The translations under genes and the position numbers were made by a program. Below the pieces are notes generated by a model. That model did not search any database. It saw only the letters and a program-made list of their open reading frames with translations, and had not been told where the DNA came from. Positions 1 to 64,000 of a stretch of 64,000 nt of DNA are shown here, piece after piece. Numbering within the stretch: the stretch's first letter is position 1; each line of letters begins with the position of its first letter. Origin of the DNA: Streptantibioticus ferralitis (GTDB taxonomy: Bacteria > Actinomycetota > Actinomycetes > Streptomycetales > Streptomycetaceae); assembly GCF_029223525.1 (NCBI RefSeq), contig NZ_JARHTQ010000018.1:108743-172742 (forward strand). Direction: 5' to 3'.

Positions 1-2
1 CC

Positions 3-65
3 CACCGGGTGAGCGCCGGACTCCACGGCTCCTGGATCCCCGACACCGCTCCGCAGCTGAGTTGA
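3..65 (+). CDS. C-terminal tail of an upstream gene (partial)
   Basis: The first 65 bases read as an open frame ending at a TGA, with a protein-like tail ...GSWIPDTAPQLS. The rest of the gene lies before the window. The product cannot be recognised from about 20 residues. Support is only the sensible residue composition and the position ahead of the next gene. Confidence 0.3.
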   Translation, partial: HRVSAGLHGSWIPDTAPQLS

Positions 66-139
66 CCTCAGACCTCCGGATTCCACCCTCCAACCCGGAT
101 CCCGGCCCCGCATCACGATTGATAACGAAAGGCACTGTC

Positions 140-640
140 ATGAACCTCCGCAAGCCCCGCATTCTGATCACCCTGTCCGCCGCCGCTGTCGGCGTCACCC
201 TCCTGGGCGGTACCGCCTTCGCCGACAAGGCTCCCGACCGCGACATCCCGAGCCAGGTCACGGCCTGGGCCGCGGCCTGGAACGGCACCGACCCCCACCA
301 GCTCGGCAACCTCTTCACCAGCGACGGCACCTACACCGACGAAGCCGTCGTCCTCACCTCCCACGGCCGCCAGGAGATCAGCGGATGGAAGGCACGCACC
401 GACATGCTCATCGACAACGTCCACGACACCGTGACCGGCGCCTACCGAAGCGGTGACCACATCACCATCGAGTCGGTGTACGCCGGGCACATCAAGGGCG
501 CACCCAAGCCCTTCGCGGTGCCCATGGCCACCATCCTCGTCCTCGACGGGAAGCAGATCGCCAGCGATAAGGACTACTACAACCTCAACGCGGTTCTCAC
601 CCAGTCCGGCCTGCCCACTGACTGGACCCCCGGCAAGTAA
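140..640 (+). CDS. Secreted SnoaL-like (NTF2-fold) protein
   Basis: A 166-residue protein. The ATG at 140 is chosen because GAAAGG lies just upstream and it begins a typical export signal: MNLRKPR, a hydrophobic stretch to about residue 25, and a cleavage region ending TAFADK. The mature part has the SnoaL-like pattern: an initial helix with WAAAWNGTDPHQLGNLFTSDGTYTDE, then VTGAYRSGDHITIESVYAGHIKG and a closing strand with MATILVLDGKQIASDKDYYN. This fold serves as a polyketide cyclase, isomerase or small-molecule binder; which applies here is not visible. An earlier TTG start at 62 would place 26 residues in front of the signal peptide and is unlikely. A strong hairpin follows the gene. Confidence 0.85.
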   Translation: MNLRKPRILITLSAAAVGVTLLGGTAFADKAPDRDIPSQVTAWAAAWNGTDPHQLGNLFTSDGTYTDEAVVLTSHGRQEISGWKARTDMLIDNVHDTVTGAYRSGDHITIESVYAGHIKGAPKPFAVPMATILVLDGKQIASDKDYYNLNAVLTQSGLPTDWTPGK

Positions 641-702
641 CCCTCACAGTCCTGAGCGAGCCCGCCGACCCAGAGCAAGGCCTGGCCAACACCGAGTGCA
701 GA

Positions 703-748
703 CGCCGGAGGTCCCGGTACCCACCAGCGGGTACCGGGATCTCCGGCG
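703..748 (+). terminator. Strong hairpin terminator after the SnoaL-like gene
   Basis: Two 20-base arms (703-722 and 729-748) are complementary except for one position that can form a G-U pair, with a 6-base loop. The hairpin starts 62 bases after the stop at 640. There is no T-run, as is usual for actinomycete terminators. Confidence 0.7.
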
Positions 749-1271
749 GTGGTGGAAGCCGACGCGAGCCCGCGCGGCAGGTGACAACATCTCGACCCGT
801 CAGTGGCAACCATCGCGCTCAACTCGGAGAGAAGGCCCAGGTCATGGTGGAGTCCCGGTGACATCTACCTCGACCAGGCCGACAAGACCGGCGGCCTCCT
901 CTGGCCCGTCCCCGACGAGCTGCCCGCCGCCTGATCAGGGCACCACTCGGAGCGACGTGGCCTTGGGCGCAAAAGCGTCCAGGCCGCGTCGGGGCGGAGT
1001 GCTCCGACGCATGCCCGGCTTCGGCACTCGATCTGATTGACCATCGGGCGCCTCCACTTTCGTCCTTTCCGTTGATCGCCGTGTGGGCCCCGGGCGGGTA
1101 GATGTGGCGTCATCAGGCTGCGCGGGCCGGGACAGCAGAGAAGGGACGCTCGACGCACGGTGGCCGAGGTGCTGACTGGCGGGGTGGACCGGTTCGGCCG
1201 TGCGTACACGCTCGGTCCGGGGTCGGCGGACCGCAGTCCGTCCAGCACCGTTGACGGCGCCTGTCGCGTCG
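749..1271. other. Stretch without a supported gene
   Basis: No convincing gene is visible. A short plus-strand reading near 855-930 (SPGDIYLDQADKTGGLLWPV, then a stop) looks like the decayed end of a protein, but it has no start and no recognisable family. The longer open frames here have compositions typical of unread frames in high-G+C DNA. Confidence 0.4.
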
Positions 1272-1922
1272 TCAACGGCCCGCGAGGGCTTCCGTTTCGG
1301 CGGCGTAGAGCTGGGCGGGGTCGAATCCCATGCCGGTGAAGTGGCCGGCGAGTTCGAGGGAGAGCACGCCGTGGAGGCGGGTCCAGAAGGTGAGGGCACG
1401 GCGGAGCGCTGACGGCGGGGCCGGGTGCTGTCCGGCCCAGGCCCGGCGCTCGGCCAGGTGCGGGTCGAGCGGGGACGGCGCCGTGGCGGGCGGTTGCTCG
1501 GCGGTGCAGGCGTCGAGGAGGACGGTCATGATCTCGGAGGTGATTCGCGTGGTGTCTTCGGGCGCTTGGTATCCGGGCACGGGGGTGCCGTAGACGAGGA
1601 AGTACCGCTGGGGGTCGGCCAGAGCCCACTGGCGCAGGGCGTGCGCCAGGTCGCCGAGGTCGGCGCCGGCCTCGGCGCGGGCGCGGAAGGTGTCGGCCAG
1701 GCTGCGGTAGGCGTCTTTGACGAGTTCGGTGATCAGCTCGTCGCGGTTGGCGAAGTACCGGTAGAGGGCCGGTCCGCTCATGCCCATCTGCTTGGCGATG
1801 GCGTTGAGGGACAGGGCGTAGGCCCCGGCGGCAGCGAGCTGTGTCCAGGCGTGTTGCTTGATTTCCTCCCGCACCTGGGCGCGGTACCGCTCCCTCGGAG
1901 TCCTCGTGTCCGCCTCGATCAC
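1272..1922 (-). CDS. TetR-family transcriptional regulator
   Basis: A 216-residue TetR-type repressor. The N-terminal DNA-binding domain covers about residues 15-65, with the helix-turn-helix in LNAIAKQMGMSGPALYRYFA. The C-terminal ligand domain includes FWTRLHGVLSLELAGHF, a pattern seen in one TetR_C subgroup. The gene is divergent from the quinone oxidoreductase at 2059; the 136-base gap holds an inverted repeat, so it probably represses itself and the oxidoreductase. The inducer is unknown, but a reactive quinone or carbonyl compound would suit the neighbour. Confidence 0.9.
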   Translation of the reverse strand: MIEADTRTPRERYRAQVREEIKQHAWTQLAAAGAYALSLNAIAKQMGMSGPALYRYFANRDELITELVKDAYRSLADTFRARAEAGADLGDLAHALRQWALADPQRYFLVYGTPVPGYQAPEDTTRITSEIMTVLLDACTAEQPPATAPSPLDPHLAERRAWAGQHPAPPSALRRALTFWTRLHGVLSLELAGHFTGMGFDPAQLYAAETEALAGR

Positions 1923-1962
1923 GACCTGTCCCCCACTCTCTCGAATGCAGCACCCCCGTTCA

Positions 1963-1981
1963 GTTAGAGGCTATCACTAAC
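1963..1981. promoter_or_regulatory. Probable TetR operator
   Basis: GTTAG and CTAAC are perfect 5-base inverted arms separated by 9 bases, a 19-base site in the gap between the divergent TetR gene and the MDR gene. Size and location fit a TetR-dimer operator overlapping both promoters. Confidence 0.6.
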
Positions 1982-2058
1982 GCTCTTGACTCTCACCCAT
2001 CGTGGGAGTTATAACTTCTAGCGAACGCGAATCCATCTATCAAGAAGAGGGGGCGGTC

Positions 2059-3090
2059 ATGGGTAGCGCACACCTCGTCCAGGTCGTTCTGCCGGGCATC
2101 GTGGCTCCGGAAGGCCTGAAGATCCGCCAAGCAGCCGTACCGGACGCCGGCCGGGGACAGATCGTGATCGCCATGGAGGCGACCGGCGTCTCGTTCGCCG
2201 AGCAGCAGATGCGCCGCGGGCGGTACTACGACCAGCCGCCGTTCCCGTTCGTGCCCGGCTACGACCTCGTGGGTCGGGTGCTGACGACCGGCCAGGGTGT
2301 CGACCCGGGCCTGGCCGGGCGGCGGGTGGCCGCGCTGGTGAAGGTCGGCGGGTGGGCCAGCCATGTGGCGGTCGACGCCGAGGACGCGGTCCAGGTCCCG
2401 GACGGCATCACGGCGGCGGAGGCCGAGACCGTAGTGGTCAACGGCATCACCGCCTGGCAGATGCTGCACCGCAAGGCCCGGGTGCGCGCCGGGCAGACCG
2501 TCCTGGTGCACGGCGCCAGCGGCGGCGTGGGCTCCGTCCTGGTCCAACTCGCCCGTGCGGCGGGCGTGAACGTGATCGGCACGGCCTCCGCCCGGCACCA
2601 CGACGCCCTGCGGGACCTGGGCGTCGTCCCGGTCGACTACCGCGCTGGCGACGTGCCCGCCCGGGTCCGGGAGCTGGCGCCCAGCGGGGTGGACGCCGTC
2701 TTCGACCACGTCGGCGGCCGAAGTGTCACCGACTCCTGGCACCTGCTCGCCCCCGGCGGCACCCTCGTCGCCTACGGCAGCGCCTCCACCCGCGACGACA
2801 CCGGCTCCAAACAGTGGCCCGTGCTGAAGATCCTCGCCCGCACCTGGCTCTGGAACACCCTGCCCAACGGCCGCCGCGCCCACTTCTACAACATCTGGGC
2901 CGGCCGGGCCCTGAGCAAGGACCGCTTCCGCGCCCGGCTGCGGGCCGACCTCACCGAGGTCTTCGCCGCCGTCCGCCGCGGCGACGTCACCGCCCGCATC
3001 GCCGCCCAACTGCCGCTCACCAGGGCTGCCGAGGCACTGCGCCTCGCAGAGTCCGGCACCGTCACCGGCAAGGTCGTCCTGACCCCCTGA
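2059..3090 (+). CDS. MDR-family NADPH:quinone oxidoreductase
   Basis: A 343-residue zinc-free medium-chain dehydrogenase/reductase. The start at 2059 follows AGAGGGGG; an in-frame start at 2002 lies in the regulatory gap and lacks a ribosome site. The N-terminal GroES-like domain contains PFPFVPGYDLVGRV. The nucleotide-binding motif VHGASGGVGSVLVQLARAAG begins near residue 150. The zinc-ligand cysteines of true alcohol dehydrogenases are absent, as in quinone oxidoreductases and enone reductases. It should reduce quinones or conjugated carbonyls with NADPH in the cytoplasm. Divergent pairing with the TetR gene suggests a substrate-inducible detoxification unit. Confidence 0.88.
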   Translation: MGSAHLVQVVLPGIVAPEGLKIRQAAVPDAGRGQIVIAMEATGVSFAEQQMRRGRYYDQPPFPFVPGYDLVGRVLTTGQGVDPGLAGRRVAALVKVGGWASHVAVDAEDAVQVPDGITAAEAETVVVNGITAWQMLHRKARVRAGQTVLVHGASGGVGSVLVQLARAAGVNVIGTASARHHDALRDLGVVPVDYRAGDVPARVRELAPSGVDAVFDHVGGRSVTDSWHLLAPGGTLVAYGSASTRDDTGSKQWPVLKILARTWLWNTLPNGRRAHFYNIWAGRALSKDRFRARLRADLTEVFAAVRRGDVTARIAAQLPLTRAAEALRLAESGTVTGKVVLTP

Positions 3091-3281
3091 CCCGCTGACC
3101 CCCTGACGCGCACCGCCCCTGGATGTCGCCGCCCGCCGGCCGTCGGACGAATCCGACCAGCCCCCCGACCTCAGCCGGCAACCCGCTGTGAGCATCGCCC
3201 GGGGCCGAACACGACGAACGCGGCGCCGAAGAGCCGGACAACCGAAGGCGCGGTGAGCAGGGCCGCGCGCATCCCAGTGCA

Positions 3282-3914
3282 GCCGTCCTGCGCGCGCTCA
3301 CGCGGACGCTGCGCCTGTCCGGCACCGAGTACGAACTGGCATGCCGCCCGGCAGGCCACGCCGCCGAACGAGGCGGACTGATGCCGCAGCACATCGGCCC
3401 GAGCGTGCAGCGCCTGCTCGACCGTCTCGCGGACACCCCGATCGCCGTCTTCGACGCGGCCTGGACGCTGCTAGAGCACAACGATCTGTGGACCGCGCTG
3501 CACGGCGACATGCGCGGCCGCGGCGGCCGGTCGGCGAACCCGGTGTGGAGGTCCTTCCACGACGCCCCTGGACGGGTGCGACACCTGTTTCCAGACGATC
3601 ACAAGAAATCCCTCGTCGCCGACCTGCGCGACGTAGCGACGCGCTACCCAGCCGACCGCGAGCTGGCGGACATGACCGCGAACTGCACACATCGAGCCCC
3701 GAATTCGCCCGCCTGTGGAATAACTCCACCGTCGCGTACCACGGGAACGAACGTAAGACCGTCGACCATCCCGAAGTCGGCGAACTCGAACTCAACTGCG
3801 ACGTGTTATCGGTACACGGCACAGACCCGCGCATCATCGTCTTCACAGCGGCACCCGGCAGCGAAGCAGCCGACAAGTCACGACTGCTGACGGTCCTCGG
3901 TATCGAGGACATGC
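3282..3914 (+). pseudogene. Broken MmyB-type XRE regulator
   Basis: The reading frame from 3282 gives the linker (AVLRALTRTLRLSGTEYELA) and then the ligand-binding MmyB-like domain (LDRLADTPIAVFDAAWTLLEHNDLW). Near 3680 the frame shifts and homology continues one frame over (SPEFARLWNNSTVAYHGNER through LLTVLGIEDM). The helix-turn-helix that should open the protein is missing. The intact relative at 45642-46538 shows what has been lost. It lies directly upstream of the PKS, so a former pathway regulator is possible but not shown. Confidence 0.8.
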
Positions 3915-4271
3915 CCGCGCCACGATTGCCCGGATCCCAACAGAAGCCCACTCCAACGCCGCGGCGCAGTGCCGAACCGGCGTCATGGCGTATTCGTGAC
4001 CGGCGAATTGCTGATAGGGACACCGTCTCAATGGCCGACCCCGCCCGGTCAAGGATCGGCTGGCATGCCCGCGCGCCGCCGGCGGGGCGGGCGCTTCTTG
4101 GGGGCAGCGGCCACCACATATGACCAGGCGGACGGCTGGTGGTCGCTCATCGTCACCTGTTTGGGCTGCTTCTTTCAGCCTGGGAACTCTGGTCACTTCC
4201 GTCCCAATCGCCGTGGGCACAGCGGGTAGGCTGGCGCGCTGTCGCGGTCTGAGCCGTTAGGAGGAGTTTCG
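3915..4271. other. PKS leader region
   Basis: No supported gene. It runs from the end of the MmyB remnant to the PKS start and should contain the PKS promoter. I could not pick out convincing -35/-10 boxes. TTAGGAGGAG, ending at 4266, is the PKS ribosome site. Confidence 0.4.
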
Positions 4272-7200
4272 GTGGCTTCCTCAACACAACCTCTTGACAC
4301 TGCCGACGATCGAGGGACGAACCGCGGCTGGGCCGAGCCGATCGCGATCGTCGGAATCGGCTGCCGCTTCCCCGGCGGGATCACGGATCCCCGGAGCTTC
4401 TGGGAGCTGGTCGTCTCCGGAGTGGACGCTATCACCGACATTCCGGCTGACCGGTGGAATGCCGATGGCTTTTTCGACGCCGATTCCGCTACTCCGGGCC
4501 GGATGTTCATCCGGCAGGGAGGGTTTCTCCGTTCGGCTCTGGAGGAGTTCGACGCGGGTTTCTTCGGGATGCCGCCGCGTGAGGCCGCCGCATTGGATCC
4601 GCAGCAGAGGCTGCTGCTGGAAGTGACCTGGGAAGCCTTCGAGGACGCCGGAATTCCGCCGAGTTCGACCGCCGCCACCGATGTGGGCGCATTCGTCGGA
4701 GGGTTCACTTTCGACGCCGCGGGTCTGGCGATGGCCGACCAGAACCGGCATCTGCTCAGCGTGGCCACCCCGACCGGGGTGAGCATGACCATGCTCGCGG
4801 CGCGGCTGTCGTACACGTTCGACTGGCAGGGGCCGTGCTTCACGCTCGACACCGCGTGTTCCTCGTCGCTGGTCGCGCTCCACCAGGCATGCTCCGCGCT
4901 GGACCGTGGCGAGTGCGAACTGGCGGTGGCCGGCGGCGTGAACATGATGTTCCTTCCGGTCACCACGATGGCGATGGCGAAGGGACAGTTCCTGTCCCCG
5001 GACGCCCGCTGTAAGTCGTTCGACCACCGTGCGAACGGATATGTACGCAGCGAAGGTGCGGGAATGGTCGTGCTCAAGCCGCTTTCCGCGGCTCAGCGCG
5101 GCGGCGACCGGATCCACGCGGTGGTCCGCGGAACGGCGGTGAACCATGACGGCCGTACTCCCGGCGTGCCGGTGCCCAGCATCGAGGCCCAACGTGCCTT
5201 GATCCGGCGGGTGTTCCGGGCGACCGGTGTCGAGCCGGGTTCGGTGGGCTACTACGAGGCCCACGGCACGGGCACCGCCGTGGGGGATCCGATCGAGGCG
5301 GCGGCGATCGGTGACGCACTCGACGGCTCCGACCGCACCCACTGGATGGGTTCGGTGAAGTCGAACTTCGGCCACACCGAGGCGGCGGCCGGGGTGGCGG
5401 GAGTGATCAAGGCGAGCCTGTGCCTGGAACACGGGCTCATCCCGCCGAACGTGCACCTCGAAAAGCCCAACCCCGATATCCCGTTCGACCGGCTACCGTT
5501 GCGCGTGCCCACCGAGTCGGTCCCCTTTCCGAAGTACGACGGGCCGCGGCGGGCGGGGGTCAACTCGTTCGGCGTCGGTGGTACGAACGCACACGCCATT
5601 CTCGAGGAGGCACCGGGCGTCAGGTCCGTCGGAACCGGCGGGACCGGTGGGAAGGACGGCGGCGAGCCGCTGTTGCTCCCGCTGTCGGCGCGGAGCCAAG
5701 GGGCGCTGCGCGCGCTCGCCGACGCCTACGCGACCCTGCTCGAACAGCCGGAGGCGCCGGCGTTACGGCGCGTCGCCGGTGCCGCCGCAAGACGGCGCGA
5801 CCACCATTCCCTGCGGGCCTTCGTCGTCGCCGCCGACCCCGAGGAAGCGGCCGGGAAACTGCGGCAGCTCGGAGTCGCCCCGCAGCGGACGGAACGGCGG
5901 GCGGTCGCGTTCGTCTACACGGGAATGGGCCCGCAGTGGTGGGGAATGGGCCGGGAACTGCTGCTGGAAGAGCCACGCTTCGCCGAGGTCGTCGCCGCGT
6001 GTGACGCGACCCTCGAGAGGTTCGGCGTTTCGGTCCGCGAGGAACTGCTCCGCGACGAGGCCGAATCCCGATTGACCAGGACCCTCTATGCGCAGGTCGC
6101 CAATTTCGTGGTGCAGGCCGGGCTGACGGCGCTGTGGCGCGACTGGGGAATCGAGCCTGCCGCGATCGTGGGCCACAGCGTGGGCGAGGTGGCTGCAGCA
6201 CATGCGGCCGGTGTGTACACGCTGGAGGACGCGCTGACAGTGAGCTTCCACCGGGCGAGTCTGCAATCGACGCTCGCCGGTCGCGGCAGCATGATCGCGG
6301 TCGGCCTGCCCGCCGACGAGCTCTCCCCCTACCTGGCCGAAGGCGTATCGGTGGCCGCGATCAACAGCATGACGGCGACCACGCTGGCCGGTGGTCATGA
6401 GGCCGTCGACGCCGTGGCCGAACGGCTGAAGGCGGCGGGCGCAGCCGTCACGCCGCTGCGGGTCGAAGTGGCCTACCACAGCCCGCAGATGGACGAGATC
6501 CGCGAAGCACTGCCGGCGGCCCTGGCCGGCATCCGGCCGGGCCGGGCCCAGGTGCCGCTGTACTCGACGGTGACCGGCGACCGGGTCGACGGCTCCGAGC
6601 TCGACGGCGAGTACTGGTGGGGGAACGTCCGGCAACCGGTGCGTTTCGCCGACGCCTTCCGGCGCCTACTCGGCCAGGGGCCCGGGGCGGTGCTGGAGGT
6701 CGGGCCGCATCCGGTGCTTGCTGCGGCGGTGGACGAGGCCCTGACCGACCGCGGCACCGATGCGGTACGGCTGGCCTCACTGCGCCGGGACCGCCCGCAG
6801 CGTCAGCAACTGCTGGAAACGCTCGGTTCCCTCTACACGGCCGGTGCCACGCCGAACTGGGAGCGGGTGCACCCCGGCCCGCCGGACCACATCGACCTCC
6901 CGCTCTACCCGTGGCAGCGGGACCGCCACTGGAGCGAGTCGCCGGCCTCCCGGCAGGCGCGCCTGAACCTCGGCGGCCTGTCCCTCGGCGGCCGGACCGT
7001 CGCCTCGGCCACGCCGATCCAGAACGTCGAACTGGGCACGGCCGAGTTCCCGTACCTCGAAGACCACCGGATCGGCGACGATGTGATCTTCCCGGGCGCC
7101 GGGTACGTCGAGGCCGCGCTCGCCATGTTTCCCGACGACGAGCCATGCTTCCTTGAGGACATCGTCTTCCACCGGCCGCTCGTGCTCTCGCCGTCCTCGG

Positions 7201-10200
7201 TGACCACCCTGCGCGTCGGTTACGATCCGACGCGCCGACAGGTGAGCCTGCACAGCCGCGCCCAAGCGGACGACCCCGACTGGGCGCTGCACACCGAGCT
7301 GCGCCGGTCGTACCTCGCCGGGCCGGCGCTGCCGCCGCCGCGCACCGACACCCTCGCCGAGCACACCTGTTCGTTGCCGATGCTCGACCACGACGAGGTG
7401 TACGCACGCCTCGCCGCCGGCGACCTGAACTACGGACCGGCGTTCCGCGCTGTCGACCGGCTGTGGCTCCGGGAGCAGACCGGAGAGGTCTTCGCCGAGA
7501 TCGACCTCGACACCGTGGACCCGGCGGGCCACCGCCTGCACCCGGTGTTCCTGGACGCCGGTCTCCAGGCCGTGTTCGCCGGGGCTCTCGTGCTCGGCGG
7601 TCCCGCCGCGGCCGGCACCTACGTACCGGCCCGTATCGCCGAACTCCGGTACTACCGCGCACCAGGCCAGCGGCTGTGGGTCCACGGCCGCGACCGGCAC
7701 AGCACGGTCCCGGGACGGTTCGAATGCGACCTCACCCTCGTCACCGACCACGGCGAGGTCGTCGCGGAGGTGGTCGGCCTGCGCGCCCAGCGCCTGGCCG
7801 ACGACGGCGCCGTGACCACCGCACCCGGTCAGCGCCTCTACTACGAGCACGCCTGGCGGCCGGAACCGCTCGACCGCACCGGCGACGCCGAGGGCACCTG
7901 GATTCTCGTCGGCTCCTCGGCCACCGCAGCCGGGCTGGAACGACGGCTCACCGCGTCGGGCGGCACCGTCATGCGCACCGACCCGGCCGAGGAGGACTGG
8001 CCGGAACGCGTCAAGGGCTGCCGCGGCGTGGTCTACGTCGCGGACCACCGGACGGCCGACGCGCCCGTGTGCGCACCGGTCGCCGAGCCGCTCCGGCTGG
8101 TGCAGGCGATGCCGGTCGCCGAGGTGCCGCTGTTCATCGTCACCGCCGGTACGCAGAGCGTCTCCCCCGAGGACCAGACCACCGACCCGTTCGCCGCCGC
8201 GCTGTGGGGGTTCGGCCGGGTCGTCAACGCCGAACGGCCGGAACTGCGCTGCCGCCTCATCGACATCGACGCGGGCGCCGAGGACGCACTGCTGGACGAG
8301 CTCCTCCACGACGGGCTCGACGAGGTGGCGCTGCGCGGCGACACGCGCCACATCCGACGGCTGGAACCCGCCGGGGACCTGTCCCCGCTACACCAGGTGA
8401 ACACCCGTACCGACATCACGCCGGTCCGCCTCGGCGTGCTCCGCACCACCGCCGACAACCTCCGGTTCGCCGCGTCTCTCCGGCGAGAGCCCGGCCCCAC
8501 CGAGGTCGAGATCGAAGTCGCCTACGTCGGCGTCAACTTCAAGGACGTGCTGAAGGTGACCGGGCTGCTCGCGCCACAGGCGATGGAGGGCAGCCACTCG
8601 CGGGAGACGCTCGGCCTGGAGTGCTCGGGCACCGTCGTCCGGGTCGGCGAGGACGTGACCGACCTGGTACCCGGCGACGAGGTGTTCGCGCACAGCCGGG
8701 CACTATTCGCATCGCATGTGACGCTCGACGCGGTTCGGGTGGTGCGCAAGCCCGCCAGGCTGTCCCCGGCACAGGCCGCCTCGCTGCTCCCGGTGGTCAC
8801 GGCGTACCTTTCGCTGATACGAATGGCCAGGGTACGCGCGGGCGACCGGGTCCTGGTCCACTCGGCCGCCGGGGGCGTCGGGCTGGCCGCGGTCCGCATC
8901 GCCGCCCGGCTCGGCGCCGAGGTGTTCGCCACCGCCGGCAGTCGAACACGGCGGGAGTTCCTGCGCGACCAGGGCCTGGCCCACGTGGCCGACTCCCGGT
9001 CCACGGCGTTCGCCGACGACGTGCTCCGCTGGACCGGTGGCGAAGGCGTCGACGTCATCGTCAACTCGCTGCCCGGGGAGATGATCCACCACAACCTCCG
9101 GGTGCTCCGCACCTTCGGCCACTTCGTCGAATTGGGCAAACCCGGCACCGACACCGGTCCCGCACAGCGGGCGATGACGCACCACTCGTTCGACTACGAC
9201 CAGATGATGGCACTGCGGCCGGAGGACGTCCGTACGTCCATGCGGGAGGTGGCCGCCCTCTTCGAGAAGGGCGTCATCGCCCCGCTGCCGGTCACCGAGC
9301 TGCCCGCCGACCAGGTCGACAAGGCGATGCTGGCGATGGGCGGGCCCGACCACCTCGGCAAGATCGTAGTTCGCCTGTCCGGTGAACCGGTCACCGTTCC
9401 CGCCTCCTCACTCACCGGATCGCCGGTCCGGCCCGACGCCACCTATGTGCTCATAGGCGGCCTGGGCGGCCTGGGGCGTACGGTCGCCCGCTGGCTCGCC
9501 GAGCGGGGAGCCGGTCATCTCGTACTGGTCGGACGCAGCGGTGTCGCGACGGCCGAGGCCGAGCGGGCGCTGGCCGAGCTGACCGGCCAGGGCGTCGAGG
9601 TCCGGGTCGAGAAGGCCGACGTGGCCGACCGGAACCAGGTGGCCGCCCTGCTCGCGCGGATCCGCACCACGATGCCGCCGATCCGGGGCATCGTCCACGC
9701 CGCGGCCGACTTCGACGACGCCGTGCTCTCGGACACCGACGCGGCGCGCCTGGTGGCCGCCACCCGGCCGAAGGCGGACGGCGCCTGGAACCTGCATCTG
9801 GAGACCCGACCGGACACCCTCGACTTCTTCCTGCTCTTCTCCTCGGTGGGGGCACAGCTGGGCTCCGTCGCACTGGGCGCCTATGCGACCGCGAACGAGT
9901 TCCTGAACGCCCTCGCCCGCTACCGGAGCGCCCGGGGCCTGCCCGCCACCAGCATCGGCTGGGGCATGATCGACGACGTGGGCGTGGCGGTCAGCGGCAA
10001 CGGTGAGGTCGGCTCCTTCCTTCGCCGCAACGGGCACGTCGGCTTGTCACCCGCGCGGTTCGTGACCGAGCTGGAGACGGTACTGCGGACCCGTCCGGTC
10101 GAGGCCTCGGTGGCCGACATCGACTGGCCGCACTGGGCCCGGGCCAACCCGCAGCTCGCCTCGCTGCCGCGGGTCCGCTCGGTGGTGCCGGCCGGTGCGG

Positions 10201-11279
10201 CAGGCAGCGGCGACGGGTCAGGCGCGCCGCGCCTGGGGAGCCTCAGCCCGCAGGAACGTGCCACGCTGCTGCCCTCCCTGCTCGCGCCCATCCTGCAACA
10301 GACCACCGGCCTCACCGACCATCAGCTCGGCAACGACCAGCCGGTCGACATCGACTCGCTGACCGCCGTCGGGCTGCGCGTGCTGCTGCACAAACAACTC
10401 GGCGTGTCGGTACCCGCGGTCAAGCTGCAACGCAATCTCACCATGGCCGGGCTGGCCAGGCTGCTCGCGGACGAACTCGACCGGGCACCGGCCGACACCT
10501 TCCAGGACCTCGCCGTCCACGAGTTCGAGTCGGCTGACGGCCTGACCGTCTACGGCCATCTCAGCCTGCCGCCGGGGCCCGGGCCGCATCCGGCCGTCGT
10601 AGTGTGCACCGCGGGTCCGGGCGGGGCCTTGAACGCGGACGGCGACCCCGTACAGGTCAGCGAACACCCGCCGCTGCGGGCCGCGGGCTTCGCGGTCTTC
10701 ACCGTCGACCACCGCGGCGCCCCAGGGCACGGCCCCGACTTCGACGCCCGGGCGGAGATGGGCGGCCGCGACATCGACGACGTTCTCGCCGCCGCCGACT
10801 ACCTCGCAGGACTCCCCGAGATCGACGTCGCCCGCGTGAGTCTGCTGGGCACCAGTCGCGGCGGATACACCGCTCTCGCCGCGCTCGGGCGCGCACCGGA
10901 CCGCTGGCACCGGGCGGTTCTGCTCATGGGCCTTTACGATTCGGCGCTGCTCGTGGCGGCCGAGCGGGCACAGCCGGGCTCGCTCGTACCCTCCCGTCTC
11001 AGCCTCGGACCGGATCAACTGGCGTCCTACTTCGCAGCTCCGGAACGCCGGCCGCTGGCCTCGCTCGGCGATGTCACCTCCCCCATGCTCATCGTGCATG
11101 GTGAGGCTGACCGGCTCATCCCGGTTGAGCACGCCCGCGATCTGGCCGTCGAGGCGGAGCGACTGGGCCGGTCCGCGAGGCTGGTCACCGTGCCCGGCCT
11201 CGCGCACGACAGCAGGCACGATGGCAAGGAGTGGGACGCGCTCTGGCCCCGGATCGCCGACTTCCTCGCCGAGGACTGA
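4272..11279 (+). CDS. Single-module fully reducing type I PKS with C-terminal hydrolase
   Basis: A 2335-residue polyketide synthase; GTG start after GGAGGAG. Domains in order: KS about 22-447 (Cys196 in DTACSSS, His331, His368); AT about 540-840 (Ser636 in GHSVGE, YHS motif 735-737); DH about 905-1185 (His932, Asp1095); a structural KR half; ER about 1386-1705 (NADPH loop VHSAAGGVG near 1528); KR 1723-1905 (GGLGGLG, Ser1858, Tyr1871, Asn1875); ACP (DIDSLTA, Ser2029); and an alpha/beta hydrolase about 2090-2335 with GTSRGG (Ser2195), Asp2280 and His2312. All reductive sites look intact, so it should make a saturated chain. With one module and no loading domain, iterative use is likely. The hydrolase, resembling dienelactone-hydrolase or S9-peptidase folds rather than a standard thioesterase, probably releases the product. 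AT specificity cannot be read safely. A P450 lies downstream beyond an IS remnant. Confidence 0.93.
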   Translation: MASSTQPLDTADDRGTNRGWAEPIAIVGIGCRFPGGITDPRSFWELVVSGVDAITDIPADRWNADGFFDADSATPGRMFIRQGGFLRSALEEFDAGFFGMPPREAAALDPQQRLLLEVTWEAFEDAGIPPSSTAATDVGAFVGGFTFDAAGLAMADQNRHLLSVATPTGVSMTMLAARLSYTFDWQGPCFTLDTACSSSLVALHQACSALDRGECELAVAGGVNMMFLPVTTMAMAKGQFLSPDARCKSFDHRANGYVRSEGAGMVVLKPLSAAQRGGDRIHAVVRGTAVNHDGRTPGVPVPSIEAQRALIRRVFRATGVEPGSVGYYEAHGTGTAVGDPIEAAAIGDALDGSDRTHWMGSVKSNFGHTEAAAGVAGVIKASLCLEHGLIPPNVHLEKPNPDIPFDRLPLRVPTESVPFPKYDGPRRAGVNSFGVGGTNAHAILEEAPGVRSVGTGGTGGKDGGEPLLLPLSARSQGALRALADAYATLLEQPEAPALRRVAGAAARRRDHHSLRAFVVAADPEEAAGKLRQLGVAPQRTERRAVAFVYTGMGPQWWGMGRELLLEEPRFAEVVAACDATLERFGVSVREELLRDEAESRLTRTLYAQVANFVVQAGLTALWRDWGIEPAAIVGHSVGEVAAAHAAGVYTLEDALTVSFHRASLQSTLAGRGSMIAVGLPADELSPYLAEGVSVAAINSMTATTLAGGHEAVDAVAERLKAAGAAVTPLRVEVAYHSPQMDEIREALPAALAGIRPGRAQVPLYSTVTGDRVDGSELDGEYWWGNVRQPVRFADAFRRLLGQGPGAVLEVGPHPVLAAAVDEALTDRGTDAVRLASLRRDRPQRQQLLETLGSLYTAGATPNWERVHPGPPDHIDLPLYPWQRDRHWSESPASRQARLNLGGLSLGGRTVASATPIQNVELGTAEFPYLEDHRIGDDVIFPGAGYVEAALAMFPDDEPCFLEDIVFHRPLVLSPSSVTTLRVGYDPTRRQVSLHSRAQADDPDWALHTELRRSYLAGPALPPPRTDTLAEHTCSLPMLDHDEVYARLAAGDLNYGPAFRAVDRLWLREQTGEVFAEIDLDTVDPAGHRLHPVFLDAGLQAVFAGALVLGGPAAAGTYVPARIAELRYYRAPGQRLWVHGRDRHSTVPGRFECDLTLVTDHGEVVAEVVGLRAQRLADDGAVTTAPGQRLYYEHAWRPEPLDRTGDAEGTWILVGSSATAAGLERRLTASGGTVMRTDPAEEDWPERVKGCRGVVYVADHRTADAPVCAPVAEPLRLVQAMPVAEVPLFIVTAGTQSVSPEDQTTDPFAAALWGFGRVVNAERPELRCRLIDIDAGAEDALLDELLHDGLDEVALRGDTRHIRRLEPAGDLSPLHQVNTRTDITPVRLGVLRTTADNLRFAASLRREPGPTEVEIEVAYVGVNFKDVLKVTGLLAPQAMEGSHSRETLGLECSGTVVRVGEDVTDLVPGDEVFAHSRALFASHVTLDAVRVVRKPARLSPAQAASLLPVVTAYLSLIRMARVRAGDRVLVHSAAGGVGLAAVRIAARLGAEVFATAGSRTRREFLRDQGLAHVADSRSTAFADDVLRWTGGEGVDVIVNSLPGEMIHHNLRVLRTFGHFVELGKPGTDTGPAQRAMTHHSFDYDQMMALRPEDVRTSMREVAALFEKGVIAPLPVTELPADQVDKAMLAMGGPDHLGKIVVRLSGEPVTVPASSLTGSPVRPDATYVLIGGLGGLGRTVARWLAERGAGHLVLVGRSGVATAEAERALAELTGQGVEVRVEKADVADRNQVAALLARIRTTMPPIRGIVHAAADFDDAVLSDTDAARLVAATRPKADGAWNLHLETRPDTLDFFLLFSSVGAQLGSVALGAYATANEFLNALARYRSARGLPATSIGWGMIDDVGVAVSGNGEVGSFLRRNGHVGLSPARFVTELETVLRTRPVEASVADIDWPHWARANPQLASLPRVRSVVPAGAAGSGDGSGAPRLGSLSPQERATLLPSLLAPILQQTTGLTDHQLGNDQPVDIDSLTAVGLRVLLHKQLGVSVPAVKLQRNLTMAGLARLLADELDRAPADTFQDLAVHEFESADGLTVYGHLSLPPGPGPHPAVVVCTAGPGGALNADGDPVQVSEHPPLRAAGFAVFTVDHRGAPGHGPDFDARAEMGGRDIDDVLAAADYLAGLPEIDVARVSLLGTSRGGYTALAALGRAPDRWHRAVLLMGLYDSALLVAAERAQPGSLVPSRLSLGPDQLASYFAAPERRPLASLGDVTSPMLIVHGEADRLIPVEHARDLAVEAERLGRSARLVTVPGLAHDSRHDGKEWDALWPRIADFLAED

Positions 11280-11394
11280 CGAACGCCGAAGGCCTCCGTC
11301 CCGTCGCGAGGAGTGCGGGTGCCGGTACTGCGCCTGCCGAGAACGTCATCCATACAGCTCAGGGGCTTGTTCGGTGCTGCGGCAGGATGAGCAC

Positions 11395-12045
11395 TCGTGT
11401 TGCTTCGTCTCGCCTGTCTGACCGTCAGCAACGCGTCGCCGCGCTGCGGCCGCTACCGATGAGCGACCGCGACAAGGACGCGGAGATCCTCGCCCTGCAC
11501 CACCGGATCACGGTCCTTGAGCGGCAACTCGGTGCGGACCGGGTCAAGTTCGCCTCAGAAGACCGGTGTGGGTGCCGGACGCGGCAAGAGCCGCCGAACT
11601 GCTGGTGCTGCAACCGGGTCCTGGGCAGTACAGCAGGCGAGAAACCTCGCCGTCGAGTTGGGGGTACGGGCCGACTCCCTACGCTTCCTGCTCCGCGACC
11701 GGGACGCGAGTTACAGCGAGTCCTTCGATGCGGTCTTCGAGGCTGAGGACGTGGAGGTCGTCGAGGCGCCTCCCCGTGCTCCGCGGGCGAACGCCCACTG
11801 CGAACGGGTCATCGGAACCCTGCGGCGCAAGGTCCTCGACCACCTGTTGACATGGAACGAGACCCACGCCGGCAGATCCTCGATGCCTACGCCCGGCACT
11901 ACAACCGCCATCGCCCGCACCAAGCTCGGGGACAACTCCCTCCCCTCGCCCGAGAGCACCCAGCGCCCATGACCGCCCCGGCCGCCCACCGACTCCTGCG
12001 CACCCGGGTGCTCGGCGGCGTGATCAGCGACCAGCAGCAACAATT
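11395..12045 (+). pseudogene. Decayed integrase-core transposase
   Basis: The N-terminal part reads LRPLPMSDRDKDAEILALHH, matching the start of the transposase at 22096. A central deletion is followed by FLLRDRDASYSESFDAVFE, a DDE-type Asp region, and then by NAHCERVIGTLRRKVLDHLL. A frameshift near 11860 moves the C-terminal part (YARHYNRHRPHQARG and LRTRVLGGVISD) to another frame. It is inactive. It lies between the PKS and the P450 genes, so it may have split a former operon. Confidence 0.8.
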
Positions 12046-12122
12046 TTCCGAACGGCACACGTGTGGCGCGGGTAAGTTGACGATGTTGCCGATGTTCGAT
12101 CAGGAAGGGACTAAGAAAGTCG

Positions 12123-13301
12123 ATGGCCCCCACACTTCCCCGTACCGATCTCGACCTGTTCAGCGACGATGTCCTCGCCGATCCCTATCCTGTCTATGCG
12201 GATCTGAGGGCCCAAGCGAGCGCGATCTTCCTTGAGCGACACGGCGCGTGGGCGATACCCCGCTATGACGGTGTCCGCGAGGCGCTGTCGAACTGGCGGG
12301 TCTTCTCCTCCGCGCGAGGGGTCGCTCTCAATGACGCGATGAACTCGGCCCAGCAGGGCACGGTGCTGGCCTCCGACCCACCTGAGCACCGCGCCCTCCG
12401 CTCCGTGCTCTCCGAGCAGCTCGCACCCCGTGGGCTGCAGCGGCTGCGGGGCGATCTGGAACGCTCGGCCACCCAACTCGTCGATGCCTTGGTCGAGAGA
12501 GACTCGTTCGACGCCGTCACCGATCTGGCCCAGGTGTTCCCGCTCGCTGTCGTCGCCGACCTCGTCGGGATTCCGGACTCGGTGCGGAACCGTTTGCTCT
12601 CCTGGGCCGACGCGAGCTTCACCGCCTTCGGCCCGCTGAACGATCGGACTCGGAAGAGCTGGGAGGCGCGCAAGGAGATGTTCCGCTGGTGCCGTTCCGT
12701 GCGCGCGAGCGAACTCGCTCCCGGCAGCATGGGACGCGCGATCTTCGAGGCCGCTGACGCGGGAATCATTGACCACGCATCGTGCGCTCCCCTGCTCTCG
12801 GCCTACACCACCGCAGGTATCGACACCACCGTTCATGCGCTCTCCCATGCCGTCCTCATGTTCGCCGAGAACCCTGATCAGTGGGACCTCGTCCGCGACG
12901 GCGATGTCGATGTCCTCGATGCCTTCGACGAGGTCCTGCGACACGATTCGCCGGTGCAGGCCTTTACCCGCGTGACCACGACGAGCGTCGACTTTGAGGA
13001 CGTTACGGTCCCGGCCGGCGAACGTGTGGTGCTGTTGTTCGGGTCCGGCAACCGCGACGAGCGCCACTACACCGATCCGGACCGCTTCGACGTGACCCGC
13101 AAGCCCAGCGACCATCTGTCCTTCGGCCGAGGAGTTCACTCGTGCGCCGGACAGGGGCTGGCTCGAATGGAGGCGTCCGCGGTCCTCTCGGCCCTCGCGC
13201 GACGGGTGCGACGGTGGCATGTCGGCGCTCCGGTCCGACACGTCAACAACGTGCTGCGGGGGTTGGCGAGCCTTCCGGTCGAACAGGTCGAACTCGCCTG
13301 A
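12123..13301 (+). CDS. Cytochrome P450
   Basis: A 392-residue bacterial class I P450 of normal length. Hallmarks: the I-helix AGIDTT (231-236), which carries the oxygen-activating acid/Thr pair; the ExxR motif E270-R273; and the heme loop SFGRGVHSCAGQGLAR with the thiolate ligand Cys341. The opening DLFSDDVLADPYPVYADLRA is typical of actinomycete P450s. It needs ferredoxin and ferredoxin reductase, neither of which is nearby. It may hydroxylate the product of the PKS at 4272, but the two genes are 843 bases apart with an IS remnant between them, so this is only an inference. Confidence 0.95.
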   Translation: MAPTLPRTDLDLFSDDVLADPYPVYADLRAQASAIFLERHGAWAIPRYDGVREALSNWRVFSSARGVALNDAMNSAQQGTVLASDPPEHRALRSVLSEQLAPRGLQRLRGDLERSATQLVDALVERDSFDAVTDLAQVFPLAVVADLVGIPDSVRNRLLSWADASFTAFGPLNDRTRKSWEARKEMFRWCRSVRASELAPGSMGRAIFEAADAGIIDHASCAPLLSAYTTAGIDTTVHALSHAVLMFAENPDQWDLVRDGDVDVLDAFDEVLRHDSPVQAFTRVTTTSVDFEDVTVPAGERVVLLFGSGNRDERHYTDPDRFDVTRKPSDHLSFGRGVHSCAGQGLARMEASAVLSALARRVRRWHVGAPVRHVNNVLRGLASLPVEQVELA

Positions 13302-13316
13302 CCTACGACTCGGTGA

Positions 13317-13650
13317 TCAGGTTGAAGACGGTCGCAGGCGCCCACGAGCCGGCTCAAGGAGATCTGCGACGACGAACCGATGGACGGTGTGTCGGCGAAT
13401 GGTTGCGGTGGTGGCCTTGGCCTGGAACGCGGAGGCCAACGCGCCCGCGGCGCGTAGCAGGTTGTAGCTGATCGCCCAGCAGGTCAGCCAGGCCGCATTG
13501 GCGTTGAAGTGGCCGGAGGGCAGGTGGGCCGGCGGCCTGCCCTCACCGTCGGCGATGACCTGTTCGATGATCGCGTGGTGGCGGTGGGCCCGCTCGGCCT
13601 GGAGCATCTCGAAGGGGCTGTCGGTGAAGACATACGAAGGCTTGAGCGTC
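13317..13650 (-). pseudogene. C-terminal fragment of an IS1380-type transposase
   Basis: The minus strand reads TDSPFEMLQAERAHRHHAI, then IIEQVIADGEG and FNANAAWLTCWAISYNLLRA, with ATTATIR near the end. This is the C-terminal region of IS1380-family transposases. The N-terminal two thirds are absent. Confidence 0.72.
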
Positions 13651-13660
13651 CGGGCAGACT

Positions 13661-13690
13661 CCTCCACGAGTACCAACATGCGGCCTGACC
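13661..13690 (+). mobile_element. Short 3' tail of an integrase-core transposase
   Basis: Thirty bases encode LLHEYQHAA and a stop, the same C-terminal tail as at 23158-23188, 23360-23388 and 54370-54397. Only the end of the gene remains. Confidence 0.55.
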
Positions 13691-14409
13691 CCGGTGGATG
13701 AGGTTCTCGGCAAGGGCACCGTTCGGCTTTGACGCTTCGGCAGCCGCCACGCCACGCAGACCTTCGCCACGACCACCATCGTGCTGTAGGAGCCGAGGAG
13801 TGTTGGCTCACTCATTGCCCGTGCGGGCACCCCCCTGCACCTGGCCACGCCCGAGACGGAGCTGGACGCGGAGCTTTTCACGGCCGTGACCGAGGAACTG
13901 GGCGACGTCGTCCTCGGCCCGCCCGGCATGCCCCCTGCCGACCTGACCCACCCGGGGCAGTAGCCGGCCGAAAGACCTCCGAGGCCGCCCCGGTGTGCTC
14001 TCATTGGGCTCCCCGGGGCGGCCTCGGCCTTCGCCAAACCCGACCAACGCTGCTGACGAAACGTCAAGATCAAGCATTGGCACGAACCACGGACTCGGTC
14101 CTGCGCGGCCCGCTCGCCGCCTCGGACCCGGCCCCCCGAAGTGACCCGAAACCGCCTGGAGCCTTCCGTGGCCGCCGGCCCCCAGAGCCCCCCGTGCCCC
14201 CGGAGCCTTCCGTGGCCCCCGGACCCTCCGGGCGCGGGATCACGCGAGGCCGGTTGCCAGGAGCCCAGCCGGCTTGGCCGGGGTGGAATGGACAGCGCAT
14301 CGAAAGATGCTATTGATTTATGCCCATGTCGCCTGATGCCAGCTTTCACGCATCCTCCGCCAACGCGGATCGCCCCCGTTCCGCTTCTCTCCAGACCCGC
14401 GAGGTCCCC
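13691..14409. other. Intergenic stretch with a coding-like remnant
   Basis: No complete gene. Plus-strand positions about 13815-13964 read RAGTPLHLATPETELDAELF followed by TAVTEELGDVVLG and a stop at TAG. This looks like the C-terminal end of a lost protein, family unknown. A strong hairpin follows. The segment 14080-14320 has only low-quality open frames. Confidence 0.4.
13979..14027. terminator. Perfect 15-bp stem terminator
   Basis: Arms 13979-13993 and 14013-14027 are perfect 15-base complements with a 19-base loop. It lies just after the stop of the coding-like remnant near 13964 and upstream of the membrane-protein gene. Confidence 0.7.
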
Positions 14410-15441
14410 ATGCACACCCCAGCGTCCACTCCCACGGCCGAGCCGCAGGGCAGCACAGCCATACGCAGGCCCCAGGTGGCTCCCCCGGCGAGACCGCCGG
14501 TCCGGTCCTGGCTGCAGCCGGTTGTGATCGCACTGGTCGTGGTCGCCGCGTTCATCAGCTGCTACGTGGGTTTGGCGCGCGCGGCGAAGCCTCACCAGAT
14601 TCCGGTCGGCGTCGTCGGCAGCGAGCTGTCTACCCAGATCCAGCAGGCCCTCGGCGACAGCATCGACGTCCGCTCCGAGCCCGGCGGGACCGCAGCCGAC
14701 CAGGCGCTCAGGCACCGGGACGTCGTCGCGGTCCTGACGCCACAGGGGACCGGCAGGGTGTCGCTCGAGGTCGCCGGCGCCAACGGGCTGTCGACGACCA
14801 CCGCTGTGGAGAATCTCGTCTCCGCCTACGCCCACGGCGCCGGCGAGACCGTGACCGTGCACGACGGCGTGCCGCTCGCCCGCTACGACAGCCGGGGCCT
14901 GGCGGGTTTCTACGTCGCCTTCGGGGTCACGCTCTCCGGCTTCGTCCTGGCACAGAACATCCTGGGGCTGTCCAGGCTCCTGCACCTGCGCCACCGCTTC
15001 ACGGTCATGGCCGGTTTCGCGGTCGTGGCCGGCAGCATCGCCGCGGCCCTCGCCGGGCCGGTACTGGGAGCGGTGCCGGCTCCCTTCATCCCCTTGACGG
15101 TGGCCCTGGCCCTGCTCACCGCTGCTGCCGCCTTCACCACCAAGCTCCTCGGCACCCTCTTCAGCTCGGTGGGGATTCCCATGGCCACCCTGCTGCTGCT
15201 CACCGTCGGAAACTCGACGAGCGGCGCCTCCGTCGGAGCCGACCTGCTTCCCAGCGTCGCCCGGTCCGTCTCGGGCATCCTGCCGCCGGGGGCCGCGGTT
15301 CGCGCGATCACCGATCTGAGCTACTTCAACGGCGCCCACTCCGTCGTCCCGCTGCTCACGCTCGCCGCTTGGGCCGTCGGCCCGGCGCTGTTGGTGTGGG
15401 CGCGCTCCGCCTTGGCCACGTCCAGAAGCCGACGAGGGTAG
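14410..15441 (+). CDS. Polytopic membrane protein, ABC-2 permease / YhgE-Pip-like
   Basis: A 343-residue protein from ATG 14410 (GCGAGG upstream); an ATG at 14320 would add 30 residues and lacks a ribosome site. A proline-rich N-terminus leads to TM1 (about 35-57, VVIALVVVAAFISCYVGLA). An extracytoplasmic domain follows (IPVGVVGSELSTQIQQALGD), then about five closely spaced TM helices, among them FYVAFGVTLSGFVLAQNILG and PVLGAVPAPFIPLTVALALL. This layout resembles single-polypeptide ABC-2-type or YhgE/Pip-type permeases. No ATPase gene is adjacent, so a transport role is unproven. Confidence 0.75.
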   Translation: MHTPASTPTAEPQGSTAIRRPQVAPPARPPVRSWLQPVVIALVVVAAFISCYVGLARAAKPHQIPVGVVGSELSTQIQQALGDSIDVRSEPGGTAADQALRHRDVVAVLTPQGTGRVSLEVAGANGLSTTTAVENLVSAYAHGAGETVTVHDGVPLARYDSRGLAGFYVAFGVTLSGFVLAQNILGLSRLLHLRHRFTVMAGFAVVAGSIAAALAGPVLGAVPAPFIPLTVALALLTAAAAFTTKLLGTLFSSVGIPMATLLLLTVGNSTSGASVGADLLPSVARSVSGILPPGAAVRAITDLSYFNGAHSVVPLLTLAAWAVGPALLVWARSALATSRSRRG

Positions 15442-15558
15442 CCAGGCGGCAGCCAGGGCGCACCTCCTTCGCGGCAAGGATCATCGAGGCACCGATGACG
15501 GCGCCTCGATGGTGTCGCGATTGCAGCGACGGAAATAATATACGAAGCAGCGTTACAT

Positions 15559-16040
15559 ATGTCACAGCTGCGAGGTATCAGCGTGATCTGGTCAGCCCTC
15601 GACCGCTACGGCGTGGACCCGGCCCCCGGCGGACTGGCGTTCGTCCAGGAGCTCATCGACACGATCGCCGCGGCACTGACCGACTTCAGTTCCGCACGGG
15701 CCCAGGCTTGGCCCACGATCGACGCGGAACACTTCGAGATCCACGCACTCGGGGACACCTGGGCCGAGGTGACCGAGGGAACGGCCAGCGCATGGGAGCG
15801 CGCACGCTACGAATGGGATCCGACCGGGGACGAGGTCACCATCACCACGCTCGACTCGAAAGCCTTCGGACCCGGCGGCGGATGGGTGTTCAAGATGACC
15901 CCCACGGCGACGGCTCCCGCATCGACATCCAACCGGACAGGCACCCCAGCACTTTCAACGGCAAGGTCCTGGCCTCGGTGCTCCCGTTCGCCGGGTCGGT
16001 GGTCCGCAGGTCCTTCAAGGGCCCTCTGAACGGCAAGTGA
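15559..16040 (+). pseudogene. Chimera of a CGNR N-terminus and a frameshifted SRPBCC protein
   Basis: The first 30 codons (IWSALDRYGVDPAPGGLAFVQ...) match the start of the CGNR protein at 41337 (VRYGLQPAPGELAFVQ). After about residue 45 the sequence becomes an SRPBCC/polyketide-cyclase-like protein (GDTWAEVTEGTASAWERARY, then GGGWVFKMTP). A frameshift near 15900 puts the remainder (GSRIDIQPDRHPSTFNGKVL through RRSFKGPLNGK) in the next frame, ending at 16040. A deletion joined two unrelated genes; neither half is complete. Confidence 0.75.
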
Positions 16041-16099
16041 CCCTCTCCCGACTGAGGGTCGTCCACGGGAGTGAGCTTTTCACCAGGAGGCACAACAGC

Positions 16100-16819
16100 A
16101 TGAGTTCCCTTCTCAACGAGGCCATCGAAGCCCATGGCGGCATGGACCGCTGGCGCCGGTTCAGCACCGGGCGCGCCACCATCGTCAGCGGGGGCGACAT
16201 GTTCGCCATCAAAGGGATGCCACAGGACCCGACGCCCCGCGAGATGACGGTCTCTCTGCACGAGGAGCACGCCTCGGTCGCCCCGTTCGGTGCTCCCGAC
16301 CAGCGGACCGACTTCACCCCGGGCCGCGTCGCCGTCGAGAAGACCGACGGGGCCGTCGTCGCGGAGCGCTTCGAGCCGCGCAGGTCCTTCGACGGCCACG
16401 TCCTGGAGACGCCCTGGGACCCCCTGGACCGGGCGTACTTCAACGGGTACGCCCTGTGGACGTACCTCACCACGCCCTTCCTGCTGGCCATGCCCGGGGT
16501 CGAGGTCGAGGAGATCCAGCCCTGGGTGGAATCCGGTGAGGAATGGCGCGGACTGCGCGCGACCTTTCCTGCCATGATCGCCAGTCACAGCACCCGCCAG
16601 GACTTCTACTTCGGCCCGGACCGGCTGCTGCGCCGCCACGACTACCACGTGGACATCGCCGGCGGCTTCGCCGCCGCGCAGTACGTCTACGACATCGTCG
16701 AGGCCGACGGCATCCGACTGCCGACCCGTCGCCGGGCCTACCGCCGCGACGAGGATCTGCGGGCGATCACGAGCCAGGTCATGGTGTCCATCGACCTCAG
16801 CGACTTCCACTTCGCCTGA
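16100..16819 (+). CDS. Conserved protein of unknown function
   Basis: A 239-residue protein; ATG 16100 follows a perfect AGGAGG. Sequence such as LLNEAIEAHGGMDRWRRFST, YFNGYALWTYLTTPFLLAMP and DFYFGPDRLLRRHDYHVDIA is alternating and beta-rich. It resembles conserved uncharacterised actinobacterial proteins, some predicted to fold like lipoprotein carriers. No signal peptide or membrane segment is visible, so it is probably cytoplasmic. It follows the SRPBCC remnant closely and may once have shared its transcript. Confidence 0.7.
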   Translation: MSSLLNEAIEAHGGMDRWRRFSTGRATIVSGGDMFAIKGMPQDPTPREMTVSLHEEHASVAPFGAPDQRTDFTPGRVAVEKTDGAVVAERFEPRRSFDGHVLETPWDPLDRAYFNGYALWTYLTTPFLLAMPGVEVEEIQPWVESGEEWRGLRATFPAMIASHSTRQDFYFGPDRLLRRHDYHVDIAGGFAAAQYVYDIVEADGIRLPTRRRAYRRDEDLRAITSQVMVSIDLSDFHFA

Positions 16820-16889
16820 GGCCGCCGGCAGACGGCCGGCGGCAACGCAATTCGCCCATCGGAAACCCCTACGGGACTTGGAGGAAAAC

Positions 16890-17048
16890 ATGCCCGTCGC
16901 AAAGGCACGCGCAAACTGGAAGGGCGACATCCCCAGCGGATCCGGCGCTTTCACCGCCGGAGACAGCATCAGCGGAGGCGTCACCTACAAGTCCCGCTTC
17001 GAGGCGCCGTTCGCTGGGCCCAGCCGGGATGACGGGTACGGACTTTGA
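16890..17048 (+). pseudogene. N-terminal fragment of an OsmC-family peroxidase
   Basis: After TTGGAGGAAAAC an ATG opens MPVAKARANWKGDIPSGSG and TAGDSISGGVTYKSRFEAPF, the canonical start of OsmC-type organic hydroperoxide reductases. Homology stops near residue 42, before both redox cysteines, and the frame ends at 17048. Truncated and surely inactive. Confidence 0.75.
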
Positions 17049-17407
17049 GTCCGCCGGCCTTCGACGTCGTGAGCTCGTAGGCCTCGTTGAGCTCGTGGAC
17101 ATCGGCGCCGCGCTTCTCCGCGAGGTAGATGGCTTCATCGATGTCGAGTGGCAGCGTTTATACACCGGTTCCGACGGCGGTTGATGATCAGCCCAACTCG
17201 GATTGTTGATGAGAAGTGGTGGCACTGCCGGTTGCTTCCCGGCATCTACGCCACCACGGAACTGACGGTTCAGCCGGACGCATTCGGGAAAGCGCCGGCC
17301 AGCCAGCCGTGAGATGCCAGCATCGGACCGCAGGTTTGGGGGCCCGGACGCCCGGCGGTGCCCGGAGCGAGTCAGCTCAGGACGATGCGGTTCTCGGTCA
17401 CGCGTTC
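17049..17407. other. Stretch with an unidentified minus-strand remnant
   Basis: On the minus strand, about 17158-17000 reads LDIDEAIYLAEKRGADVHEL, then NEAYELTTSKAGGLKVRTRH, which looks like real coding sequence. It has a stop upstream and no start, and runs into the OsmC fragment. The family is not recognised. Nothing else is supported to 17407. Confidence 0.35.
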
Positions 17408-17617
17408 TCAGCTCTGAACGCGTCGGTCGTAGTTCATTTGGTGCGCCCGGATTTCGTCCGCGTTGTTGACTGTCCAGTCGTACAACCGACCGAACGGCTC
17501 CCGCAGGGATTCGCCGAGCGGAGTGAGGGAGTACTCGACTCCGACCGGCGAGGTCGGCAGCACGCGGCGCACGACCATCCCGTTGCGTTCCAGGCGGCGC
17601 AGGGTCTGGGTCAAGAA
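17408..17617 (-). pseudogene. C-terminal fragment of an HxlR regulator
   Basis: LTQTLRRLERNGMVVRRVLP followed by YSLTPLGESLREPFGRLYDW is the second half of an HxlR winged helix. The first half, which carries the N-terminal Cys and the recognition helix, is missing; upstream codons are unrelated. Compare the intact HxlR gene at 52197. Confidence 0.75.
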
Positions 17618-17711
17618 GCAGGCAACGCTGCACCCCGACCGTCGGGGCGCTGAAGCAGAATGCCCCGCCCGGCGCTTCGGGGGTTGAACGCCTGACGGGG
17701 CCGATTGGGTG

Positions 17712-17930
17712 TCAGAGCAAGACTGTATGGGCTCCCTGGCACTCCTGCCGTTCACAGAGCACAGTCACGCCCCAGCCCGCTTCGGGATGGACGCTGACGT
17801 TCGATTCCTTGCAGACGCGGCAAGCCAGTTGTTTGAACTCCGCCAAGATGTTCCGAATCCTAGTGGTTTGCCCCCCTTGCATGGCTCGCACCAGGAGAGT
17901 CCGCATGCGTGAATCCTCGATCGGGGTCAT
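17712..17930 (-). CDS. Small protein, last gene of a small-protein operon
   Basis: A 72-residue protein starting MTPIEDSRMRTLLVRAMQGG and containing FKQLACRVCKESNVSV and VLCERQECQGAH, two cysteine pairs that could bind a metal. Its ATG overlaps the stop of the preceding 34-residue gene (ATGA), implying translational coupling. Base composition is less G+C-rich than its neighbours, and the style recalls small proteins of actinophages or integrative elements. Function unknown. Confidence 0.55.
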   Translation of the reverse strand: MTPIEDSRMRTLLVRAMQGGQTTRIRNILAEFKQLACRVCKESNVSVHPEAGWGVTVLCERQECQGAHTVLL

Positions 17931-18031
17931 TTAGTCCACACCGCCCCGCACTGGCACATACATAGGAACGTCCCATCCTCTTGGGGATACACGGTCACAT
18001 GGGTGCCGCTGCACACCGGGCACCGTTCCAT
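17927..18031 (-). CDS. 34-residue putative zinc-ribbon peptide
   Basis: A very short gene starting at 18031 with GGAGGGG a few bases upstream. It opens with MERCPVCSGTHVTVYPQEDG and ends with FLCMCQCGAVWTK. CxxC plus CxCxC gives five cysteines in 34 residues, a compact zinc ribbon. The stop overlaps the next start as ATGA. Such mini-ribbons are frequent in phages and conjugative elements. Its size makes it easy to miss. Confidence 0.55.
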   Translation of the reverse strand: MERCPVCSGTHVTVYPQEDGTFLCMCQCGAVWTK

Positions 18032-18099
18032 TGAACCCCTCCGTCGTGGTCATGTAGTGCTGTTGCTGGAACTTGCCGTCTTGCCGTCCTGCTCCCGGC

Positions 18100-18342
18100 T
18101 CAGTCCCGCGTGATCTTGGGGTCCAGTCCAGGAAGATCACTAGCAATCCGCCGAGAGTCCGTAGGGTGCCCGTACCGCTTGTGCACGCGCATCGCTTCAA
18201 GGGCTGCCATTGCCCCGTCAGCGTCACGGGCCTTGGTGGCTTTCCGAATTCGCTTGCGGATGGCTGCGCACTGGACGCAAGCGCCCGGATCAACGCGCCC
18301 AGCGCGGGGCGTGGTCAGATTCAGAAGCTCCTGAACTGACAT
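18100..18342 (-). CDS. Small basic protein, first gene of the small-protein operon
   Basis: An 80-residue protein beginning MSVQELLNLTTPRAGRVDPG, with CVQCAAIRKRIRKATKARDA and a helical MAALEAMRVHKRYGHPTD. AGGAAAGG precedes the start. One CxxC pair and many basic residues suggest a nucleic-acid-binding or mobile-element accessory protein. It is followed on the same strand by two more small genes. A long inverted repeat lies just upstream at 18361-18422. Family not recognised. Confidence 0.6.
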   Translation of the reverse strand: MSVQELLNLTTPRAGRVDPGACVQCAAIRKRIRKATKARDADGAMAALEAMRVHKRYGHPTDSRRIASDLPGLDPKITRD

Positions 18343-18360
18343 GGTGTTCCTTTCCTCTGC

Positions 18361-18422
18361 CCCGCCCTACCGGGATCCCGAACTCCGGGGGACTGCCGTT
18401 CGGTTTCAACCGGTAGGGCGGG
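18361..18422. repeat. Perfect 13-bp inverted repeat with nested stem
   Basis: Arms 18361-18373 and 18410-18422 are perfect 13-base complements. Inside them CCGAAC and GTTCGG form a second stem. It lies 19 bases upstream of the small-protein operon start. It may be a regulator site, a terminator from the upstream side, or a recombination or replication site. Confidence 0.6.
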
Positions 18423-18711
18423 AGACCAGGGGTGTTGCTGGCTGCTGGGCGGTCTGCACCTGTCACAGCCACGCAGGCACGGCGGGTGGTACGGCTCCGG
18501 CAAGTGGGTCAACCAGTTTTTACGTCCAGCGCTCCCCCGTACTCCGTCCACCACCCTGCGGGCGACTTCGCGTACGAGGTACCCGCGAACGGGTCCGGAG
18601 GCGTCATGCCTGTTCCGCCCTTCTGTGCGGGTGGTTGGCAAGTTCCTGGCTGCACCGGGACACGGTGATGGCACTCCCGTCGGCCCGAGCTGCTTCACGC
18701 TGGCGGGCAAG

Positions 18712-19198
18712 AGCGCCGCACACGTCACACCCCTCCAGGTGGACCGCTTCCTCGCCACCTTGCTTCTGTCCGGCGCCGCGGGGCCCCAGAAGATCGACAG
18801 CGCACCGGGCTGGACCGGCGCCTTCGAGCAGAAGTCGGCCGCGGCCTTCGGCGAGGCCTTCGCCGCGGACGTGGTGCTGGAGGGCAGCGTGCTCACCCGC
18901 CCGGTCGAGGGCCGCGAGCAGGTCATGACGGTCATGGGCGCCGCCAGCGGCATCTACGAGACGCTCGCCCTTCAAGCGGGAGACCACCGACGGCTCCCAG
19001 ACCTACCTCGAATAGGAGGCCACCGTCCTCGGCGGCCTGCCGGTCCAGGGCATCACCGTGCTCACCAAGTCGGCATCCGGGCAGATCGTTCGAGCCCTCG
19101 TCCACCACCGCCCGCTGGGCGCGGCGCTGTGCTTCTCCGCGGAACTGCGCGACCGGCTGCGCGGGACGGTTCCCGCCGACCTTTTCCACCAGGGCTGA
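18712..19198 (+). pseudogene. Broken SnoaL/NTF2-like gene
   Basis: The plus strand reads VDRFLATLLLSGAAGPQKID, then FAADVVLEGSVLTRPVEGRE. At about 18969 a frameshift moves the sequence to FKRETTDGSQTYLE. An in-frame TAG at 19013-19015 follows, where family members would carry a Trp-like residue, and then EATVLGGLPVQGITVLTKSA to the stop at 19198. Two lesions make it a pseudogene. It sits directly upstream of the hydrolase at 19228. Confidence 0.75.
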
Positions 19199-19227
19199 AC
19201 GCCCCATCCCCCGGGAGGTCTTGTCCC

Positions 19228-20121
19228 ATGGTTGACCGCATCGATGTCGAGTTCGGGGCCGACGGCGGCGTGATGCTGCGCGGCTGGCTGTTCCTGCCGC
19301 AGGAGCCCGGCCCGCGCCCGGCCATCACGATGGCCCACGGCTATGCCGGGGTGAAGGAGCACGGCCTGGAGCGCTTCGCGCGGCGATTCGCCGAGAACGG
19401 GTTCGTCGTCCTGCTCCACGACCACCGCGGCTTCGGGGCCAGCGACGGCCTGCCGCGACAGGACGTCGACCCCTGGCAGCAGATCGCCGACTGGCGGCGG
19501 GCCATCTCCTACCTCGAGACCAGGCCCGAGGTCGACCCGGGCCGGATCGGCCTGTGGGGCACCAGCTACGCGGGCGGCCATGCGATCGTGCTGGGTGCGA
19601 CCGACCGCCGGCTGCGGGCTGTGGTGGCCCAGGTGCCGACCATCAGCGGCTACGAGCAGGGGCTGCGTCGCATCGCGCCGGATGCCGCGCCGGGCCTGGA
19701 AGCCACCTTCGACGAGGACGAGCGGGCGCAGTTGCGCGGCGAGGCCCCGCGGACCCAGGCGATCGTGAGCAGCGATCCGAACGTGCCGGCGTCGTACCGG
19801 TCCAAGGAGGCCATCGACTTCTACAACCAGCCCGCGCCCGAGGGGGTGTGGGAGAACCACGTCACCGTGCGCTCCACCCGGGCCGCGCGCATGTATGAGC
19901 CCGGGACGTGGATCTCGCGGGTCTCCCCCACACCACTGCTCATGGTGGTGGCCACCGGCGACACGATCACCGTGACCGACCTCGCGCTCACCGCCTACGA
20001 GCGGGCCCTGGAGCCCAAGGGGCTGCAGTTGATCCCCGGCGGCCACTTCGCCCCCTACACCACCGAGTTCGACCAGTCGAGCACCGCCGCCGTTGCCTGG
20101 TTCCGCACGCACCTCGCCTGA
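19228..20121 (+). CDS. Alpha/beta hydrolase (acetyl-xylan-esterase/S9-like)
   Basis: A 297-residue cytoplasmic hydrolase; ATG 19228 follows GGGAGGTC. Core features: MAHGYAGVKEHGLERFARRF (oxyanion region), LLHDHRGFGASDG, the nucleophile elbow WGTSYAGGHA, an acid in VATGDTITVTD, and His in LIPGGHFAPYT. The family cleaves esters or related bonds; the substrate is unknown. The gene at 36380-37282 is a paralogue with the same landmarks (WGSSYAGGHS, VGDHFDAYM). Confidence 0.88.
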   Translation: MVDRIDVEFGADGGVMLRGWLFLPQEPGPRPAITMAHGYAGVKEHGLERFARRFAENGFVVLLHDHRGFGASDGLPRQDVDPWQQIADWRRAISYLETRPEVDPGRIGLWGTSYAGGHAIVLGATDRRLRAVVAQVPTISGYEQGLRRIAPDAAPGLEATFDEDERAQLRGEAPRTQAIVSSDPNVPASYRSKEAIDFYNQPAPEGVWENHVTVRSTRAARMYEPGTWISRVSPTPLLMVVATGDTITVTDLALTAYERALEPKGLQLIPGGHFAPYTTEFDQSSTAAVAWFRTHLA

Positions 20122-20175
20122 TCGGCGCCCGGCCCCGTGCCGAGTTGTCCCCACCAACCCTGAAGGGACCCCATC

Positions 20176-20725
20176 GTGCCGCACCTGGCCTACTCCGTCG
20201 ACGACGGCCTCGCCACCCTGGTGCTGGCCAACCCACCACAGAACCGGATCGATCCCCGGATGGCCACCGAACTGGCCGAAGCGCTGGACGCGATCGGCGG
20301 CAGCGGAGCCCGGGCCGTGCTGGTACGCGCCGAGGGCCCGGACTTCAGTTTCGGCGGTGACATCGTCGACTGGCCGGACGCGGACGTGCGCGAGCTGAGG
20401 TCCCTCTTCGAGCGCTACACGCAGGTCTTCAACCAGCTGGAGCGCCTGCCGCTCCCGGTGATCGCGGCTGTCCACGGCCTGTGCTTCGGAGGCGGCCTGG
20501 AACTCGCGCTGCGCGCGGACGTCGTCTTCGCCGCGGAGTCGGCGCGCATTGGGCACCCCGAACAGAGCCTGGGCATCGTCACGCTGCTCGGCGGGATCTA
20601 CCGGGTCGCCGAACGAGCTGGCCGGGCGCGGGCCGCCGAGTGGGCGATCACCTCCGAGCAGGTGCCCGCGCCGATGATGGCCGACGCGGGCGTGGTCAAC
20701 CGGGTCGTCCCCAACGACGCCCTGC
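20176..20725 (+). pseudogene. Truncated enoyl-CoA hydratase/isomerase
   Basis: From GTG 20176 (GAAGGGA upstream) the crotonase fold is clear for about 183 residues: LVLANPPQNRIDPRMATELA, GPDFSFGGDIVDW (oxyanion hole 1), VIAAVHGLCFGGGLELALRA (oxyanion hole 2) and HPEQSLGIVTLLGGI. At 20725 the frame runs into an unrelated hydrolase sequence, so about 80 C-terminal residues are lost. Without its C-terminal helices it is unlikely to be active. Confidence 0.75.
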
Positions 20726-20840
20726 CACGGGTGGCCCTACGACATCCACAGCTACGCGCACGTCGCCCCGCTACTCGCCGACCAGGGCTACCGGGTCCGC
20801 GTTCCCTGTCTACGCGGCCACGGGTCGACGCTTCCTCTCC
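20726..20840 (+). pseudogene. N-terminal fragment of a second alpha/beta hydrolase
   Basis: In a different frame from the hydratase, HGWPYDIHSYAHVAPLLADQ followed by GYRVRVPCLRGHGST is the HGxP oxyanion region and strand 4 of an epoxide-hydrolase-like alpha/beta hydrolase. Only about 37 residues remain. Confidence 0.6.
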
Positions 20841-21302
20841 CCCGGTCGCAAGCCCCGACACGCCCCGGCCGGTGGAGAAGCTGTTCGCACGGGATCCGCT
20901 GGCCGCGGGCCTTGCCACGCCAGTCGGCCTCGGTGACGTACAGGCATGGCCCGCTCCGCGCCGACCGCGCGCTGGCCGCCGGCCGCGGCGCCGTCCACAT
21001 CCGAATCGCCTCCCCCGAAGCGGAAGCCACACTGGCGGTGCCGGCCTGCATCCCGCGGGACTTCCTCGACGAGACCTACACGGAGGTCGCCACCGGGACC
21101 GAGAGCGCCCTGCTGCGGCTGGACGAAGACATCGCCCGCCTGCTGCACGCCGACGAGCCGCGGGGCGAATCGGACCCCCGCTTCTCCCCTCCACCTGACG
21201 ACGACCCTCGGAGGGCACGTCCTGAAGACCGGCAGCCGCCCCAGGGAGCAGTCAGCCCAGGCGGTCTCGGCCGCGCTCCTGCAGCGGCACCAGTGCAGGC
21301 GC
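20841..21302. other. Mosaic of gene remnants
   Basis: Plus-strand positions about 20945-21185 read RHGPLRADRALAAGRGAVHI, then RIASPEAEATLAVPACIPRD and DETYTEVATGTESALLRLDE. This has the composition of a real protein but no visible start, and I cannot name a family. It follows the hydrolase fragment and ends before the TetR stop. Confidence 0.35.
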
Positions 21303-21872
21303 TCAAGCGGTCATCGAGTCGAAGACGGCAAAGAAGTCGTCCAGGGGTGCGCTGCCGCGGACGACCTTCGCCTGCATCGCCGCACCCTCCCAGGCGCTCA
21401 CCAGGAACCGCGCCAGCACCACTGCGTCCACACCGCTCGCCAGCTCGCCAGCAGCCCGGGCCTCCTCCAGTACCGAGGCGAGGAGCGACTCCCAGCTTCC
21501 GAGCCTGCGGCCCACCTCGTCGCGAATCGTCGGGCTCTGCGTGGACAGCTCCGCGCCGAAGTTCCCGAACATGCAGCCCCGGGTGTAGCCGTACTGCTCC
21601 AGGTCTTCCGACAGGAAGACGAAGTGCCGACGGATGCGCTCCATGGGCGCGACGGACTTGTCGGCGAGCATGCCCAGCTCACGTGTCTCGCCGTAGCGGC
21701 TCATCACCTCCACGGCCATCGACTCTTTGCTGTCGAAGTGGTTGTAGAACGAGCCCTTCGGCGCTCCGGCGGCGTCGGTGATGTCCTTGATCCCGCTGCC
21801 GTTGAACCCGTATTCGTGAAAGCGCTCAGAAGCAGCATCGATCAAGTGCTCCCGCAAACTGGGCCTGGCCAC
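21303..21872 (-). CDS. TetR-family regulator
   Basis: A 189-residue TetR-type repressor with the N-terminal HTH in IKDITDAAGAPKGSFYNHF and a C-terminal domain containing RGCMFGNFGAELSTQSPTIR. This pattern is common in the TetR_C subgroup that includes AcuR-like regulators of small electrophile or oxidative responses. The divergent gene it would control has been replaced by an IS at 22096. The SnoaL-like remnant, hydrolase and hydratase on the other side are convergent with it. Confidence 0.88.
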   Translation of the reverse strand: MARPSLREHLIDAASERFHEYGFNGSGIKDITDAAGAPKGSFYNHFDSKESMAVEVMSRYGETRELGMLADKSVAPMERIRRHFVFLSEDLEQYGYTRGCMFGNFGAELSTQSPTIRDEVGRRLGSWESLLASVLEEARAAGELASGVDAVVLARFLVSAWEGAAMQAKVVRGSAPLDDFFAVFDSMTA

Positions 21873-22095
21873 GTTTCACACTCCTCAACGTCCCATGTCA
21901 ATACGTCCGGTCGTCTTCGCCATGTCAAGGCACCCAGGCGCGCCGCCGACGTCGCCGTCTCTCGCCACCTGCAACGACGCCCATCGAGGGGCCTGCATCC
22001 GCGATCCCCGAGGGCACCGGAGTGACGGACCGCACGTCGGGAGGATCAGCCTGCCAATGACCCGAGTCCGACGGACGCCCAAGTCGTGATCTGCC

Positions 22096-23188
22096 GTGCT
22101 GCTGCGCCTGGTCGACATCTCCGCGACCAACACCTTCGCGCTCTCGCGCCTGCTGCCAATGAGTGGCCGAGATAAGGACATCGAGATCCTGGCGCTGCCG
22201 CACCAACTGCCGGTCCTCCAGCGCCAGGTCGGCAAGCCCCAGTTCACCGACACCGACCGTGCTGTCCTCGCCGGCCTGCTCCACCACCTCCCGATGGACA
22301 AGCTGCGTCACCTCCTGCTGCTGGTACGCCCGGACACGATCCTGCGCTGGCACCGCGACCTACTCAAGCGACGCCATGCTGCGACCTGCGTGCCAAAGCA
22401 CCGCGGACGCCCGCCCACCGTCCGCTCGATCCAGGCCTTGGTGTTGCGCCTGGCACGCGAGAACAGCTCGTGGGGCTACCGAAGAATCCACGGCGAGCTC
22501 GCTGCCCTCGGCATCAAGGTCGCCGCCTCTACCGTCTGGGAGATCCTGCGCGAGCACGGCATCCGTCCCACCCCCGAACGGAAGGGCACGACTTGGGCCG
22601 ACTTTCTCCGCAGCCAGGCTGACGCGCTGCTCGCCTGCGATCTCTTCAAGGCCCGCACCCTGACTGGGACGCGCCTGTATGTCTTCGCGGTCATCGAGCA
22701 CTCCACCCGGCGCATCCGGATCCCGGACGCCACCGCACACCCGACGGCGGAGTGGATCGTGCAGCTCGGACGCAATCTCCTCATGGACCTCAAGGACGCG
22801 AGCGTCAGGGCCAGATTCGTCATCCGTGACCGAGATTCCAAGTTCACCGCCGCCTTCGACGCCTTGCTGGCCGACGCCGGGCCGAAGGTCGTCACCACCG
22901 GCATCCAGATGCCGCGAATGAACTCCCTCATGGAGCGCTGGATACAGACCTGCCGACGCCAGTTCCTGGACCGCACCTTGGTCTGGAACCAGAGACACCT
23001 TCCGAACGCGCTCCGCGAGTTCGAGTCCTTCTACAACGAGCACCGACCGCACCGAACACTGAAGCAAGCCGCGCCGCTTCGCCCCCCTACCCGAACCGAT
23101 CAACGTGCCACCGCGCACCAGGCACCTGAGGATCCGACGACGAGACCGACTCGACGGAACCCTCCACGAATACCAACATGCCGCCTGA
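22096..23188 (+). mobile_element. Integrase-core transposase, frameshifted at the 3' end
   Basis: The best preserved IS transposase in the window (about 360 residues). An N-terminal helix-turn-helix part (MSGRDKDIEILALPHQLPVL) is followed by the DDE integrase core: LLACDLFKARTLTGTRLYVF (Asp), FVIRDRDSKFTAAFDALLA (Asp) and MNSLMERWIQTCRRQFLDR (Glu). A run of six C near 23080 shifts the frame; with five C it would continue RRRDRLDGTLHEYQHAA and stop at 23188. The truncated N-terminus at 60287 and the remnant at 11395 are relatives. Probably IS3/IS481-like; exact family not assigned. Confidence 0.85.
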
Positions 23189-23227
23189 GCAGGCCGGATG
23201 ATTAATCGGCACCCGCAAAGTTCGAAC

Positions 23228-23388
23228 ACCACTACAGCACCCACCGCCCCCACCGCGCCCTCGACCACGGCTCACCCCTGAGAGCACGGCCCACACCGAT
23301 CGCCGATCCGGACCGGATCACCCAACTGAACATACGCCGACGTGACCGACTCGGCCGAACCCTCCACGAGTACCGACATACAGTGGTC
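23228..23388 (+). mobile_element. 3' fragment of a second integrase-core transposase
   Basis: Positions 23228-23388 encode HHYSTHRPHRALDHGSPLRA, then PDRITQLNIRRRDRLGRTLH and EYRHT. The tail is nearly the same as at 54160-54397, so this is another copy truncated next to the 22096 element. The frame runs on without a stop toward the dynamin gene. Confidence 0.75.
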
Positions 23389-23706
23389 GCCGGTGGCGTG
23401 CTGCTCGACCGGGTGGGCCTGCTGTCGGGCCGTCAGCTTGGGCGTGCTCGAACCGGTCCTGGCGGGCCTCCTCGGCTGAGCCGCCCGCCCATTTGTGGCC
23501 CGGCCGCGTGTGACCCCGTGCGCAGTCGCGGACCTGGCGCGGCACCACGCCGGGCCGGGCGCGGCGGTTTGCGGAATCACGCCGATCCCGTCCCCGTTTC
23601 GTGTCCGGAACGGATGGGTATGGACGTGGCGCAATCGGTGGGTTCTGCCAGCCGTATGCTGCTGGGCCCACCGTGGGAGCATGGCCGTCGAATTGGGGGA
23701 AAGGCC

Positions 23707-25839
23707 ATGTCGGTCGAACCTGTCGAGCCCAGCGAACTCGCGTTCGGCAACGCCGTCCTGGACGCCTTCACCGCCGCCAGAGACACGTTCCTGGACGCGG
23801 TCGCCTCCGGACGGAAGATCGCCCGCCGCTGCATGCCGCGCAACACCGGGCTGCTGCGGCGGTTCGACGCGGCGGAGCAGGCGGTCGACGCCTGCCTGCT
23901 CGACCTCGTGATTGTCGGCGCGGAGGGCGCCGGGAAGTCGACGCTGGTCAACGCGCTGCTGGGAAGGGACGTCACACCGCAGGAGGACCTCGTCCCGGGC
24001 ACTGTGGCCCCGGTCGTCGTCGAGTGGGGGGACACCGACCAGGTGCGCTACTCGGTGGTCCTGGATGGCGTGCCGTCCACCGAGGCCGCCTGCCGGGACA
24101 TGGAGGAGTTCGGCGGGTATGTCCTCAGCGGCCGCAACGAGGACAACCGCAAGCGGGTGCTGCGCGGCTACGTGCGGCTACAGCACCCGATGCTGGAGAA
24201 GGGGGTGCGGCTGGTCGACCTGCCGGGCGTTGAGGGCGTGTCGCCCCATGTCGCCGCGGAGCTGCGGGCGTTCCTGGAGAGCGACACGCACACCGTGATC
24301 GGTGTCTGTCGCGACCGCTCCTACGGCCCCCTGCTGCGGATCGCCGAGCAGTGGTCGCGCACCCGCGTCCGGTTCGCCGCGGTGGTCCTCAACTGGTCTT
24401 ACGACGCCTGGGAGAGGAACGCTGCCCGGCAGGAAGAGTGGGCTGGCGAGGTCCGGTCCGCAGCCCGGCGGGTCCTCGGTGACGAGACGTTCGCGGAGGT
24501 GGACCCGGAGCAACTGTTCGTGCTCCACCTGCCGACCTTGACCAGCCCGCGGTCCTGGCGCCACCGCTCCGGTCCGCGGGTCACCGGCCGGCCGCACCGC
24601 AAGGAGGCCGAGCGCTTCATCCGCGCGGTCTCGGCGTACATGGCGGACAACGGTGCCGACAGCCTGCTCTTCCGTGCCCACGGCCACGCGCTCGGCGCCC
24701 TCGCCGAACTCGACGATTTCCTAGCCTTCCGGGAGGCCACGCTTCGGGCCGTACTCAGCCCCGACCCGGCCGCCGCCCGGAAGCTCGCCGCCCAGGTGGC
24801 CGCGGCCCGCCGGGCCGCTGAGGACGCCTGGCAGGCGGTGTCGGGCCCCGCCATGGCGGGCCGTCTGGCCGCCAGCCAATGGCCAGCATGCCGGAGTTCG
24901 GTCGTCAAGTCCCAGCAGGACCTGCTCCAGCGGATCACCCGCGCCGAGCAGAAAGTGCTGTCGGAGCACAACCGCATCCCCAAGGCCGTCGCCGAGCAAA
25001 CCGCCCGCGGCCTGGCGAACGCCGCCGCCCTCCACGACGACGAGGTCATGACGGCCACCCAGCGTGCCCTGGAACCCGTCCTCGCCTTCTACCGCGGCCA
25101 CGCGCAGCACGCGCTGGACCTGTTCTTCGACCGGCTCCCGCTCCTGCAGGAGAGCATGGGCGAGTTCGGCGTCTCCCCTGACACCACGGATTCGACGGAG
25201 TCCCCGCGCCTGGTGGACGACACCAGGGCGCGACTGGGGCGCGGCGCGGGAGCGACGGTCGCGGGTGCGGCGGGCGGCGCGCTGGCCGGCTACGGCGCCG
25301 CCGCCGCCGGGGTCACCTTCTCGTTGGCGGAGATAGGTCCCGCCGTGCTGGGCGGGCTGGCGGGGGTGGGCGGTGGTGTGTCGGGGACCGCGGTAGGCGG
25401 CACGGCGGCCACGGTGGGCGCCGCCGGCGGCATCGGCGGCGGAATCATCGCATTCGCCATGACGCCGGTGGGCGCGCTGGTCCTGGTCGCGGCCGGTGCC
25501 GGTGCGCTCGGGTACGCCGGTCTGACCCTGGCCCGGGCCGGGTCCAGGAAGGCGTTCGCGCGCGGGATCGAAGCGATGCGCACGCAGGTGAGCGGGATCG
25601 ACGTCCGGAACGGGGGGCCGGTGCACCAGGCGTACTCCGACCAGTGCGAGGCACTCGCTGAGTCAGCAGAGCGGATGCTCGCCGAGAAAGTCGAGGCCTT
25701 GGTCCAGTTGGCCTCGCCGGGCGGGCGCGGCGCCGAGGACCTGGCCCGGGAGCTGGCCGGGATCGTCTCCGCGCGCCGGGCCGTTGCCGAGCTCGATGAT
25801 CGGATGACCGCTGCCCTGCACCGTCCGGACGCCGCATGA
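23707..25839 (+). CDS. Dynamin-like GTPase with glycine-rich membrane region
   Basis: A 710-residue protein from ATG 23707 (GGGGGAAAGG upstream). The GTPase domain has P-loop GAEGAGKST (71-79) and G3 motif LVDLPG (Asp171-Gly174). The expected G4 NKxD/TKxD is replaced by NWSYD near 229-233. Long helical segments follow, and residues about 511-608 form a Gly/Ala-rich hydrophobic hairpin-like region (GAGATVAGAAGGALAGYGAA, then FAMTPVGALVLVAAGAGALG) that should insert in the membrane. The C-terminus is again helical. Bacterial dynamin-like proteins remodel or fuse membranes and act in septation, membrane repair and phage resistance. The stop overlaps the next start (ATGA), so the two products probably work together. 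IS elements flank both sides. Confidence 0.82.
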   Translation: MSVEPVEPSELAFGNAVLDAFTAARDTFLDAVASGRKIARRCMPRNTGLLRRFDAAEQAVDACLLDLVIVGAEGAGKSTLVNALLGRDVTPQEDLVPGTVAPVVVEWGDTDQVRYSVVLDGVPSTEAACRDMEEFGGYVLSGRNEDNRKRVLRGYVRLQHPMLEKGVRLVDLPGVEGVSPHVAAELRAFLESDTHTVIGVCRDRSYGPLLRIAEQWSRTRVRFAAVVLNWSYDAWERNAARQEEWAGEVRSAARRVLGDETFAEVDPEQLFVLHLPTLTSPRSWRHRSGPRVTGRPHRKEAERFIRAVSAYMADNGADSLLFRAHGHALGALAELDDFLAFREATLRAVLSPDPAAARKLAAQVAAARRAAEDAWQAVSGPAMAGRLAASQWPACRSSVVKSQQDLLQRITRAEQKVLSEHNRIPKAVAEQTARGLANAAALHDDEVMTATQRALEPVLAFYRGHAQHALDLFFDRLPLLQESMGEFGVSPDTTDSTESPRLVDDTRARLGRGAGATVAGAAGGALAGYGAAAAGVTFSLAEIGPAVLGGLAGVGGGVSGTAVGGTAATVGAAGGIGGGIIAFAMTPVGALVLVAAGAGALGYAGLTLARAGSRKAFARGIEAMRTQVSGIDVRNGGPVHQAYSDQCEALAESAERMLAEKVEALVQLASPGGRGAEDLARELAGIVSARRAVAELDDRMTAALHRPDAA

Positions 25840-26345
25840 CCACCGGGGATGGCCCGTTCGGCGCCCTGCGCCGGAGCGTTGTCGCGGCGGGCGCGGCCGT
25901 GGTCACGATGCTCCTCGTCGCCGTCCTGGCGGCGGTCCTGGGGATCGTGGAGGTCGTCGCGCGGCACACCCCCTTCGGGGTGTGGACGCTGGGCGTTGCC
26001 GTGGCCGTGGGCTCTGGAACCGGCCTGTTCGTCTGGTTCCGGAGCCCCCGCGCCGGTTCGGCACGGCGGGGCGCGAAGCCCCGTCCCGGGGCAGGCACTC
26101 CGATGCTGATCCCGTGGCCGGAGTCCGTTCCCCCGGAGGGTGCGGGCGCTGGATCACAGACCGCGGGCACCACCGCGCTCCGCCTCAAACGGGGGTTCCT
26201 CGCGGCGCTGGACGGTCGGGACGTAGCGGAGGCGGCGCGGCTCCTCGCGGCGGTGGCGACGCTCCCGGGCCAGGAGGACTGGGTGGCCAGCGCCCGCCGG
26301 CGTCTCGACGCGCTCCGGAGCCAGACCCGGCGCAGTCGTCCCTGA
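25836..26345 (+). CDS. Two-TM partner of the dynamin-like GTPase
   Basis: A 169-residue protein whose ATG overlaps the GTPase stop by four bases. Two TM helices lie at about 13-37 (VVTMLLVAVLAAVLGIVEVV) and 46-66 (VWTLGVAVAVGSGTGLFVWF). A Pro/Gly-rich linker follows, then a helical cytoplasmic tail (LKRGFLAALDGRDVAEAARL). I do not recognise the family. Its placement suggests a membrane anchor or effector recruited by the GTPase. Confidence 0.7.
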   Translation: MTTGDGPFGALRRSVVAAGAAVVTMLLVAVLAAVLGIVEVVARHTPFGVWTLGVAVAVGSGTGLFVWFRSPRAGSARRGAKPRPGAGTPMLIPWPESVPPEGAGAGSQTAGTTALRLKRGFLAALDGRDVAEAARLLAAVATLPGQEDWVASARRRLDALRSQTRRSRP

Positions 26346-26389
26346 CGTTCAAACGCTCCGGCCGAGCGGAAGGAGTTGTGCGGGATCCG

Positions 26390-27545
26390 TCCCTGAAGGG
26401 TGTCTTTACTGCCGTACGGCGACTGACCAGTGGCTTTGCGAGCGGCCGCGCCTCGGGCATGACCCCGGTTCGTGGGTCTACGACTGCTGCACTTGATCTT
26501 CTGCCGACTGCTGGGCTGGCCGACACTGCTGGGGCGCTCCTCCGCCGCGCACAAGGCCGAGATCCTCGCTCTACGCCATGAGGTCGCTGTACTGCGACGC
26601 CAGGTCGGGCGGCCGCGGATGTCATGAGCCGACCGCGCCCTGCTCACCGCTCTCGCGCGGCACCTTCCACGCGCCTTGCGTCCGCACCGGTTGGTCACCC
26701 CGGGCACGCTGCTGACCTGGCACCGGCGCCTGGCGCGCTGGACGTGGCGCCAGCCACCGGGCAGGTCCGGCCGACCACCACTACCCGAAGGGATCGTCGC
26801 GCTCACCCTGCGCCTGGCCGAGGAGAATCCGACCTGGGGGTACGTCAGGATCCAAGGTGAACTGCGGCGGCCCGGCCACCGAGTCGCCGCCACCACCATC
26901 CGCCGCGTGCTACGCCGCTCCGGCCTGCCGCCCGCACCACAGCGCACCTCTCAACACACCTGGCACACCTTCCTACGCACGCACGCCCACACGCTCCTGA
27001 CCTGCGACTTCATGCACATGGACACCGTCTTCCTCAAACGCCTCTACGTACTCTTCGTCGTGGAGACCAAGACCCGGCGCGTCCACGTCCTCGGCATCAC
27101 CACCCACCCCACGGGCGAGTGGGTGGCCCAGCTCGCCCGGATCCTGCTGATTGATCTGGAGGACAGGGCCAGGTGCTTTCGGTTCCTCATCCGTGATCGC
27201 GACGCCAAGTTCACCGCCGCTCTTGACGCCGTCTTCGCCGGCAACGACACAACCGTCATCCCTACCCCGCCACAACGCCCGCGATCAAACGCATTCACCG
27301 AGCAGTGGATACACACAGCACACGCCGAATGCACCGACCGACTCCTCATCACCGCCGAACGACACCTGCGCACTGCGCTCAGCGAGTACGCCGAGCACTA
27401 CAACACCGGATGAGCCCACCGCGGCCTGGCCCTACGAGCACCCGACGACAATCCGAACGTCATCCTCCTTGCCTGCTGCCGCCGTACGGCGCCGTCGAAT
27501 ACGCGGCGGACTGCTCAACGAGTACCACGCCACCCCGATCAGGCC
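26390..27545 (+). mobile_element. IS with a nonsense-disrupted integrase-core transposase
   Basis: The transposase reads [60 protein letters not shown] (Asp), FLIRDRDAKFTAALDAVFAG (Asp) and a terminal DDE Glu region. In-frame stops at about 26626 and 27411 interrupt it. The first 220 bases match 56291-56520 almost base for base, which marks the left end of the element. The C-terminal region after 27411 (AHRGLALRAPDD ... RGGLLNEYH) is frame-disturbed. It closes the right side of the dynamin pair. Confidence 0.8.
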
Positions 27546-28162
27546 GCCTCACGGCCCGCAGGAGAGCCCCAGTTCAGCGGTCTGATCGGAGTTGTGACCC
27601 CCTTCACGGCGTGGTGCGCCAGGCAGCGGCGACGGCGGCCGCGGGCCTTCTCCCGCTCCCCGTGCACGACCGAACGTCACGTCAGGCCGAACCTTCGTCC
27701 GAGCCCGCCGTCGCCGTCGGCTCTGCAGCGGCCAACACCGGTCTGCGGCCGACCACCACCGCGCATGTGCTCGCGGTCACGCTGGCACCGGTCGCGCCCC
27801 GGCTGCGTCGCCGGGCGGGTCCCGATCCGCGCATCGGAGTGCCGGGGCCCGGGCCGGCGCAACGAGCCGACGAACTCGTGAAGGCTCACCGGCAAGTCCG
27901 GAAGCGAAGTGCACGGGAGCGAGCGCCAAGGCCCAGAGGTGTTCCCGTGCGCGGCGGGAACAACCGATCCGGTCAGCACTGTTGCACCGGCCGAGGGACC
28001 GGAGCCGCGCGGGCGGGGAACAGAGAGACCAAAAGATCGTCCGCCCCGACGCGATCCGGTCCCCCGGGTCCGCGGTACGCCCGGTCACCCGATATTGGGG
28101 CGACCGGTTATACGCCTGCCGCAGACTCGGACCGAGGCCTTTTCACACAGGAGGACGATTTC
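27546..28162. other. Stretch without a supported gene, upstream of the deacetylase
   Basis: Open frames cross this region but have no recognisable domain and no ribosome site. It should hold the promoter of the PIG-L gene; an inverted repeat at 28081-28107 is described separately. Confidence 0.4.
28081..28107. promoter_or_regulatory. Inverted repeat upstream of the PIG-L gene
   Basis: CCGGTCACCC (28081-28090) and GGGCGACCGG (28098-28107) match as inverted arms at nine of ten positions, with a 7-base spacer. The site lies 56 bases before the deacetylase start and could be an operator. Confidence 0.45.
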
Positions 28163-28996
28163 ATGAATGACTGGCCCTTGACGCTCATGGCGGTGCACGC
28201 CCACCCCGACGATGAGGCCACTGGAACGGGAGGTGTCCTCGCGCGGTACGCGGCGGAGGGCATTCGCACGGTCCTCGTGACGTGCACCGACGGCGGTTGC
28301 GGCGACGGACCGGGGGGTGTCAAGCCGGGCGATCCCGGGCACGATCCGGCAGCTGTCGCCTTGATGCGGCGTCAAGAACTTGAGGCGAGCTGCGAAGTCC
28401 TGAAGGTCAGTCATCTGGAGATGCTGGACTACGCCGACTCCGGGATGATGGGCTGGCCGTCCAATGACGCCCCGGGCTCCTTCTGGCAGACACCCGTGGA
28501 GGAGGGCGCTGCCCGACTCGCGGAACTCTTGCGACGCTACCAGCCCGATGTGGTAGTGACCTACGACGAGAACGGCTTCTACGGCCACCCCGACCACATC
28601 CAGGCAAACCGCATCACGATGGCGGCGCTGGCGATGACCGCGCTGACACCGAAGGTGTACTGGACGACGGCGCCCCGCTCGATGATGCAGCGGTTCGGGG
28701 AGGTCATGCGCGAGTTCGGTACGGACTGGCAGGAGCCGGATCCCGCTGAGGCCGCGGCGTTGGCCGAGATCGGACTCCCCGACGAGGAGATCACCACCTG
28801 GGTGGACACCACCGCGTTCGGCGGTCAGAAGTTCGATGCGCTGGCCGCTCACGCCAGCCAGGGCGAGAACATCTTCTTCCTCAGGATGGGCCAGGAGAGG
28901 TTCACCGAGTTGATGGGCGTCGAGACCTTCGTACGTGTCCAGGGCACCACCGGAGCGGCCGTGCCCGAGAACGACCTGTTCGCCGGACTGCGCTGA
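28163..28996 (+). CDS. PIG-L family deacetylase (MshB/Mca-like)
   Basis: A 277-residue zinc deacetylase/amidase; AGGAGG at 28149-28154 sets the ATG at 28163. The metal-binding motif AVHAHPDDE (10-18) and the later GFYGHPDHIQANRIT are diagnostic for LmbE/PIG-L enzymes, which remove acetyl or amide groups from GlcNAc-type substrates. MshB and Mca of the mycothiol pathway belong here, but so do antibiotic-glycoside deacetylases. No mycothiol genes or glycosyltransferases are adjacent, so the substrate stays open. Confidence 0.9.
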   Translation: MNDWPLTLMAVHAHPDDEATGTGGVLARYAAEGIRTVLVTCTDGGCGDGPGGVKPGDPGHDPAAVALMRRQELEASCEVLKVSHLEMLDYADSGMMGWPSNDAPGSFWQTPVEEGAARLAELLRRYQPDVVVTYDENGFYGHPDHIQANRITMAALAMTALTPKVYWTTAPRSMMQRFGEVMREFGTDWQEPDPAEAAALAEIGLPDEEITTWVDTTAFGGQKFDALAAHASQGENIFFLRMGQERFTELMGVETFVRVQGTTGAAVPENDLFAGLR

Positions 28997-30079
28997 TCCG
29001 CCCGCCCACCGGGGGCCAGAGAGCTCATGGTCCGTACGGCTCGATCGGGTGTGCTCGCACACCCGGAGGCTTGTTCACGTGGGTTCCGCTCCGGCGGCCC
29101 TTGATCATCAAGGTGGCCCTGCTCGGTCGCGTGGCGGTTACGAGGACGCCAGTCCCCCACCCACCCGGGCAGGGCCGTTGAGCGGGAACGTTCAACAGGG
29201 CTGGGCGGGGATCAACCGGACGGGCTGGTGGCCGGTGTCCACGCCCAGCTACGGGCCGCCCCGCACAGCCCGTCCCCGGAGCAGATGCGGGCGCCGGGTC
29301 TGTACCGATCAGCAGCGCTGGTGTGGTGACCACCCATCCGACGCGCAAACCACATACTGCACTCACGCCGTATCGATAAGCCGGTTCGTTCACTACGCAA
29401 CTACACCCGACGCAACGGCACTTGGGGTTCGTGCGGGGGTTTGATTTTGCTTTTCTGGGCGACGCATCGGCAGTTACGCCGACCGATCCGCGTGTTGTGC
29501 CGCTCGAAAATACGACTCGGATCCTGACCTGGGGTTCCTCAATCCGATGCCGCGGCCTGCACGGTGTCTGGGACGATCCTTCGCGGCCTCATCAACGAGT
29601 ACCACCACGCCGCTTGACTGAACAGCATCGCTGCGGGTCACAGCACCGAATCCTATTTCCGAGCGGCACAGCCTGCCGGCGGGTCGCATTCCCGACTTCA
29701 ACGCCTACGCCGGATCCTGTAGCGCAGGAGAGACCCGTGCCACGCCGTGGAAGCTGATGTCATGGTTCGACGCCAACGCTCCTGCGCGCCTTCCCCCGTC
29801 GTCCAACTGCAAGCAATTCTCTGTCGATTGCTCCGTGAGCCGTCCGGCGAGATGAAGGTCGTGGGCTGCGCCGTCGTGCCGTGTGAGCCCGTCGAGAGGG
29901 CCGGAGATCCTGCCAGCTGACAGGCTGCCGTGGCTGTTGTCGGTCATACGGTGGATTTGTTGACCGCGATATGGATCGCACGGAGCACGTGCTCGTCGTC
30001 GGTCAGCACGTGCTCCGGCGAGCGCCTCCACGCCCTCGTAGGCGAGTTTGCCAACGCCGCGCTCGACGATCGCCCACTA
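28997..30079. other. Gene-poor stretch with IS debris
   Basis: About 1.1 kb between the deacetylase and the convergent MDR gene without a supported gene. A transposase tail lies at 29566-29616. A minus-strand reading near 29960-30010 (EHVLTDDEHVLRAIHIAVNK) looks coding-like but has no context. The rest shows only composition-driven open frames. Confidence 0.4.
29566..29616 (+). mobile_element. Short transposase C-terminal tail
   Basis: The plus strand reads TVSGTILRGLINEYHHAA and a stop. It resembles the VLGGLINEYRYGA tail at 53729 (minus strand) and the RVLGGVISD end at 12030, so it is the last codons of an IS3-like transposase. Confidence 0.5.
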
Positions 30080-31078
30080 CTAGCTTCCGGGGACAAGGAA
30101 TACCTTCCCCTGCCTGCCTTTCTGCTCCGCCTGAATGACGGCCTCGTTGATCTCATCGAGAGAGTATTTGCGCCCGGGAGAAGTTTCCACGATACCCTCG
30201 CGCATGAGATCTATGATGTCCTGACCCAGCTGCTTTCGCTGTGCTTCTGTGAGCCTTGGTAGCCAGTATCCCAGCCAGTACACCTCCAGGATTCGGCGAC
30301 CGGCCAGGATGAAACGCGGGTCGTCACCGACGCGGATCGGCTCGCCGGTGAGAGAGCCGTAGACCAGCATGCGTCCGTCTTCGTGGAGTGACTTGAAGAT
30401 CTGCGTGCCAGTCTCTCCCACCACGGGGTCAATGGCGTATTTGATGCCCGCCGGGTCAACGACTTTGCGTACCTGTTCGTCGATCGGTCCATCGGCGGTG
30501 ACGAGCACGACATCGGCGCCGAGTCGCTCCAGTTCTTCCGCGGACTCTCGTCTGCGGACGACGTTCACGGTACGTATGCCATCCCGCTTGGCCAGTCTGA
30601 TGACCATGCGTCCGAGCTCGGACCCGGCTGCTGACTGGAGCAGCCATTCCCCTTCGGGGACCGCCAGAACATGGCGGACCATGAGAATGGCTGAGGCCGG
30701 ATTGATGACGAAGGAGGCTACTTGGTCATCGGGGATCTCGTCGGGTGCGAGGAACAAGTCGCTGGCGGGGACGACAGCGTACTCGGCCCAGTTGCCGCCT
30801 TGGCCGTTGACGACCGATACCCGTTGCCCTTCAGCTACTTCTTTTACCCCCGGCCCGAGAGCTTCAACAATGCCGACGCCTTCGAATCCGGTTGGTGCCG
30901 GAAAATGTGCTTGGACACCCGCATAGTGTCCCCGTACATAGAGGAGATCGGACGGATTTACCGGCGTCTGCAGGATGCGGACCCTCACTTGCCCTTCGCC
31001 GGGCTCGGGAATGGGTAGATCCTCGACGGTGAGGACCTCGGTCGGCTCCCCATGCTGAGCGAAACGGATAGCTTTCAT
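30080..31078 (-). CDS. MDR-family zinc-free oxidoreductase (quinone/enoyl reductase type)
   Basis: A 332-residue protein with its start at 31078 behind AGGAG. The N-terminal domain reads MKAIRFAQHGEPTEVLTVED and TGFEGVGIVEALGPGVKEVA. The nucleotide-binding loop is LLQSAAGSELGRMVIRLAKR. Instead of the usual GGVG it has GSELG, a pattern found in trans-2-enoyl-CoA reductase (MECR/ETR)-like proteins. No zinc ligands are present. It probably reduces an enone, quinone or enoyl thioester with NADPH. It stands alone, next to the malic enzyme on the same strand. Confidence 0.85.
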   Translation of the reverse strand: MKAIRFAQHGEPTEVLTVEDLPIPEPGEGQVRVRILQTPVNPSDLLYVRGHYAGVQAHFPAPTGFEGVGIVEALGPGVKEVAEGQRVSVVNGQGGNWAEYAVVPASDLFLAPDEIPDDQVASFVINPASAILMVRHVLAVPEGEWLLQSAAGSELGRMVIRLAKRDGIRTVNVVRRRESAEELERLGADVVLVTADGPIDEQVRKVVDPAGIKYAIDPVVGETGTQIFKSLHEDGRMLVYGSLTGEPIRVGDDPRFILAGRRILEVYWLGYWLPRLTEAQRKQLGQDIIDLMREGIVETSPGRKYSLDEINEAVIQAEQKGRQGKVFLVPGS

Positions 31079-31381
31079 GCTCGGCTCCTGGGCGTCGTCG
31101 CCACCGGGACAGGCAATGATGGTTGCCTTCTTCACTCTTGGCGTTCGGGGGCACGGTGCGGAAATGGGCTTCGTCGGCCCCCCTACCAGGACGAATATCC
31201 TTAGAGCCAGACTCCACGTAGCGACAATAACTCGCCTGGCCAGGAGGCGCATGTCGGGCCCTGCGTCGTGGGAAATCCGTTGGCGGCTTGCGATCACTGG
31301 CGATTGAAGCTGGTTGAGCCCCTGGATGCCATCAGCGGGGCACGTACTTGGGAAAAAAGGGCGGCCAGCAGGCCCGGCTCG
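31079..31381. other. Gap between the malic enzyme and MDR genes
   Basis: 303 bases with no supported gene. It must hold the promoter of the MDR gene on the minus strand. No clear operator is seen. Confidence 0.4.
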
Positions 31382-33091
31382 TCAGATGGCCACTACCGGA
31401 CGGTAGTTCGGCTGCCACATTGCGGCACGAACCCGGGTGTTGATGTCGTCGCCGATCGTGGTGCGCGCCACGCCGTCGCGGGCCGCGGCTCGTGCAACGG
31501 CCGTGGCCACGGCGGCAGAGGTCTGCCGCAATTGCCGCGTGGGCGGGAGCAGGGGGGCACCGGGAGCGGTGGAGTCGACCTGCTCGGCCACGGCGTGCGC
31601 GGCGGCTGTGAGCATGCCGTCGGTGATGCCGGTGGCCTGAGCGACGATGGCGCCGAGGCTGAGCCCTGGGAAGACGAACGCGTTGTTGGCCTGCCCGATC
31701 TGATAGACGGTGCTGCGGTGGGTCACGGGCGCGAAGGGACTGCCCGTGGCCACCAGAGCCCGACCGTCGGTCCATTCGAGCAGTTGGGCCGGGGTCGCCT
31801 CGGCCAGCGGCGTGGGGTTGGACATGGGCAGGATGATCGGGCGGTCGACGGAAGCGGCCATCTCACGGATCAACGGTTCGGTGAAGGCGCCGCCCTGGCC
31901 GGAGGTGCCGATGAGGACGGTCGGCTTCACCTGATGTACGAGCTCCGCCAAGGAAATTCCGCCGAGATCCGTGTCGCGAGACCAGCCGGCCACCTCGTCG
32001 GCAGCACGGGCGTACGGGTCCTGGAAGTCCCGCATGGCCATGTCCTGGGTGAGCAGACCGTGTCGGGCGACGCACCAGAGTCGCCGGGTGGCCTCGTCGG
32101 GGGTCAGCCCGGCGGATTTCATAGCATCACGCAGCTGATCGGCGACGCCGATGCCTGCTGTACCCGCGCCGAAGATCACCACCCGGTGCTCGTGGAGCGG
32201 CGTCCCGCTCGCTTGCACTCCGGACAGCACCGCCGCCAGATTCACCGCCCCCGTGCCCTGGACGTCGTCGTTGAAGGTGAGGCACCGGTTGCGGTAACGC
32301 CCCAGGATGCGCCGCGCGTTGTCCGGTCCGAAGTCCTCCCAGTGCAGAACGGCGTTGGGATAGAGGCGAGTGGCTGTCTCGACGTAGGTCTCGATGAAGG
32401 CGTCGTAGGTGTCCTGGTCGACCCTGGGGTGGCGATTGCCGAGGTAGTGCGGATCGTCCAGAAGTTCCTGCCTGTTGGTGCCCACGTCGAGGACGACGGG
32501 GATGGTGCGGGAGGGGTCGATGCCACCCGCGGCGGTGTAGACGGCCAGCTTGCCCACCGAGATGTTGATTCCGCCCACGCCCCAGTCCCCGATGCCCAGG
32601 ATCGCCTCACCGTCCGTGGCGACGATGAGGTCGACGTCGTCCGGTCCGAGTCCGCTGGCGAGCAGCGAGCTCTCGACCTCCTTGGGCGCGTCGACCGAGA
32701 GATAGATCCCTCGGGGCCGTCGGTACTCGTAGCTGTAGCGCTGGATCGCAGTGCCGACGGTGGGCGTATAGACGATGGGCAGTGTCTCGTCCAGGTGCTC
32801 GCACATCAGCCGGTAGAACAGCACTTCGTTGCGGTCGTGGAGGGAAGTCAGATTGACATTCTTGGCCAGATCACTGGGTTGTGCGAGGAACTGCGAGTAC
32901 GCCCGCGACATTTGTTGTTCCAGTGTGAGTACACGTGGCGGAATCAGCCCGATGAGGCCGAGCGACTGTCGTTCCTCCTCCGTGAATGCGGTCCCCTTGT
33001 TCAGTCGTGAATTGGCCAGCACAGCGCGCCCTCTGGCTGTCGTCTCCCACCGTTCAAGGTCCCGATTCCAACTGACCGGCTGCGTGTTCAT
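31382..33091 (-). CDS. maeA: NAD-type malic enzyme
   Basis: A 569-residue malic enzyme of the large MaeA/SfcA type (E. coli MaeA is about 565 residues). It oxidatively decarboxylates malate to pyruvate. Visible motifs: LPIVYTPTVGTAIQRYSYEY with the catalytic Tyr, ISVGKLAVYTAAGGIDP with the catalytic Lys, metal ligands in HWEDFGPDNARRILGRY and LTFNDDVQGTGAV, and the dinucleotide loop VVIFGAGTAGIGVADQL. The start at 33091 is preceded by GAAGAGG; longer frames extend into noncoding sequence. It is the only clear central-metabolism enzyme in the window. Confidence 0.95.
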   Translation of the reverse strand: MNTQPVSWNRDLERWETTARGRAVLANSRLNKGTAFTEEERQSLGLIGLIPPRVLTLEQQMSRAYSQFLAQPSDLAKNVNLTSLHDRNEVLFYRLMCEHLDETLPIVYTPTVGTAIQRYSYEYRRPRGIYLSVDAPKEVESSLLASGLGPDDVDLIVATDGEAILGIGDWGVGGINISVGKLAVYTAAGGIDPSRTIPVVLDVGTNRQELLDDPHYLGNRHPRVDQDTYDAFIETYVETATRLYPNAVLHWEDFGPDNARRILGRYRNRCLTFNDDVQGTGAVNLAAVLSGVQASGTPLHEHRVVIFGAGTAGIGVADQLRDAMKSAGLTPDEATRRLWCVARHGLLTQDMAMRDFQDPYARAADEVAGWSRDTDLGGISLAELVHQVKPTVLIGTSGQGGAFTEPLIREMAASVDRPIILPMSNPTPLAEATPAQLLEWTDGRALVATGSPFAPVTHRSTVYQIGQANNAFVFPGLSLGAIVAQATGITDGMLTAAAHAVAEQVDSTAPGAPLLPPTRQLRQTSAAVATAVARAAARDGVARTTIGDDINTRVRAAMWQPNYRPVVAI

Positions 33092-34177
33092 GGCTGCCTC
33101 TTCGCTTCCGTTCCCGCGTCGGGCGCTGGTCGGACAGCGCCACCGCATGCCTGCCGTCACCAAAGCCACGAGATCCAGACCCGCCTGTTCCCGCTCCACC
33201 ACGGGATCGTCATCTCGACACGACCGTGGATGGCCACGGCTCTTCACCCCGGCGCTGTGAGCGCGATCGCTCTTTGTGCTCCGACAATTGCGGGTCGTGT
33301 CGAGTGCGCGTGTAGTCGCCGAAAGCCGCGACTTTCACAGACGCAATGCTAGTGCGCACACGATGAGACGACGAGTTGAGGGGAGGGAACGGTGGGGACG
33401 TACCGGCCGATGTCTATGCGCAGGCGCTGTGCGTGACCCGGGATTCGAGGGCTGCCGAATGGTCGGAAATTCAAGAGGCCCCGACGACAGCGGACTCCTT
33501 GCGATGTACGCGGCGGGCAGCGGTCTGAGTGGGCTCGCCCCGGAGAGGTACGGCAACTGCGAGCCGTCTACTACCGGCTGGAGAACTGGCCGTTGGCGGT
33601 GCCCGGGAGAAGGCGTTCACCGCGCCGACAGTTCGGTCCGATACCCGCTGTCGGCGCTTGCGGCTGTTGGCCGACTGCTTCTTAGCCCTGGTAGGTGCTC
33701 CTAGAGGTGGTGTTGAGCTGTCTGAGAAACACGCGTGCTTGCCGGCGATGTGCTGTCCAGGCCCGGGAAGCCGGTGTCGATCAGCTTGTTGGAAGGCATA
33801 GCGGAGCCTGACTGCTTCTGCGTCGATGTCGTGGGCTCGCCGGGTTGCCTGAGCGGCCGGCAGGCACGGGCGTGTACGAACGCGGGTCTCCGACCTGCCG
33901 GAAGGCAAGGCAAGCCGGGATGGGGGGCGTCTATCCCTCAAAGTACACTTTGGCTAGTGTGCGACAGAGGCAAGAGTGGTATGGTTACGTCTGCCGATGT
34001 GTCGAAGTGGCCAGGATTCCCTCTAGGGCACGTATCGTGTCGCTCCAGGCCGTGGAGGGGTGGCACATTTGGAGACAGAGGCAAAGTTGCATTGGATATG
34101 GCGTGGTGCCGTAGGTTCACTCTGGTGCGCGCGTCGAGCTTCGACTTTGCCTGGTGGCGAGGTACGGAGAGGGACCC
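33092..34177. other. About 1.1 kb without a supported gene
   Basis: Between the divergent malic enzyme and flavin-reductase genes no family is recognisable on either strand. Part of it (33930-34110) is relatively A+T-rich and probably contains the promoter of the 34178 operon. A minus-strand stretch near 33810-33700 (YAFQQADRHRLPGPGQHIAG) is mildly coding-like, possibly IS debris. Confidence 0.4.
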
Positions 34178-34885
34178 ATGGACATCGACGCACAGGGGCT
34201 GGACGCAAAGTCCGCCTACAAGCTGCTCATCGGCACGATCATCCCGCGGCCTGTCGCGTGGGTCAGTACCGTATCCACAGCCGGCGTGGGAAATCTTGCT
34301 CCGATTTCCTTCTTCACCTGCGTCGGACGTAAACCTCCCAAGGTTTCGCTGTCGCTGCAGCCGCGGGAAGACGGCACACTGAAGGACAGCTTCGTCAACA
34401 TCAGGGAGACCGGCGAGTTCGTCACGAACATGGCTACGCTCCCGCAGGCGCACGCCGTGCATCGCACCGCTGTCGATTTTGCCCCCGACGTGGACGAGTT
34501 CGATATGGTGGACGTGGAGAAGGAGCCCTCAGCTCTGGTGAAGCCACCGCGGGTGAAGGGCGCACCTCTTGCCTTGGAGTGCAGGGTGGACAGGATCCTC
34601 TCGGCTCCGGACGGGCTCCACAATGTGGTGTGGGGTGAAGTCGTCAACTTTTACGTTCGCGACGACCTTTACATCAACGGCCGAATCGACTTCGGCGCGA
34701 TCGCTCCGGTCGGCCGACTCGCGGCCGAGTACACGGTCGTCAACAACACCTTTGTGCCGCCTCTCGAGCCGGATGTGCTCGCCGAGCACGCGGAGAAGCG
34801 GATGATCCGCCTGGATGGCAAGGGCGAGGAGTACTCGCCGATCGACACCGGGACCTGGTCGCCCTCGGGCGCCGTCATCGAATAG
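34178..34885 (+). CDS. Flavin reductase-like FMN-binding split-barrel protein
   Basis: A 235-residue protein; ATG 34178 follows GGAGAGGGA. It has the flavin-reductase split-barrel signature: KLLIGTIIPRPVAWVSTVST, NLAPISFFTCVGRKPPKVSL and a long tail with GRIDFGAIAPVGRLAAEYTV. Members bind FMN and supply reduced flavin or act as oxidoreductases. It heads a likely three-gene operon with the SnoaL-like gene (79 bases on) and the hydrolase at 35447. Confidence 0.88.
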   Translation: MDIDAQGLDAKSAYKLLIGTIIPRPVAWVSTVSTAGVGNLAPISFFTCVGRKPPKVSLSLQPREDGTLKDSFVNIRETGEFVTNMATLPQAHAVHRTAVDFAPDVDEFDMVDVEKEPSALVKPPRVKGAPLALECRVDRILSAPDGLHNVVWGEVVNFYVRDDLYINGRIDFGAIAPVGRLAAEYTVVNNTFVPPLEPDVLAEHAEKRMIRLDGKGEEYSPIDTGTWSPSGAVIE

Positions 34886-34964
34886 GCGGGATATCACCGC
34901 GACTGGCTCGTCGGACCTCCGCATCCGGGGCGACCGACCAGTCCCTCAAAGGAGAGAACTGAAG

Positions 34965-35450
34965 ATGCCATCAACGTCCTCGCCCGCCGCACTCGGCGAC
35001 GCTTACACGGAGATCACCAACTGGTTCTTCGAGGACTATCTGCAGCCGTGGATGACCGCTGTGGAGACCTCGAGCGACCCCTCCTTCATCGCAGACTTCT
35101 GGGGTGCCCCGCTCTGGATCGGCCTGGAAGACGGTCCGGCGGCCGTCTTCAACAGCCCCGAGGAGATCACCGGGTGGTTCAAAGACAGCTTTGACCGCCT
35201 TCAGTCCGCCGACTACACGCACACCGCGGTGCTCGACCGCCGAGTGATGATCTTTCACCGGCATGGTGGCGCGATCGACGTCATCTGGTCGCGTCGGCGC
35301 GGCGACGATTCGGAAATCGAGCGCCTCGCCGTGCACTTCATCATCGCTCGCCGCACCGACGGGTTGCGCATCGTGTCGATCGAGGGCACCAACACCGACG
35401 CGGACACACTCGATGAGGTCTGGCCGATCCACCGAGGCGACGGGCAGTGA
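34965..35450 (+). CDS. SnoaL/NTF2-like protein
   Basis: A 161-residue protein; AAAGGAGAG precedes ATG 34965. An NTF2-type cone fold is suggested by ITNWFFEDYLQPWMTAVETS, PAAVFNSPEEITGWFKDSFD and the closing strands HFIIARRTDGLRIVSIEG. No signal peptide, so cytoplasmic. Its stop overlaps the GTG of the following hydrolase (GTGA), implying coupled translation. The pair plus the flavin reductase looks like a short catabolic or tailoring operon. Confidence 0.78.
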   Translation: MPSTSSPAALGDAYTEITNWFFEDYLQPWMTAVETSSDPSFIADFWGAPLWIGLEDGPAAVFNSPEEITGWFKDSFDRLQSADYTHTAVLDRRVMIFHRHGGAIDVIWSRRRGDDSEIERLAVHFIIARRTDGLRIVSIEGTNTDADTLDEVWPIHRGDGQ

Positions 35451-36262
35451 CGCGTACAGCTCTGGAGCAGCGGTTCACCCCGTCGGGCATCCAGTACTTC
35501 CGAGTGGGTGACGGCGATGCCGGGATGATGGTCTTCGTCCACGGCTGGCGTGACAGCGCTGTGGGCTGGCAATGGACCATAGACGAGTTGGCGCGCCTTG
35601 GCGTCATCACCGACTGGCGTGTGGTCTTGGTCCAGCGTAAGGAGGTCAGCCGCCGCGACGCGGAGCATGCGGGCCTCCTGGACGACTTTGCCTCCCAGGT
35701 CGTCGAGGTCGTGCGTCATGTCGCGCGGCCACAGGAGCAAGTCGTCCTGGTCGGCCAGTCCATGGGAGGCCCCGTCGCGGAACTCGCAGCCACTCAACTG
35801 GCGGATGCGGTCAAGGGGTTGGTGCTGGTGACCCCGGCGCCGCTGGCGGGCACGCCGCTACCCGCGGACATGCTGGAGGACTTCGAGGCGGGCGCTCGCG
35901 AACTCGACCGAGTCACCGCCGCGCTGTCGCGCATGCGACTCGCCCGCAACACGTCCGACACGACGGCGTTGCACCTCGTCATCGCGACCCCGGCGGAGAG
36001 CGAACGCTCCACTCTCCAGTCCTTGGCCTCCTGGATCGGAGGTCACCCGCAGGGGCGTCGGCCCTCGCCCGTCACGGCCCCGACCCTGGTCGTGGTCACC
36101 GACGACACCTTCTTCAGCGAAGAGATGCTGCGCACCGACGTTGCCGGCCGGTTCGCCGACGCAAGTGTGGCCAAGGTCGGCGATGCCGGCCACTTCCCCT
36201 ACCTGGAGCGCCCTGAGGAACTGGCGCGTGACATCGCGGAGTTCCTCGCGAAGATCGGGTGA
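35447..36262 (+). CDS. Alpha/beta hydrolase
   Basis: A 271-residue hydrolase with a GTG start overlapping the previous stop. Triad landmarks: oxyanion region MVFVHGWRDSAVGW, nucleophile elbow VLVGQSMGGPVAELAA, an acid in LVVVTDDTFFSEEM and His in VGDAGHFPYLERPEELA. Esters, lactones or C-C bonds are possible substrates. A decayed relative lies at 37298-37813 on the other strand. Confidence 0.88.
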   Translation: MTRTALEQRFTPSGIQYFRVGDGDAGMMVFVHGWRDSAVGWQWTIDELARLGVITDWRVVLVQRKEVSRRDAEHAGLLDDFASQVVEVVRHVARPQEQVVLVGQSMGGPVAELAATQLADAVKGLVLVTPAPLAGTPLPADMLEDFEAGARELDRVTAALSRMRLARNTSDTTALHLVIATPAESERSTLQSLASWIGGHPQGRRPSPVTAPTLVVVTDDTFFSEEMLRTDVAGRFADASVAKVGDAGHFPYLERPEELARDIAEFLAKIG

Positions 36263-36379
36263 TCATCAGTCGGTTCGACTGCGCCGCCCTGACGGGCGGC
36301 GCACTCATTGGAGCACCGGACCATGGGTCGCCGCCGTCCTTCGCCGAGAGGGCGGTGCCAACCCGCGCTGCGCGCGTGG

Positions 36380-37282
36380 TCACGGTGCCAGATGCTCACG
36401 GAACCAGTCGGTGGCAGCCTTGCTCGTCGTTTCAAAGCCCGTCATGTAGGCGTCGAAGTGGTCACCGACATACATCGCCAGTCGCTTGGGCTCCAGGGCA
36501 CGCCCATACGCGGCGAGTGCGAGATCGGTGAGCGTGACCGTGTCGGTTTTCGCCACGACCATCAGCAGCGGTGTCGGTGAAACGCGCGCAATCCATGCCC
36601 CGGGCTCGTACATCTGCGCCTTGCGTGTTGACCGCAGTGTGATGTGCTCAGGTTTCTCGACGCCAGGTGGCATGGGGAAAGAGGCATGGAGCTCGTCCAT
36701 GCCCTGGGAATGGTAGGCGGCCTGCGCACCGGGGTCGAGGCTGTTGAGGAGTTGAAACTCGGGTCGGCGACCGGCCAGTTGACCGCGTTCGTCGGCGTCG
36801 AACCGCTCCTCGAGCGCCTGCTTCCGGTCCGGGGGCACACGACGAAGGCTCTGTTCGTAGCCGCTGATCGTCGGGATCTGCGCGACTGCGGCTTTGATTC
36901 GCCTGTCGGTGGCTGCCAGAACGATCGAGTGCCCGCCGGCGTAGCTCGAGCCCCAGATCCCGATCCGGTTGACGTCGACGTCGTCGAGTGTCTCCAGGAA
37001 CGAGATCGCTCGTCGCCAGTCCGCCACCTGCTGCCAGGGGTCGATGTCGCCGCGCGGCTCGCCGCCGCTCAGCCCGAACCCCCGGTGATCATGAACGAGG
37101 ACGACGAATCCCGCACGGCTGAAGCGCTCTGCATATCCTTGCAGGCCGCGGTACTTCACTCCGCCGAAGCCGTGCGCCATCGTGATCGCCGGAAAGGGAC
37201 CGTCTCCAACGGGTGGCCGAAACAACCAGGCGTGCAGTGATATGTCGTCTGCGGCAGGCACGAGTACGTCCTCGAAGTCCAT
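36380..37282 (-). CDS. Alpha/beta hydrolase, paralogue of the 19228 gene
   Basis: A 300-residue protein with AGAGGTG before its ATG at 37282. Landmarks: MAHGFGGVKYRGLQGYAERF, LVHDHRGFGLSGG, the elbow WGSSYAGGHS, acid in VVAKTDTVTLTD and His in MYVGDHFDAYMTGF. Residue-by-residue similarity to 19228-20121 is high across the full length, so the window carries two diverged copies. It starts 15 bases after the end of the pseudogene at 37298, so the two were once tandem in an operon. Confidence 0.88.
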   Translation of the reverse strand: MDFEDVLVPAADDISLHAWLFRPPVGDGPFPAITMAHGFGGVKYRGLQGYAERFSRAGFVVLVHDHRGFGLSGGEPRGDIDPWQQVADWRRAISFLETLDDVDVNRIGIWGSSYAGGHSIVLAATDRRIKAAVAQIPTISGYEQSLRRVPPDRKQALEERFDADERGQLAGRRPEFQLLNSLDPGAQAAYHSQGMDELHASFPMPPGVEKPEHITLRSTRKAQMYEPGAWIARVSPTPLLMVVAKTDTVTLTDLALAAYGRALEPKRLAMYVGDHFDAYMTGFETTSKAATDWFREHLAP

Positions 37283-37297
37283 TACCCGTTCACCTCT

Positions 37298-37813
37298 TTA
37301 TGCGGTTACGACTTTGTTCACGAAGTCAGTCAGGCTGCGGGTTTCTCGGCGTGGGACCAGTGCCCGGCGCTTGGGACGTAAGCGGTCTCGCAGTTCGAGA
37401 AGCGGCTAGCCACATGCCCGTGAACCAGCGCACGCGTGGCGAACGCGGACATCTCCATTGCCGACAGCGCCTACCCGCGCAACGGTATGGGGCTGATCAA
37501 CACAAGTCCCGCTGTGCGGTGTGGACGGGCCACAGCGAGCAGCTCCGCCACCTGCGTACCCCCTGCTGCGTCCTACGATGACGTCTGGCCGGTCCGACGA
37601 ATTGTCGAGCGGATCGACGGAGGCGCCGGCCTGGTCACGGTAGGCGTCCAAGGTCGCACCCCGTCGAGCACCTTCGCGCTCGCCCATGCCGGTGTGGTGG
37701 AGACTCACCGGGATCGGCGTCCGCTCCGGGCATTCCAAACGGTTTATAACGTCCTGCCGAATCGAGGGCTTGTCCAGGAAGCCATGAATGAACACCAGAT
37801 CCCTGGTGCTCAC
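37298..37813 (-). pseudogene. Decayed alpha/beta hydrolase
   Basis: From a GTG at 37813 the minus strand reads STRDLVFIHGFLDKPSIRQD, then TLDAYRDQAGASVDPLDNSS. A frameshift near 37540, at the nucleophile elbow, moves homology to VAELLAVARPHRTAGLVLIS, ending in a stop. After an apparent deletion the C-terminal region returns as ALVHGHVASRFSNCETAYVP and AGHWSHAEKP. A further frameshift leads to SLTDFVNKVVTA and the stop at 37298. Confidence 0.7.
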
Positions 37814-38609
37814 GTCGTCCCGACGTTGCGACTGATTGCTCCCCCGTTGGGCCTGTTTTGTCCTCTCAGCGTGCATCGTCTCGTCTCGTGATTTCGCCAT
37901 GATCCCTGAGTGCCTCGTATGCGCGGCAGACATGCCGCGGAGGTGCTGAGCGGTGAGAACCCACAGGAACATTCTTGCGGTTCTTGCGGATGCCGACGAC
38001 AAGGCCGCGAAATCTGTGTCACACGCCCCATACCTAGCGATCATAAGCCGCACATCCCCCCAGCGCATGTCGGAGCGAGACGAGCAGTGCCAAGACGGAA
38101 GGACTGGTCCACCGCCGGCGGCTTCCACGGCAACAGCAAGAAAATTACTGTCGAGTTCATTAATCGGCGCCGGTGGATCCGTTCCCGTGGCCCAATCTCC
38201 CGTAATGCGATAGGTTCCCGTCGAGGCATCGAAGACTTATACATGAAAGCTCGGATTTCCGGCGGCTTCCGAAGCGCCCAATTGACCACACAGTCGAGTC
38301 GGGCGTTCCGGGCGATATATCACGATCCGTGCGCGCCGGCATCGTGATTGCCAGCGCAGGGTCCAAGCCGCGCAGCGCGGGTCGGAGCGGCGCCACCGCC
38401 GGTTACACCACCTCACCCATTGCACCCGAAGGCCGGGGGCGGTGGCGTTCGATCCTGTCAAGACAGAGCCAAAACGTGTACAGTTATGTCGAGTGATGCG
38501 GCACTGGCCCGCCGTGTCCCGCATCAGGCCAGGCGCCGCTGCTCGTGGCAGGGCACGCTGCCGACGACGCATCGGGTGGAGGCAAGCACAACAAGAAAGG
38601 GCCCGCACT
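37814..38609. other. Stretch without a supported gene
   Basis: About 800 bases between the divergent pseudogene and the MBL hydrolase. Open frames show no domain. It presumably holds the promoter for 38610; the sequence is less G+C-rich around 38130-38260. Confidence 0.4.
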
Positions 38610-39467
38610 ATGGCGTCTGAGCTTCGCTTTCATGTTCACGTTGCCGATCCGACTCTCGAACATGGCACGCCGCCGGTGCCCCACGGCTACCCGGCGGTCG
38701 CATCTCCCATAACGTCGACGCTCATCACGGGTGAGCGCGACGCGGTCCTCGTAGACACCCCCTGGACACACGAACACGTCCACGTGATCGGCGACTGGAT
38801 CGCGTCGTTCGAAAGGAACCTCACCTCGATCTACATCACCCACGGCCACGGCGACCACTGGTTCGGCGCACCGGCACTGCTCGAACGCTTCCCGACAGCG
38901 AAGGTCTACGCCACCCCCGGTACTGCGGCGTACATGAAGATGCAGCACGAAAACCGCGGTGCGCAATGGGAGGCCAGGTTCCCGGACCAGGTCAGCGAGG
39001 GAGAGATCGAGCCGCGGATCATCCCGCAGCAAGGCATCGAACTGGAGGGCAATGCCCTCAAGGCGGTTGAGCTCGGTCACACCGACACAGACGACACCAG
39101 CGGTCTGTGGGTCCCGGCCATTCGCCTCTTCGTCGCCGGCGACTCCGTTTACAACCACTGCCATCAGTACCTCAACGAGTCCGGCAACGGTGGACTCGAA
39201 TCGTGGTACCGCGCCCTGGACAAAATCGAGGCGCTGGATCCGAAGTACGCAGTCGCCGGCCACAAGGACAAGACGCAGCCGGACGACGGAGGCGCCGTCC
39301 AGCGGACCCGCACCTACCTCAACACCTTCCAGCGCCTCCACGAAGAGGGTGGCCGCACGCCCGAGGAGTTCTTCGACGAGATGATGCGACTCTTCCCCGG
39401 GTACGCCAACCCGAAGGCTCTGTGGCGGAGCGTCGTCGCGGTCGTCGGCCCGCCTGCAGCGGCCTAG
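38610..39467 (+). CDS. MBL-fold metallo-hydrolase (copy 1)
   Basis: A 285-residue metallo-beta-lactamase-fold protein. Metal ligands are visible: THGHGDHW (His78, His80, Asp82, His83), ELGHTDTDD (later His), VAGDSVYN (bridging Asp) and VAGHKDK (last His). AAGAAAGG lies 15 bases before ATG 38610. This branch, without a signal peptide and with the LLERFP lid region, resembles small-molecule hydrolases rather than secreted beta-lactamases. The related gene at 40129 keeps the same ligands and layout. Confidence 0.9.
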   Translation: MASELRFHVHVADPTLEHGTPPVPHGYPAVASPITSTLITGERDAVLVDTPWTHEHVHVIGDWIASFERNLTSIYITHGHGDHWFGAPALLERFPTAKVYATPGTAAYMKMQHENRGAQWEARFPDQVSEGEIEPRIIPQQGIELEGNALKAVELGHTDTDDTSGLWVPAIRLFVAGDSVYNHCHQYLNESGNGGLESWYRALDKIEALDPKYAVAGHKDKTQPDDGGAVQRTRTYLNTFQRLHEEGGRTPEEFFDEMMRLFPGYANPKALWRSVVAVVGPPAAA

Positions 39468-39573
39468 AGAGCTCGCGCGGCGCGCACCGGACAGGTCGGG
39501 GCGCGGAAGTCGGACACCGAGCGGGAAGTGCCGACTGGAGAGGCGGAGGGAAGTAACTCAGCCCGGAGGTTGC

Positions 39574-39819
39574 ATGTCTGACACAGTCCAGCACAAATTT
39601 GTCACGGCCAACCGCGTCCAACTGCACATTGCCGAGCAGGGACAGGGCCCGCTGGTCTTGCTGCTTCACGGATTCCCGGAGAGTTGGTACTCCTGGCGGC
39701 ACCAGCTCGGTGCGCTGTCTGCCGCGGGGTATCGGGTCGTCGCTCCTGACCAGCGGGGCTATGCGCGCAGCCAGCAGCCGGAGGCCGTCGAGAAATACAG
39801 CATGCTCCACCTCACCCAT
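39574..39819 (+). pseudogene. Truncated epoxide-hydrolase-like alpha/beta hydrolase
   Basis: ATG 39574 opens HKFVTANRVQLHIAEQGQGP, LVLLLHGFPESWYSWRHQLG and YRVVAPDQRGYARSQQPEAV, the first 80 residues of an epoxide-hydrolase-type protein. After KYSML the homology ends abruptly and the following codons are unrelated. The nucleophile and His are both lost. Confidence 0.78.
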
Positions 39820-40128
39820 CCGCAGCAGAGAATCCTGCGAATCGCCGAGGGTCGGGCGTGCACCTGGTCGCGGCTGCGGCGCCGGGGCGAACCAGTGGCA
39901 GTGTTCCCGCGTGGGGCTTCTCCTGGAGGAACGGCTCGAAGTCAGAGCAGTAAGCCCGGTCGGCATCAGGATCCAGCTCCGACGACCATCAGACAGATGT
40001 GTTAAAATTTTGGCTCTGTCGTCGGGCGAGCTACCATCGAAAGGAAAGGCCGGGCAGCCTCCGGCTCTGTCGGCACGGCCGATCAGGAATCGGCGCTGCG
40101 GCTGCCTCAGACACTCGAGGAAGCAACG
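39820..40128. other. Stretch between the hydrolase fragment and the second MBL gene
   Basis: 309 bases with no recognised gene, replacing the rest of the truncated hydrolase. Probably the scar of an insertion or deletion plus the promoter of 40129. Confidence 0.4.
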
Positions 40129-40977
40129 ATGTCCAGAGCACCTCTGAACTGGAGCGTCCACGTAGCGCCGTCGATCCCCACGGAGATCGCGGACCTGCCC
40201 CCCGACCTCCCCCGGCGCATGTGGTCCCCGATGGCGACGACGCTGATCACGGGCGAGCACGATGCGGTCCTGGTGGACGCGCTGATGACTACGGAACAGG
40301 CCGGTCGACTGGCCGACTGGGTCGCGGCAAGCGGCAAGAGCCTGACCACCATTTTCGTGACGCATGGACACGGGGACCACTGGTTCGGGCTGGGGACGCT
40401 GCTCGAGCGCTTCCCGGGGGCGCGCGCCGTCGCGACGCCGGCCGTGGTGAAGCAGATGGAGAAGCAGATGGCGCCGGAGTTCGTGGCGTCGTTCTGGGAC
40501 AAGCGCTTCCCCGGTCAGATTCCGGACAACCTGGTGGCCGCAGAGCCGCTGGACGGGCACCGGCTGACGCTGGAGGGACACGACCTCGTCGTCGTGGAAC
40601 TCGGCCACACCGACACCGATGACACCACCTGCTTGCACGTGCCGTCGATCGGCTTGGTCGCGGCCGGAGACGCCGTCTACAACGACGTCCATCTCTACCT
40701 CGCCGAATCGCCCGCCGAGGGCCGGCAATCCTGGCTGGACGCGCTTGACACGATCGCGTCACTGAACCCCGCCGCGGTCATCGCGGGGCACAAGCGGCCG
40801 GGCCTCCCCGACGACCCGAAGACCATCGACGAGACCCGGCGGTACATCCACGACTTCGAAGCAGTCGCAGAACGCACCACGACCACCATCGACCTCTACC
40901 GCGGCATGCTGGAACTGCATCCCGACCGCGTCAACCAGGGTGCATTGTGGGGCTCAGCCAGGTCTGCCAAGGGCTGA
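40129..40977 (+). CDS. MBL-fold metallo-hydrolase (copy 2)
   Basis: A 282-residue paralogue of 38610-39467. Ligands: THGHGDHW starting at His79, VELGHTDTDDT, AAGDAVYND and IAGHKRP. The same LLERFP segment follows the HxHxDH motif. The two copies flank a truncated alpha/beta hydrolase, suggesting duplication of an MBL-plus-hydrolase unit. No signal peptide; cytoplasmic. Substrate unknown. Confidence 0.9.
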   Translation: MSRAPLNWSVHVAPSIPTEIADLPPDLPRRMWSPMATTLITGEHDAVLVDALMTTEQAGRLADWVAASGKSLTTIFVTHGHGDHWFGLGTLLERFPGARAVATPAVVKQMEKQMAPEFVASFWDKRFPGQIPDNLVAAEPLDGHRLTLEGHDLVVVELGHTDTDDTTCLHVPSIGLVAAGDAVYNDVHLYLAESPAEGRQSWLDALDTIASLNPAAVIAGHKRPGLPDDPKTIDETRRYIHDFEAVAERTTTTIDLYRGMLELHPDRVNQGALWGSARSAKG

Positions 40978-41242
40978 GCGGCTGCGGCCTCGGACGCCGC
41001 AGTCACCAGCGTCCTGCCCCGAGGGGAACCGGGTGGCCGGAGACACCGATCGCGTGTTGACAGCAGCCCGCTGCGGCCGCCGCGCTGCCGGGCGCGGTCT
41101 CGCGAAGACATACCGACGAACGACGCCGACACACCCACGGGCGAAGCCAGATCCGACATCTGGACACTTCTGTTCGTGAATCCACCGAAGCCCTGCCGGC
41201 TAGGAGGTGATCAGACCACACCCTCCGTGTTATTTAGGCAAC

Positions 41243-41271
41243 GTGACACCGACGCCTCACACAGCTACACT
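41243..41271 (+). promoter_or_regulatory. Probable sigma-70-type promoter of the CGNR gene
   Basis: GTGACA (41243-41248) and TACACT (41266-41271) are separated by exactly 17 bases in a locally A+T-richer stretch, 66 bases before the ATG at 41337. This matches the HrdB-type consensus well. Confidence 0.55.
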
Positions 41272-41336
41272 CTGAAAGTAATAGGTAAAATATCTATGGG
41301 CATGTCGCTACAAGAACCACAGAAAGAGATCCCAGA

Positions 41337-41942
41337 ATGTCCTGGAGTGCGACAGTCCGATACGGTCTGCAGCCCGCCCCGGGCGAGCTGGCGTTCGTAC
41401 AGGACCTGCTCAACACGCTGTCCGCTGGGAAGCCACGTGGGGCCGACCTGCTGCACACCACTGAAGACGCCAATGAGTGGCTCGACCAGGCGTTGAAGAG
41501 CTGGAGCAGCACGACCCACCAGCCGGCACCCGGTATCGAGCTGACAGCCGAGGACGTACGGAGCCTCCGCGACTTCCGCCACGATCTGAACCAGATCCTG
41601 CAGGCACAGACCGCCGAGACCACACCGAAGTCCGGCCCAACGGCCTCACTGATGACCTTGCCCATGGCGTTGCGCCTCGACGAGCACGGAACCATCCGGG
41701 CGGAGCCGCGCGGTACGGGATGGCGGCAGGTGGCATCACTCGCCCTCATCGAGGCCTACCGGGCCCAGTGCACGGACACTCTGCGCCGCCTGAAGACCTG
41801 TCGCAACACCCGCTGCGCGGCTGCCTTCTACGACCGCTCCCGCAACAACAGCGGCGTCTGGCACGACGTTCGCGTCTGCGGCAACGCGGCCAACCTGCGC
41901 AACTATCGAGCGCGCAAGCGAGCTGGCGCCGACCAGGTCTGA
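41337..41942 (+). CDS. CGNR zinc-finger protein (probable regulator)
   Basis: A 201-residue protein. The N-terminal domain (VRYGLQPAPGELAFVQDLLN) is the ABATE-like stress-associated domain. The C-terminus holds the zinc finger: Cys155 and Cys160 in TCRNTRC, then the CGN motif at Cys181 (RVCGNAANLRNYRARKR). CGNR proteins are thought to be DNA-binding stress regulators. The start at 41337 has AAAGAG upstream and a promoter at 41243. An N-terminal fragment of a relative is fused to another gene at 15559. Confidence 0.88.
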   Translation: MSWSATVRYGLQPAPGELAFVQDLLNTLSAGKPRGADLLHTTEDANEWLDQALKSWSSTTHQPAPGIELTAEDVRSLRDFRHDLNQILQAQTAETTPKSGPTASLMTLPMALRLDEHGTIRAEPRGTGWRQVASLALIEAYRAQCTDTLRRLKTCRNTRCAAAFYDRSRNNSGVWHDVRVCGNAANLRNYRARKRAGADQV

Positions 41943-42817
41943 CAGCTGCTTCTCGGTGTGCTGTTGCTCGCCGGACCGCAGCCGCGTCGGCACATTCTGC
42001 GGCTTTGCCCTGACCTGGCCGAGGACGGCTTCGGCGAGCCTCCATTCCGAATCGGCGCGCGGACACAGGGCGCCCACGTCGACGGCGAGGCCACCGGGGG
42101 CTCCGCGGCCTTCTGGAGAATTCCGCAGAGCCCGAGAGCGCGAGAGCTCGTGAAGTTCGCGCGTCGCAGGTGGGTTCGTCGTCGATATGAGGTGCCCCAG
42201 GGGGCAGCTACGGAAGCGTCCGCCGACACCCTGGGACCCGCCCTCAGCTGCCGTGAAGCGCGTCCTCAATGGCGTTGATGGCAATCCGGCGGGCCACGTT
42301 GGTTGCGTGGCAGTCGCGGAGTGTGGGTGCCCGAAACTCGGCTACCGCTGTTGGCCTGGGACTTGCGGTGGGGGTCAGGCGGGGCGGGATCCTGACGTAT
42401 GGCTCTGCGAGTGCTGTATCCAACGTCCCCAGGTCGTCGGCCTCGACGACGCCGGGGACAGAGCCGCCGCTCCGCAGCGGGGCGCACACGTGCTGCATGC
42501 ACGGTGCGAGCCCGGTGCGGAGGAACGGCTCTACCGGCTGGTGCTGGGACTGCTGGGCGACATCACGCCGGTGGTGCCGCCCGTCCCTCCGGCGGCCGCG
42601 TTCGACGATCAGGCAAATGCGCTCGCGTACCTGGTCACTGATCGTCTTCGGGCGGGAACCCAACACCGAGATCAATCCCTGGACCCTGTGGAACCCAGTG
42701 CGCCACTTCCCTGGGCGCAACCGGGGCGCCAATAGCGCTCGTGTCCTGATCGGGAAAGCTGATGCTGTCTCGATTTACTGTATTCCGGGATGGAGACACG
42801 AGCGCAATAGTTCAGCG
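41943..42817. other. Mosaic stretch with a HipA-like remnant
   Basis: No intact gene. A HipA-like N-terminal fragment lies at 42424-42498 (minus). A plus-strand reading near 42520-42650 (ERLYRLVLGLLGDITPVVPP) looks coding-like without a recognised family. The rest has no support. Confidence 0.4.
42424..42498 (-). pseudogene. N-terminal fragment of a HipA-family kinase
   Basis: The minus strand reads VCAPLRSGGSVPGVVEADDL followed by GT. This closely follows the conserved opening of actinobacterial HipA-like kinases (PLREGGSLPxxVEADD). The sequence diverges after about 24 residues. Confidence 0.45.
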
Positions 42818-43156
42818 CTACTGAACCAGCATGAAGCCGCCGAAGGAGAGGTGAAGGCCTACACTACTGCAGTAGGCATAGGAGCCCTGGCTATCCCCGG
42901 CCATGCGGACCACGCCGTAGACGTACCTCGTGCGATGGCCGTTGGCGCATTTCGCGTAGGCCTTGTACATGCTGGGGCTGCTTCCCTCACACCAGCCGCC
43001 GAACGTGCTGATGTCCTGCCAACGGTGACATGTCCCAATGGTGGCGGGGCTGGCGTGGGCGTCAGGGGCGGCCGATGCCGGAGCCGTAGCCAGGACGCCG
43101 ATCGCCACAGTGGTGGCTAAGGTTGCCAACAACGTTCTGCTCTTGTGAGCGCGCAT
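42818..43156 (-). CDS. Small secreted protein with four cysteines
   Basis: A 112-residue protein; the start at 43156 has GGGAG just upstream, inside a five-codon longer frame. A Sec signal peptide (MRAHKSRTLLATLATTVAIG, then APASAAP) precedes a mature domain of about 80 residues with four cysteines (TCHRW, GWCEG, AKCANG, AYCSS) that probably form two disulfides. The tail is SVGLHLSFGGFMLVQ. Function unknown; small secreted disulfide proteins of this sort include enzyme inhibitors and antimicrobial proteins. Confidence 0.75.
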   Translation of the reverse strand: MRAHKSRTLLATLATTVAIGVLATAPASAAPDAHASPATIGTCHRWQDISTFGGWCEGSSPSMYKAYAKCANGHRTRYVYGVVRMAGDSQGSYAYCSSVGLHLSFGGFMLVQ

Positions 43157-43573
43157 TCGTGCTCCCTTCAAAGTTTGACGGAATTGCTCCGTCTACATCT
43201 GGGAAAGTATCAGCACCATGATTTGAGGTCGTCATACTCGCGGTTGTTCTGCAACGGCCGTCATCAACCTGTCTAATAGACCAATTGAACCTCTCCTGCC
43301 TTCCAGCATGGTCTGAGCAGGCCACCCGAAGGAGCGGTGGAGTCCGAGAGTTCCCGGCGGCCGCGATTGGGCGCCCACCCGGTGGGCCGGTCCAGGTCAA
43401 AGACCCGCGACCTCGCGGACCGCAGAGGCCTGCAAGGCGATCGCGCACCGGATTCACGACATCGCCAAGAATGTCGGCCACGGTCGTTCGACGCTCCGAG
43501 CACTGCGAAGGGCATCCCGGCGAGACCGGCCAGCCGGTGAAGCACGGTGCGGACAGCAGCAGTTCGTTGTGAC
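43157..43573. other. Gap without a supported gene
   Basis: About 400 bases between two minus-strand secreted-protein genes. It includes the 42818 gene's promoter region, which is locally A+T-rich around 43180-43290. No other feature is seen. Confidence 0.4.
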
Positions 43574-43972
43574 CTAGTGGGTGGTGGGCAGCCAGTTGCC
43601 GCAGTAGCCGCCCCAGCCTCCGGACTTGTGGAAGACGTATTTCCACTGGTCCAGCATCTCGGTTCCGGTCTTGGGGCCTACGACACCGTCGACGGTCAGG
43701 TGGTAGCTGTAGTGGTGAGTGGCCTGGAACACCCTGACCGCGGCGGCGGTAGCGGGCCCGAAAGAGCTGTCCTCGGCCAAGCCGGCGTTGTCCATGCGGT
43801 TCAACATGTACTGCACGCACCAGACGCCTGAGCCGTAGTTGATGTTGGGCACGCCCTCGCCCAGGCTGTCGGCGTTCGTGTTGGCCTGGGCCGGGCCGAC
43901 CGTGCCGAAGACGATTGCTGCGGCGACGCTGGTCGCCAACGCAGCAGAGGCGGCCGATCGTTTGAACTTCAT
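43574..43972 (-). CDS. Secreted peptidoglycan-binding-domain protein
   Basis: A 132-residue protein; GGAAGGGGAG precedes ATG 43972. The signal peptide (MKFKRSAASAALATSVAAAI ... QANT) is followed by a PG_binding_1-like domain: GSGVWCVQYMLNRMDNAGLA, FGPATAAAVRVFQATHHYSY and VDGVVGPKTGTEMLDQW. Cysteines in VWCVQ and GGYCGNW may form a disulfide. It should bind the cell wall outside the membrane. No catalytic domain is attached. Confidence 0.85.
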   Translation of the reverse strand: MKFKRSAASAALATSVAAAIVFGTVGPAQANTNADSLGEGVPNINYGSGVWCVQYMLNRMDNAGLAEDSSFGPATAAAVRVFQATHHYSYHLTVDGVVGPKTGTEMLDQWKYVFHKSGGWGGYCGNWLPTTH

Positions 43973-44701
43973 CGTTTCTCCCCTTCCTCTGTGGTGCCGC
44001 TGTGCCGTGCACCGCTGTGCCCCGGCTTGCGCAGACCACGGTGCACGACGGTTGGCAGGAGGAAGAAAGGTGTTCGGCCAGATGATGCCTACTCGGGACG
44101 TCCCACCCCCTGAACTGCTGCAACACAGCAGGACCTGACGCTGTTGTGGGACAGGCCAAGGCCGCTCAGGTCACGGCCGGCTCCGGCGGGAGGCGCTCAC
44201 CGGCAACAGCCCAGCTGTCCGACAGCAGTTGCCACCGGCTGGTCATGCTGATCCAGACCGCTCCGAAGGCAAGGTCATCCGCCGCGACCGCCTCAGTGGA
44301 GTGATCCACGAATACCCGCAGGTCGCATACGGCGGCCGAGTATCGGGCACCCACAGGTCTTCTCCGGTCGGTGGAGGGTGAGGTCACAAGCGCAGGGCGA
44401 AGCAGGCCAACTGGTGGAGGTCCACGGTCGTCACGGTGGACCATCCGGAGGTGAGTCGACATCGCGCGCGGTGGTGCCCTGGCTCTTGAGAGGGGCGTTG
44501 TCTTCCCGACGGAGGGCGTGTTCGGTGCCCACCCAGAAGGTCCCTCCGGGGGAAAGTACGTGGCGGATGTCCTGCAGCGGTGAACCTTGTACAAGTCAGA
44601 TCGACCTTGCATCTCAGGCTGCATACGTCAGTTGGATCCTGCATCGAGCTGGGGTCTGGGGGCTGCGAACGGCAGGCGTGTCATGGTGTGGCGGAGGGGG
44701 T
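43973..44701. other. Stretch with a methyltransferase remnant
   Basis: No intact gene. Minus-strand positions about 44585-44445 read PLQDIRHVLSPGGTFWVGTE, then HALRREDNAPLKSQGTTARD, as in the post-motif-III region of SAM methyltransferases (xxLRPGGxF). The frame ends at a stop soon after, and the SAM-binding part is absent. Confidence 0.45.
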
Positions 44702-45484
44702 TCAGATGATTCCGCCGTTGGCGCGGACGACCTGCCCGTTGACCCAGTGGCCGGCCGGAGAGGCGAGGAACGCCACGACCTCGGCGATGTCGGCCGGGGT
44801 GCCGAGCCGCTCCAGCGGGGGCTGGGCGGCCATGCGGGCGATGGTCTCCTCGTCCTTGCCGTCCAGGAACCCGTCGGTCGCCGTCGGTCCGGGCGCGACG
44901 GCATTGACGGTGACATCACGCCCGCGCAGTTCGCGGGCCAGGATCAGCGTCACCGCCTCAACCGCGCCCTTGCTGGCGCAGTACGCGCCATAGTTCGGGA
45001 GGGCCAGGCCGACCACGGAGGTGGAGAAGGTGAGGATCGTGCCGCCGGGCCGCACGCGGCGGGCTGCCTGCTGGGCCACGACGAACGTGCCGCGGATGTT
45101 GGTGCGGTGCAGGTCGTCGAGGACGGCCAGGTCCAGCTCGGCGATCGGCGCCATGCGCGCCCGTCCGGCGGCGTGCACGACCACGTCGACGCCGCCGAAC
45201 TCGGCCTCGGCGGTGTCGAACAGCGTCGCGACGGCGTACTCGTCACCGACATCGGCGCGCACGGCCACCGCGACGCCGCCGGCGGCAGCGGCCTCCTTGA
45301 CGGCTGCCCCGGCCTGGTCATGATCGCCGATGTAGCCGACGACGATGGCGTAACCGTCGGCGGCCAGGCGGCGCACGGCCTGGCGGCCGATGCCGCGCGA
45401 TCCGCCGGTGACGACGGCGACGCGAGACGAACCTGAGAGGCGCGCAGCAGTAGCGGTGGAGTCCACGGAATCCGGAAGCGGCAT
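44702..45484 (-). CDS. Short-chain dehydrogenase/reductase
   Basis: A 260-residue classical SDR with its start at 45484 behind AGGAG. The NAD(P) motif is VAVVTGGSRGIGRQAVRRLA, the structural motif is VVVHAAGRAR (NNAG position), and the active site runs from Ser in TFSTSVVGLALPNY to the YxxxK in YGAYCASKGAVEA. PGPTATDGF follows. NADP preference is likely from the early basic residues. It is divergent from the XRE-MmyB regulator at 45642, a very common actinomycete pairing in which the regulator controls the SDR. Confidence 0.93.
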   Translation of the reverse strand: MPLPDSVDSTATAARLSGSSRVAVVTGGSRGIGRQAVRRLAADGYAIVVGYIGDHDQAGAAVKEAAAAGGVAVAVRADVGDEYAVATLFDTAEAEFGGVDVVVHAAGRARMAPIAELDLAVLDDLHRTNIRGTFVVAQQAARRVRPGGTILTFSTSVVGLALPNYGAYCASKGAVEAVTLILARELRGRDVTVNAVAPGPTATDGFLDGKDEETIARMAAQPPLERLGTPADIAEVVAFLASPAGHWVNGQVVRANGGII

Positions 45485-45568
45485 GGCGTCTCCTGCGTTT
45501 GAGGGCGATCGGGCCGCGGTCTTGCCGCCGCCCTGGTATCTGCTCGACCATCGGCCAGCCCTCCAGAG

Positions 45569-45613
45569 GTAGCCAGGGCTGCGTTTACCCGGGGGTTGCC
45601 GCCCCCTGGCTAC
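45569..45613. promoter_or_regulatory. Probable operator of the XRE-MmyB regulator
   Basis: GTAGCCAGGG (45569-45578) and CCCTGGCTAC (45604-45613) are perfect 10-base inverted arms, 25 bases apart, inside the 157-base gap between the divergent SDR and regulator genes. Confidence 0.6.
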
Positions 45614-45641
45614 GGCTCGCCGCGCGGGCAACCATGGAGGG

Positions 45642-46538
45642 GTGAACCTTCCAGAACTCGGCGCGTTCCTGCGATCGCGCCGCGACCGCATCCGGCCGGG
45701 CGACGTCGGCCTGCCTCAGGGGCCGCGGCGCCGCGTCCCGGGCCTACGCCGCGAGGAGGTCGCCCAGCTCGCAGGCTTGTCGGCCGACTACTACACCGAG
45801 TTGGAGCGTGGCAGCCAGAAGACCGGTGTGCAGCCCTCGGCCCAGACTCTGGCCGCCCTCGCCCGGGCCCTACGGCTGAACTCGGATGAGCGCGACCACC
45901 TGTTCCATCTCGCCGAACGGCCGATTCCCCCGTCGGCGCACGGACCGGCATCGCATGTGCAGCCTGCCCTACTGGGACTGCTGGACCGGCTGTCCAACAC
46001 TCCCGCGCGTGTCCTCACCGATCTGCACGAAACCCTGGTGGAGAACGACCTCGCCGTTGCCCTCCTGGGACGATCACCGACCCGGCGCGGTCCGACGGCG
46101 AGCTTCGTGTACCGCTGGTTCACCGACCCCGAAACGCGCGAGATCTTCCCACCCGAGGATCATCCGCATCATTCACGGTGGTTCGTGGCGGACCTCCAAG
46201 CCGCAGCCGCCCGGCGCGGCCATGACGCGGAAATGGCGAAGATGGTGGCTATCCTCCGTCGCGGCAGCGCGGAGTTCGCGGCGCTGTGGGACACCCACGA
46301 CGTCGCGGTGAAGCGGACGGACCGCAAGCGGATCGTCCATCCCACGCTGGGCGTCATCGAACTCGACTGCTGCAACCTGCTCAGCGAGGACGGACGCCAG
46401 CGACTGTTGTGGTTCACCGCACCGACCGGCGGCCGGGGGGCTGAGCAACTGGAACTGCTATCCGTCATCGGGACGCAAGATCTGGCCTCCGAGCCCGCCG
46501 ACTGCCGTCCGAAACCAGCAACAGACGCCTCGCGCTGA
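45642..46538 (+). CDS. XRE-family regulator with MmyB-like ligand domain
   Basis: A 298-residue protein. The start is GTG 45642 after GGAGGGG. The N-terminal HTH (LRREEVAQLAGLSADYYTEL, about 35-56) is preceded by the typical PGLR linker. The C-terminal MmyB-like domain includes LLGLLDRLSNTPARVLTDLH, FPPEDHPHHSRWFVADLQAA and EFAALWDTHDVAVKRTDRKR. It likely senses a fatty or polyketide-like ligand and represses the divergent SDR through the inverted repeat at 45569-45613. The fragment at 3282 is a decayed homologue. Confidence 0.93.
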   Translation: MNLPELGAFLRSRRDRIRPGDVGLPQGPRRRVPGLRREEVAQLAGLSADYYTELERGSQKTGVQPSAQTLAALARALRLNSDERDHLFHLAERPIPPSAHGPASHVQPALLGLLDRLSNTPARVLTDLHETLVENDLAVALLGRSPTRRGPTASFVYRWFTDPETREIFPPEDHPHHSRWFVADLQAAAARRGHDAEMAKMVAILRRGSAEFAALWDTHDVAVKRTDRKRIVHPTLGVIELDCCNLLSEDGRQRLLWFTAPTGGRGAEQLELLSVIGTQDLASEPADCRPKPATDASR

Positions 46539-47068
46539 CACTTGGCCAGGAGCGTGACGAACCCCCGCCCCCGACCCTGTCCGCGCCCCCCACTGGCACT
46601 TCTTGCGGCAGAGCGACCGGCGTTGACGTGGCAGGCGAAAAGGCGTTCGGTGTGCGGTCTCCGAAGATGCAGGGGCGACTTGACCAATCGCGGAGGCGTT
46701 CGCGCAGACGGACCTTGCACACTGCTGGTCACGACCACCGACCAGGGCAGCGTCCAACGGAATCGGACAGGGCATGTCCTGTCCGGGCGAACCTTGCCAG
46801 TTCCGGACTTACTTTGCGAATGATCTTGCAACGATCGGATCAACTCTGCATCCTGGCCTGGCCTGGTGGGTCAAGATCCGGGGTGTGGCCGAGTTGTCGG
46901 TGCTGCTACGGCGACGTGGGCCCCGGGCATGGTCGGCGGCCGGTCGCCGTTGGCCGTTACGTCCACCCGGCCGCTGGCGAGAGCAAGCGCTCCGTACACC
47001 GGGGGAACCCGTCGACCGCATACGCCGCGGGTAGGCTGTGGGTGTGGGCCACTTGAGTAGGGGGAGCG
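46539..47068. other. Stretch without a supported gene
   Basis: 530 bases between the XRE gene and the nitronate-monooxygenase-like gene. No domain is recognisable in any frame. AGTAGGGGGAG near 47053 is the next gene's ribosome site. Confidence 0.4.
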
Positions 47069-48052
47069 ATGTTGCAGACGGCGTTCACCCAGCTTGTCGG
47101 CTGTAAGGCCCCGATCCAGCTGGCGCCGATGGGTGTGCTGAACACCCCGCAACTGGTCGCCGCGGTGACCGAGGCCGGCGGCATGGGCATGGTCGGGCTG
47201 CCGGGCGCACCCGCCAGGGCGGTCATCGACGCGCTCGAGGCCTGCGGCGCCCACGCCAAGGGCCCGTTCGGTTTCAACGTGCTGGTGCCGTTCCTCGACC
47301 TGGAGGTCGTCGAAGCGGCGGCGGCGCGGTGCCGGTGCGTCGACTTCTACCACGGCGCCGTCGATGGCTCGCTCGTCGAGCGGGTGCACGCGGCGGGCGC
47401 GCTCGCGGCCTGGCAGGTCGGCGCCACCGACCAGGCCCGCGCCGCCGTCGACGCCGGGTGCGACTTCCTCGTCGTCCGGGGCACCGAGGGCGGCGGCCGC
47501 ATGTACGGCTCGCGTGGGCTCTGGCCGATGCTCTTTGAGGTCCTGTCCGCGGTCGATATCCCGGTCCTGGCCACCGGCGGCATCGCCGACGGGCGCGGGC
47601 TGGCGGCGGCGCTGGCGGCCGGCGCCGCCGGAGTCCGGCTCGGCACTCGCTTCGTCGCGACCCCGGAGTCCAACGCGCACCAAAGCTACAAGGATGCAAT
47701 CGTGGCCGAGACCGAGACGGTCCTGACCGACGCCTTCAAGACCGGCTGGCCGGATGAGGTGACGCGGTCCCGCGTGCTGCGTCGCGCGTATGAACGCGCC
47801 GCCGCGCTGCCCGACAACGCCGCCGTCGCGCGGATGAAGATCGGGCCCGATACCGAGGAAGTGCCGAGATTCGGGTTTCCGCCACCCACTGCCACGGCCT
47901 CAGGCGATGTCACGGCGATGGCAATGTATGCCGGAGAATCCGCCGCCCTCATCACCAGCGTCGAACCCGCCGGCGAGATCGTCACCCAGATCGCGCGACA
48001 GGCGGAAGAACTCCTGCGATCGGCGACACCAGACAGACATGTGCGTTCCTGA
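47069..48052 (+). CDS. Nitronate monooxygenase-like flavoprotein
   Basis: A 327-residue TIM-barrel FMN protein of the NMO/2-nitropropane dioxygenase family. Features: PIQLAPMGVLNTPQLVAAVT, GPFGFNVLVPFL, CDFLVVRGTEGGGRMYG and the phosphate-binding IPVLATGGIADGRGLAAALA followed by GVRLGTRFVATPES. In class I enzymes the GGH motif supplies a catalytic His; here that position is Arg144 (GGGRMYG), so it may not be a true nitronate oxidase. Other members act as enoyl reductases. It stands alone. Confidence 0.85.
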   Translation: MLQTAFTQLVGCKAPIQLAPMGVLNTPQLVAAVTEAGGMGMVGLPGAPARAVIDALEACGAHAKGPFGFNVLVPFLDLEVVEAAAARCRCVDFYHGAVDGSLVERVHAAGALAAWQVGATDQARAAVDAGCDFLVVRGTEGGGRMYGSRGLWPMLFEVLSAVDIPVLATGGIADGRGLAAALAAGAAGVRLGTRFVATPESNAHQSYKDAIVAETETVLTDAFKTGWPDEVTRSRVLRRAYERAAALPDNAAVARMKIGPDTEEVPRFGFPPPTATASGDVTAMAMYAGESAALITSVEPAGEIVTQIARQAEELLRSATPDRHVRS

Positions 48053-48695
48053 CACGGCTCGCCCGCTGCGGCAAACCGCCTGACCGATCGCACAGATCCT
48101 CGCCCATGCTGCTCGGCCGTGCCGTCAGCTCCACATACGGCGGCTGCGCCAGGTAGTCGAGCGGCCAGACCCGGGCGGCGGGATAGGTGAGCGCGTCGCG
48201 GTGCCACTGGGCGGTATCCCGCACCTCGCCGCGCAGCACGTGCGCCCGGACCAGCGGAAGCCGGCTCCAGCGGACGCGCCCGGACCCCCGCTCGCCGAAG
48301 TTGCAGAGTAACGGCCTGACCCGCGATTGAGTGTGGGGCGTGCTGGCCTGGCGGTTCGGCTGGTGAGTGATTCAGCAGGCCGTCGCGCGGACGCCCACCA
48401 GTTCGGTGCTCGGGTCGTGGCGGGTGGTCCGCTGGGCAGCGCGGTCGGAGACCAAGCCTGCGATGGCTCGGTGGACTTCGCCGGCGCGGGCCGTGGCACG
48501 CGGCTCCACCCGCTTGAACCGGCCCGCGATCCGGGCCATGACGCCCTCCAAGCCCAGCTCACGCATCAGGTAGTTCTTCGCCAGGACCGTAACCCTGGCA
48601 TCAGGGACTCCACAAATCTCAGTACAGCTCACTCCTCCCCCGGAGCGCTGCCCCGGTCCGCGCCCGCCAGGAATGCGCCCCGGAGGCGGCCCTGG
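48053..48695. other. Remnant-bearing stretch
   Basis: Minus-strand positions about 48290-48110 read LPLVRAHVLRGEVRDTAQWH, then RDALTYPAARVWPLDYLAQP, clearly protein-like but not identified and without a start. A transposase end lies at 48372-48470. No intact gene. Confidence 0.4.
48372..48470 (-). mobile_element. C-terminal end of an IS5/DDE_Tnp_4-like transposase
   Basis: The minus strand reads HRAIAGLVSDRAAQRTTRHD, then PSTELVGVRATAC and a stop. This is the recurrent C-terminal signature of a Streptomyces IS5-like transposase (AIAGLVSDR). The rest of the element is absent. Confidence 0.6.
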
Positions 48696-49271
48696 TCAGA
48701 CCTCCGAATCTTCCAGGGCGTGGAAGGCGGAGACCAGGAGGCTATGGGGTTCCTCCGTGCGCTCCCGGCCCGGGGACGCCACGAGCTGGAACTGCACGCG
48801 TTCGGCGCCCTCGGGCGCCGGGCAGCGGCGGGAGACGACGCTCAACAGCGTGAGATACGGGATCGAGGTCTGCACGAACTCCTCACGCCGCTCCTCGCGC
48901 AGCACGGACGTGAGGTCGGAGGACAGGTCCAGCAGCGCCTTCTCGGCACGCCGGCCGGGGTGCCAGACCATCTGCCGTACCGACCGCGGCCGGATCACCG
49001 GATACTCGCGCCACGGACTCGTGGTGCCGTCCGCCAGCCGGTGCCTGACCAGGAGATGGATGTCCTCCGCCGCCGGGTTGGGCGCGAAGTACGTTGAGAC
49101 GGGGAACAGCGAGTGCCCGGGGTCGACCGGGCCCAGCCACCGTGGCTGCCTACGGAACTGCTGTGCCACCGTGAGCCCGAACCAGGCCAGCAGCAGCCCG
49201 TAGAGCCCGTACCGCTGAACGGGTGCGCCAGCGTAGCCGGTGAGCGCGGGTGTTCCGGTCGGATCAGGCAT
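48696..49271 (-). CDS. Membrane-anchored partner of the HTTM-hydrolase
   Basis: A 191-residue protein. Its ATG overlaps the stop of the preceding gene by eight bases, so the two are co-translated. One TM helix lies at about 22-40 (YGLYGLLLAWFGLTVAQQF). Then comes LFPVSTYFAPNPAAEDIHLL, VRHRLADGTTSPWREYPVIR and a helical C-terminus (EKALLDLSSDLTSVLREERR). The FAPNP/WRE pattern resembles proteins encoded beside HTTM-domain membrane proteins (DUF5819-like) and, more distantly, the SdpA role in SdpABC systems. Function unproven. Confidence 0.72.
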   Translation of the reverse strand: MPDPTGTPALTGYAGAPVQRYGLYGLLLAWFGLTVAQQFRRQPRWLGPVDPGHSLFPVSTYFAPNPAAEDIHLLVRHRLADGTTSPWREYPVIRPRSVRQMVWHPGRRAEKALLDLSSDLTSVLREERREEFVQTSIPYLTLLSVVSRRCPAPEGAERVQFQLVASPGRERTEEPHSLLVSAFHALEDSEV

Positions 49272-51189
49272 GGACGGCCTCCGTGGTCCGGGCCAGAGCC
49301 CACTCGATGCTCGCGACCACGCGGTCGGCGTACTCCCTGCGCGTGACCAAGGTGTTGTGCCCGGCGTCGGCCACGATGTCGTGCCGGGACACCTCGGACA
49401 GCTCGGCCAGCTCCCGTTGGAGTGCGAGGTGGGCGGGGTCCGAGCGAGCGGTCTCCCCCGCACTCAGCACCGCGACCGGAGCCGGTGAGAACGTCGTGAG
49501 CCGGGCCGCATCGTGCGACCAGGATTGGTGCCACTGGCGCAGTTCCCGGCGGGCCGACCACCACGTGGCGGGCGTGGACATACGGGCCTTGGTCGTCGCC
49601 GCGACCGCAGCGGGCAAGAAGCCGAACGGTCCTGCCGCCAGGTCGTCGGAGCGGCACGCTGTCGGCCCACCGACCAGTGTTCGCAGCCACTGCGTGGTGA
49701 GCCGCTGCCGGACCCAGGGGAGGGTTTCGCGCTGCCCGGCGGACCGGTCGAGTTGCTCGGGATGCGAGGAGTCGACGAACACCAGACCGCCGACCATCTC
49801 CGGATGGCGGCGGGCGAAGCAGCGGATCAGCACCCCGCCCACCGAGTGGCCCACCAGCAGGAAGGGCGGCTTCGCCTCGAGCCGGGCGAGCAGCGCGCCC
49901 AGCGCCGCGCTGTTCCACTCGGCGTCCTGCGCCCCTCCGTACGGTGAGCTCCAGCCGATGCCAGGCCGATCGTAGGCGACGTAGTCGACACCGGGGCCCA
50001 GACCGCGCAGCGCCCACGACCAGGCGGTGACCGGGCAGGCCATCCCGCTCTCGAATACCACGGTCGGACCGCCCGAGGTCGTGTCCGCGAGCACGTGCAC
50101 CTCGCGTCGGCCGAGCCGCACCATCCTGCCGGGCGCCGATCCGGCGCGACGGAGCCGCTGTTGCCGCGCCAGGCGCAGCACGGTGGTGCCCGCACCCACG
50201 CCCGCCAGGAGCGCGAGGCCCGCAGCGCCGGCCCGGTCCAGCCCGCCGCCTGGAGAGTCCCCGGCGGCGCGTCCTGTGTGCCCGCCCCGCACCGTGGGGC
50301 CGGAGGTCACCGTACGGCCTTGCTGCCCCGCATGTCCGGACGAAACTGTACGTCCGGTTTTCGGCCCTACGCCGGGGCCGCCGAGCGAACGGGAGACGTG
50401 GGCGATGGCCGGATACGTCGCGCAGTACGACCAGACGAACCGGTTGAGTCCCATGAGGCGCGCGTTGCCGAGATGGAATGCGGCGCCGGCAGCGAGGATG
50501 GCCCGGGCGACCGGAGGCGGCGCCACCAGTACGAGGGGAAAGGAGAGTTCACCGGCGATGGTCGACCAGGCGAGCGTCTTGGCGAGCCACGGTCGGTCGC
50601 GGACCGCACGGTGGAGGAAGGCGTCCCCAAGCGTCTCGGTGCGGAAGATCCTCGGGATGGCCGACCCGTCCCGCCAGACCGGCGAGACCAGCTTCGACAC
50701 CCCGGACGTGGCATAGGACAGGCATGCCTGCGCCGCGAGGAAGGCCACCACCGCCTCCCGGGCCCGGCGGTCCCCGCCGAACGTCTTCTCCAGCACCGAG
50801 CAGGCGTAGGTGACGAAGGCCAGCGGGTCAGACCCGTCGAATCCGTAGCGCGCGCGGGCCTGCAGGCCGTAGGCCGTCAGGCACATCGCGGCCGACAGCG
50901 CCGCCCGGGCCGGGCGGGCCGCGCCGGGCATCAGCAGCCCGAGTCCGGCGAGGCCCCGCGCCGCGACGATCCCCAGCACCTGGGGATGGCCGAAGAGCCG
51001 GTCGAGAGTCCCGGCCGCGGGCGCCCACGACGGCGGGAGACCGAGCCGGCCGACGTCCCAGGCGAGGAAGCCGCCCGGACCCAGCTCGGCGGACGCCGAC
51101 AGTTGTTCCAGGGCTCCGATCAACTGCCCGACAGAGGTGAGCATTTCGGCTCTGCGCAGTACGACGTCGATGTCGTCCCCGAAGCGCAC
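49264..51189 (-). CDS. HTTM-like membrane domain fused to alpha/beta hydrolase
   Basis: A 641-residue protein; GTG 51189 follows GGGAGG. Residues about 65-260 form a multi-TM domain with YATSGVSKLVSPVWRDG (159-175), which matches the HTTM/vitamin-K-carboxylase-like/SdpB pattern (Y..aG..K....W.DG), and later MGLNRFVWSYCATYPA. A Gly/Thr-rich linker (about 275-325) and one more hydrophobic helix lead to an alpha/beta hydrolase (about 345-641): VDYVAYDRPGIGWSSP, Ser449 in LLVGHSVGGVLIRCF and His in VADAGHNTLVTRREYA. The hydrolase side of the membrane is not certain. The upstream peptide gene and the overlapping downstream gene suggest a processing or modification system. Confidence 0.82.
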   Translation of the reverse strand: MRFGDDIDVVLRRAEMLTSVGQLIGALEQLSASAELGPGGFLAWDVGRLGLPPSWAPAAGTLDRLFGHPQVLGIVAARGLAGLGLLMPGAARPARAALSAAMCLTAYGLQARARYGFDGSDPLAFVTYACSVLEKTFGGDRRAREAVVAFLAAQACLSYATSGVSKLVSPVWRDGSAIPRIFRTETLGDAFLHRAVRDRPWLAKTLAWSTIAGELSFPLVLVAPPPVARAILAAGAAFHLGNARLMGLNRFVWSYCATYPAIAHVSRSLGGPGVGPKTGRTVSSGHAGQQGRTVTSGPTVRGGHTGRAAGDSPGGGLDRAGAAGLALLAGVGAGTTVLRLARQQRLRRAGSAPGRMVRLGRREVHVLADTTSGGPTVVFESGMACPVTAWSWALRGLGPGVDYVAYDRPGIGWSSPYGGAQDAEWNSAALGALLARLEAKPPFLLVGHSVGGVLIRCFARRHPEMVGGLVFVDSSHPEQLDRSAGQRETLPWVRQRLTTQWLRTLVGGPTACRSDDLAAGPFGFLPAAVAATTKARMSTPATWWSARRELRQWHQSWSHDAARLTTFSPAPVAVLSAGETARSDPAHLALQRELAELSEVSRHDIVADAGHNTLVTRREYADRVVASIEWALARTTEAVHA

Positions 51190-51250
51190 GTGTTCCTCCC
51201 GTGGTGGTGGAGCCGGGCGGGGCCGCCGTTCCCTTTCGGCGGCGGGCCCT

Positions 51251-51291
51251 GTCCGGGGCCCCGGACGGCGGGCGCGGTTCCGGGGCCCCGG
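51251..51291. terminator. Two G+C palindromes between peptide gene and HTTM gene
   Basis: A perfect 16-base palindrome (51251-51266) and a 12-base palindrome (51280-51291), both centred on GGGGCCCC, fill the 109-base gap between the peptide gene and the HTTM gene on the minus strand. They could attenuate transcription so that the peptide is made in excess. Confidence 0.5.
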
Positions 51292-51298
51292 GTGGCCG

Positions 51299-51547
51299 TC
51301 AGCGGAGGTGGCTCAGCAGCTCCTGCACGGAGAGCCCGCGACCCGCGCTCACACCCGGCTGACGCTCCCCCACCACGTGGTGGCCTATCCACCAGGCAGT
51401 CGGCACCTCTCGCGGCGTGACGACCTTCACCTCGGTGGCGCCGAGGGCCGGCACCGCGACGGTGGCGTCCGCCGTGCGGAATCCGCTGTCGTCGGTGGCC
51501 GTGCTCTCCGCCCAGCGCGTGACGGGCGACTCATGGGTCCGTGTCAT
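51299..51547 (-). CDS. 82-residue peptide, possible precursor
   Basis: A small acidic-to-neutral peptide with a very strong ribosome site (AGGAAAGGAG) before ATG 51547. It opens MTRTHESPVTRWAESTATDD, continues ATVAVPALGATEVKVVTPRE, has the aromatic segment PTAWWIGHHVVGERQPGV and ends GLSVQELLSHLR. There are no cysteines, no Sec signal and no TM segment. It leads an operon with a membrane HTTM-hydrolase and its partner. Such an arrangement is typical of ribosomally made peptides and their maturation proteins, but no known precursor family is recognised, so the role is inference. Confidence 0.6.
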   Translation of the reverse strand: MTRTHESPVTRWAESTATDDSGFRTADATVAVPALGATEVKVVTPREVPTAWWIGHHVVGERQPGVSAGRGLSVQELLSHLR

Positions 51548-51904
51548 CAGATACTCCTTTCCTGCTCCCCCGGACCACGGGTGGTCCGTCGCGCCGCTGC
51601 GCGGGGGCCGGCGTCCGGCAGAGCTGACAATGCGATCCGTACTTCCACGAACTACGCACATGGCTGAGTGTGCGCACCGGCCGGCAGCCGCATGGGACGC
51701 ACCACGTGGGTGATCGATCGAGCCGTTGGCGTCGGCCAGTTGGCTTAAACATGGCCTCGCGTGCTGCCACGACGCACGATCTGCTGCAGCTTCTGCCCTT
51801 CCTGACCGGTCAGTCTGCGCACACGGACAGGCCCGGCCACCGCGCCTCCAGCGGTCGGATCGGACGTCACCGCACATCCGACCGCCACGACGGCCAACCC
51901 GGCG
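51548..51904. other. Peptide promoter region and IS junction
   Basis: The first 150 bases upstream of the peptide gene must contain the operon promoter; clear boxes are not seen. From about 51740 the plus strand begins to resemble transposase debris joining the fragment at 51905. Confidence 0.35.
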
Positions 51905-52190
51905 AACCTATGCGGTCACAGCACTAGCCGGCCTGGGCCGCCCGATCGGCCCCTCCACGGTGTGGGCGATCCTGAAGAAGGCCGGGGTCGATCCGGCACC
52001 ACGCCGCTCGGGCCCGACGTGGGCGGAGTTTCAACGCACCCAGGCCTCGGGGATCCTGGCAGTGGACCTCTTCCATGTCGTTACCGTGCTGCTGAAGCGG
52101 CTGTACTGCATGGTCGCCATGGAGATCTCCACTCGCCGGGTCCACCTCCTCGGCGTCACCACCAACCCGACCGGCAGCTGGGCGGTCTGG
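51905..52190 (+). mobile_element. Internal fragment of an integrase-core transposase
   Basis: The plus strand reads LAGLGRPIGPSTVWAILKKA, PTWAEFQRTQASGILAVDLF (first catalytic Asp) and RLYCMVAMEISTRRVHLLGV, then TNPTGSW, after which it runs into the end of the HxlR gene. This is the front half of the DDE core; the second Asp and the Glu are missing. Confidence 0.72.
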
Positions 52191-52196
52191 CTCCGC

Positions 52197-52610
52197 TCAT
52201 GAACCGCCGGACGTCCTGTAGGCGGACGGGGCGTCGGTGCGGGCGTCGTATTCAGCGCGGGCGACGTCGATGTGCGCCAAGTGCGCGATGCTCCACTCCA
52301 GGAGGGGCGCGGCGGCTTCGCGGAGGGTGATGCCCATCGTGGTGAGCTCGTAGGTCACGTGCGGCGGCATGACGTTATGGACGGTGCGGGTCAGGATTCC
52401 GTCACGTTCAAGGCTGCGCAGGGTGACAGTGAGCATTCGCTGGCTGATTCCGTCGATGGCCCGTTTGAGTTCGGTGAAGCGGCGCGGTCCCTCCCTGAGG
52501 TTGCGCACGACCAGCAGCGACCACTTGTCCCCGACGATGTCGAGCACCACGCGGGTCCGGCACGCATTGTCCTGCCGCGCCGACTGCATCGCGCTGTCCG
52601 TCGTGGTCAT
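52197..52610 (-). CDS. HxlR-family regulator
   Basis: A 137-residue winged-helix regulator with CTGGAGG before the ATG at 52610. Signature: CRTRVVLDIVGDKWSLLVVR, NLREGPRRFTELKRAIDGIS and QRMLTVTLRSLERDGILTRT. HxlR proteins typically sense electrophiles through the N-terminal Cys; the Cys in NACRTRVVLD occupies that place. It is divergent from the hydrolase at 52770 and probably controls it. Confidence 0.92.
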   Translation of the reverse strand: MTTTDSAMQSARQDNACRTRVVLDIVGDKWSLLVVRNLREGPRRFTELKRAIDGISQRMLTVTLRSLERDGILTRTVHNVMPPHVTYELTTMGITLREAAAPLLEWSIAHLAHIDVARAEYDARTDAPSAYRTSGGS

Positions 52611-52721
52611 GGTTACCTCCAGGGAACCACGGCACCGAAATGTGCCTTATTGCCCGCGGCGCATCGAGTGCACCAGCATGGCGGTGGTTCTCAAAGAGTA
52701 CTGAGATACAAACGGTAACCA
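52610..52721. promoter_or_regulatory. Paired inverted half-sites between HxlR and hydrolase
   Basis: TGGTTACC (52610-52617, overlapping the HxlR start) and GGTAACCA (52714-52721) are perfect inverted copies flanking the 159-base divergent promoter region. Another near-palindrome, GTACTGAGATAC, lies close to the second half-site. Confidence 0.4.
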
Positions 52722-52769
52722 CTAGCTCCGTGTGCCTCCGCACCCCGAAAGAGAGATTGGGTTCCGATC

Positions 52770-53498
52770 ATGTCCACGTTTCTGCTGGTGCACGGTGCTT
52801 GGCACAGCGGTGGCTGCTGGCAGCGGGTGGTCCCGCTGCTGGAGTCGGCCGGGCATCGGGCGCTCGCGCCGTCGCTGACCGGCTACGGCGACAAGGCGCA
52901 TCTGCTCGGCCCCGAGGTGGGGCTCGACACGCACGTCGATGACATAGTCAGGCTGATCGACGAGGAGGACCTCACCGAGGTGATCCTCGTGGGTCACAGT
53001 TACGCGGGGCTGGTCATCTCGTCCGCTGCCAACGCCGTTCCGGACCGGATCGCACACCTGGTGTACCTCGACGCGATGGTCCCCGAGGACGGAGAGACCG
53101 CCGGGGACGTCCAGCCTGTGACCCAGAAGCTGATCGACCTCGCCGCGAAGTCCGACGGCGGTTGGCGCGTTCCGCCACTTCCGGAGCAGCCTGCGCCTTT
53201 CGGCTTGTTCGGGGTAACCGAACCGGCGGACGTCGCGTGGCTGCGCTCGATGCTCTCAGATCAGCCGGTGCGCTGCCTGCAGCAGCCGGTTCGGCTGGAC
53301 AACCCGGCCGCGAACACGATCCCGCGGACGCACATCCACTGCGTCGGCGCGACACCGGAAGGCATCACCCGGCGACCTGTCCCTCCGATCCAGCCCAACG
53401 GTTCTTCTGCGCAGGTGTGGGAACTGCCGACCGGCCACGACTGCATGATCACCATGCCGGCCGACCTCAGCGAACTGCTGCTCAAGCTCGCCCTCTGA
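52770..53498 (+). CDS. Alpha/beta hydrolase (salicylate-esterase/EstC-like)
   Basis: A 242-residue small hydrolase. It starts MSTFLLVHGAWHSGGCWQRV (oxyanion HGAWH) and has LTGYGDKAHLLGPEVGLDTH, the nucleophile elbow VILVGHSYAGLVISSAAN and the terminal His in ELPTGHDCMITMP. This combination is typical of the MES/EstC/hydroxynitrile-lyase-type family that cleaves small aromatic or pyrethroid-like esters. Divergent from the HxlR regulator, which probably induces it. Confidence 0.88.
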   Translation: MSTFLLVHGAWHSGGCWQRVVPLLESAGHRALAPSLTGYGDKAHLLGPEVGLDTHVDDIVRLIDEEDLTEVILVGHSYAGLVISSAANAVPDRIAHLVYLDAMVPEDGETAGDVQPVTQKLIDLAAKSDGGWRVPPLPEQPAPFGLFGVTEPADVAWLRSMLSDQPVRCLQQPVRLDNPAANTIPRTHIHCVGATPEGITRRPVPPIQPNGSSAQVWELPTGHDCMITMPADLSELLLKLAL

Positions 53499-54159
53499 CG
53501 GCAACCGGCCACTGTAGCTGCGCTGTCTGGAGGAGCGAGCTCCAGCCGCGTGATGTGGGGGAGGAGCGGCCGCCCCTCCCCCAATGTCACATGTGGACAT
53601 CGACGCAAGCCTGGCTGACGAATCGCTTGTCCTGTCGGTGTCGGTGAATCGTGGTCCTGGATCACTTTCCGTGCTGCGCTGACGGACGGTCACGGCCCCT
53701 GTGCCGCTCGAAAAGTCGTCGCTGCACGTCACGCCCCATATCGGTACTCGTTGATCAGGCCACCGAGGACCCGGGTGCGTAGCGCCTTGCGGGTGTCGAG
53801 GTCATGCACCGTGGCGGGCTGTTCGTGAGCCTCAGGTGGTAGCTGGCGCCGGGGATGGTGGGGGCGGTGCTCGTTGTGGTCGCGGCCACCCGCGCAACCA
53901 GCTCCTCGACCCGCACGATCTCATCAGCATCGTCCCGTGCCACGGCCTCGCCCCTCCCGTCCGCGTCTCCAGCCACCCGGTGCAGGCGGCCACGGCGGCT
54001 GCACCGGGGAGCCGAAGGGGCGAACCAGAGTCTGATCGGCGCGCTCGAAGCGGCAGTCCACAGCCGCTCAGCCGGCCCCCTCGCCTGACTGATCTACGGG
54101 CTCAACATCCCACAGGGTGACCGACGTCGGCGGACAGCACCGTCCCATTTGCACGCCGC
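53499..54159. other. IS-derived stretch without an intact gene
   Basis: It contains a minus-strand transposase tail (53729-53835) and otherwise no supported gene. A minus-strand reading near 53850-53970 (ADEIVRVEELVARVAATTTS) may belong to the same decayed element. Confidence 0.4.
53729..53835 (-). mobile_element. C-terminal tail of an IS3-like transposase
   Basis: The minus strand reads TVHDLDTRKALRTRVLGGLI, then NEYRYGA and a stop. The LRTRVLGG segment repeats the end of the decayed transposase at 11985-12045, so the two belong to the same IS type. Confidence 0.6.
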
Positions 54160-54397
54160 CACCGGCGTCCCCGCAGGGATACAAAGACTGATCTGGAACC
54201 AGCACCATCTCCTCAACGCACTACGCGAGTTCGAGAACGACCTCAACATCCACCGCCCCCACCGCGCCCTCGCCCACGGCCCACCCCTGAGAGCACGGCC
54301 CACACCGATCACAGATCCGGGCCGGATCACCCAACTGCAAATACGCCGCCACGACCGACTCGGCCGGACCCTTCACGAGTACCGACATGCAGCTTGA
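54160..54397 (+). mobile_element. 3' fragment of an integrase-core transposase
   Basis: The plus strand encodes LIWNQHHLLNALREFENDLN, then IHRPHRALAHGPPLRARPTP and RRHDRLGRTLHEYRHAA with a stop. It is nearly the same as 23228-23388 and preserves the correct ending lost there. Confidence 0.75.
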
Positions 54398-54656
54398 CCA
54401 GCGTGGATGTACTTTCCGGCACCCACAAGGCCGAACGTGCACGTGAGCGCCCGTATCGGCCGCTCAGCGAACAGGCGCCACAGCAGGGCTGGACGTGCGG
54501 GCCCGGAAGCGGCCTGCGCGGTGCGATGCGGTGGTGACGATGCAGCAGAAGCCCAGAAAGCAACGCGACACTCTCGACGCAGATGCCGAGATCGGATCGC
54601 GCTCGATGGGCGAGCGGACCTGTCCACAGGCCCGCGCGCCCAGGCGGCTCAGCCGA
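54398..54656. other. Gap without a gene
   Basis: About 260 bases between the IS fragment and the end of the LLM gene. No feature is recognised. Confidence 0.35.
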
Positions 54657-55490
54657 TCAGTCGATCAGCCGGGCCAGTTCGTCGAGGATGCTCAGGGCTT
54701 CGGCTTCCGGGACGTTGGGCAGGTGGAAGGTGATGCCCGCCGCGCCGGCCTCCCGGTAGGCCGCGACGACGTCCGGCTCGGGTGGAACGGCGTTGGCGAT
54801 CACTGGTGTCTCCGGGCCGACCAGCGCCATCTGCTCAGCGACCCCGGCGGGGTCGGTGACGTCGTTGGCGCTGGGCATCCAGCCGCCGAACCGCTCGGCC
54901 CGAGCGATCGCCTTGGCGCTCTGGCCGCCCACGTACACCGGCGGGTGCGGTCGCTGAACCGGCTTGGGCCAGGCGAAGATCGGGTCGAAGTCGACGTACT
55001 TCCCGTGGTATTCGGCCTGGCCCTTCGTCCAGATCTCGATGATCGCGGCCATCCGCTCGTCCAGGAGCCGACCGCGGATCCGTGGGTCGGTGCCGTGGTT
55101 GCGCATCTCCTCGCGGTTCCAGCCCGCGCCGATGCCGAAGATCACCCGGCCGTTGGACAGGAAGTCCAAGGAGGCGACGTCTTTGGCGGTTTGGATCGGA
55201 TCACGCTGGACAAGCAGGGCGACTCCGGTGCCGAGCAACAGGTTCTCGGTCACTCCGGCGACCATGCTCAGAGCGGCGAACGGGTCGAGCGTCCGGTAGT
55301 ACTGCCGGGGCAGCTCGCCGCCACGCGGGTGGGGCTTGGCACTGTCAGCCGGAATGTGGCTGTGGTCGGCCAGGAAGAGGGCGTCGAAGCCGCGTTCTTC
55401 CACCGCCGTCCCGAGCTTGGCGGGGTGAATGCTCTCGTCGGTGGCGATGGCGTGGATGCCGAATCTCGTTGTACCTAATCCGGTCGTCAT
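54657..55490 (-). CDS. LLM-class, probably F420-dependent oxidoreductase
   Basis: A 277-residue luciferase-like TIM-barrel protein starting at 55490. Features: GIHAIATDESIHPAKLGTAV, FDALFLADHSHIP, LLLGTGVALLVQRDPIQTAK, the cofactor-phosphate loop VIFGIGAGWNREEMRNHGTD and PPVYVGGQSAKAIARAERFG. This subgroup in actinomycetes usually uses F420 and transfers hydride to or from small organic substrates. It is divergent from the MarR gene at 55563, the likely regulator. Confidence 0.88.
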   Translation of the reverse strand: MTTGLGTTRFGIHAIATDESIHPAKLGTAVEERGFDALFLADHSHIPADSAKPHPRGGELPRQYYRTLDPFAALSMVAGVTENLLLGTGVALLVQRDPIQTAKDVASLDFLSNGRVIFGIGAGWNREEMRNHGTDPRIRGRLLDERMAAIIEIWTKGQAEYHGKYVDFDPIFAWPKPVQRPHPPVYVGGQSAKAIARAERFGGWMPSANDVTDPAGVAEQMALVGPETPVIANAVPPEPDVVAAYREAGAAGITFHLPNVPEAEALSILDELARLID

Positions 55491-55524
55491 GCCTCGCACA
55501 CTAAACCCTTCAGCCTGGACTGAC

Positions 55525-55562
55525 AATCCAGGTTGACAATCTTGGTTGATCAATTTAGCTTG
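55525..55562. promoter_or_regulatory. A+T-rich repeat region, probable MarR operator
   Basis: Within the 72-base gap between the LLM and MarR genes, TGACAATC occurs twice in direct orientation, followed by TTGATCAA, a perfect 8-base palindrome. The drop in G+C and the TTGA/TCAA symmetry are typical of MarR-family sites. Confidence 0.5.
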
Positions 55563-56006
55563 ATGACCATGGCTCAGTCTGCGAACGCCGATGACCTCGG
55601 TGCAGTGCTCTACGACGGCATCAGGCTCATGGCGCGGCGGCTCCGCCATGCATCGACACCCGGCGAGCTTTCGCTGCCCGAACGCTCGGCGCTGTCAAGA
55701 CTGAACCGGGGCGGCCCGGCCACGGCCGCCGAGCTGGCAAGGGCCGAGCAGATCACGCCTCAGGCGATGGGAACCACTCTGAGCGGCCTGGAAGGGCGGG
55801 GCCTCGTCCGGCGGAACCCTGACCCGCATGACCGCCGACGGGTACTCGTGTCACTGACCGAGACCGGTCTGGGGATGCTGCGGCGCAAACACGACGCCCG
55901 GGCCCGACAGGTGGCGACCGCCCTCGAACAGCACTTCACGAAAGCGGAGTTGGAGACCCTCATGTCAGCGGCCCCGCTGATCGAGCGACTGGCGGAGAGC
56001 ATATGA
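55563..56006 (+). CDS. MarR-family regulator
   Basis: About 147 residues. The ATGs at 55563 and 55569 are both possible and there is no clear ribosome site, so translation may be leaderless. The winged helix is clear: LPERSALSRLNRGGPATAAE, RAEQITPQAMGTTLSGLEGR and GLVRRNPDPHDRRRVLVSLT, including the DxRR wing. Helices at both ends provide dimerisation. It should repress itself and the divergent LLM oxidoreductase in response to a phenolic or similar ligand. Confidence 0.9.
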   Translation: MTMAQSANADDLGAVLYDGIRLMARRLRHASTPGELSLPERSALSRLNRGGPATAAELARAEQITPQAMGTTLSGLEGRGLVRRNPDPHDRRRVLVSLTETGLGMLRRKHDARARQVATALEQHFTKAELETLMSAAPLIERLAESI

Positions 56007-56290
56007 CGTCGACCACGCCGTCGAACCGACCCCGGCCGTCTGCCTGATGCCCCCGGGGCAGCACTGTTCTGCGCTGCCGCCTGGTCTCACGAACACGGCG
56101 TCCATGCCGCGTAGTTGGCAGCCCAGGCAAGGCCATCGTCTGACAGTGGGCAGCTGCCTGATCCTCGCGACGAGCACGGCGCCACGCCTCTTCGAAGTCC
56201 GCACGCCGAGTCTCCATCGGTGCGTACTGAGGATCATGCAGGTCGAAGGGCGGATTGAACGGCCAGTCCGTGTCGTCCGTCTTGATCGCA
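56007..56290 (-). pseudogene. Unidentified gene remnant cut by an IS
   Basis: The minus strand from 56290 reads KTDDTDWPFNPPFDLHDPQY, then APMETRRADFEEAWRRARRE and DQAAAHCQTMALPGL, convincingly protein-like. It begins exactly where the IS end at 56291 starts, so the insertion removed the 5' part. Family not recognised. Confidence 0.45.
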
Positions 56291-56755
<465 letters not shown>

Positions 56756-56822
56756 TAAGGTGCGCGCACGCCAGCGGCTCCCAGGGATCCCCCAGGAGCC
56801 GCTGTGCTTTTGAGTCGCGCGA

Positions 56823-57250
56823 CTACGAGATGTAGACGCTGAATCCGTCCCGGTTCAAGATGCGGTCTTTTCCGTACCAAACCACCAGACTTCCCCCCGC
56901 GCTGCGGTTCTGGGAAGCGTTGACGTACCTGACGAAGAAGTTACCGTCGCCGACTCCGGCCCCCTCCCATGACGAGGCGAACGGGTACTCGCACAGTCCT
57001 GGTTCGCTGCCTTCGGCAGGCTCTCGCACGCACGGTCTTTGCTTGGCTGTTCTTCTTGTACTGGTCCGCAGCGTTGGCGTCGTAGCCGGGGTAAAGGCGG
57101 TGGATCCCACTGGGCGGGTTGAGGAGGAAGTTCCCGGGGATGACTTTGCCAGTCTTCTTCGGCGCAGTGGAGTTGGGTCATTCAACGCCGTGTAGATATG
57201 GTCGGCCACCTCCTTCACCTTGGGATCAGACCTGCTGTAGTGGATGAAGG
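56823..57250 (-). pseudogene. Decayed secreted nuclease with NucA/NucB domain
   Basis: The C-terminal part reads LCEYPFASSWEGAGVGDGNF, then FVRYVNASQNRSAGGSLVVW, matching the end of NucA/NucB-type DNA-entry nucleases (CDEYPFAS ... NxxAGG). Upstream segments VADHIYTALNDPTP, PKKTGKVIPGNFLLNPPSGI and DRACESLPKAANQDC lie in three different frames, so at least three frameshifts are present. Confidence 0.75.
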
Positions 57251-57274
57251 GGGTGACCCGGTCGAAGATGGCGC

Positions 57275-57690
57275 CAGCGTTGGCCTTCCCCTACACGGCT
57301 CCGACCGAGGAAGCCGCCCTGGATCGGTTCGCTGCATTCGCCGACGCATGAGGCAAGAAGTACCCGGCAATCGTGAGGCTGTGGGAGAGCGCCTGGGAGG
57401 AGTTCACCCCGTTCCTCCGCTTCGAAAGCGAGATCCGCCGCATCGTGTGAACGACGAATGCGATCGAGTCGATGAGCGTGCGGATCCGTCGAGCGGTCAA
57501 GGCCCGCGGTCACTTTCCCAACGAGCAAGCCGCGTTGAAGTGCGTCTACATGGCGATCATGTCCCTCGACCCCACCGGCAAGGGCCTAGCCCGCTGGACC
57601 AGCCGATGGAAGACCGCCTTGAACGCCTTCGACATCACCTTCGACGGCCGCCTCTCAGCAGTCAATCAGCAACTCCAACCACCCTGGTCA
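57275..57690 (+). pseudogene. C-terminal fragment of an IS256-type (mutator) transposase
   Basis: The plus strand reads AFPYTAPTEEAALDRFAAFA, KKYPAIVRLWESAWEEFTPF, TTNAIESMSVRIRRAVKARG and ALKCVYMAIMSLDPTGKGLA. Two in-frame TGA codons (after AFADA and after EIRRIV) break it. The TTNAIES motif is diagnostic for IS256-family enzymes. Confidence 0.82.
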
Positions 57691-57749
57691 CACCGTTCGT
57701 TTGACAGGCCCGCTGCGCGAGGCGTTGCCCTCCCGAATCTGCGTTCTCG

Positions 57750-58130
57750 TCAGACGAAGAAGGTGTTCATGCCGGGGACGTCGGACAGGTAGCTCTCAAT
57801 GTGGGCGATTTTGCCGTCCCGCAGGCGGCAGACGGTGCTCACGTACTCGTCCAGGACCGCGTCCGGGCGCTGGGCGGTGTTGTGCTGTGACAGGGCCATG
57901 TTCTCGCGGCTGACCAGAACGTTCAGCAGTTTGAAGGAGAGGCCGTAGGAGGCGACCTTCTGGGCGCGCTCGACCATGGCGTCCGCGCCGACGACGACGC
58001 CGCTGACGGTGTTGTCGCCTGGCAGGGTCCAGGTGGCGTCGTCGTGGAGCATGGACCGGATGGTCACCCAGTCGCCGGTGACGAGCGCGGCATGGAAGCG
58101 CTGGCCGAGGTCACGGGCAGTGGTGGTCAT
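57750..58130 (-). CDS. SnoaL/NTF2-like protein
   Basis: A 126-residue protein: TARDLGQRFHAALVTGDWVT, MLHDDATWTLPGDNTVSG and AVLDEYVSTVCRLRDGKIAH, ending in SYLSDVPGMNTFFV. This is the ketosteroid-isomerase-like SnoaL fold with the typical WTLPG strand. No signal peptide, cytoplasmic. One of four SnoaL-like sequences in the window, none close enough to be a recent copy. Confidence 0.85.
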   Translation of the reverse strand: MTTTARDLGQRFHAALVTGDWVTIRSMLHDDATWTLPGDNTVSGVVVGADAMVERAQKVASYGLSFKLLNVLVSRENMALSQHNTAQRPDAVLDEYVSTVCRLRDGKIAHIESYLSDVPGMNTFFV

Positions 58131-58360
58131 AGCAGTTCCCTAATCTGTGAGGCGGTCCGGGAGGACCGGGTATGGCTGATGGCAGGTTGCGCTTGAGCGC
58201 TGGGAAGGAATGGCCGCCCGGTTCTCCGGGACGCTTCGACCGCTGATTGAGAAGTGCGGACATCGCTGGTTGGGGACCCGACGGCGGAGCGTTCCCCTGG
58301 GCCGAAGCCGACCGATCGACAAGATGGGAGCGCGAAGTTGGACGAGTCTCGCCGGGGCGG

Positions 58361-58632
58361 CTGTGGGTGGGCATCGACGCGGGCAAGGGCCATCACTGGG
58401 CGGTGGCCGTGGACGGTGAGGGCCACCCGGTGCTCTCGAAGAAGGTGGTCAACGACGAGGCGGAGATCCTCGAGCTGCTTACCGCGGTGCGCGAGGCGGC
58501 CGACGTGGTGGCCTGGGCGGTGGATCTGACCAGTGCCGCGGCGGCGTTGCCGCTGGCGGTGCTCGCGCACGGCCAGGAGGTGCGCTACGTCCCGGGGCGG
58601 GCGGTGAACCGGATGTCCGGGATCTCCCGGGG
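58361..58632 (+). mobile_element. N-terminal fragment of an IS110-type transposase
   Basis: The plus strand encodes LWVGIDAGKGHHWAVAVDGE, LTAVREAADVVAWAVDLTSA and QEVRYVPGRAVNRMSG, the DEDD RuvC-like N-terminus of IS110 transposases (first Asp in GIDAGK). It ends within the region that should carry the later catalytic acids, next to the end of the NmrA-like gene. Confidence 0.78.
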
Positions 58633-58668
58633 CGGACCGCTTCTTCGCCCCGACGGGCTGACCGGGCC

Positions 58669-59523
58669 TCAGCGGGCGACCCGCGGCCCCACGACGTCGG
58701 TGAGCGCGCGGGCCGGACGACCGGTGAGGTCCGGCACCACCGAGGTGACCCGGGCGAGGTGGCCCGCGCGGGCGGCCGCGCCGAACGAGGTGAGCATCGG
58801 GACGACGGCCTCCGGGACCCCGCCGCCGCGCAGCTGCGCCGCGAAGACGGCGTCGTCGAGGTCGACCAGCTCGATCTCGCGGCCGCCGAGGCGACCGGCC
58901 AGCGCCGCGAGGTCCGCGGCCGTCCAGGCCTCGGGGCCGGTGACGTCATAGATGCGCTCCTCGTGCCCGTCCTGGGTGAGCACTCCGACGGCGGCCGCGG
59001 CGCAGTCGTCGCGGGATACGTACGACGTCGCCCCCGCGCCACTGTTGGACACCAGCCGACCGGACGCGATCGCCTGTTCGATCACCGGTATCGGGATCTC
59101 GGCGTACAGGTTGTTGCGCAGGAAAGTCCACGCCAGGCCGCTGTCGCGCAGAACCTGCTCCGTGCGGGCGTGGTCGTCGACCTTGGCGGCCGGGTTGGCC
59201 GGTACCGGCTCGACCACCGAGGTGTACGCGACGTGCCGCACCCCGGCGGCCCGCGCGGCCTCGATCGCCGCGCGGTGCTGCTCCACCCGCTCCACCCCAG
59301 TGATCGACACCAGCAGCAGCCGGTCGATCCCGGCGAAGGCACCGACGAGCGACCCGGGAGCGGCGAAGTCGGCCCGTCGGACCTCGGCCCCGCGCTCGGC
59401 TAGGTCGGCGAGCGACTCGGGGCGACGCGTGGCCAGCACGACCTCGCGCGCTTCCACGCTCTCCAGCAGCAGCTCGGCGGCGGCGCGCCCCAGGCCACCG
59501 GACGCGCCCGTGATCCCGATCAT
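58669..59523 (-). CDS. NmrA-like NAD(P)H-binding protein (quinone-oxidoreductase QorB type)
   Basis: A 284-residue atypical SDR. The start at 59523 is preferred because GGAAG just upstream acts as ribosome site; the in-frame ATG at 59535 overlaps it. Features: MIGITGASGGLGRAAAELLL (Rossmann motif), LLLVSITGVERVEQHRAAIE, VAYTSVVEPVPANPAAKVDD and WTFLRNNLYAEIPIPVIEQA. It probably reduces quinones or senses redox state with NADPH. It is divergent from the ArsR-like regulator at 59619, with an operator between. Confidence 0.9.
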   Translation of the reverse strand: MIGITGASGGLGRAAAELLLESVEAREVVLATRRPESLADLAERGAEVRRADFAAPGSLVGAFAGIDRLLLVSITGVERVEQHRAAIEAARAAGVRHVAYTSVVEPVPANPAAKVDDHARTEQVLRDSGLAWTFLRNNLYAEIPIPVIEQAIASGRLVSNSGAGATSYVSRDDCAAAAVGVLTQDGHEERIYDVTGPEAWTAADLAALAGRLGGREIELVDLDDAVFAAQLRGGGVPEAVVPMLTSFGAAARAGHLARVTSVVPDLTGRPARALTDVVGPRVAR

Positions 59524-59560
59524 GACGACTTCCAATCATTCGATCGTTGTCGAATTATCA

Positions 59561-59579
59561 TACGCTGGAGGCTAGCGTA
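59561..59579. promoter_or_regulatory. Probable operator between the NmrA-like and ArsR-like genes
   Basis: TACGCT (59561-59566) and AGCGTA (59574-59579) are perfect inverted arms with a 7-base spacer in the A+T-richer 95-base divergent gap. Size fits a winged-helix dimer. Confidence 0.6.
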
Positions 59580-59618
59580 CGATTTGATGAGCGTCAAAGA
59601 TTCGAGAGGAGACGATGG

Positions 59619-59936
59619 ATGCCCCGCACGCTGCCTGAACCCTCGGTCGACTCCTTCGACCTCACCGTCATCCTCAGCGCACTCGCTGACCCCGGCAGGC
59701 GGGCGCTGATGACTGCGCTCTTTCGCAGCTCGGAACCCGTCGACTGCGCCGTCATCGTCGAAGAGGCTGACCTCGGTCTGAGCAACCCGACCATTTCCCA
59801 CCACTACCGCATCCTCCGCGAGGCAGGCTTGATCAGGTCGGTTGCAGACGGTCGCAAACGGATCGTCAGAGTGCGTCGCGAAGACATGGAGACGCGCTTC
59901 CCCGGCCTCCTGCAGGCGGTACTCGGGGGACACTGA
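59619..59936 (+). CDS. ArsR-type winged-helix regulator
   Basis: A 105-residue protein from ATG 59619, with AGAGGAG about nine bases upstream. Winged-helix core: VILSALADPGRRALMTALFR, VIVEEADLGLSNPTISHHYR and ILREAGLIRSVADGRKRIVR. It lacks the ELCVC metal-binding motif of true ArsR sensors, so it likely senses an organic or redox signal. Partner gene is the divergent NmrA-like reductase. Confidence 0.88.
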   Translation: MPRTLPEPSVDSFDLTVILSALADPGRRALMTALFRSSEPVDCAVIVEEADLGLSNPTISHHYRILREAGLIRSVADGRKRIVRVRREDMETRFPGLLQAVLGGH

Positions 59937-60286
59937 TGCGGCAACCAGTTGAGGGGCCTGCACGGAGGCGGGAGCGAACAACACCACCGGCCCCAGGCGG
60001 GGCGCCCGGCTCAGGCTGCCTGGCCGAAGCCGGTGGCGGCCAGGTCCCCGGCCGACCGCGCTGCTGACGGCTTCGGCACATCGCAGAGGGTCTCGCTCGT
60101 TCCTGTGCGCCCCACCAATGGCGACGCCAGCTTCCGCTGCGGCCAGATCCAATGTGTCGGCGAGGCTTGCGGGTGCCGATACATCATCCGCCCAGGTCGC
60201 GGCCTTGATCGGCGCTCTCCGGCCATGCCCGCGAGTCGCTTCGGAGTCTTCACGTGCTCAGGGCACTGGCGGCATGATGATCTGTC
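59937..60286. other. Stretch without a supported gene
   Basis: 350 bases between the ArsR-like gene and an IS fragment. No domain is seen. The last 30 bases (TGATCTGTCGTGCTGCTGCG) resemble the 5' flank of the 22096 transposase, so the IS part starts near 60270. Confidence 0.4.
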
Positions 60287-60549
60287 GTGCTGCTGCGCCT
60301 GGCCTACCTCGCCGCGACCAACACCCTCGCGCTGCTACGGCTCCTGCCGATGAGCGACAGGGACAAGGACATTGAGATCCTGGCGCCGCGGCACCAACTG
60401 CTGGTCCTGCAACGCCAGGTCGGCAAGCCCACGTTCACCGACACCGACCGCGCCGTGCTCGCCAGCCTGCTTGACCACCTCCCCACAGTCAAGCCGGGGC
60501 GCCTCCCGCTCCTGATCCGCCCCGACACGATCCTGCGCTGGCACCGCAA
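60287..60549 (+). mobile_element. 5' fragment of a 22096-type transposase
   Basis: From GTG 60287 the sequence LLRLAYLAATNTLALLRLLP, MSDRDKDIEILAPRHQLLVL and IRPDTILRWHRN follows the 22096 transposase codon for codon. It stops near residue 88 and is joined directly to the integrase fragment. Confidence 0.8.
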
Positions 60550-60589
60550 CCCGCGAAAGTCCCATGCTCACCCGTTGGAAGCGATCACC

Positions 60590-60868
60590 ATGCGCTCGGC
60601 CACCACCCGGGGGCGCGTCTACCGTCGGTGCGGCTGCCGCGACCAGCAGCGCAAGCAACTCGGCGCCCGCTGCCCCAAGCTCGCCGCCGACCCCGATCAC
60701 GGCACCTGGACCTTCGCCGTCGGTCTGCCCTCCCCGCCCGGGCAAGCGCCACGCCATCCGCCGCGGCGGCTTCCCCACCCGGGGCGCCCCCACCACCATG
60801 CTTCGTCGCCTCCTCGAAGGCGAGAGCTGCGATCCCGGCCCTCGGCCACGTAAAGCTGGACGAGCTCG
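60590..60868 (+). pseudogene. N-terminal fragment of a tyrosine integrase
   Basis: ATG 60590 opens RGRVYRRCGCRDQQRKQLGA, RCPKLAADPDHGTWTFAVGL. After a frameshift near 60735 it continues KRHAIRRGGFPTRGAPTTML and RRLLEGES, the arm-binding N-terminal part of actinomycete phage or integrative-element integrases. A deletion then joins ALGHVKLDELG. The second part of an integrase appears at 63091. Confidence 0.72.
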
Positions 60869-61101
60869 GCTGGCCGTCATGTAGGCAGCGCCATAAGGCT
60901 GAGCCGCACCCGACACGACGCCGGTCACCCCAGGGTCGGCCGGACGAGGTGGATAACTAGGTTTTCCACACAATCAGAAGAGTCGCCCGCCCTCATATTG
61001 CGGCCTCGAAACGTGCCCGGCCTGCCCGGGGGCGCGGGGAGGTCTCGACAACCCCCGCACCCGGGTGGGGGGTTGCCTGGGACGACGCCGTCACCAGGCG
61101 G
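60869..61101. other. Gap before the secreted-protein gene
   Basis: About 230 bases, very G+C-rich between 61015 and 61080, with no gene. It should hold the promoter of the 61139 gene. Confidence 0.35.
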
Positions 61102-61131
61102 CCGAACGGGTCGGCTCACCGACCCGTTCGG
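61102..61131 (+). promoter_or_regulatory. Perfect 13-bp hairpin overlapping the ribosome site of 61139
   Basis: Arms 61102-61114 and 61119-61131 are perfect complements with a CTCA loop. The right arm ends inside CGGAGG (61129-61134), the ribosome site for ATG 61139. Folding would partly hide the site, so the hairpin could control translation. Confidence 0.6.
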
Positions 61132-61138
61132 AGGATTG

Positions 61139-62853
61139 ATGCACGTATCCCGTGCCTTGCGTTCGATCGTTGCCCTCGCCGCAGTGGGAGCGGCGCTGGT
61201 CGCCTCCCCGGCGTGGTCCGCCACGCCCGCCGCCAAAGCCGTACTCAAGCCGGCCGTCCACACGCAGGCTTCTCGGTCCCCAGACTCCGGCCCCGCGGTG
61301 CACCATGACACCTCACCACCGCTGCGTGAGCTGTCGCAGAGATCCAGACAGGTCCGGCCCGCCCCCCACTTCATGCCCCCACAAAGGTGCCGCACCCATC
61401 CCTCACCAAGGCCACCGGTCCCGGTCGGGTGGTGCAGAACCACAACGGCCGCCGGGGCCGGATCCGGTTGGGCGTCAGTTTCGAGGGCATCCGGGAAGGC
61501 GGGGGCGTCCCTCCTGACCCCAATGCCTCAGTAGGCTCCCGCCAGATCATGGAGATCACCAACTTCGAACTCGCGGTGTACTCCAAGTCCGGTGCCACGC
61601 TACTGGGACCGCTGACGACCCAAACCCTGTTCAGCGGGTTCGGCGGACCGTGCGAGTTCGCTCAGAACGCCTTCCTCGGGGACCCCGTAGTCCGCTGGGA
61701 CTCCCTGGCCCACCGCTGGATCATCAACCAGTTCGCCCGCGACGACGTCACCAACACGAACCGACTGTGCGTGGGCGTCTCCCGCACCGCGGATGCCACC
61801 GGCGAGTACTACCGCTACGACTTCGGGTATCAAAACCTCCCCGACCACCCGAAGGTGGCGGTATGGCCGGACGCCTACTACGTGATCGCAACCGCCGCCG
61901 GGACGCTCTTCGAGGCGTGCGCCTGGGACCGGCACAGGATGCTGCGCGGAGCCGACGCCGACCAGCAGTGCTACACCCTCCCGGCATCGACCATCCCGCT
62001 CGGCTCGGACCTCGACGGCACCACCCCACCCCCGCGGGGCGAGCCCAACCTGCTGATCAACCTCGGTCCCACCGACGACACTCTGCAGTACTGGCGGTTC
62101 CACGTCGACTGGACAGACCAGACCCGCACCACCGTCACGGGCCCGCGGGAGCTGCGAGTGGCCCCCTACACCCGGGCCTGCGAGAGCACCGATCCCACCC
62201 AGTGCGTCCCCCAGGCCGGCACCACCCAGAAACTGGACTCGCTCTCCTACTCACCCATGTACCGGTTCGCCTACCGCAACTTCGGCGACCATCAGTCCCT
62301 GGTCTTCAACCACGCGGTCGACGCCCGCGGCGGCGTGGGCGTGCGCTGGTACGAACTGCGGCTGCACCACGGCCGACCGGTCGTCCACCAGCAAAGCACC
62401 TACGCTCCGGGACCCACCTACCGGTGGATGGGCTCCGCAGCCCAGGACAGGAAGGGCGACATCGCCCTGGGATACTCGCGATCGTCCTCCCAGGCCCACC
62501 CCTCGATCCGCATCACCGGACGCCTGGCGCATGACCCTCGGAACCTGACGACGTTCCACGAAACCACCGTATGGACCGGCGCAGGCTCCCAGACCGGGAG
62601 CAACCGCTGGGGTGACTACACCTCCATGGCGATCGACCCCGTGAACAACTGTACGTTCTGGTACACCAACCAGTACCAACCGTCCGATGGCACCGGAAAC
62701 TGGAACACCCGTATCGCCTCCTTCCGACTCTCCGACTGCCACGCCCACCGTCACCACCATGGTCACCGTCACCACCACGGCCACCGTCACCACCATGGTC
62801 AGCGTCACCACCACGGCCACAGCCGCCAGCACGGCCACCACCGCCACGGGTGA
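61139..62853 (+). pseudogene. Secreted protein with histidine-rich tail, one frameshift
   Basis: ATG 61139 (GGAGG upstream) starts a signal peptide (MHVSRALRSIVALAAVGAAL ... AWSATPA). Between about 61360 and 61390 the frame shifts by one. The rest (488 codons from 61387) runs intact: GVSFEGIREGGGVPPDPNAS, VGSRQIMEITNFELAVYSKS, GDPVVRWDSLAHRWIINQFA, YYRYDFGYQNLPDHPKVAVW and WGDYTSMAIDPVNNCTFWYT. This is a known kind of large secreted beta-propeller-like protein in soil bacteria with no assigned role. The last 38 residues are a tandem HHHGHR-type tail with about 20 histidines, likely metal-binding. If the frameshift is a sequencing error the gene is intact. Confidence 0.75.
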
Positions 62854-62953
62854 AACCCTCAGCGGACGGCGCACCGCCGTCCGCCCTGAACCCGCCCTGC
62901 AAGCCGGGGACTGCGGCAGGACCGCCGCAGTCCCCGGGCCTTGGCGTCTTCGC

Positions 62954-63020
62954 CCAGCTCAAGCAGATCACGCTTGCCTCCTACGACCGGATCGTTGGGC
63001 TCGGGCTCGACCACCTGAAA
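62954..63020 (+). mobile_element. Possible scrap of an IS5-like transposase
   Basis: The plus strand reads QITLASYDRIVGLGLDH, resembling the SYDRIVGL segment of an IS5-type transposase. It is too short for certainty. Confidence 0.3.
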
Positions 63021-63090
63021 CCACACCGCAGCAGGAACGCATCCCGGGCCCTCACCGCCACGACAAGGGGGTACGCCCAGGCCAGACTGC

Positions 63091-63895
63091 GTGCAGCTCG
63101 ACGAGCTCGGCCACCGCCACATCGCCGGCTTCGTTCATACTCAACTCACCCAAGGCCAAGGGAAAGTGACTCTCCATCGCTGCCTCGCGACCCTTTCCAG
63201 TGCCCTCGGCGACGCCGTCCGACAACGCCGCCTCCCCCACAACCCCGCACGCCCTGCCGTCCTCCCCCGACCACCAGCGCCCGAACGGCGCGTATGGACT
63301 CCGCAGGAAGCCGCGCAGTTCCTGCACTACTGCCACCACACCGACCCGCTCATCGCCGACCTGTGCGAACTTCTCATCGGCACCGGCATGCGCAAGGGCG
63401 AAGCCCTTGGCCTGCATTGGGCAGACGTCCATGTCGAGGAGGAGGTGCTTTACGTTCGCTGCACCCTCTCGGCCATCGACAACAACCGCCTCGTGCTCAC
63501 CTCACCCAAGACCCGCAGCAGCAAGAACCGGGTCGCGAATTCTCCACGCGTCGCGGCAGCACTCAAGCGCCGCTCCATCGCTATCCGGAACTCGACTGGC
63601 AACTCCACAGGAAGCGCACCGGACGATCCGTGCGTCGGCCTGGTTTTCTGCCGCCCCGATGGCCGCCCACTACGCCCCGAACAGGTCCTCCACCGCTTCC
63701 GCAAGCTCGCCCGAGAGGCCGACGTTCCCGCATCACCCTGCACGACCTGCGCCACCTGGCCGCCACCCTCGCCATCAACGCCGGCGTCCCGCTCACCGTC
63801 GTCTCCAAGACCTTGCGGCACTCGACGCTCTCGACGACCGCGAACATCTACAGCCACCTGACCCAGCAGGCAGTCTCGACGACGGTCCAAATCTG
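63091..63895 (+). pseudogene. C-terminal part of a tyrosine integrase, frameshifted
   Basis: From GTG 63091: VQLDELGHRHIAGFVHTQLT, RRVWTPQEAAQFLHYCHHTD and LLIGTGMRKGEALGLHWADV with the first catalytic Arg. Near 63725 the frame shifts and the remaining motifs follow in another frame: ITLHDLRHLAATLAINAGVP (HxLRH) and TLRHSTLSTTANIYSHLT with the catalytic Tyr. The arm-binding N-terminus is missing but appears at 60590. Confidence 0.82.
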
Positions 63896-63904
63896 ACCCT
63901 TTGA

Positions 63905-64000
63905 CAGCGTGTCAATCCTGACCCTTTTGTGGATTTTCATCTGATTCTTGGCCTTGGTGATCAAGGTCAGGAGGGAAGGGTGATTCCCGTGGAGGACTGG
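63905..64000 (+). mobile_element. istA: Left end of an IS21-type element and start of istA (partial)
   Basis: TGTCAATCCTGACCC near 63910 resembles an IS21-family terminal repeat. GAGGGAAG then precedes GTG 63980, which opens VIPVEDW, the usual start of IstA in this group (VEDWAEI). The gene continues beyond the window. Confidence 0.65.

What the first reader, a model, noticed from the sequence alone, without database searches (positions are those of the whole stretch)
48696..51547. Peptide / HTTM-hydrolase fusion / membrane partner operon
Three co-directional, tightly spaced genes: an 82-residue leader-like peptide with an exceptionally strong ribosome site, a 109-base gap filled with perfect palindromes (possible attenuator), a 641-residue HTTM-like membrane domain fused to an alpha/beta hydrolase, and a single-TM protein whose start overlaps the previous stop. 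HTTM proteins include SdpB, which with SdpA matures the SdpC toxin of Bacillus. The analogy suggests a peptide-processing or antimicrobial system, but with a hydrolase built into the membrane component. I know of no characterised example.
Basis: partly seen in the sequence, partly recalled or inferred. Interest (0 to 1): 0.75.

Follow-up and report, generated by a model that had tools for sequence, protein, structure and literature searches.

The report
Vitamin K-type peptide maturation operon
Three neighbouring bacterial genes encode a small peptide and two membrane proteins related to those that build linaridin peptides and likely to modify it, and the larger one carries an invariant lysine that aligns with the catalytic lysine of human vitamin K carboxylase, which would make the unexplained linaridin chemistry directly testable.

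Summary
The trio is real: 82-aa peptide, 641-aa HTTM + alpha/beta-hydrolase fusion, 191-aa single-helix protein, all on the minus strand. It is a linaridin-type RiPP operon (LinA/LinH/LinL type), not an SDP system. Relatives keep it: of 61 LinL-type hits surveyed, 60 have an HTTM domain within 4 kb and 42 a PxxxTP precursor-like ORF on the same strand (opposite strand: 1 of 61). One relative pairs the fusion with a cypemycin-like precursor; the legonaridin strain encodes a LinL-type protein. The window belongs to a supported clade (97/92) whose precursors lost PxxxTP and the hydrophobic core yet stay under purifying selection. New point: the HTTM domain matches stand-alone actinobacterial HTTM proteins (hhalign 98.9%), which match vitamin K carboxylase (E 2.6e-8). 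LinH K166 thereby aligns with K218, the base acting on vitamin K hydroquinone, and is invariant in 99 of 99 domains, while the hydrolase's serine is missing in 8 of 86. I propose that LinH/LinL use menaquinol to strip alpha-protons, giving dehydro and D residues. The homology is shown; the quinone chemistry is inferred.

The parts
51299..51547 (-). Precursor-type peptide gene (82 aa): leader-like N-terminus, PALGAT in place of the PxxxTP hexapeptide, short core-like stretch with TPREVPTAWWIGHH, conserved C-terminal GLSVQELL motif
51554..51563 (-). Ribosome-binding site AGGAAAGGAG of the peptide gene
51190..51298 (-). 109-nt gap with two perfect palindromes; strong hairpin; possible stoichiometry or mRNA-stability element (inferred)
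49264..51189 (-). LinH-type fusion, 641 aa (GTG start)
50380..51177 (-). HTTM (vitamin K carboxylase-like) transmembrane domain, residues about 5-270
50692..50694 (-). Codon of K166, aligned through stand-alone HTTM proteins with GGCX K218; invariant in 99 of 99 domains
49276..50130 (-). Alpha/beta-hydrolase domain, residues about 354-638 (GHSVGG S449, D584, H611)
48696..49271 (-). LinL-type (DUF5819-related) partner, 191 aa: one predicted transmembrane helix plus a beta/alpha domain
49155..49226 (-). Predicted long N-terminal helix of the partner (residues 16-39), read as its single transmembrane helix

Best explanation
This is a three-gene linaridin-type operon in which a small precursor peptide is likely modified at the membrane by the HTTM-hydrolase fusion (LinH type) together with its single-helix partner (LinL type), predicted to run on menaquinol the way vitamin K carboxylase runs on vitamin K. 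Shown by sequence: the three gene types, their co-occurrence with PxxxTP precursors in relatives, the homology of the HTTM domain with vitamin K carboxylase through stand-alone HTTM proteins, and the invariant lysine K166 in the position of the carboxylase base K218. Inferred: K166 would deprotonate menaquinol; oxygen would turn it into a very strong base; that base would remove an alpha-proton from residues of the precursor presented by LinL; the carbanion would either be reprotonated (D residue) or expel a beta-hydroxyl or thiol (dehydro residue). Also inferred: the hydrolase domain does a later or accessory step, for example cutting after the proline of PxxxTP, and the hairpin keeps the peptide more abundant than the enzymes. 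In the window's clade the precursor has little Ser/Thr and no hydrophobic core, so I expect few dehydrations (Thr50 is the best candidate) or mainly epimerisation.
For: Relatives keep the trio. Survey of 60 of the 71 places listed (fetched): 61 LinL-type hits, HTTM within 4 kb in 60, hydrolase in 52 (32 fused), PxxxTP precursor-like ORF on the same strand within 5.5 kb in 42, against 1 of 61 on the opposite strand. Links to known linaridins: a LinL-type protein (E 1.6e-44) in Streptomyces sp. CT34, named as the legonaridin strain in PMC9927463 (section 5 read); L106 has a precursor that looks like cypemycin's beside a fused LinH and a LinL (cypemycin letters recalled). Of 11 plasmid records hit six were read: five have HTTM, hydrolase and LinL genes, four of these with PxxxTP precursors, a methyltransferase and an ABC transporter. 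Vitamin K carboxylase link: hhalign 98.9%, E 2.2e-17, K166 on HTTM K196; one unrelated permease sequence as control 0.3%; the HTTM profile finds vitamin K carboxylases in the PDB at E 2.6e-8 and nothing else below E 0.07, the same lysine on K218. K218 is the base deprotonating vitamin K hydroquinone (PMC12589487, two of three parts read). Conservation in 99 domains: K166 99, W172 99, H239 99, F251 98, F238 96, N242 82; W172, F238, N242, F251 align with quinone-pocket residues W223, F286, N290, F299. The genome encodes two menaquinone-synthesis family proteins. LinHL is named as an epimerase system in PMC10406935 (passage).
Confidence: 0.5

Rival explanations
1. Linaridin-type operon in which the alpha/beta-hydrolase domain does the alpha-carbon chemistry (epimerisation, dehydration), as bottromycin epimerase BotH does, and the HTTM domain is only a membrane scaffold.
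For: PMC10406935 groups LinHL with BotH as alpha/beta-hydrolase family epimerases (passage). The hydrolase accompanies precursors: 40 of 42 hits with a precursor-like ORF have it, 12 of 19 without (Fisher p 0.0027, counts, test; by elimination the two exceptions are the two L111 hits, whose PxxxTP ORFs look spurious by eye).
Against: 8 of 86 hydrolase domains lack the nucleophilic Ser and 7 of these 8 also lack the His, while HTTM K166 is kept in 99 of 99. An inert scaffold would not be expected to keep the quinone-pocket residues.
Confidence: 0.25
2. SDP-like system: the HTTM and partner proteins process a secreted toxin-like peptide as SdpA/SdpB do for SdpC, without RiPP chemistry.
For: HTTM and weak SdpB similarity; SdpA and SdpB are required to process SdpC (PMC6818787, passage). 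An HTTM plus LinL-type pair, with no hydrolase seen in the 3.7 kb read, lies elsewhere in the genome.
Against: SdpB model far under its cut-off, no SdpA family matched, no large SdpC-like precursor gene in the trio; relatives carry RiPP-type precursors and tailoring genes.
Confidence: 0.1
3. Degenerating linaridin locus: the peptide has lost its core, the neighbours are insertion-element debris, and the enzymes are remnants or have been reassigned.
For: PALGAT replaces PxxxTP and the hydrophobic core is gone (max 15-residue hydropathy 0.37-0.64 in 4 peptides against 1.16-2.14 in 20 others); no tailoring genes seen beside it; insertion-element-like fragments on both sides by eye.
Against: The altered peptide is shared by a supported clade (97/92) with dN/dS well under 1 in all three genes, good ribosome sites and intact catalytic residues; a 91% identical peptide and a 93% identical fusion are known from metagenomes, with the same longest-contig length of 29138.
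Confidence: 0.15

Closest known systems
Linaridins (cypemycin, grisemycin, legonaridin, corynaridin)
   Same: LinL-type protein, HTTM protein and alpha/beta hydrolase (fused or separate) beside a small precursor; PxxxTP in 17 of the 24 precursors aligned; one relative with a cypemycin-like precursor.
   Different: The window precursor lacks PxxxTP, has no hydrophobic core and 5 Ser/Thr in 44 core residues, and carries a C-terminal GxSxxELL motif absent from the 4 short (63-70 aa) precursors of alignment A2; no methyltransferase, oxidoreductase or transporter was seen beside it.
Vitamin K-dependent gamma-carboxylase (GGCX)
   Same: HTTM region, base K218 (K166) and quinone-pocket residues W223, F286, N290, F299 (W172, F238, N242, F251) by alignment through stand-alone HTTM proteins.
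   Different: The Glu-binding N159/H160 are replaced; the membrane part and the LinL-type partner are separate proteins; a hydrolase is attached; no carboxylation is implied.
SdpAB of Bacillus (with SdpC)
   Same: Small HTTM protein plus a small membrane partner needed to process a peptide.
   Different: Models not matched at cut-off; different precursor; no hydrolase (recalled).
Stand-alone HTTM + DUF5819 gene pairs of streptomycetes
   Same: Homologous pair: HTTM against LinH 98.9%, DUF5819 against LinL 95.5%; DUF5819-type gene directly upstream of HTTM in several of the 30 short loci read.
   Different: Precursor peptides and hydrolases were not looked for in those short loci; function unknown to me.

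Membership tests
Linaridin RiPP | LinL homologue | tested here: met
   Profile of the family finds a protein of the legonaridin strain CT34 and the partner gene of the cypemycin-like locus L106.
Linaridin RiPP | HTTM protein and alpha/beta hydrolase (separate or fused) | tested here: met
   features as described in PMC9927463
Linaridin RiPP | PxxxTP hexapeptide in the precursor | tested here: not met
   Window has PALGAT; met in 17 of the 24 precursors of A2. So filed as a divergent linaridin-type variant, not as a proven linaridin.
Linaridin RiPP | Thr/Ser-containing hydrophobic core | tested here: not met
   5 Ser/Thr in 44 residues, best 15-residue hydropathy 0.43
Linaridin RiPP | Dehydrated residues in the product | not testable with these tools
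   needs mass spectrometry
Vitamin K-dependent carboxylase superfamily (HTTM) | Catalytic lysine (GGCX K218) and quinone pocket | tested here: met
   via an intermediate family
Vitamin K-dependent carboxylase superfamily (HTTM) | Glu-binding N159/H160 | tested here: not met
   G119/S120
Vitamin K-dependent carboxylase superfamily (HTTM) | Lumenal substrate-binding part following the last membrane helix (LinL as its equivalent) | tested here: inconclusive
SDP system | SdpB subfamily match | tested here: not met
   17.7 bits, cut-off 178.4
SDP system | SdpA match | tested here: inconclusive
   no SdpA family among matches of 62 LinL-type proteins up to E 0.1; that the library holds an SdpA model is recalled

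The most novel reading that the evidence does not exclude
Linaridin maturases are a split, hydrolase-coupled branch of the vitamin K carboxylase superfamily: they burn menaquinol to make a base strong enough to strip alpha-protons from peptides, so that dehydration, dethiolation and L-to-D conversion are outcomes of one carbanion, and the window's clade has turned this engine on a new, coreless class of precursor.
Probability: 0.38. Interest if true: 0.92.

Novelty: new variant of a known kind. Interest (0 to 1): 0.72.

Why it matters
As far as the papers I could read say, how linaridins are dehydrated and epimerised is unsettled ('their exact mechanism remains unclear', PMC9927463 of 2022; later key papers were not held). 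A catalytic lysine shared with the blood-clotting vitamin K carboxylase gives a one-residue, one-cofactor test. If true it would extend vitamin K chemistry from gamma-carboxylation of Glu to alpha-carbon chemistry in bacterial peptides, and hint at a role for the HTTM/DUF5819 gene pairs of streptomycetes. The window's clade adds a precursor type that a PxxxTP-based search would miss.

Tried and rejected
SDP analogy: tested and dropped. Intrinsic terminator in the gap: no T-run by eye. Direct sequence match of LinH's HTTM (A5), LinL (A6) or DUF5819 (A8) to solved structures: no meaningful one. Fold search with the whole LinH model is filled by the hydrolase domain, so the HTTM fold itself was not tested by structure; a family not listed there is not excluded. 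LinL fold: no match at E <= 0.001. My precursor filter missed precursor-like ORFs that one search lists (L097, L100) and, by design, the PALGAT peptide (L101), and accepted ORFs in L111 that look spurious by eye; the counts are left as computed. Of the 22 named loci, precursor-like ORFs came up in 18 and in L027 with a looser motif; none in L019, L020, L026. A2 holds 24 precursors; other copies seen in the same loci (for example second ones in L021-L023, L025, L030-L034, and L027's) were not put in. The hairpin comparison left out L011, a near copy of L010. The fold alignments left plasmid loci out. Of 71 places, 11 were not fetched, the window's own among them. Key linaridin papers (Claesen 2010, Georgiou 2020, Ma and Zhang 2020, Xiao 2022, Xue 2023) are not held; I know them only as titles in reference lists or by recall, so the menaquinol idea may already be in print there. 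One search listed 15 of 1,394 papers: none of the 15 holds both linaridin and vitamin K; four hold linaridin and menaquinone and were not opened. One search listed 12 of 95.
Full report
What is there. On the minus strand lie an 82-residue peptide gene (51547-51299), a 109-nt gap with perfect palindromes, a 641-residue fusion of an HTTM membrane domain and an alpha/beta hydrolase (51189-49264), and a 191-residue single-helix protein (49271-48696) whose start overlaps the fusion's stop by 8 nt. Pfam gives Abhydrolase_1 (E 1.2e-10) clearly and HTTM, LMF1 and DUF5819 only weakly, under their cut-offs. The model of the fusion has mean pLDDT 86.6, with a helical N-terminal part and an alpha/beta hydrolase after a loose linker.

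Relatives. A scan of named genomes gave 22 loci. A partner homologous to the window's third protein is found in 21 of them (all but L026), and a precursor-like small ORF in 18 or 19 with a looser motif (L027); in L017 and L018 it lies on the other strand. The fusion is found in the Streptomyces and Streptantibioticus loci L008-L015; in the Amycolatopsis, Prauserella and Saccharomonospora loci the two domains are separate genes. Of the 24 precursors aligned, 17 carry PxxxTP, the hexapeptide that PMC9927463 gives for linaridin precursors. Of 11 plasmid records hit six loci were read: five have HTTM, hydrolase and partner genes; four of these have 59-70 aa precursors with PxxxTP plus a methyltransferase and an ABC transporter; the fifth (Tsukamurella) has a small gene without the motif; the sixth (Rhodococcus) shows only the HTTM and partner genes.

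Survey. One LinL-type protein of the CT34 strain was searched in 394 genomes of the family: 60 matched. Of the 71 places listed, 60 were fetched. Of 61 LinL-type hits there, 60 have an HTTM domain within 4 kb, 52 a hydrolase (32 in one frame with the HTTM domain, 20 separate) and 42 a short ORF with PxxxTP and a hydrophobic continuation on the same strand within 5.5 kb; on the opposite strand of the same places 1 of 61 has such an ORF. One place (L106) has a precursor that ends as I recall cypemycin's to end, beside a fused LinH and a LinL. The family also includes a protein of Streptomyces sp. CT34 (E 1.6e-44), which PMC9927463 names as the legonaridin strain. I therefore read the trio as LinA, LinH and LinL of linaridin type.

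What is different here. The window's peptide and those of L008, L009 and L013 have PALGAT where most others have PxxxTP, and lack the hydrophobic stretch that follows (best 15-residue hydropathy 0.37-0.64 against 1.16-2.14 in the other 20 peptides of A2). They keep the leader-like start, a short PTA(W/Y/F)W stretch and the C-terminal G-x-S-x-x-(E/D)-LL motif, forms of which are seen in the other long precursors. Their HTTM domains form one clade (97/92) inside the fused, long-precursor group, so the change is derived. All three genes are under purifying selection (window-L008 dN/dS 0.31, 0.21, 0.14; L009-L013 0.155, 0.22, 0.18). Five of the eight closest loci (L008, L010, L011, L012, L015) have a nearby gene of one family, an O-methyltransferase in the three scanned, and L014 has a transporter and an oxidoreductase; nothing of the kind was seen beside the window's trio.

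Fusion history. On a tree of 99 HTTM domains (96 different) the fused state needs 6 changes, at least 5 forced by supported branches, so fusion and splitting have happened repeatedly; the tree program warned of long branches meeting.

The HTTM engine. LinH-type HTTM domains (A5, 23 sequences) match stand-alone actinobacterial HTTM proteins (A7, 13 of the 30 loci fetched) at 98.9% probability, E 2.2e-17; one such protein alone gives 97.0%, one unrelated permease 0.3%. The A7 profile finds vitamin K-dependent gamma-carboxylase chains in the PDB at E 2.6e-8 and no other chain below E 0.07 (the organism is not printed, the numbering fits the human enzyme of PMC12589487). Reading the two alignments together, LinH K166 falls on HTTM K196 and on GGCX K218 (chain position 187, offset 31, checked against W157 of PMC5343777, and N158-H160, W223, F286, N290, F294 and F299 of PMC12589487). 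PMC12589487 calls K218 the base that deprotonates vitamin K hydroquinone and lists W223, F286 and F299 in the quinone pocket and N290 in the tail tunnel. In 99 linaridin-type and related domains, chosen by similarity to the fusions, K166, W172, E214 and H239 are invariant, F251 is kept in 98, F238 in 96, N242 in 82; K166 is the only lysine column above 60%. The position of the Glu-binding H160 is Ser, Ala or Thr, never His. The LinH-type profile by itself does not reach GGCX. By contrast the hydrolase serine is missing in 8 of 86 domains, 7 of which also lack the His.

Mechanism. LinHL is reported as an L-to-D epimerisation system (PMC10406935 passage), and grmL as indispensable for grisemycin (PMC10373908 passage); a linaridin with all Ser and Thr dehydrated is reported in PMC9927463 (abstract passage). 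Both outcomes follow from one alpha-carbanion. A menaquinol-derived base made by K166 would supply it. The genome has two menaquinone-synthesis family proteins and a VKOR-family protein, which is compatible but not specific. The role of the hydrolase is open: its association with precursors (40 of 42 against 12 of 19) suggests processing of the peptide; cleavage after the proline of PxxxTP is a guess.

Verdict. The operon identity is well supported; the quinone mechanism is a testable inference. The set is a new variant of a known kind, with a precursor that fails two linaridin features.

Noticed in passing
G000 contig C88, about 236740-238009 (L002, L039): A second, distant LinL-type plus HTTM gene pair in the same genome (the HTTM match spans one TGA), with no hydrolase seen in the 3.7 kb read; same kind in the two other genomes of the genus (L102, L111).
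   Followed up: partly
G000 contig C45, 18878-19363 (L112): DUF5819 gene (E 1.4e-65) with an HTTM-domain frame beside it, the common streptomycete pair; function unknown to me.
   Followed up: partly
window 51726-52202 and 48300-48660: Fragments that by eye read like broken insertion-element or transposase genes flank the operon on both sides, suggesting acquisition or loss of neighbours by mobile elements.
   Followed up: no
L008 5990-7069, L012 6055-7200, L015 5891-7273 (and homologues downstream in L010/L011): O-methyltransferase (Methyltransf_2) near three of the closest trios and homologues of it near two more; possible methylation of the product.
   Followed up: partly
L013 5954-7105: Haem-oxygenase-like iron redox enzyme (PF14518) upstream of the trio in one close relative.
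   Followed up: no
L016-L018, L021-L025: These loci, mostly Pseudonocardiaceae, carry two full sets of HTTM, hydrolase and LinL genes, several with two precursor types in one cluster, as if making a two-peptide product; in L016 and L025 one hydrolase copy has lost its serine.
   Followed up: partly
window 47069-48052 and 54657-55649: Nitronate monooxygenase-like and flavin monooxygenase-like genes by eye near the operon; relation unknown.
   Followed up: no
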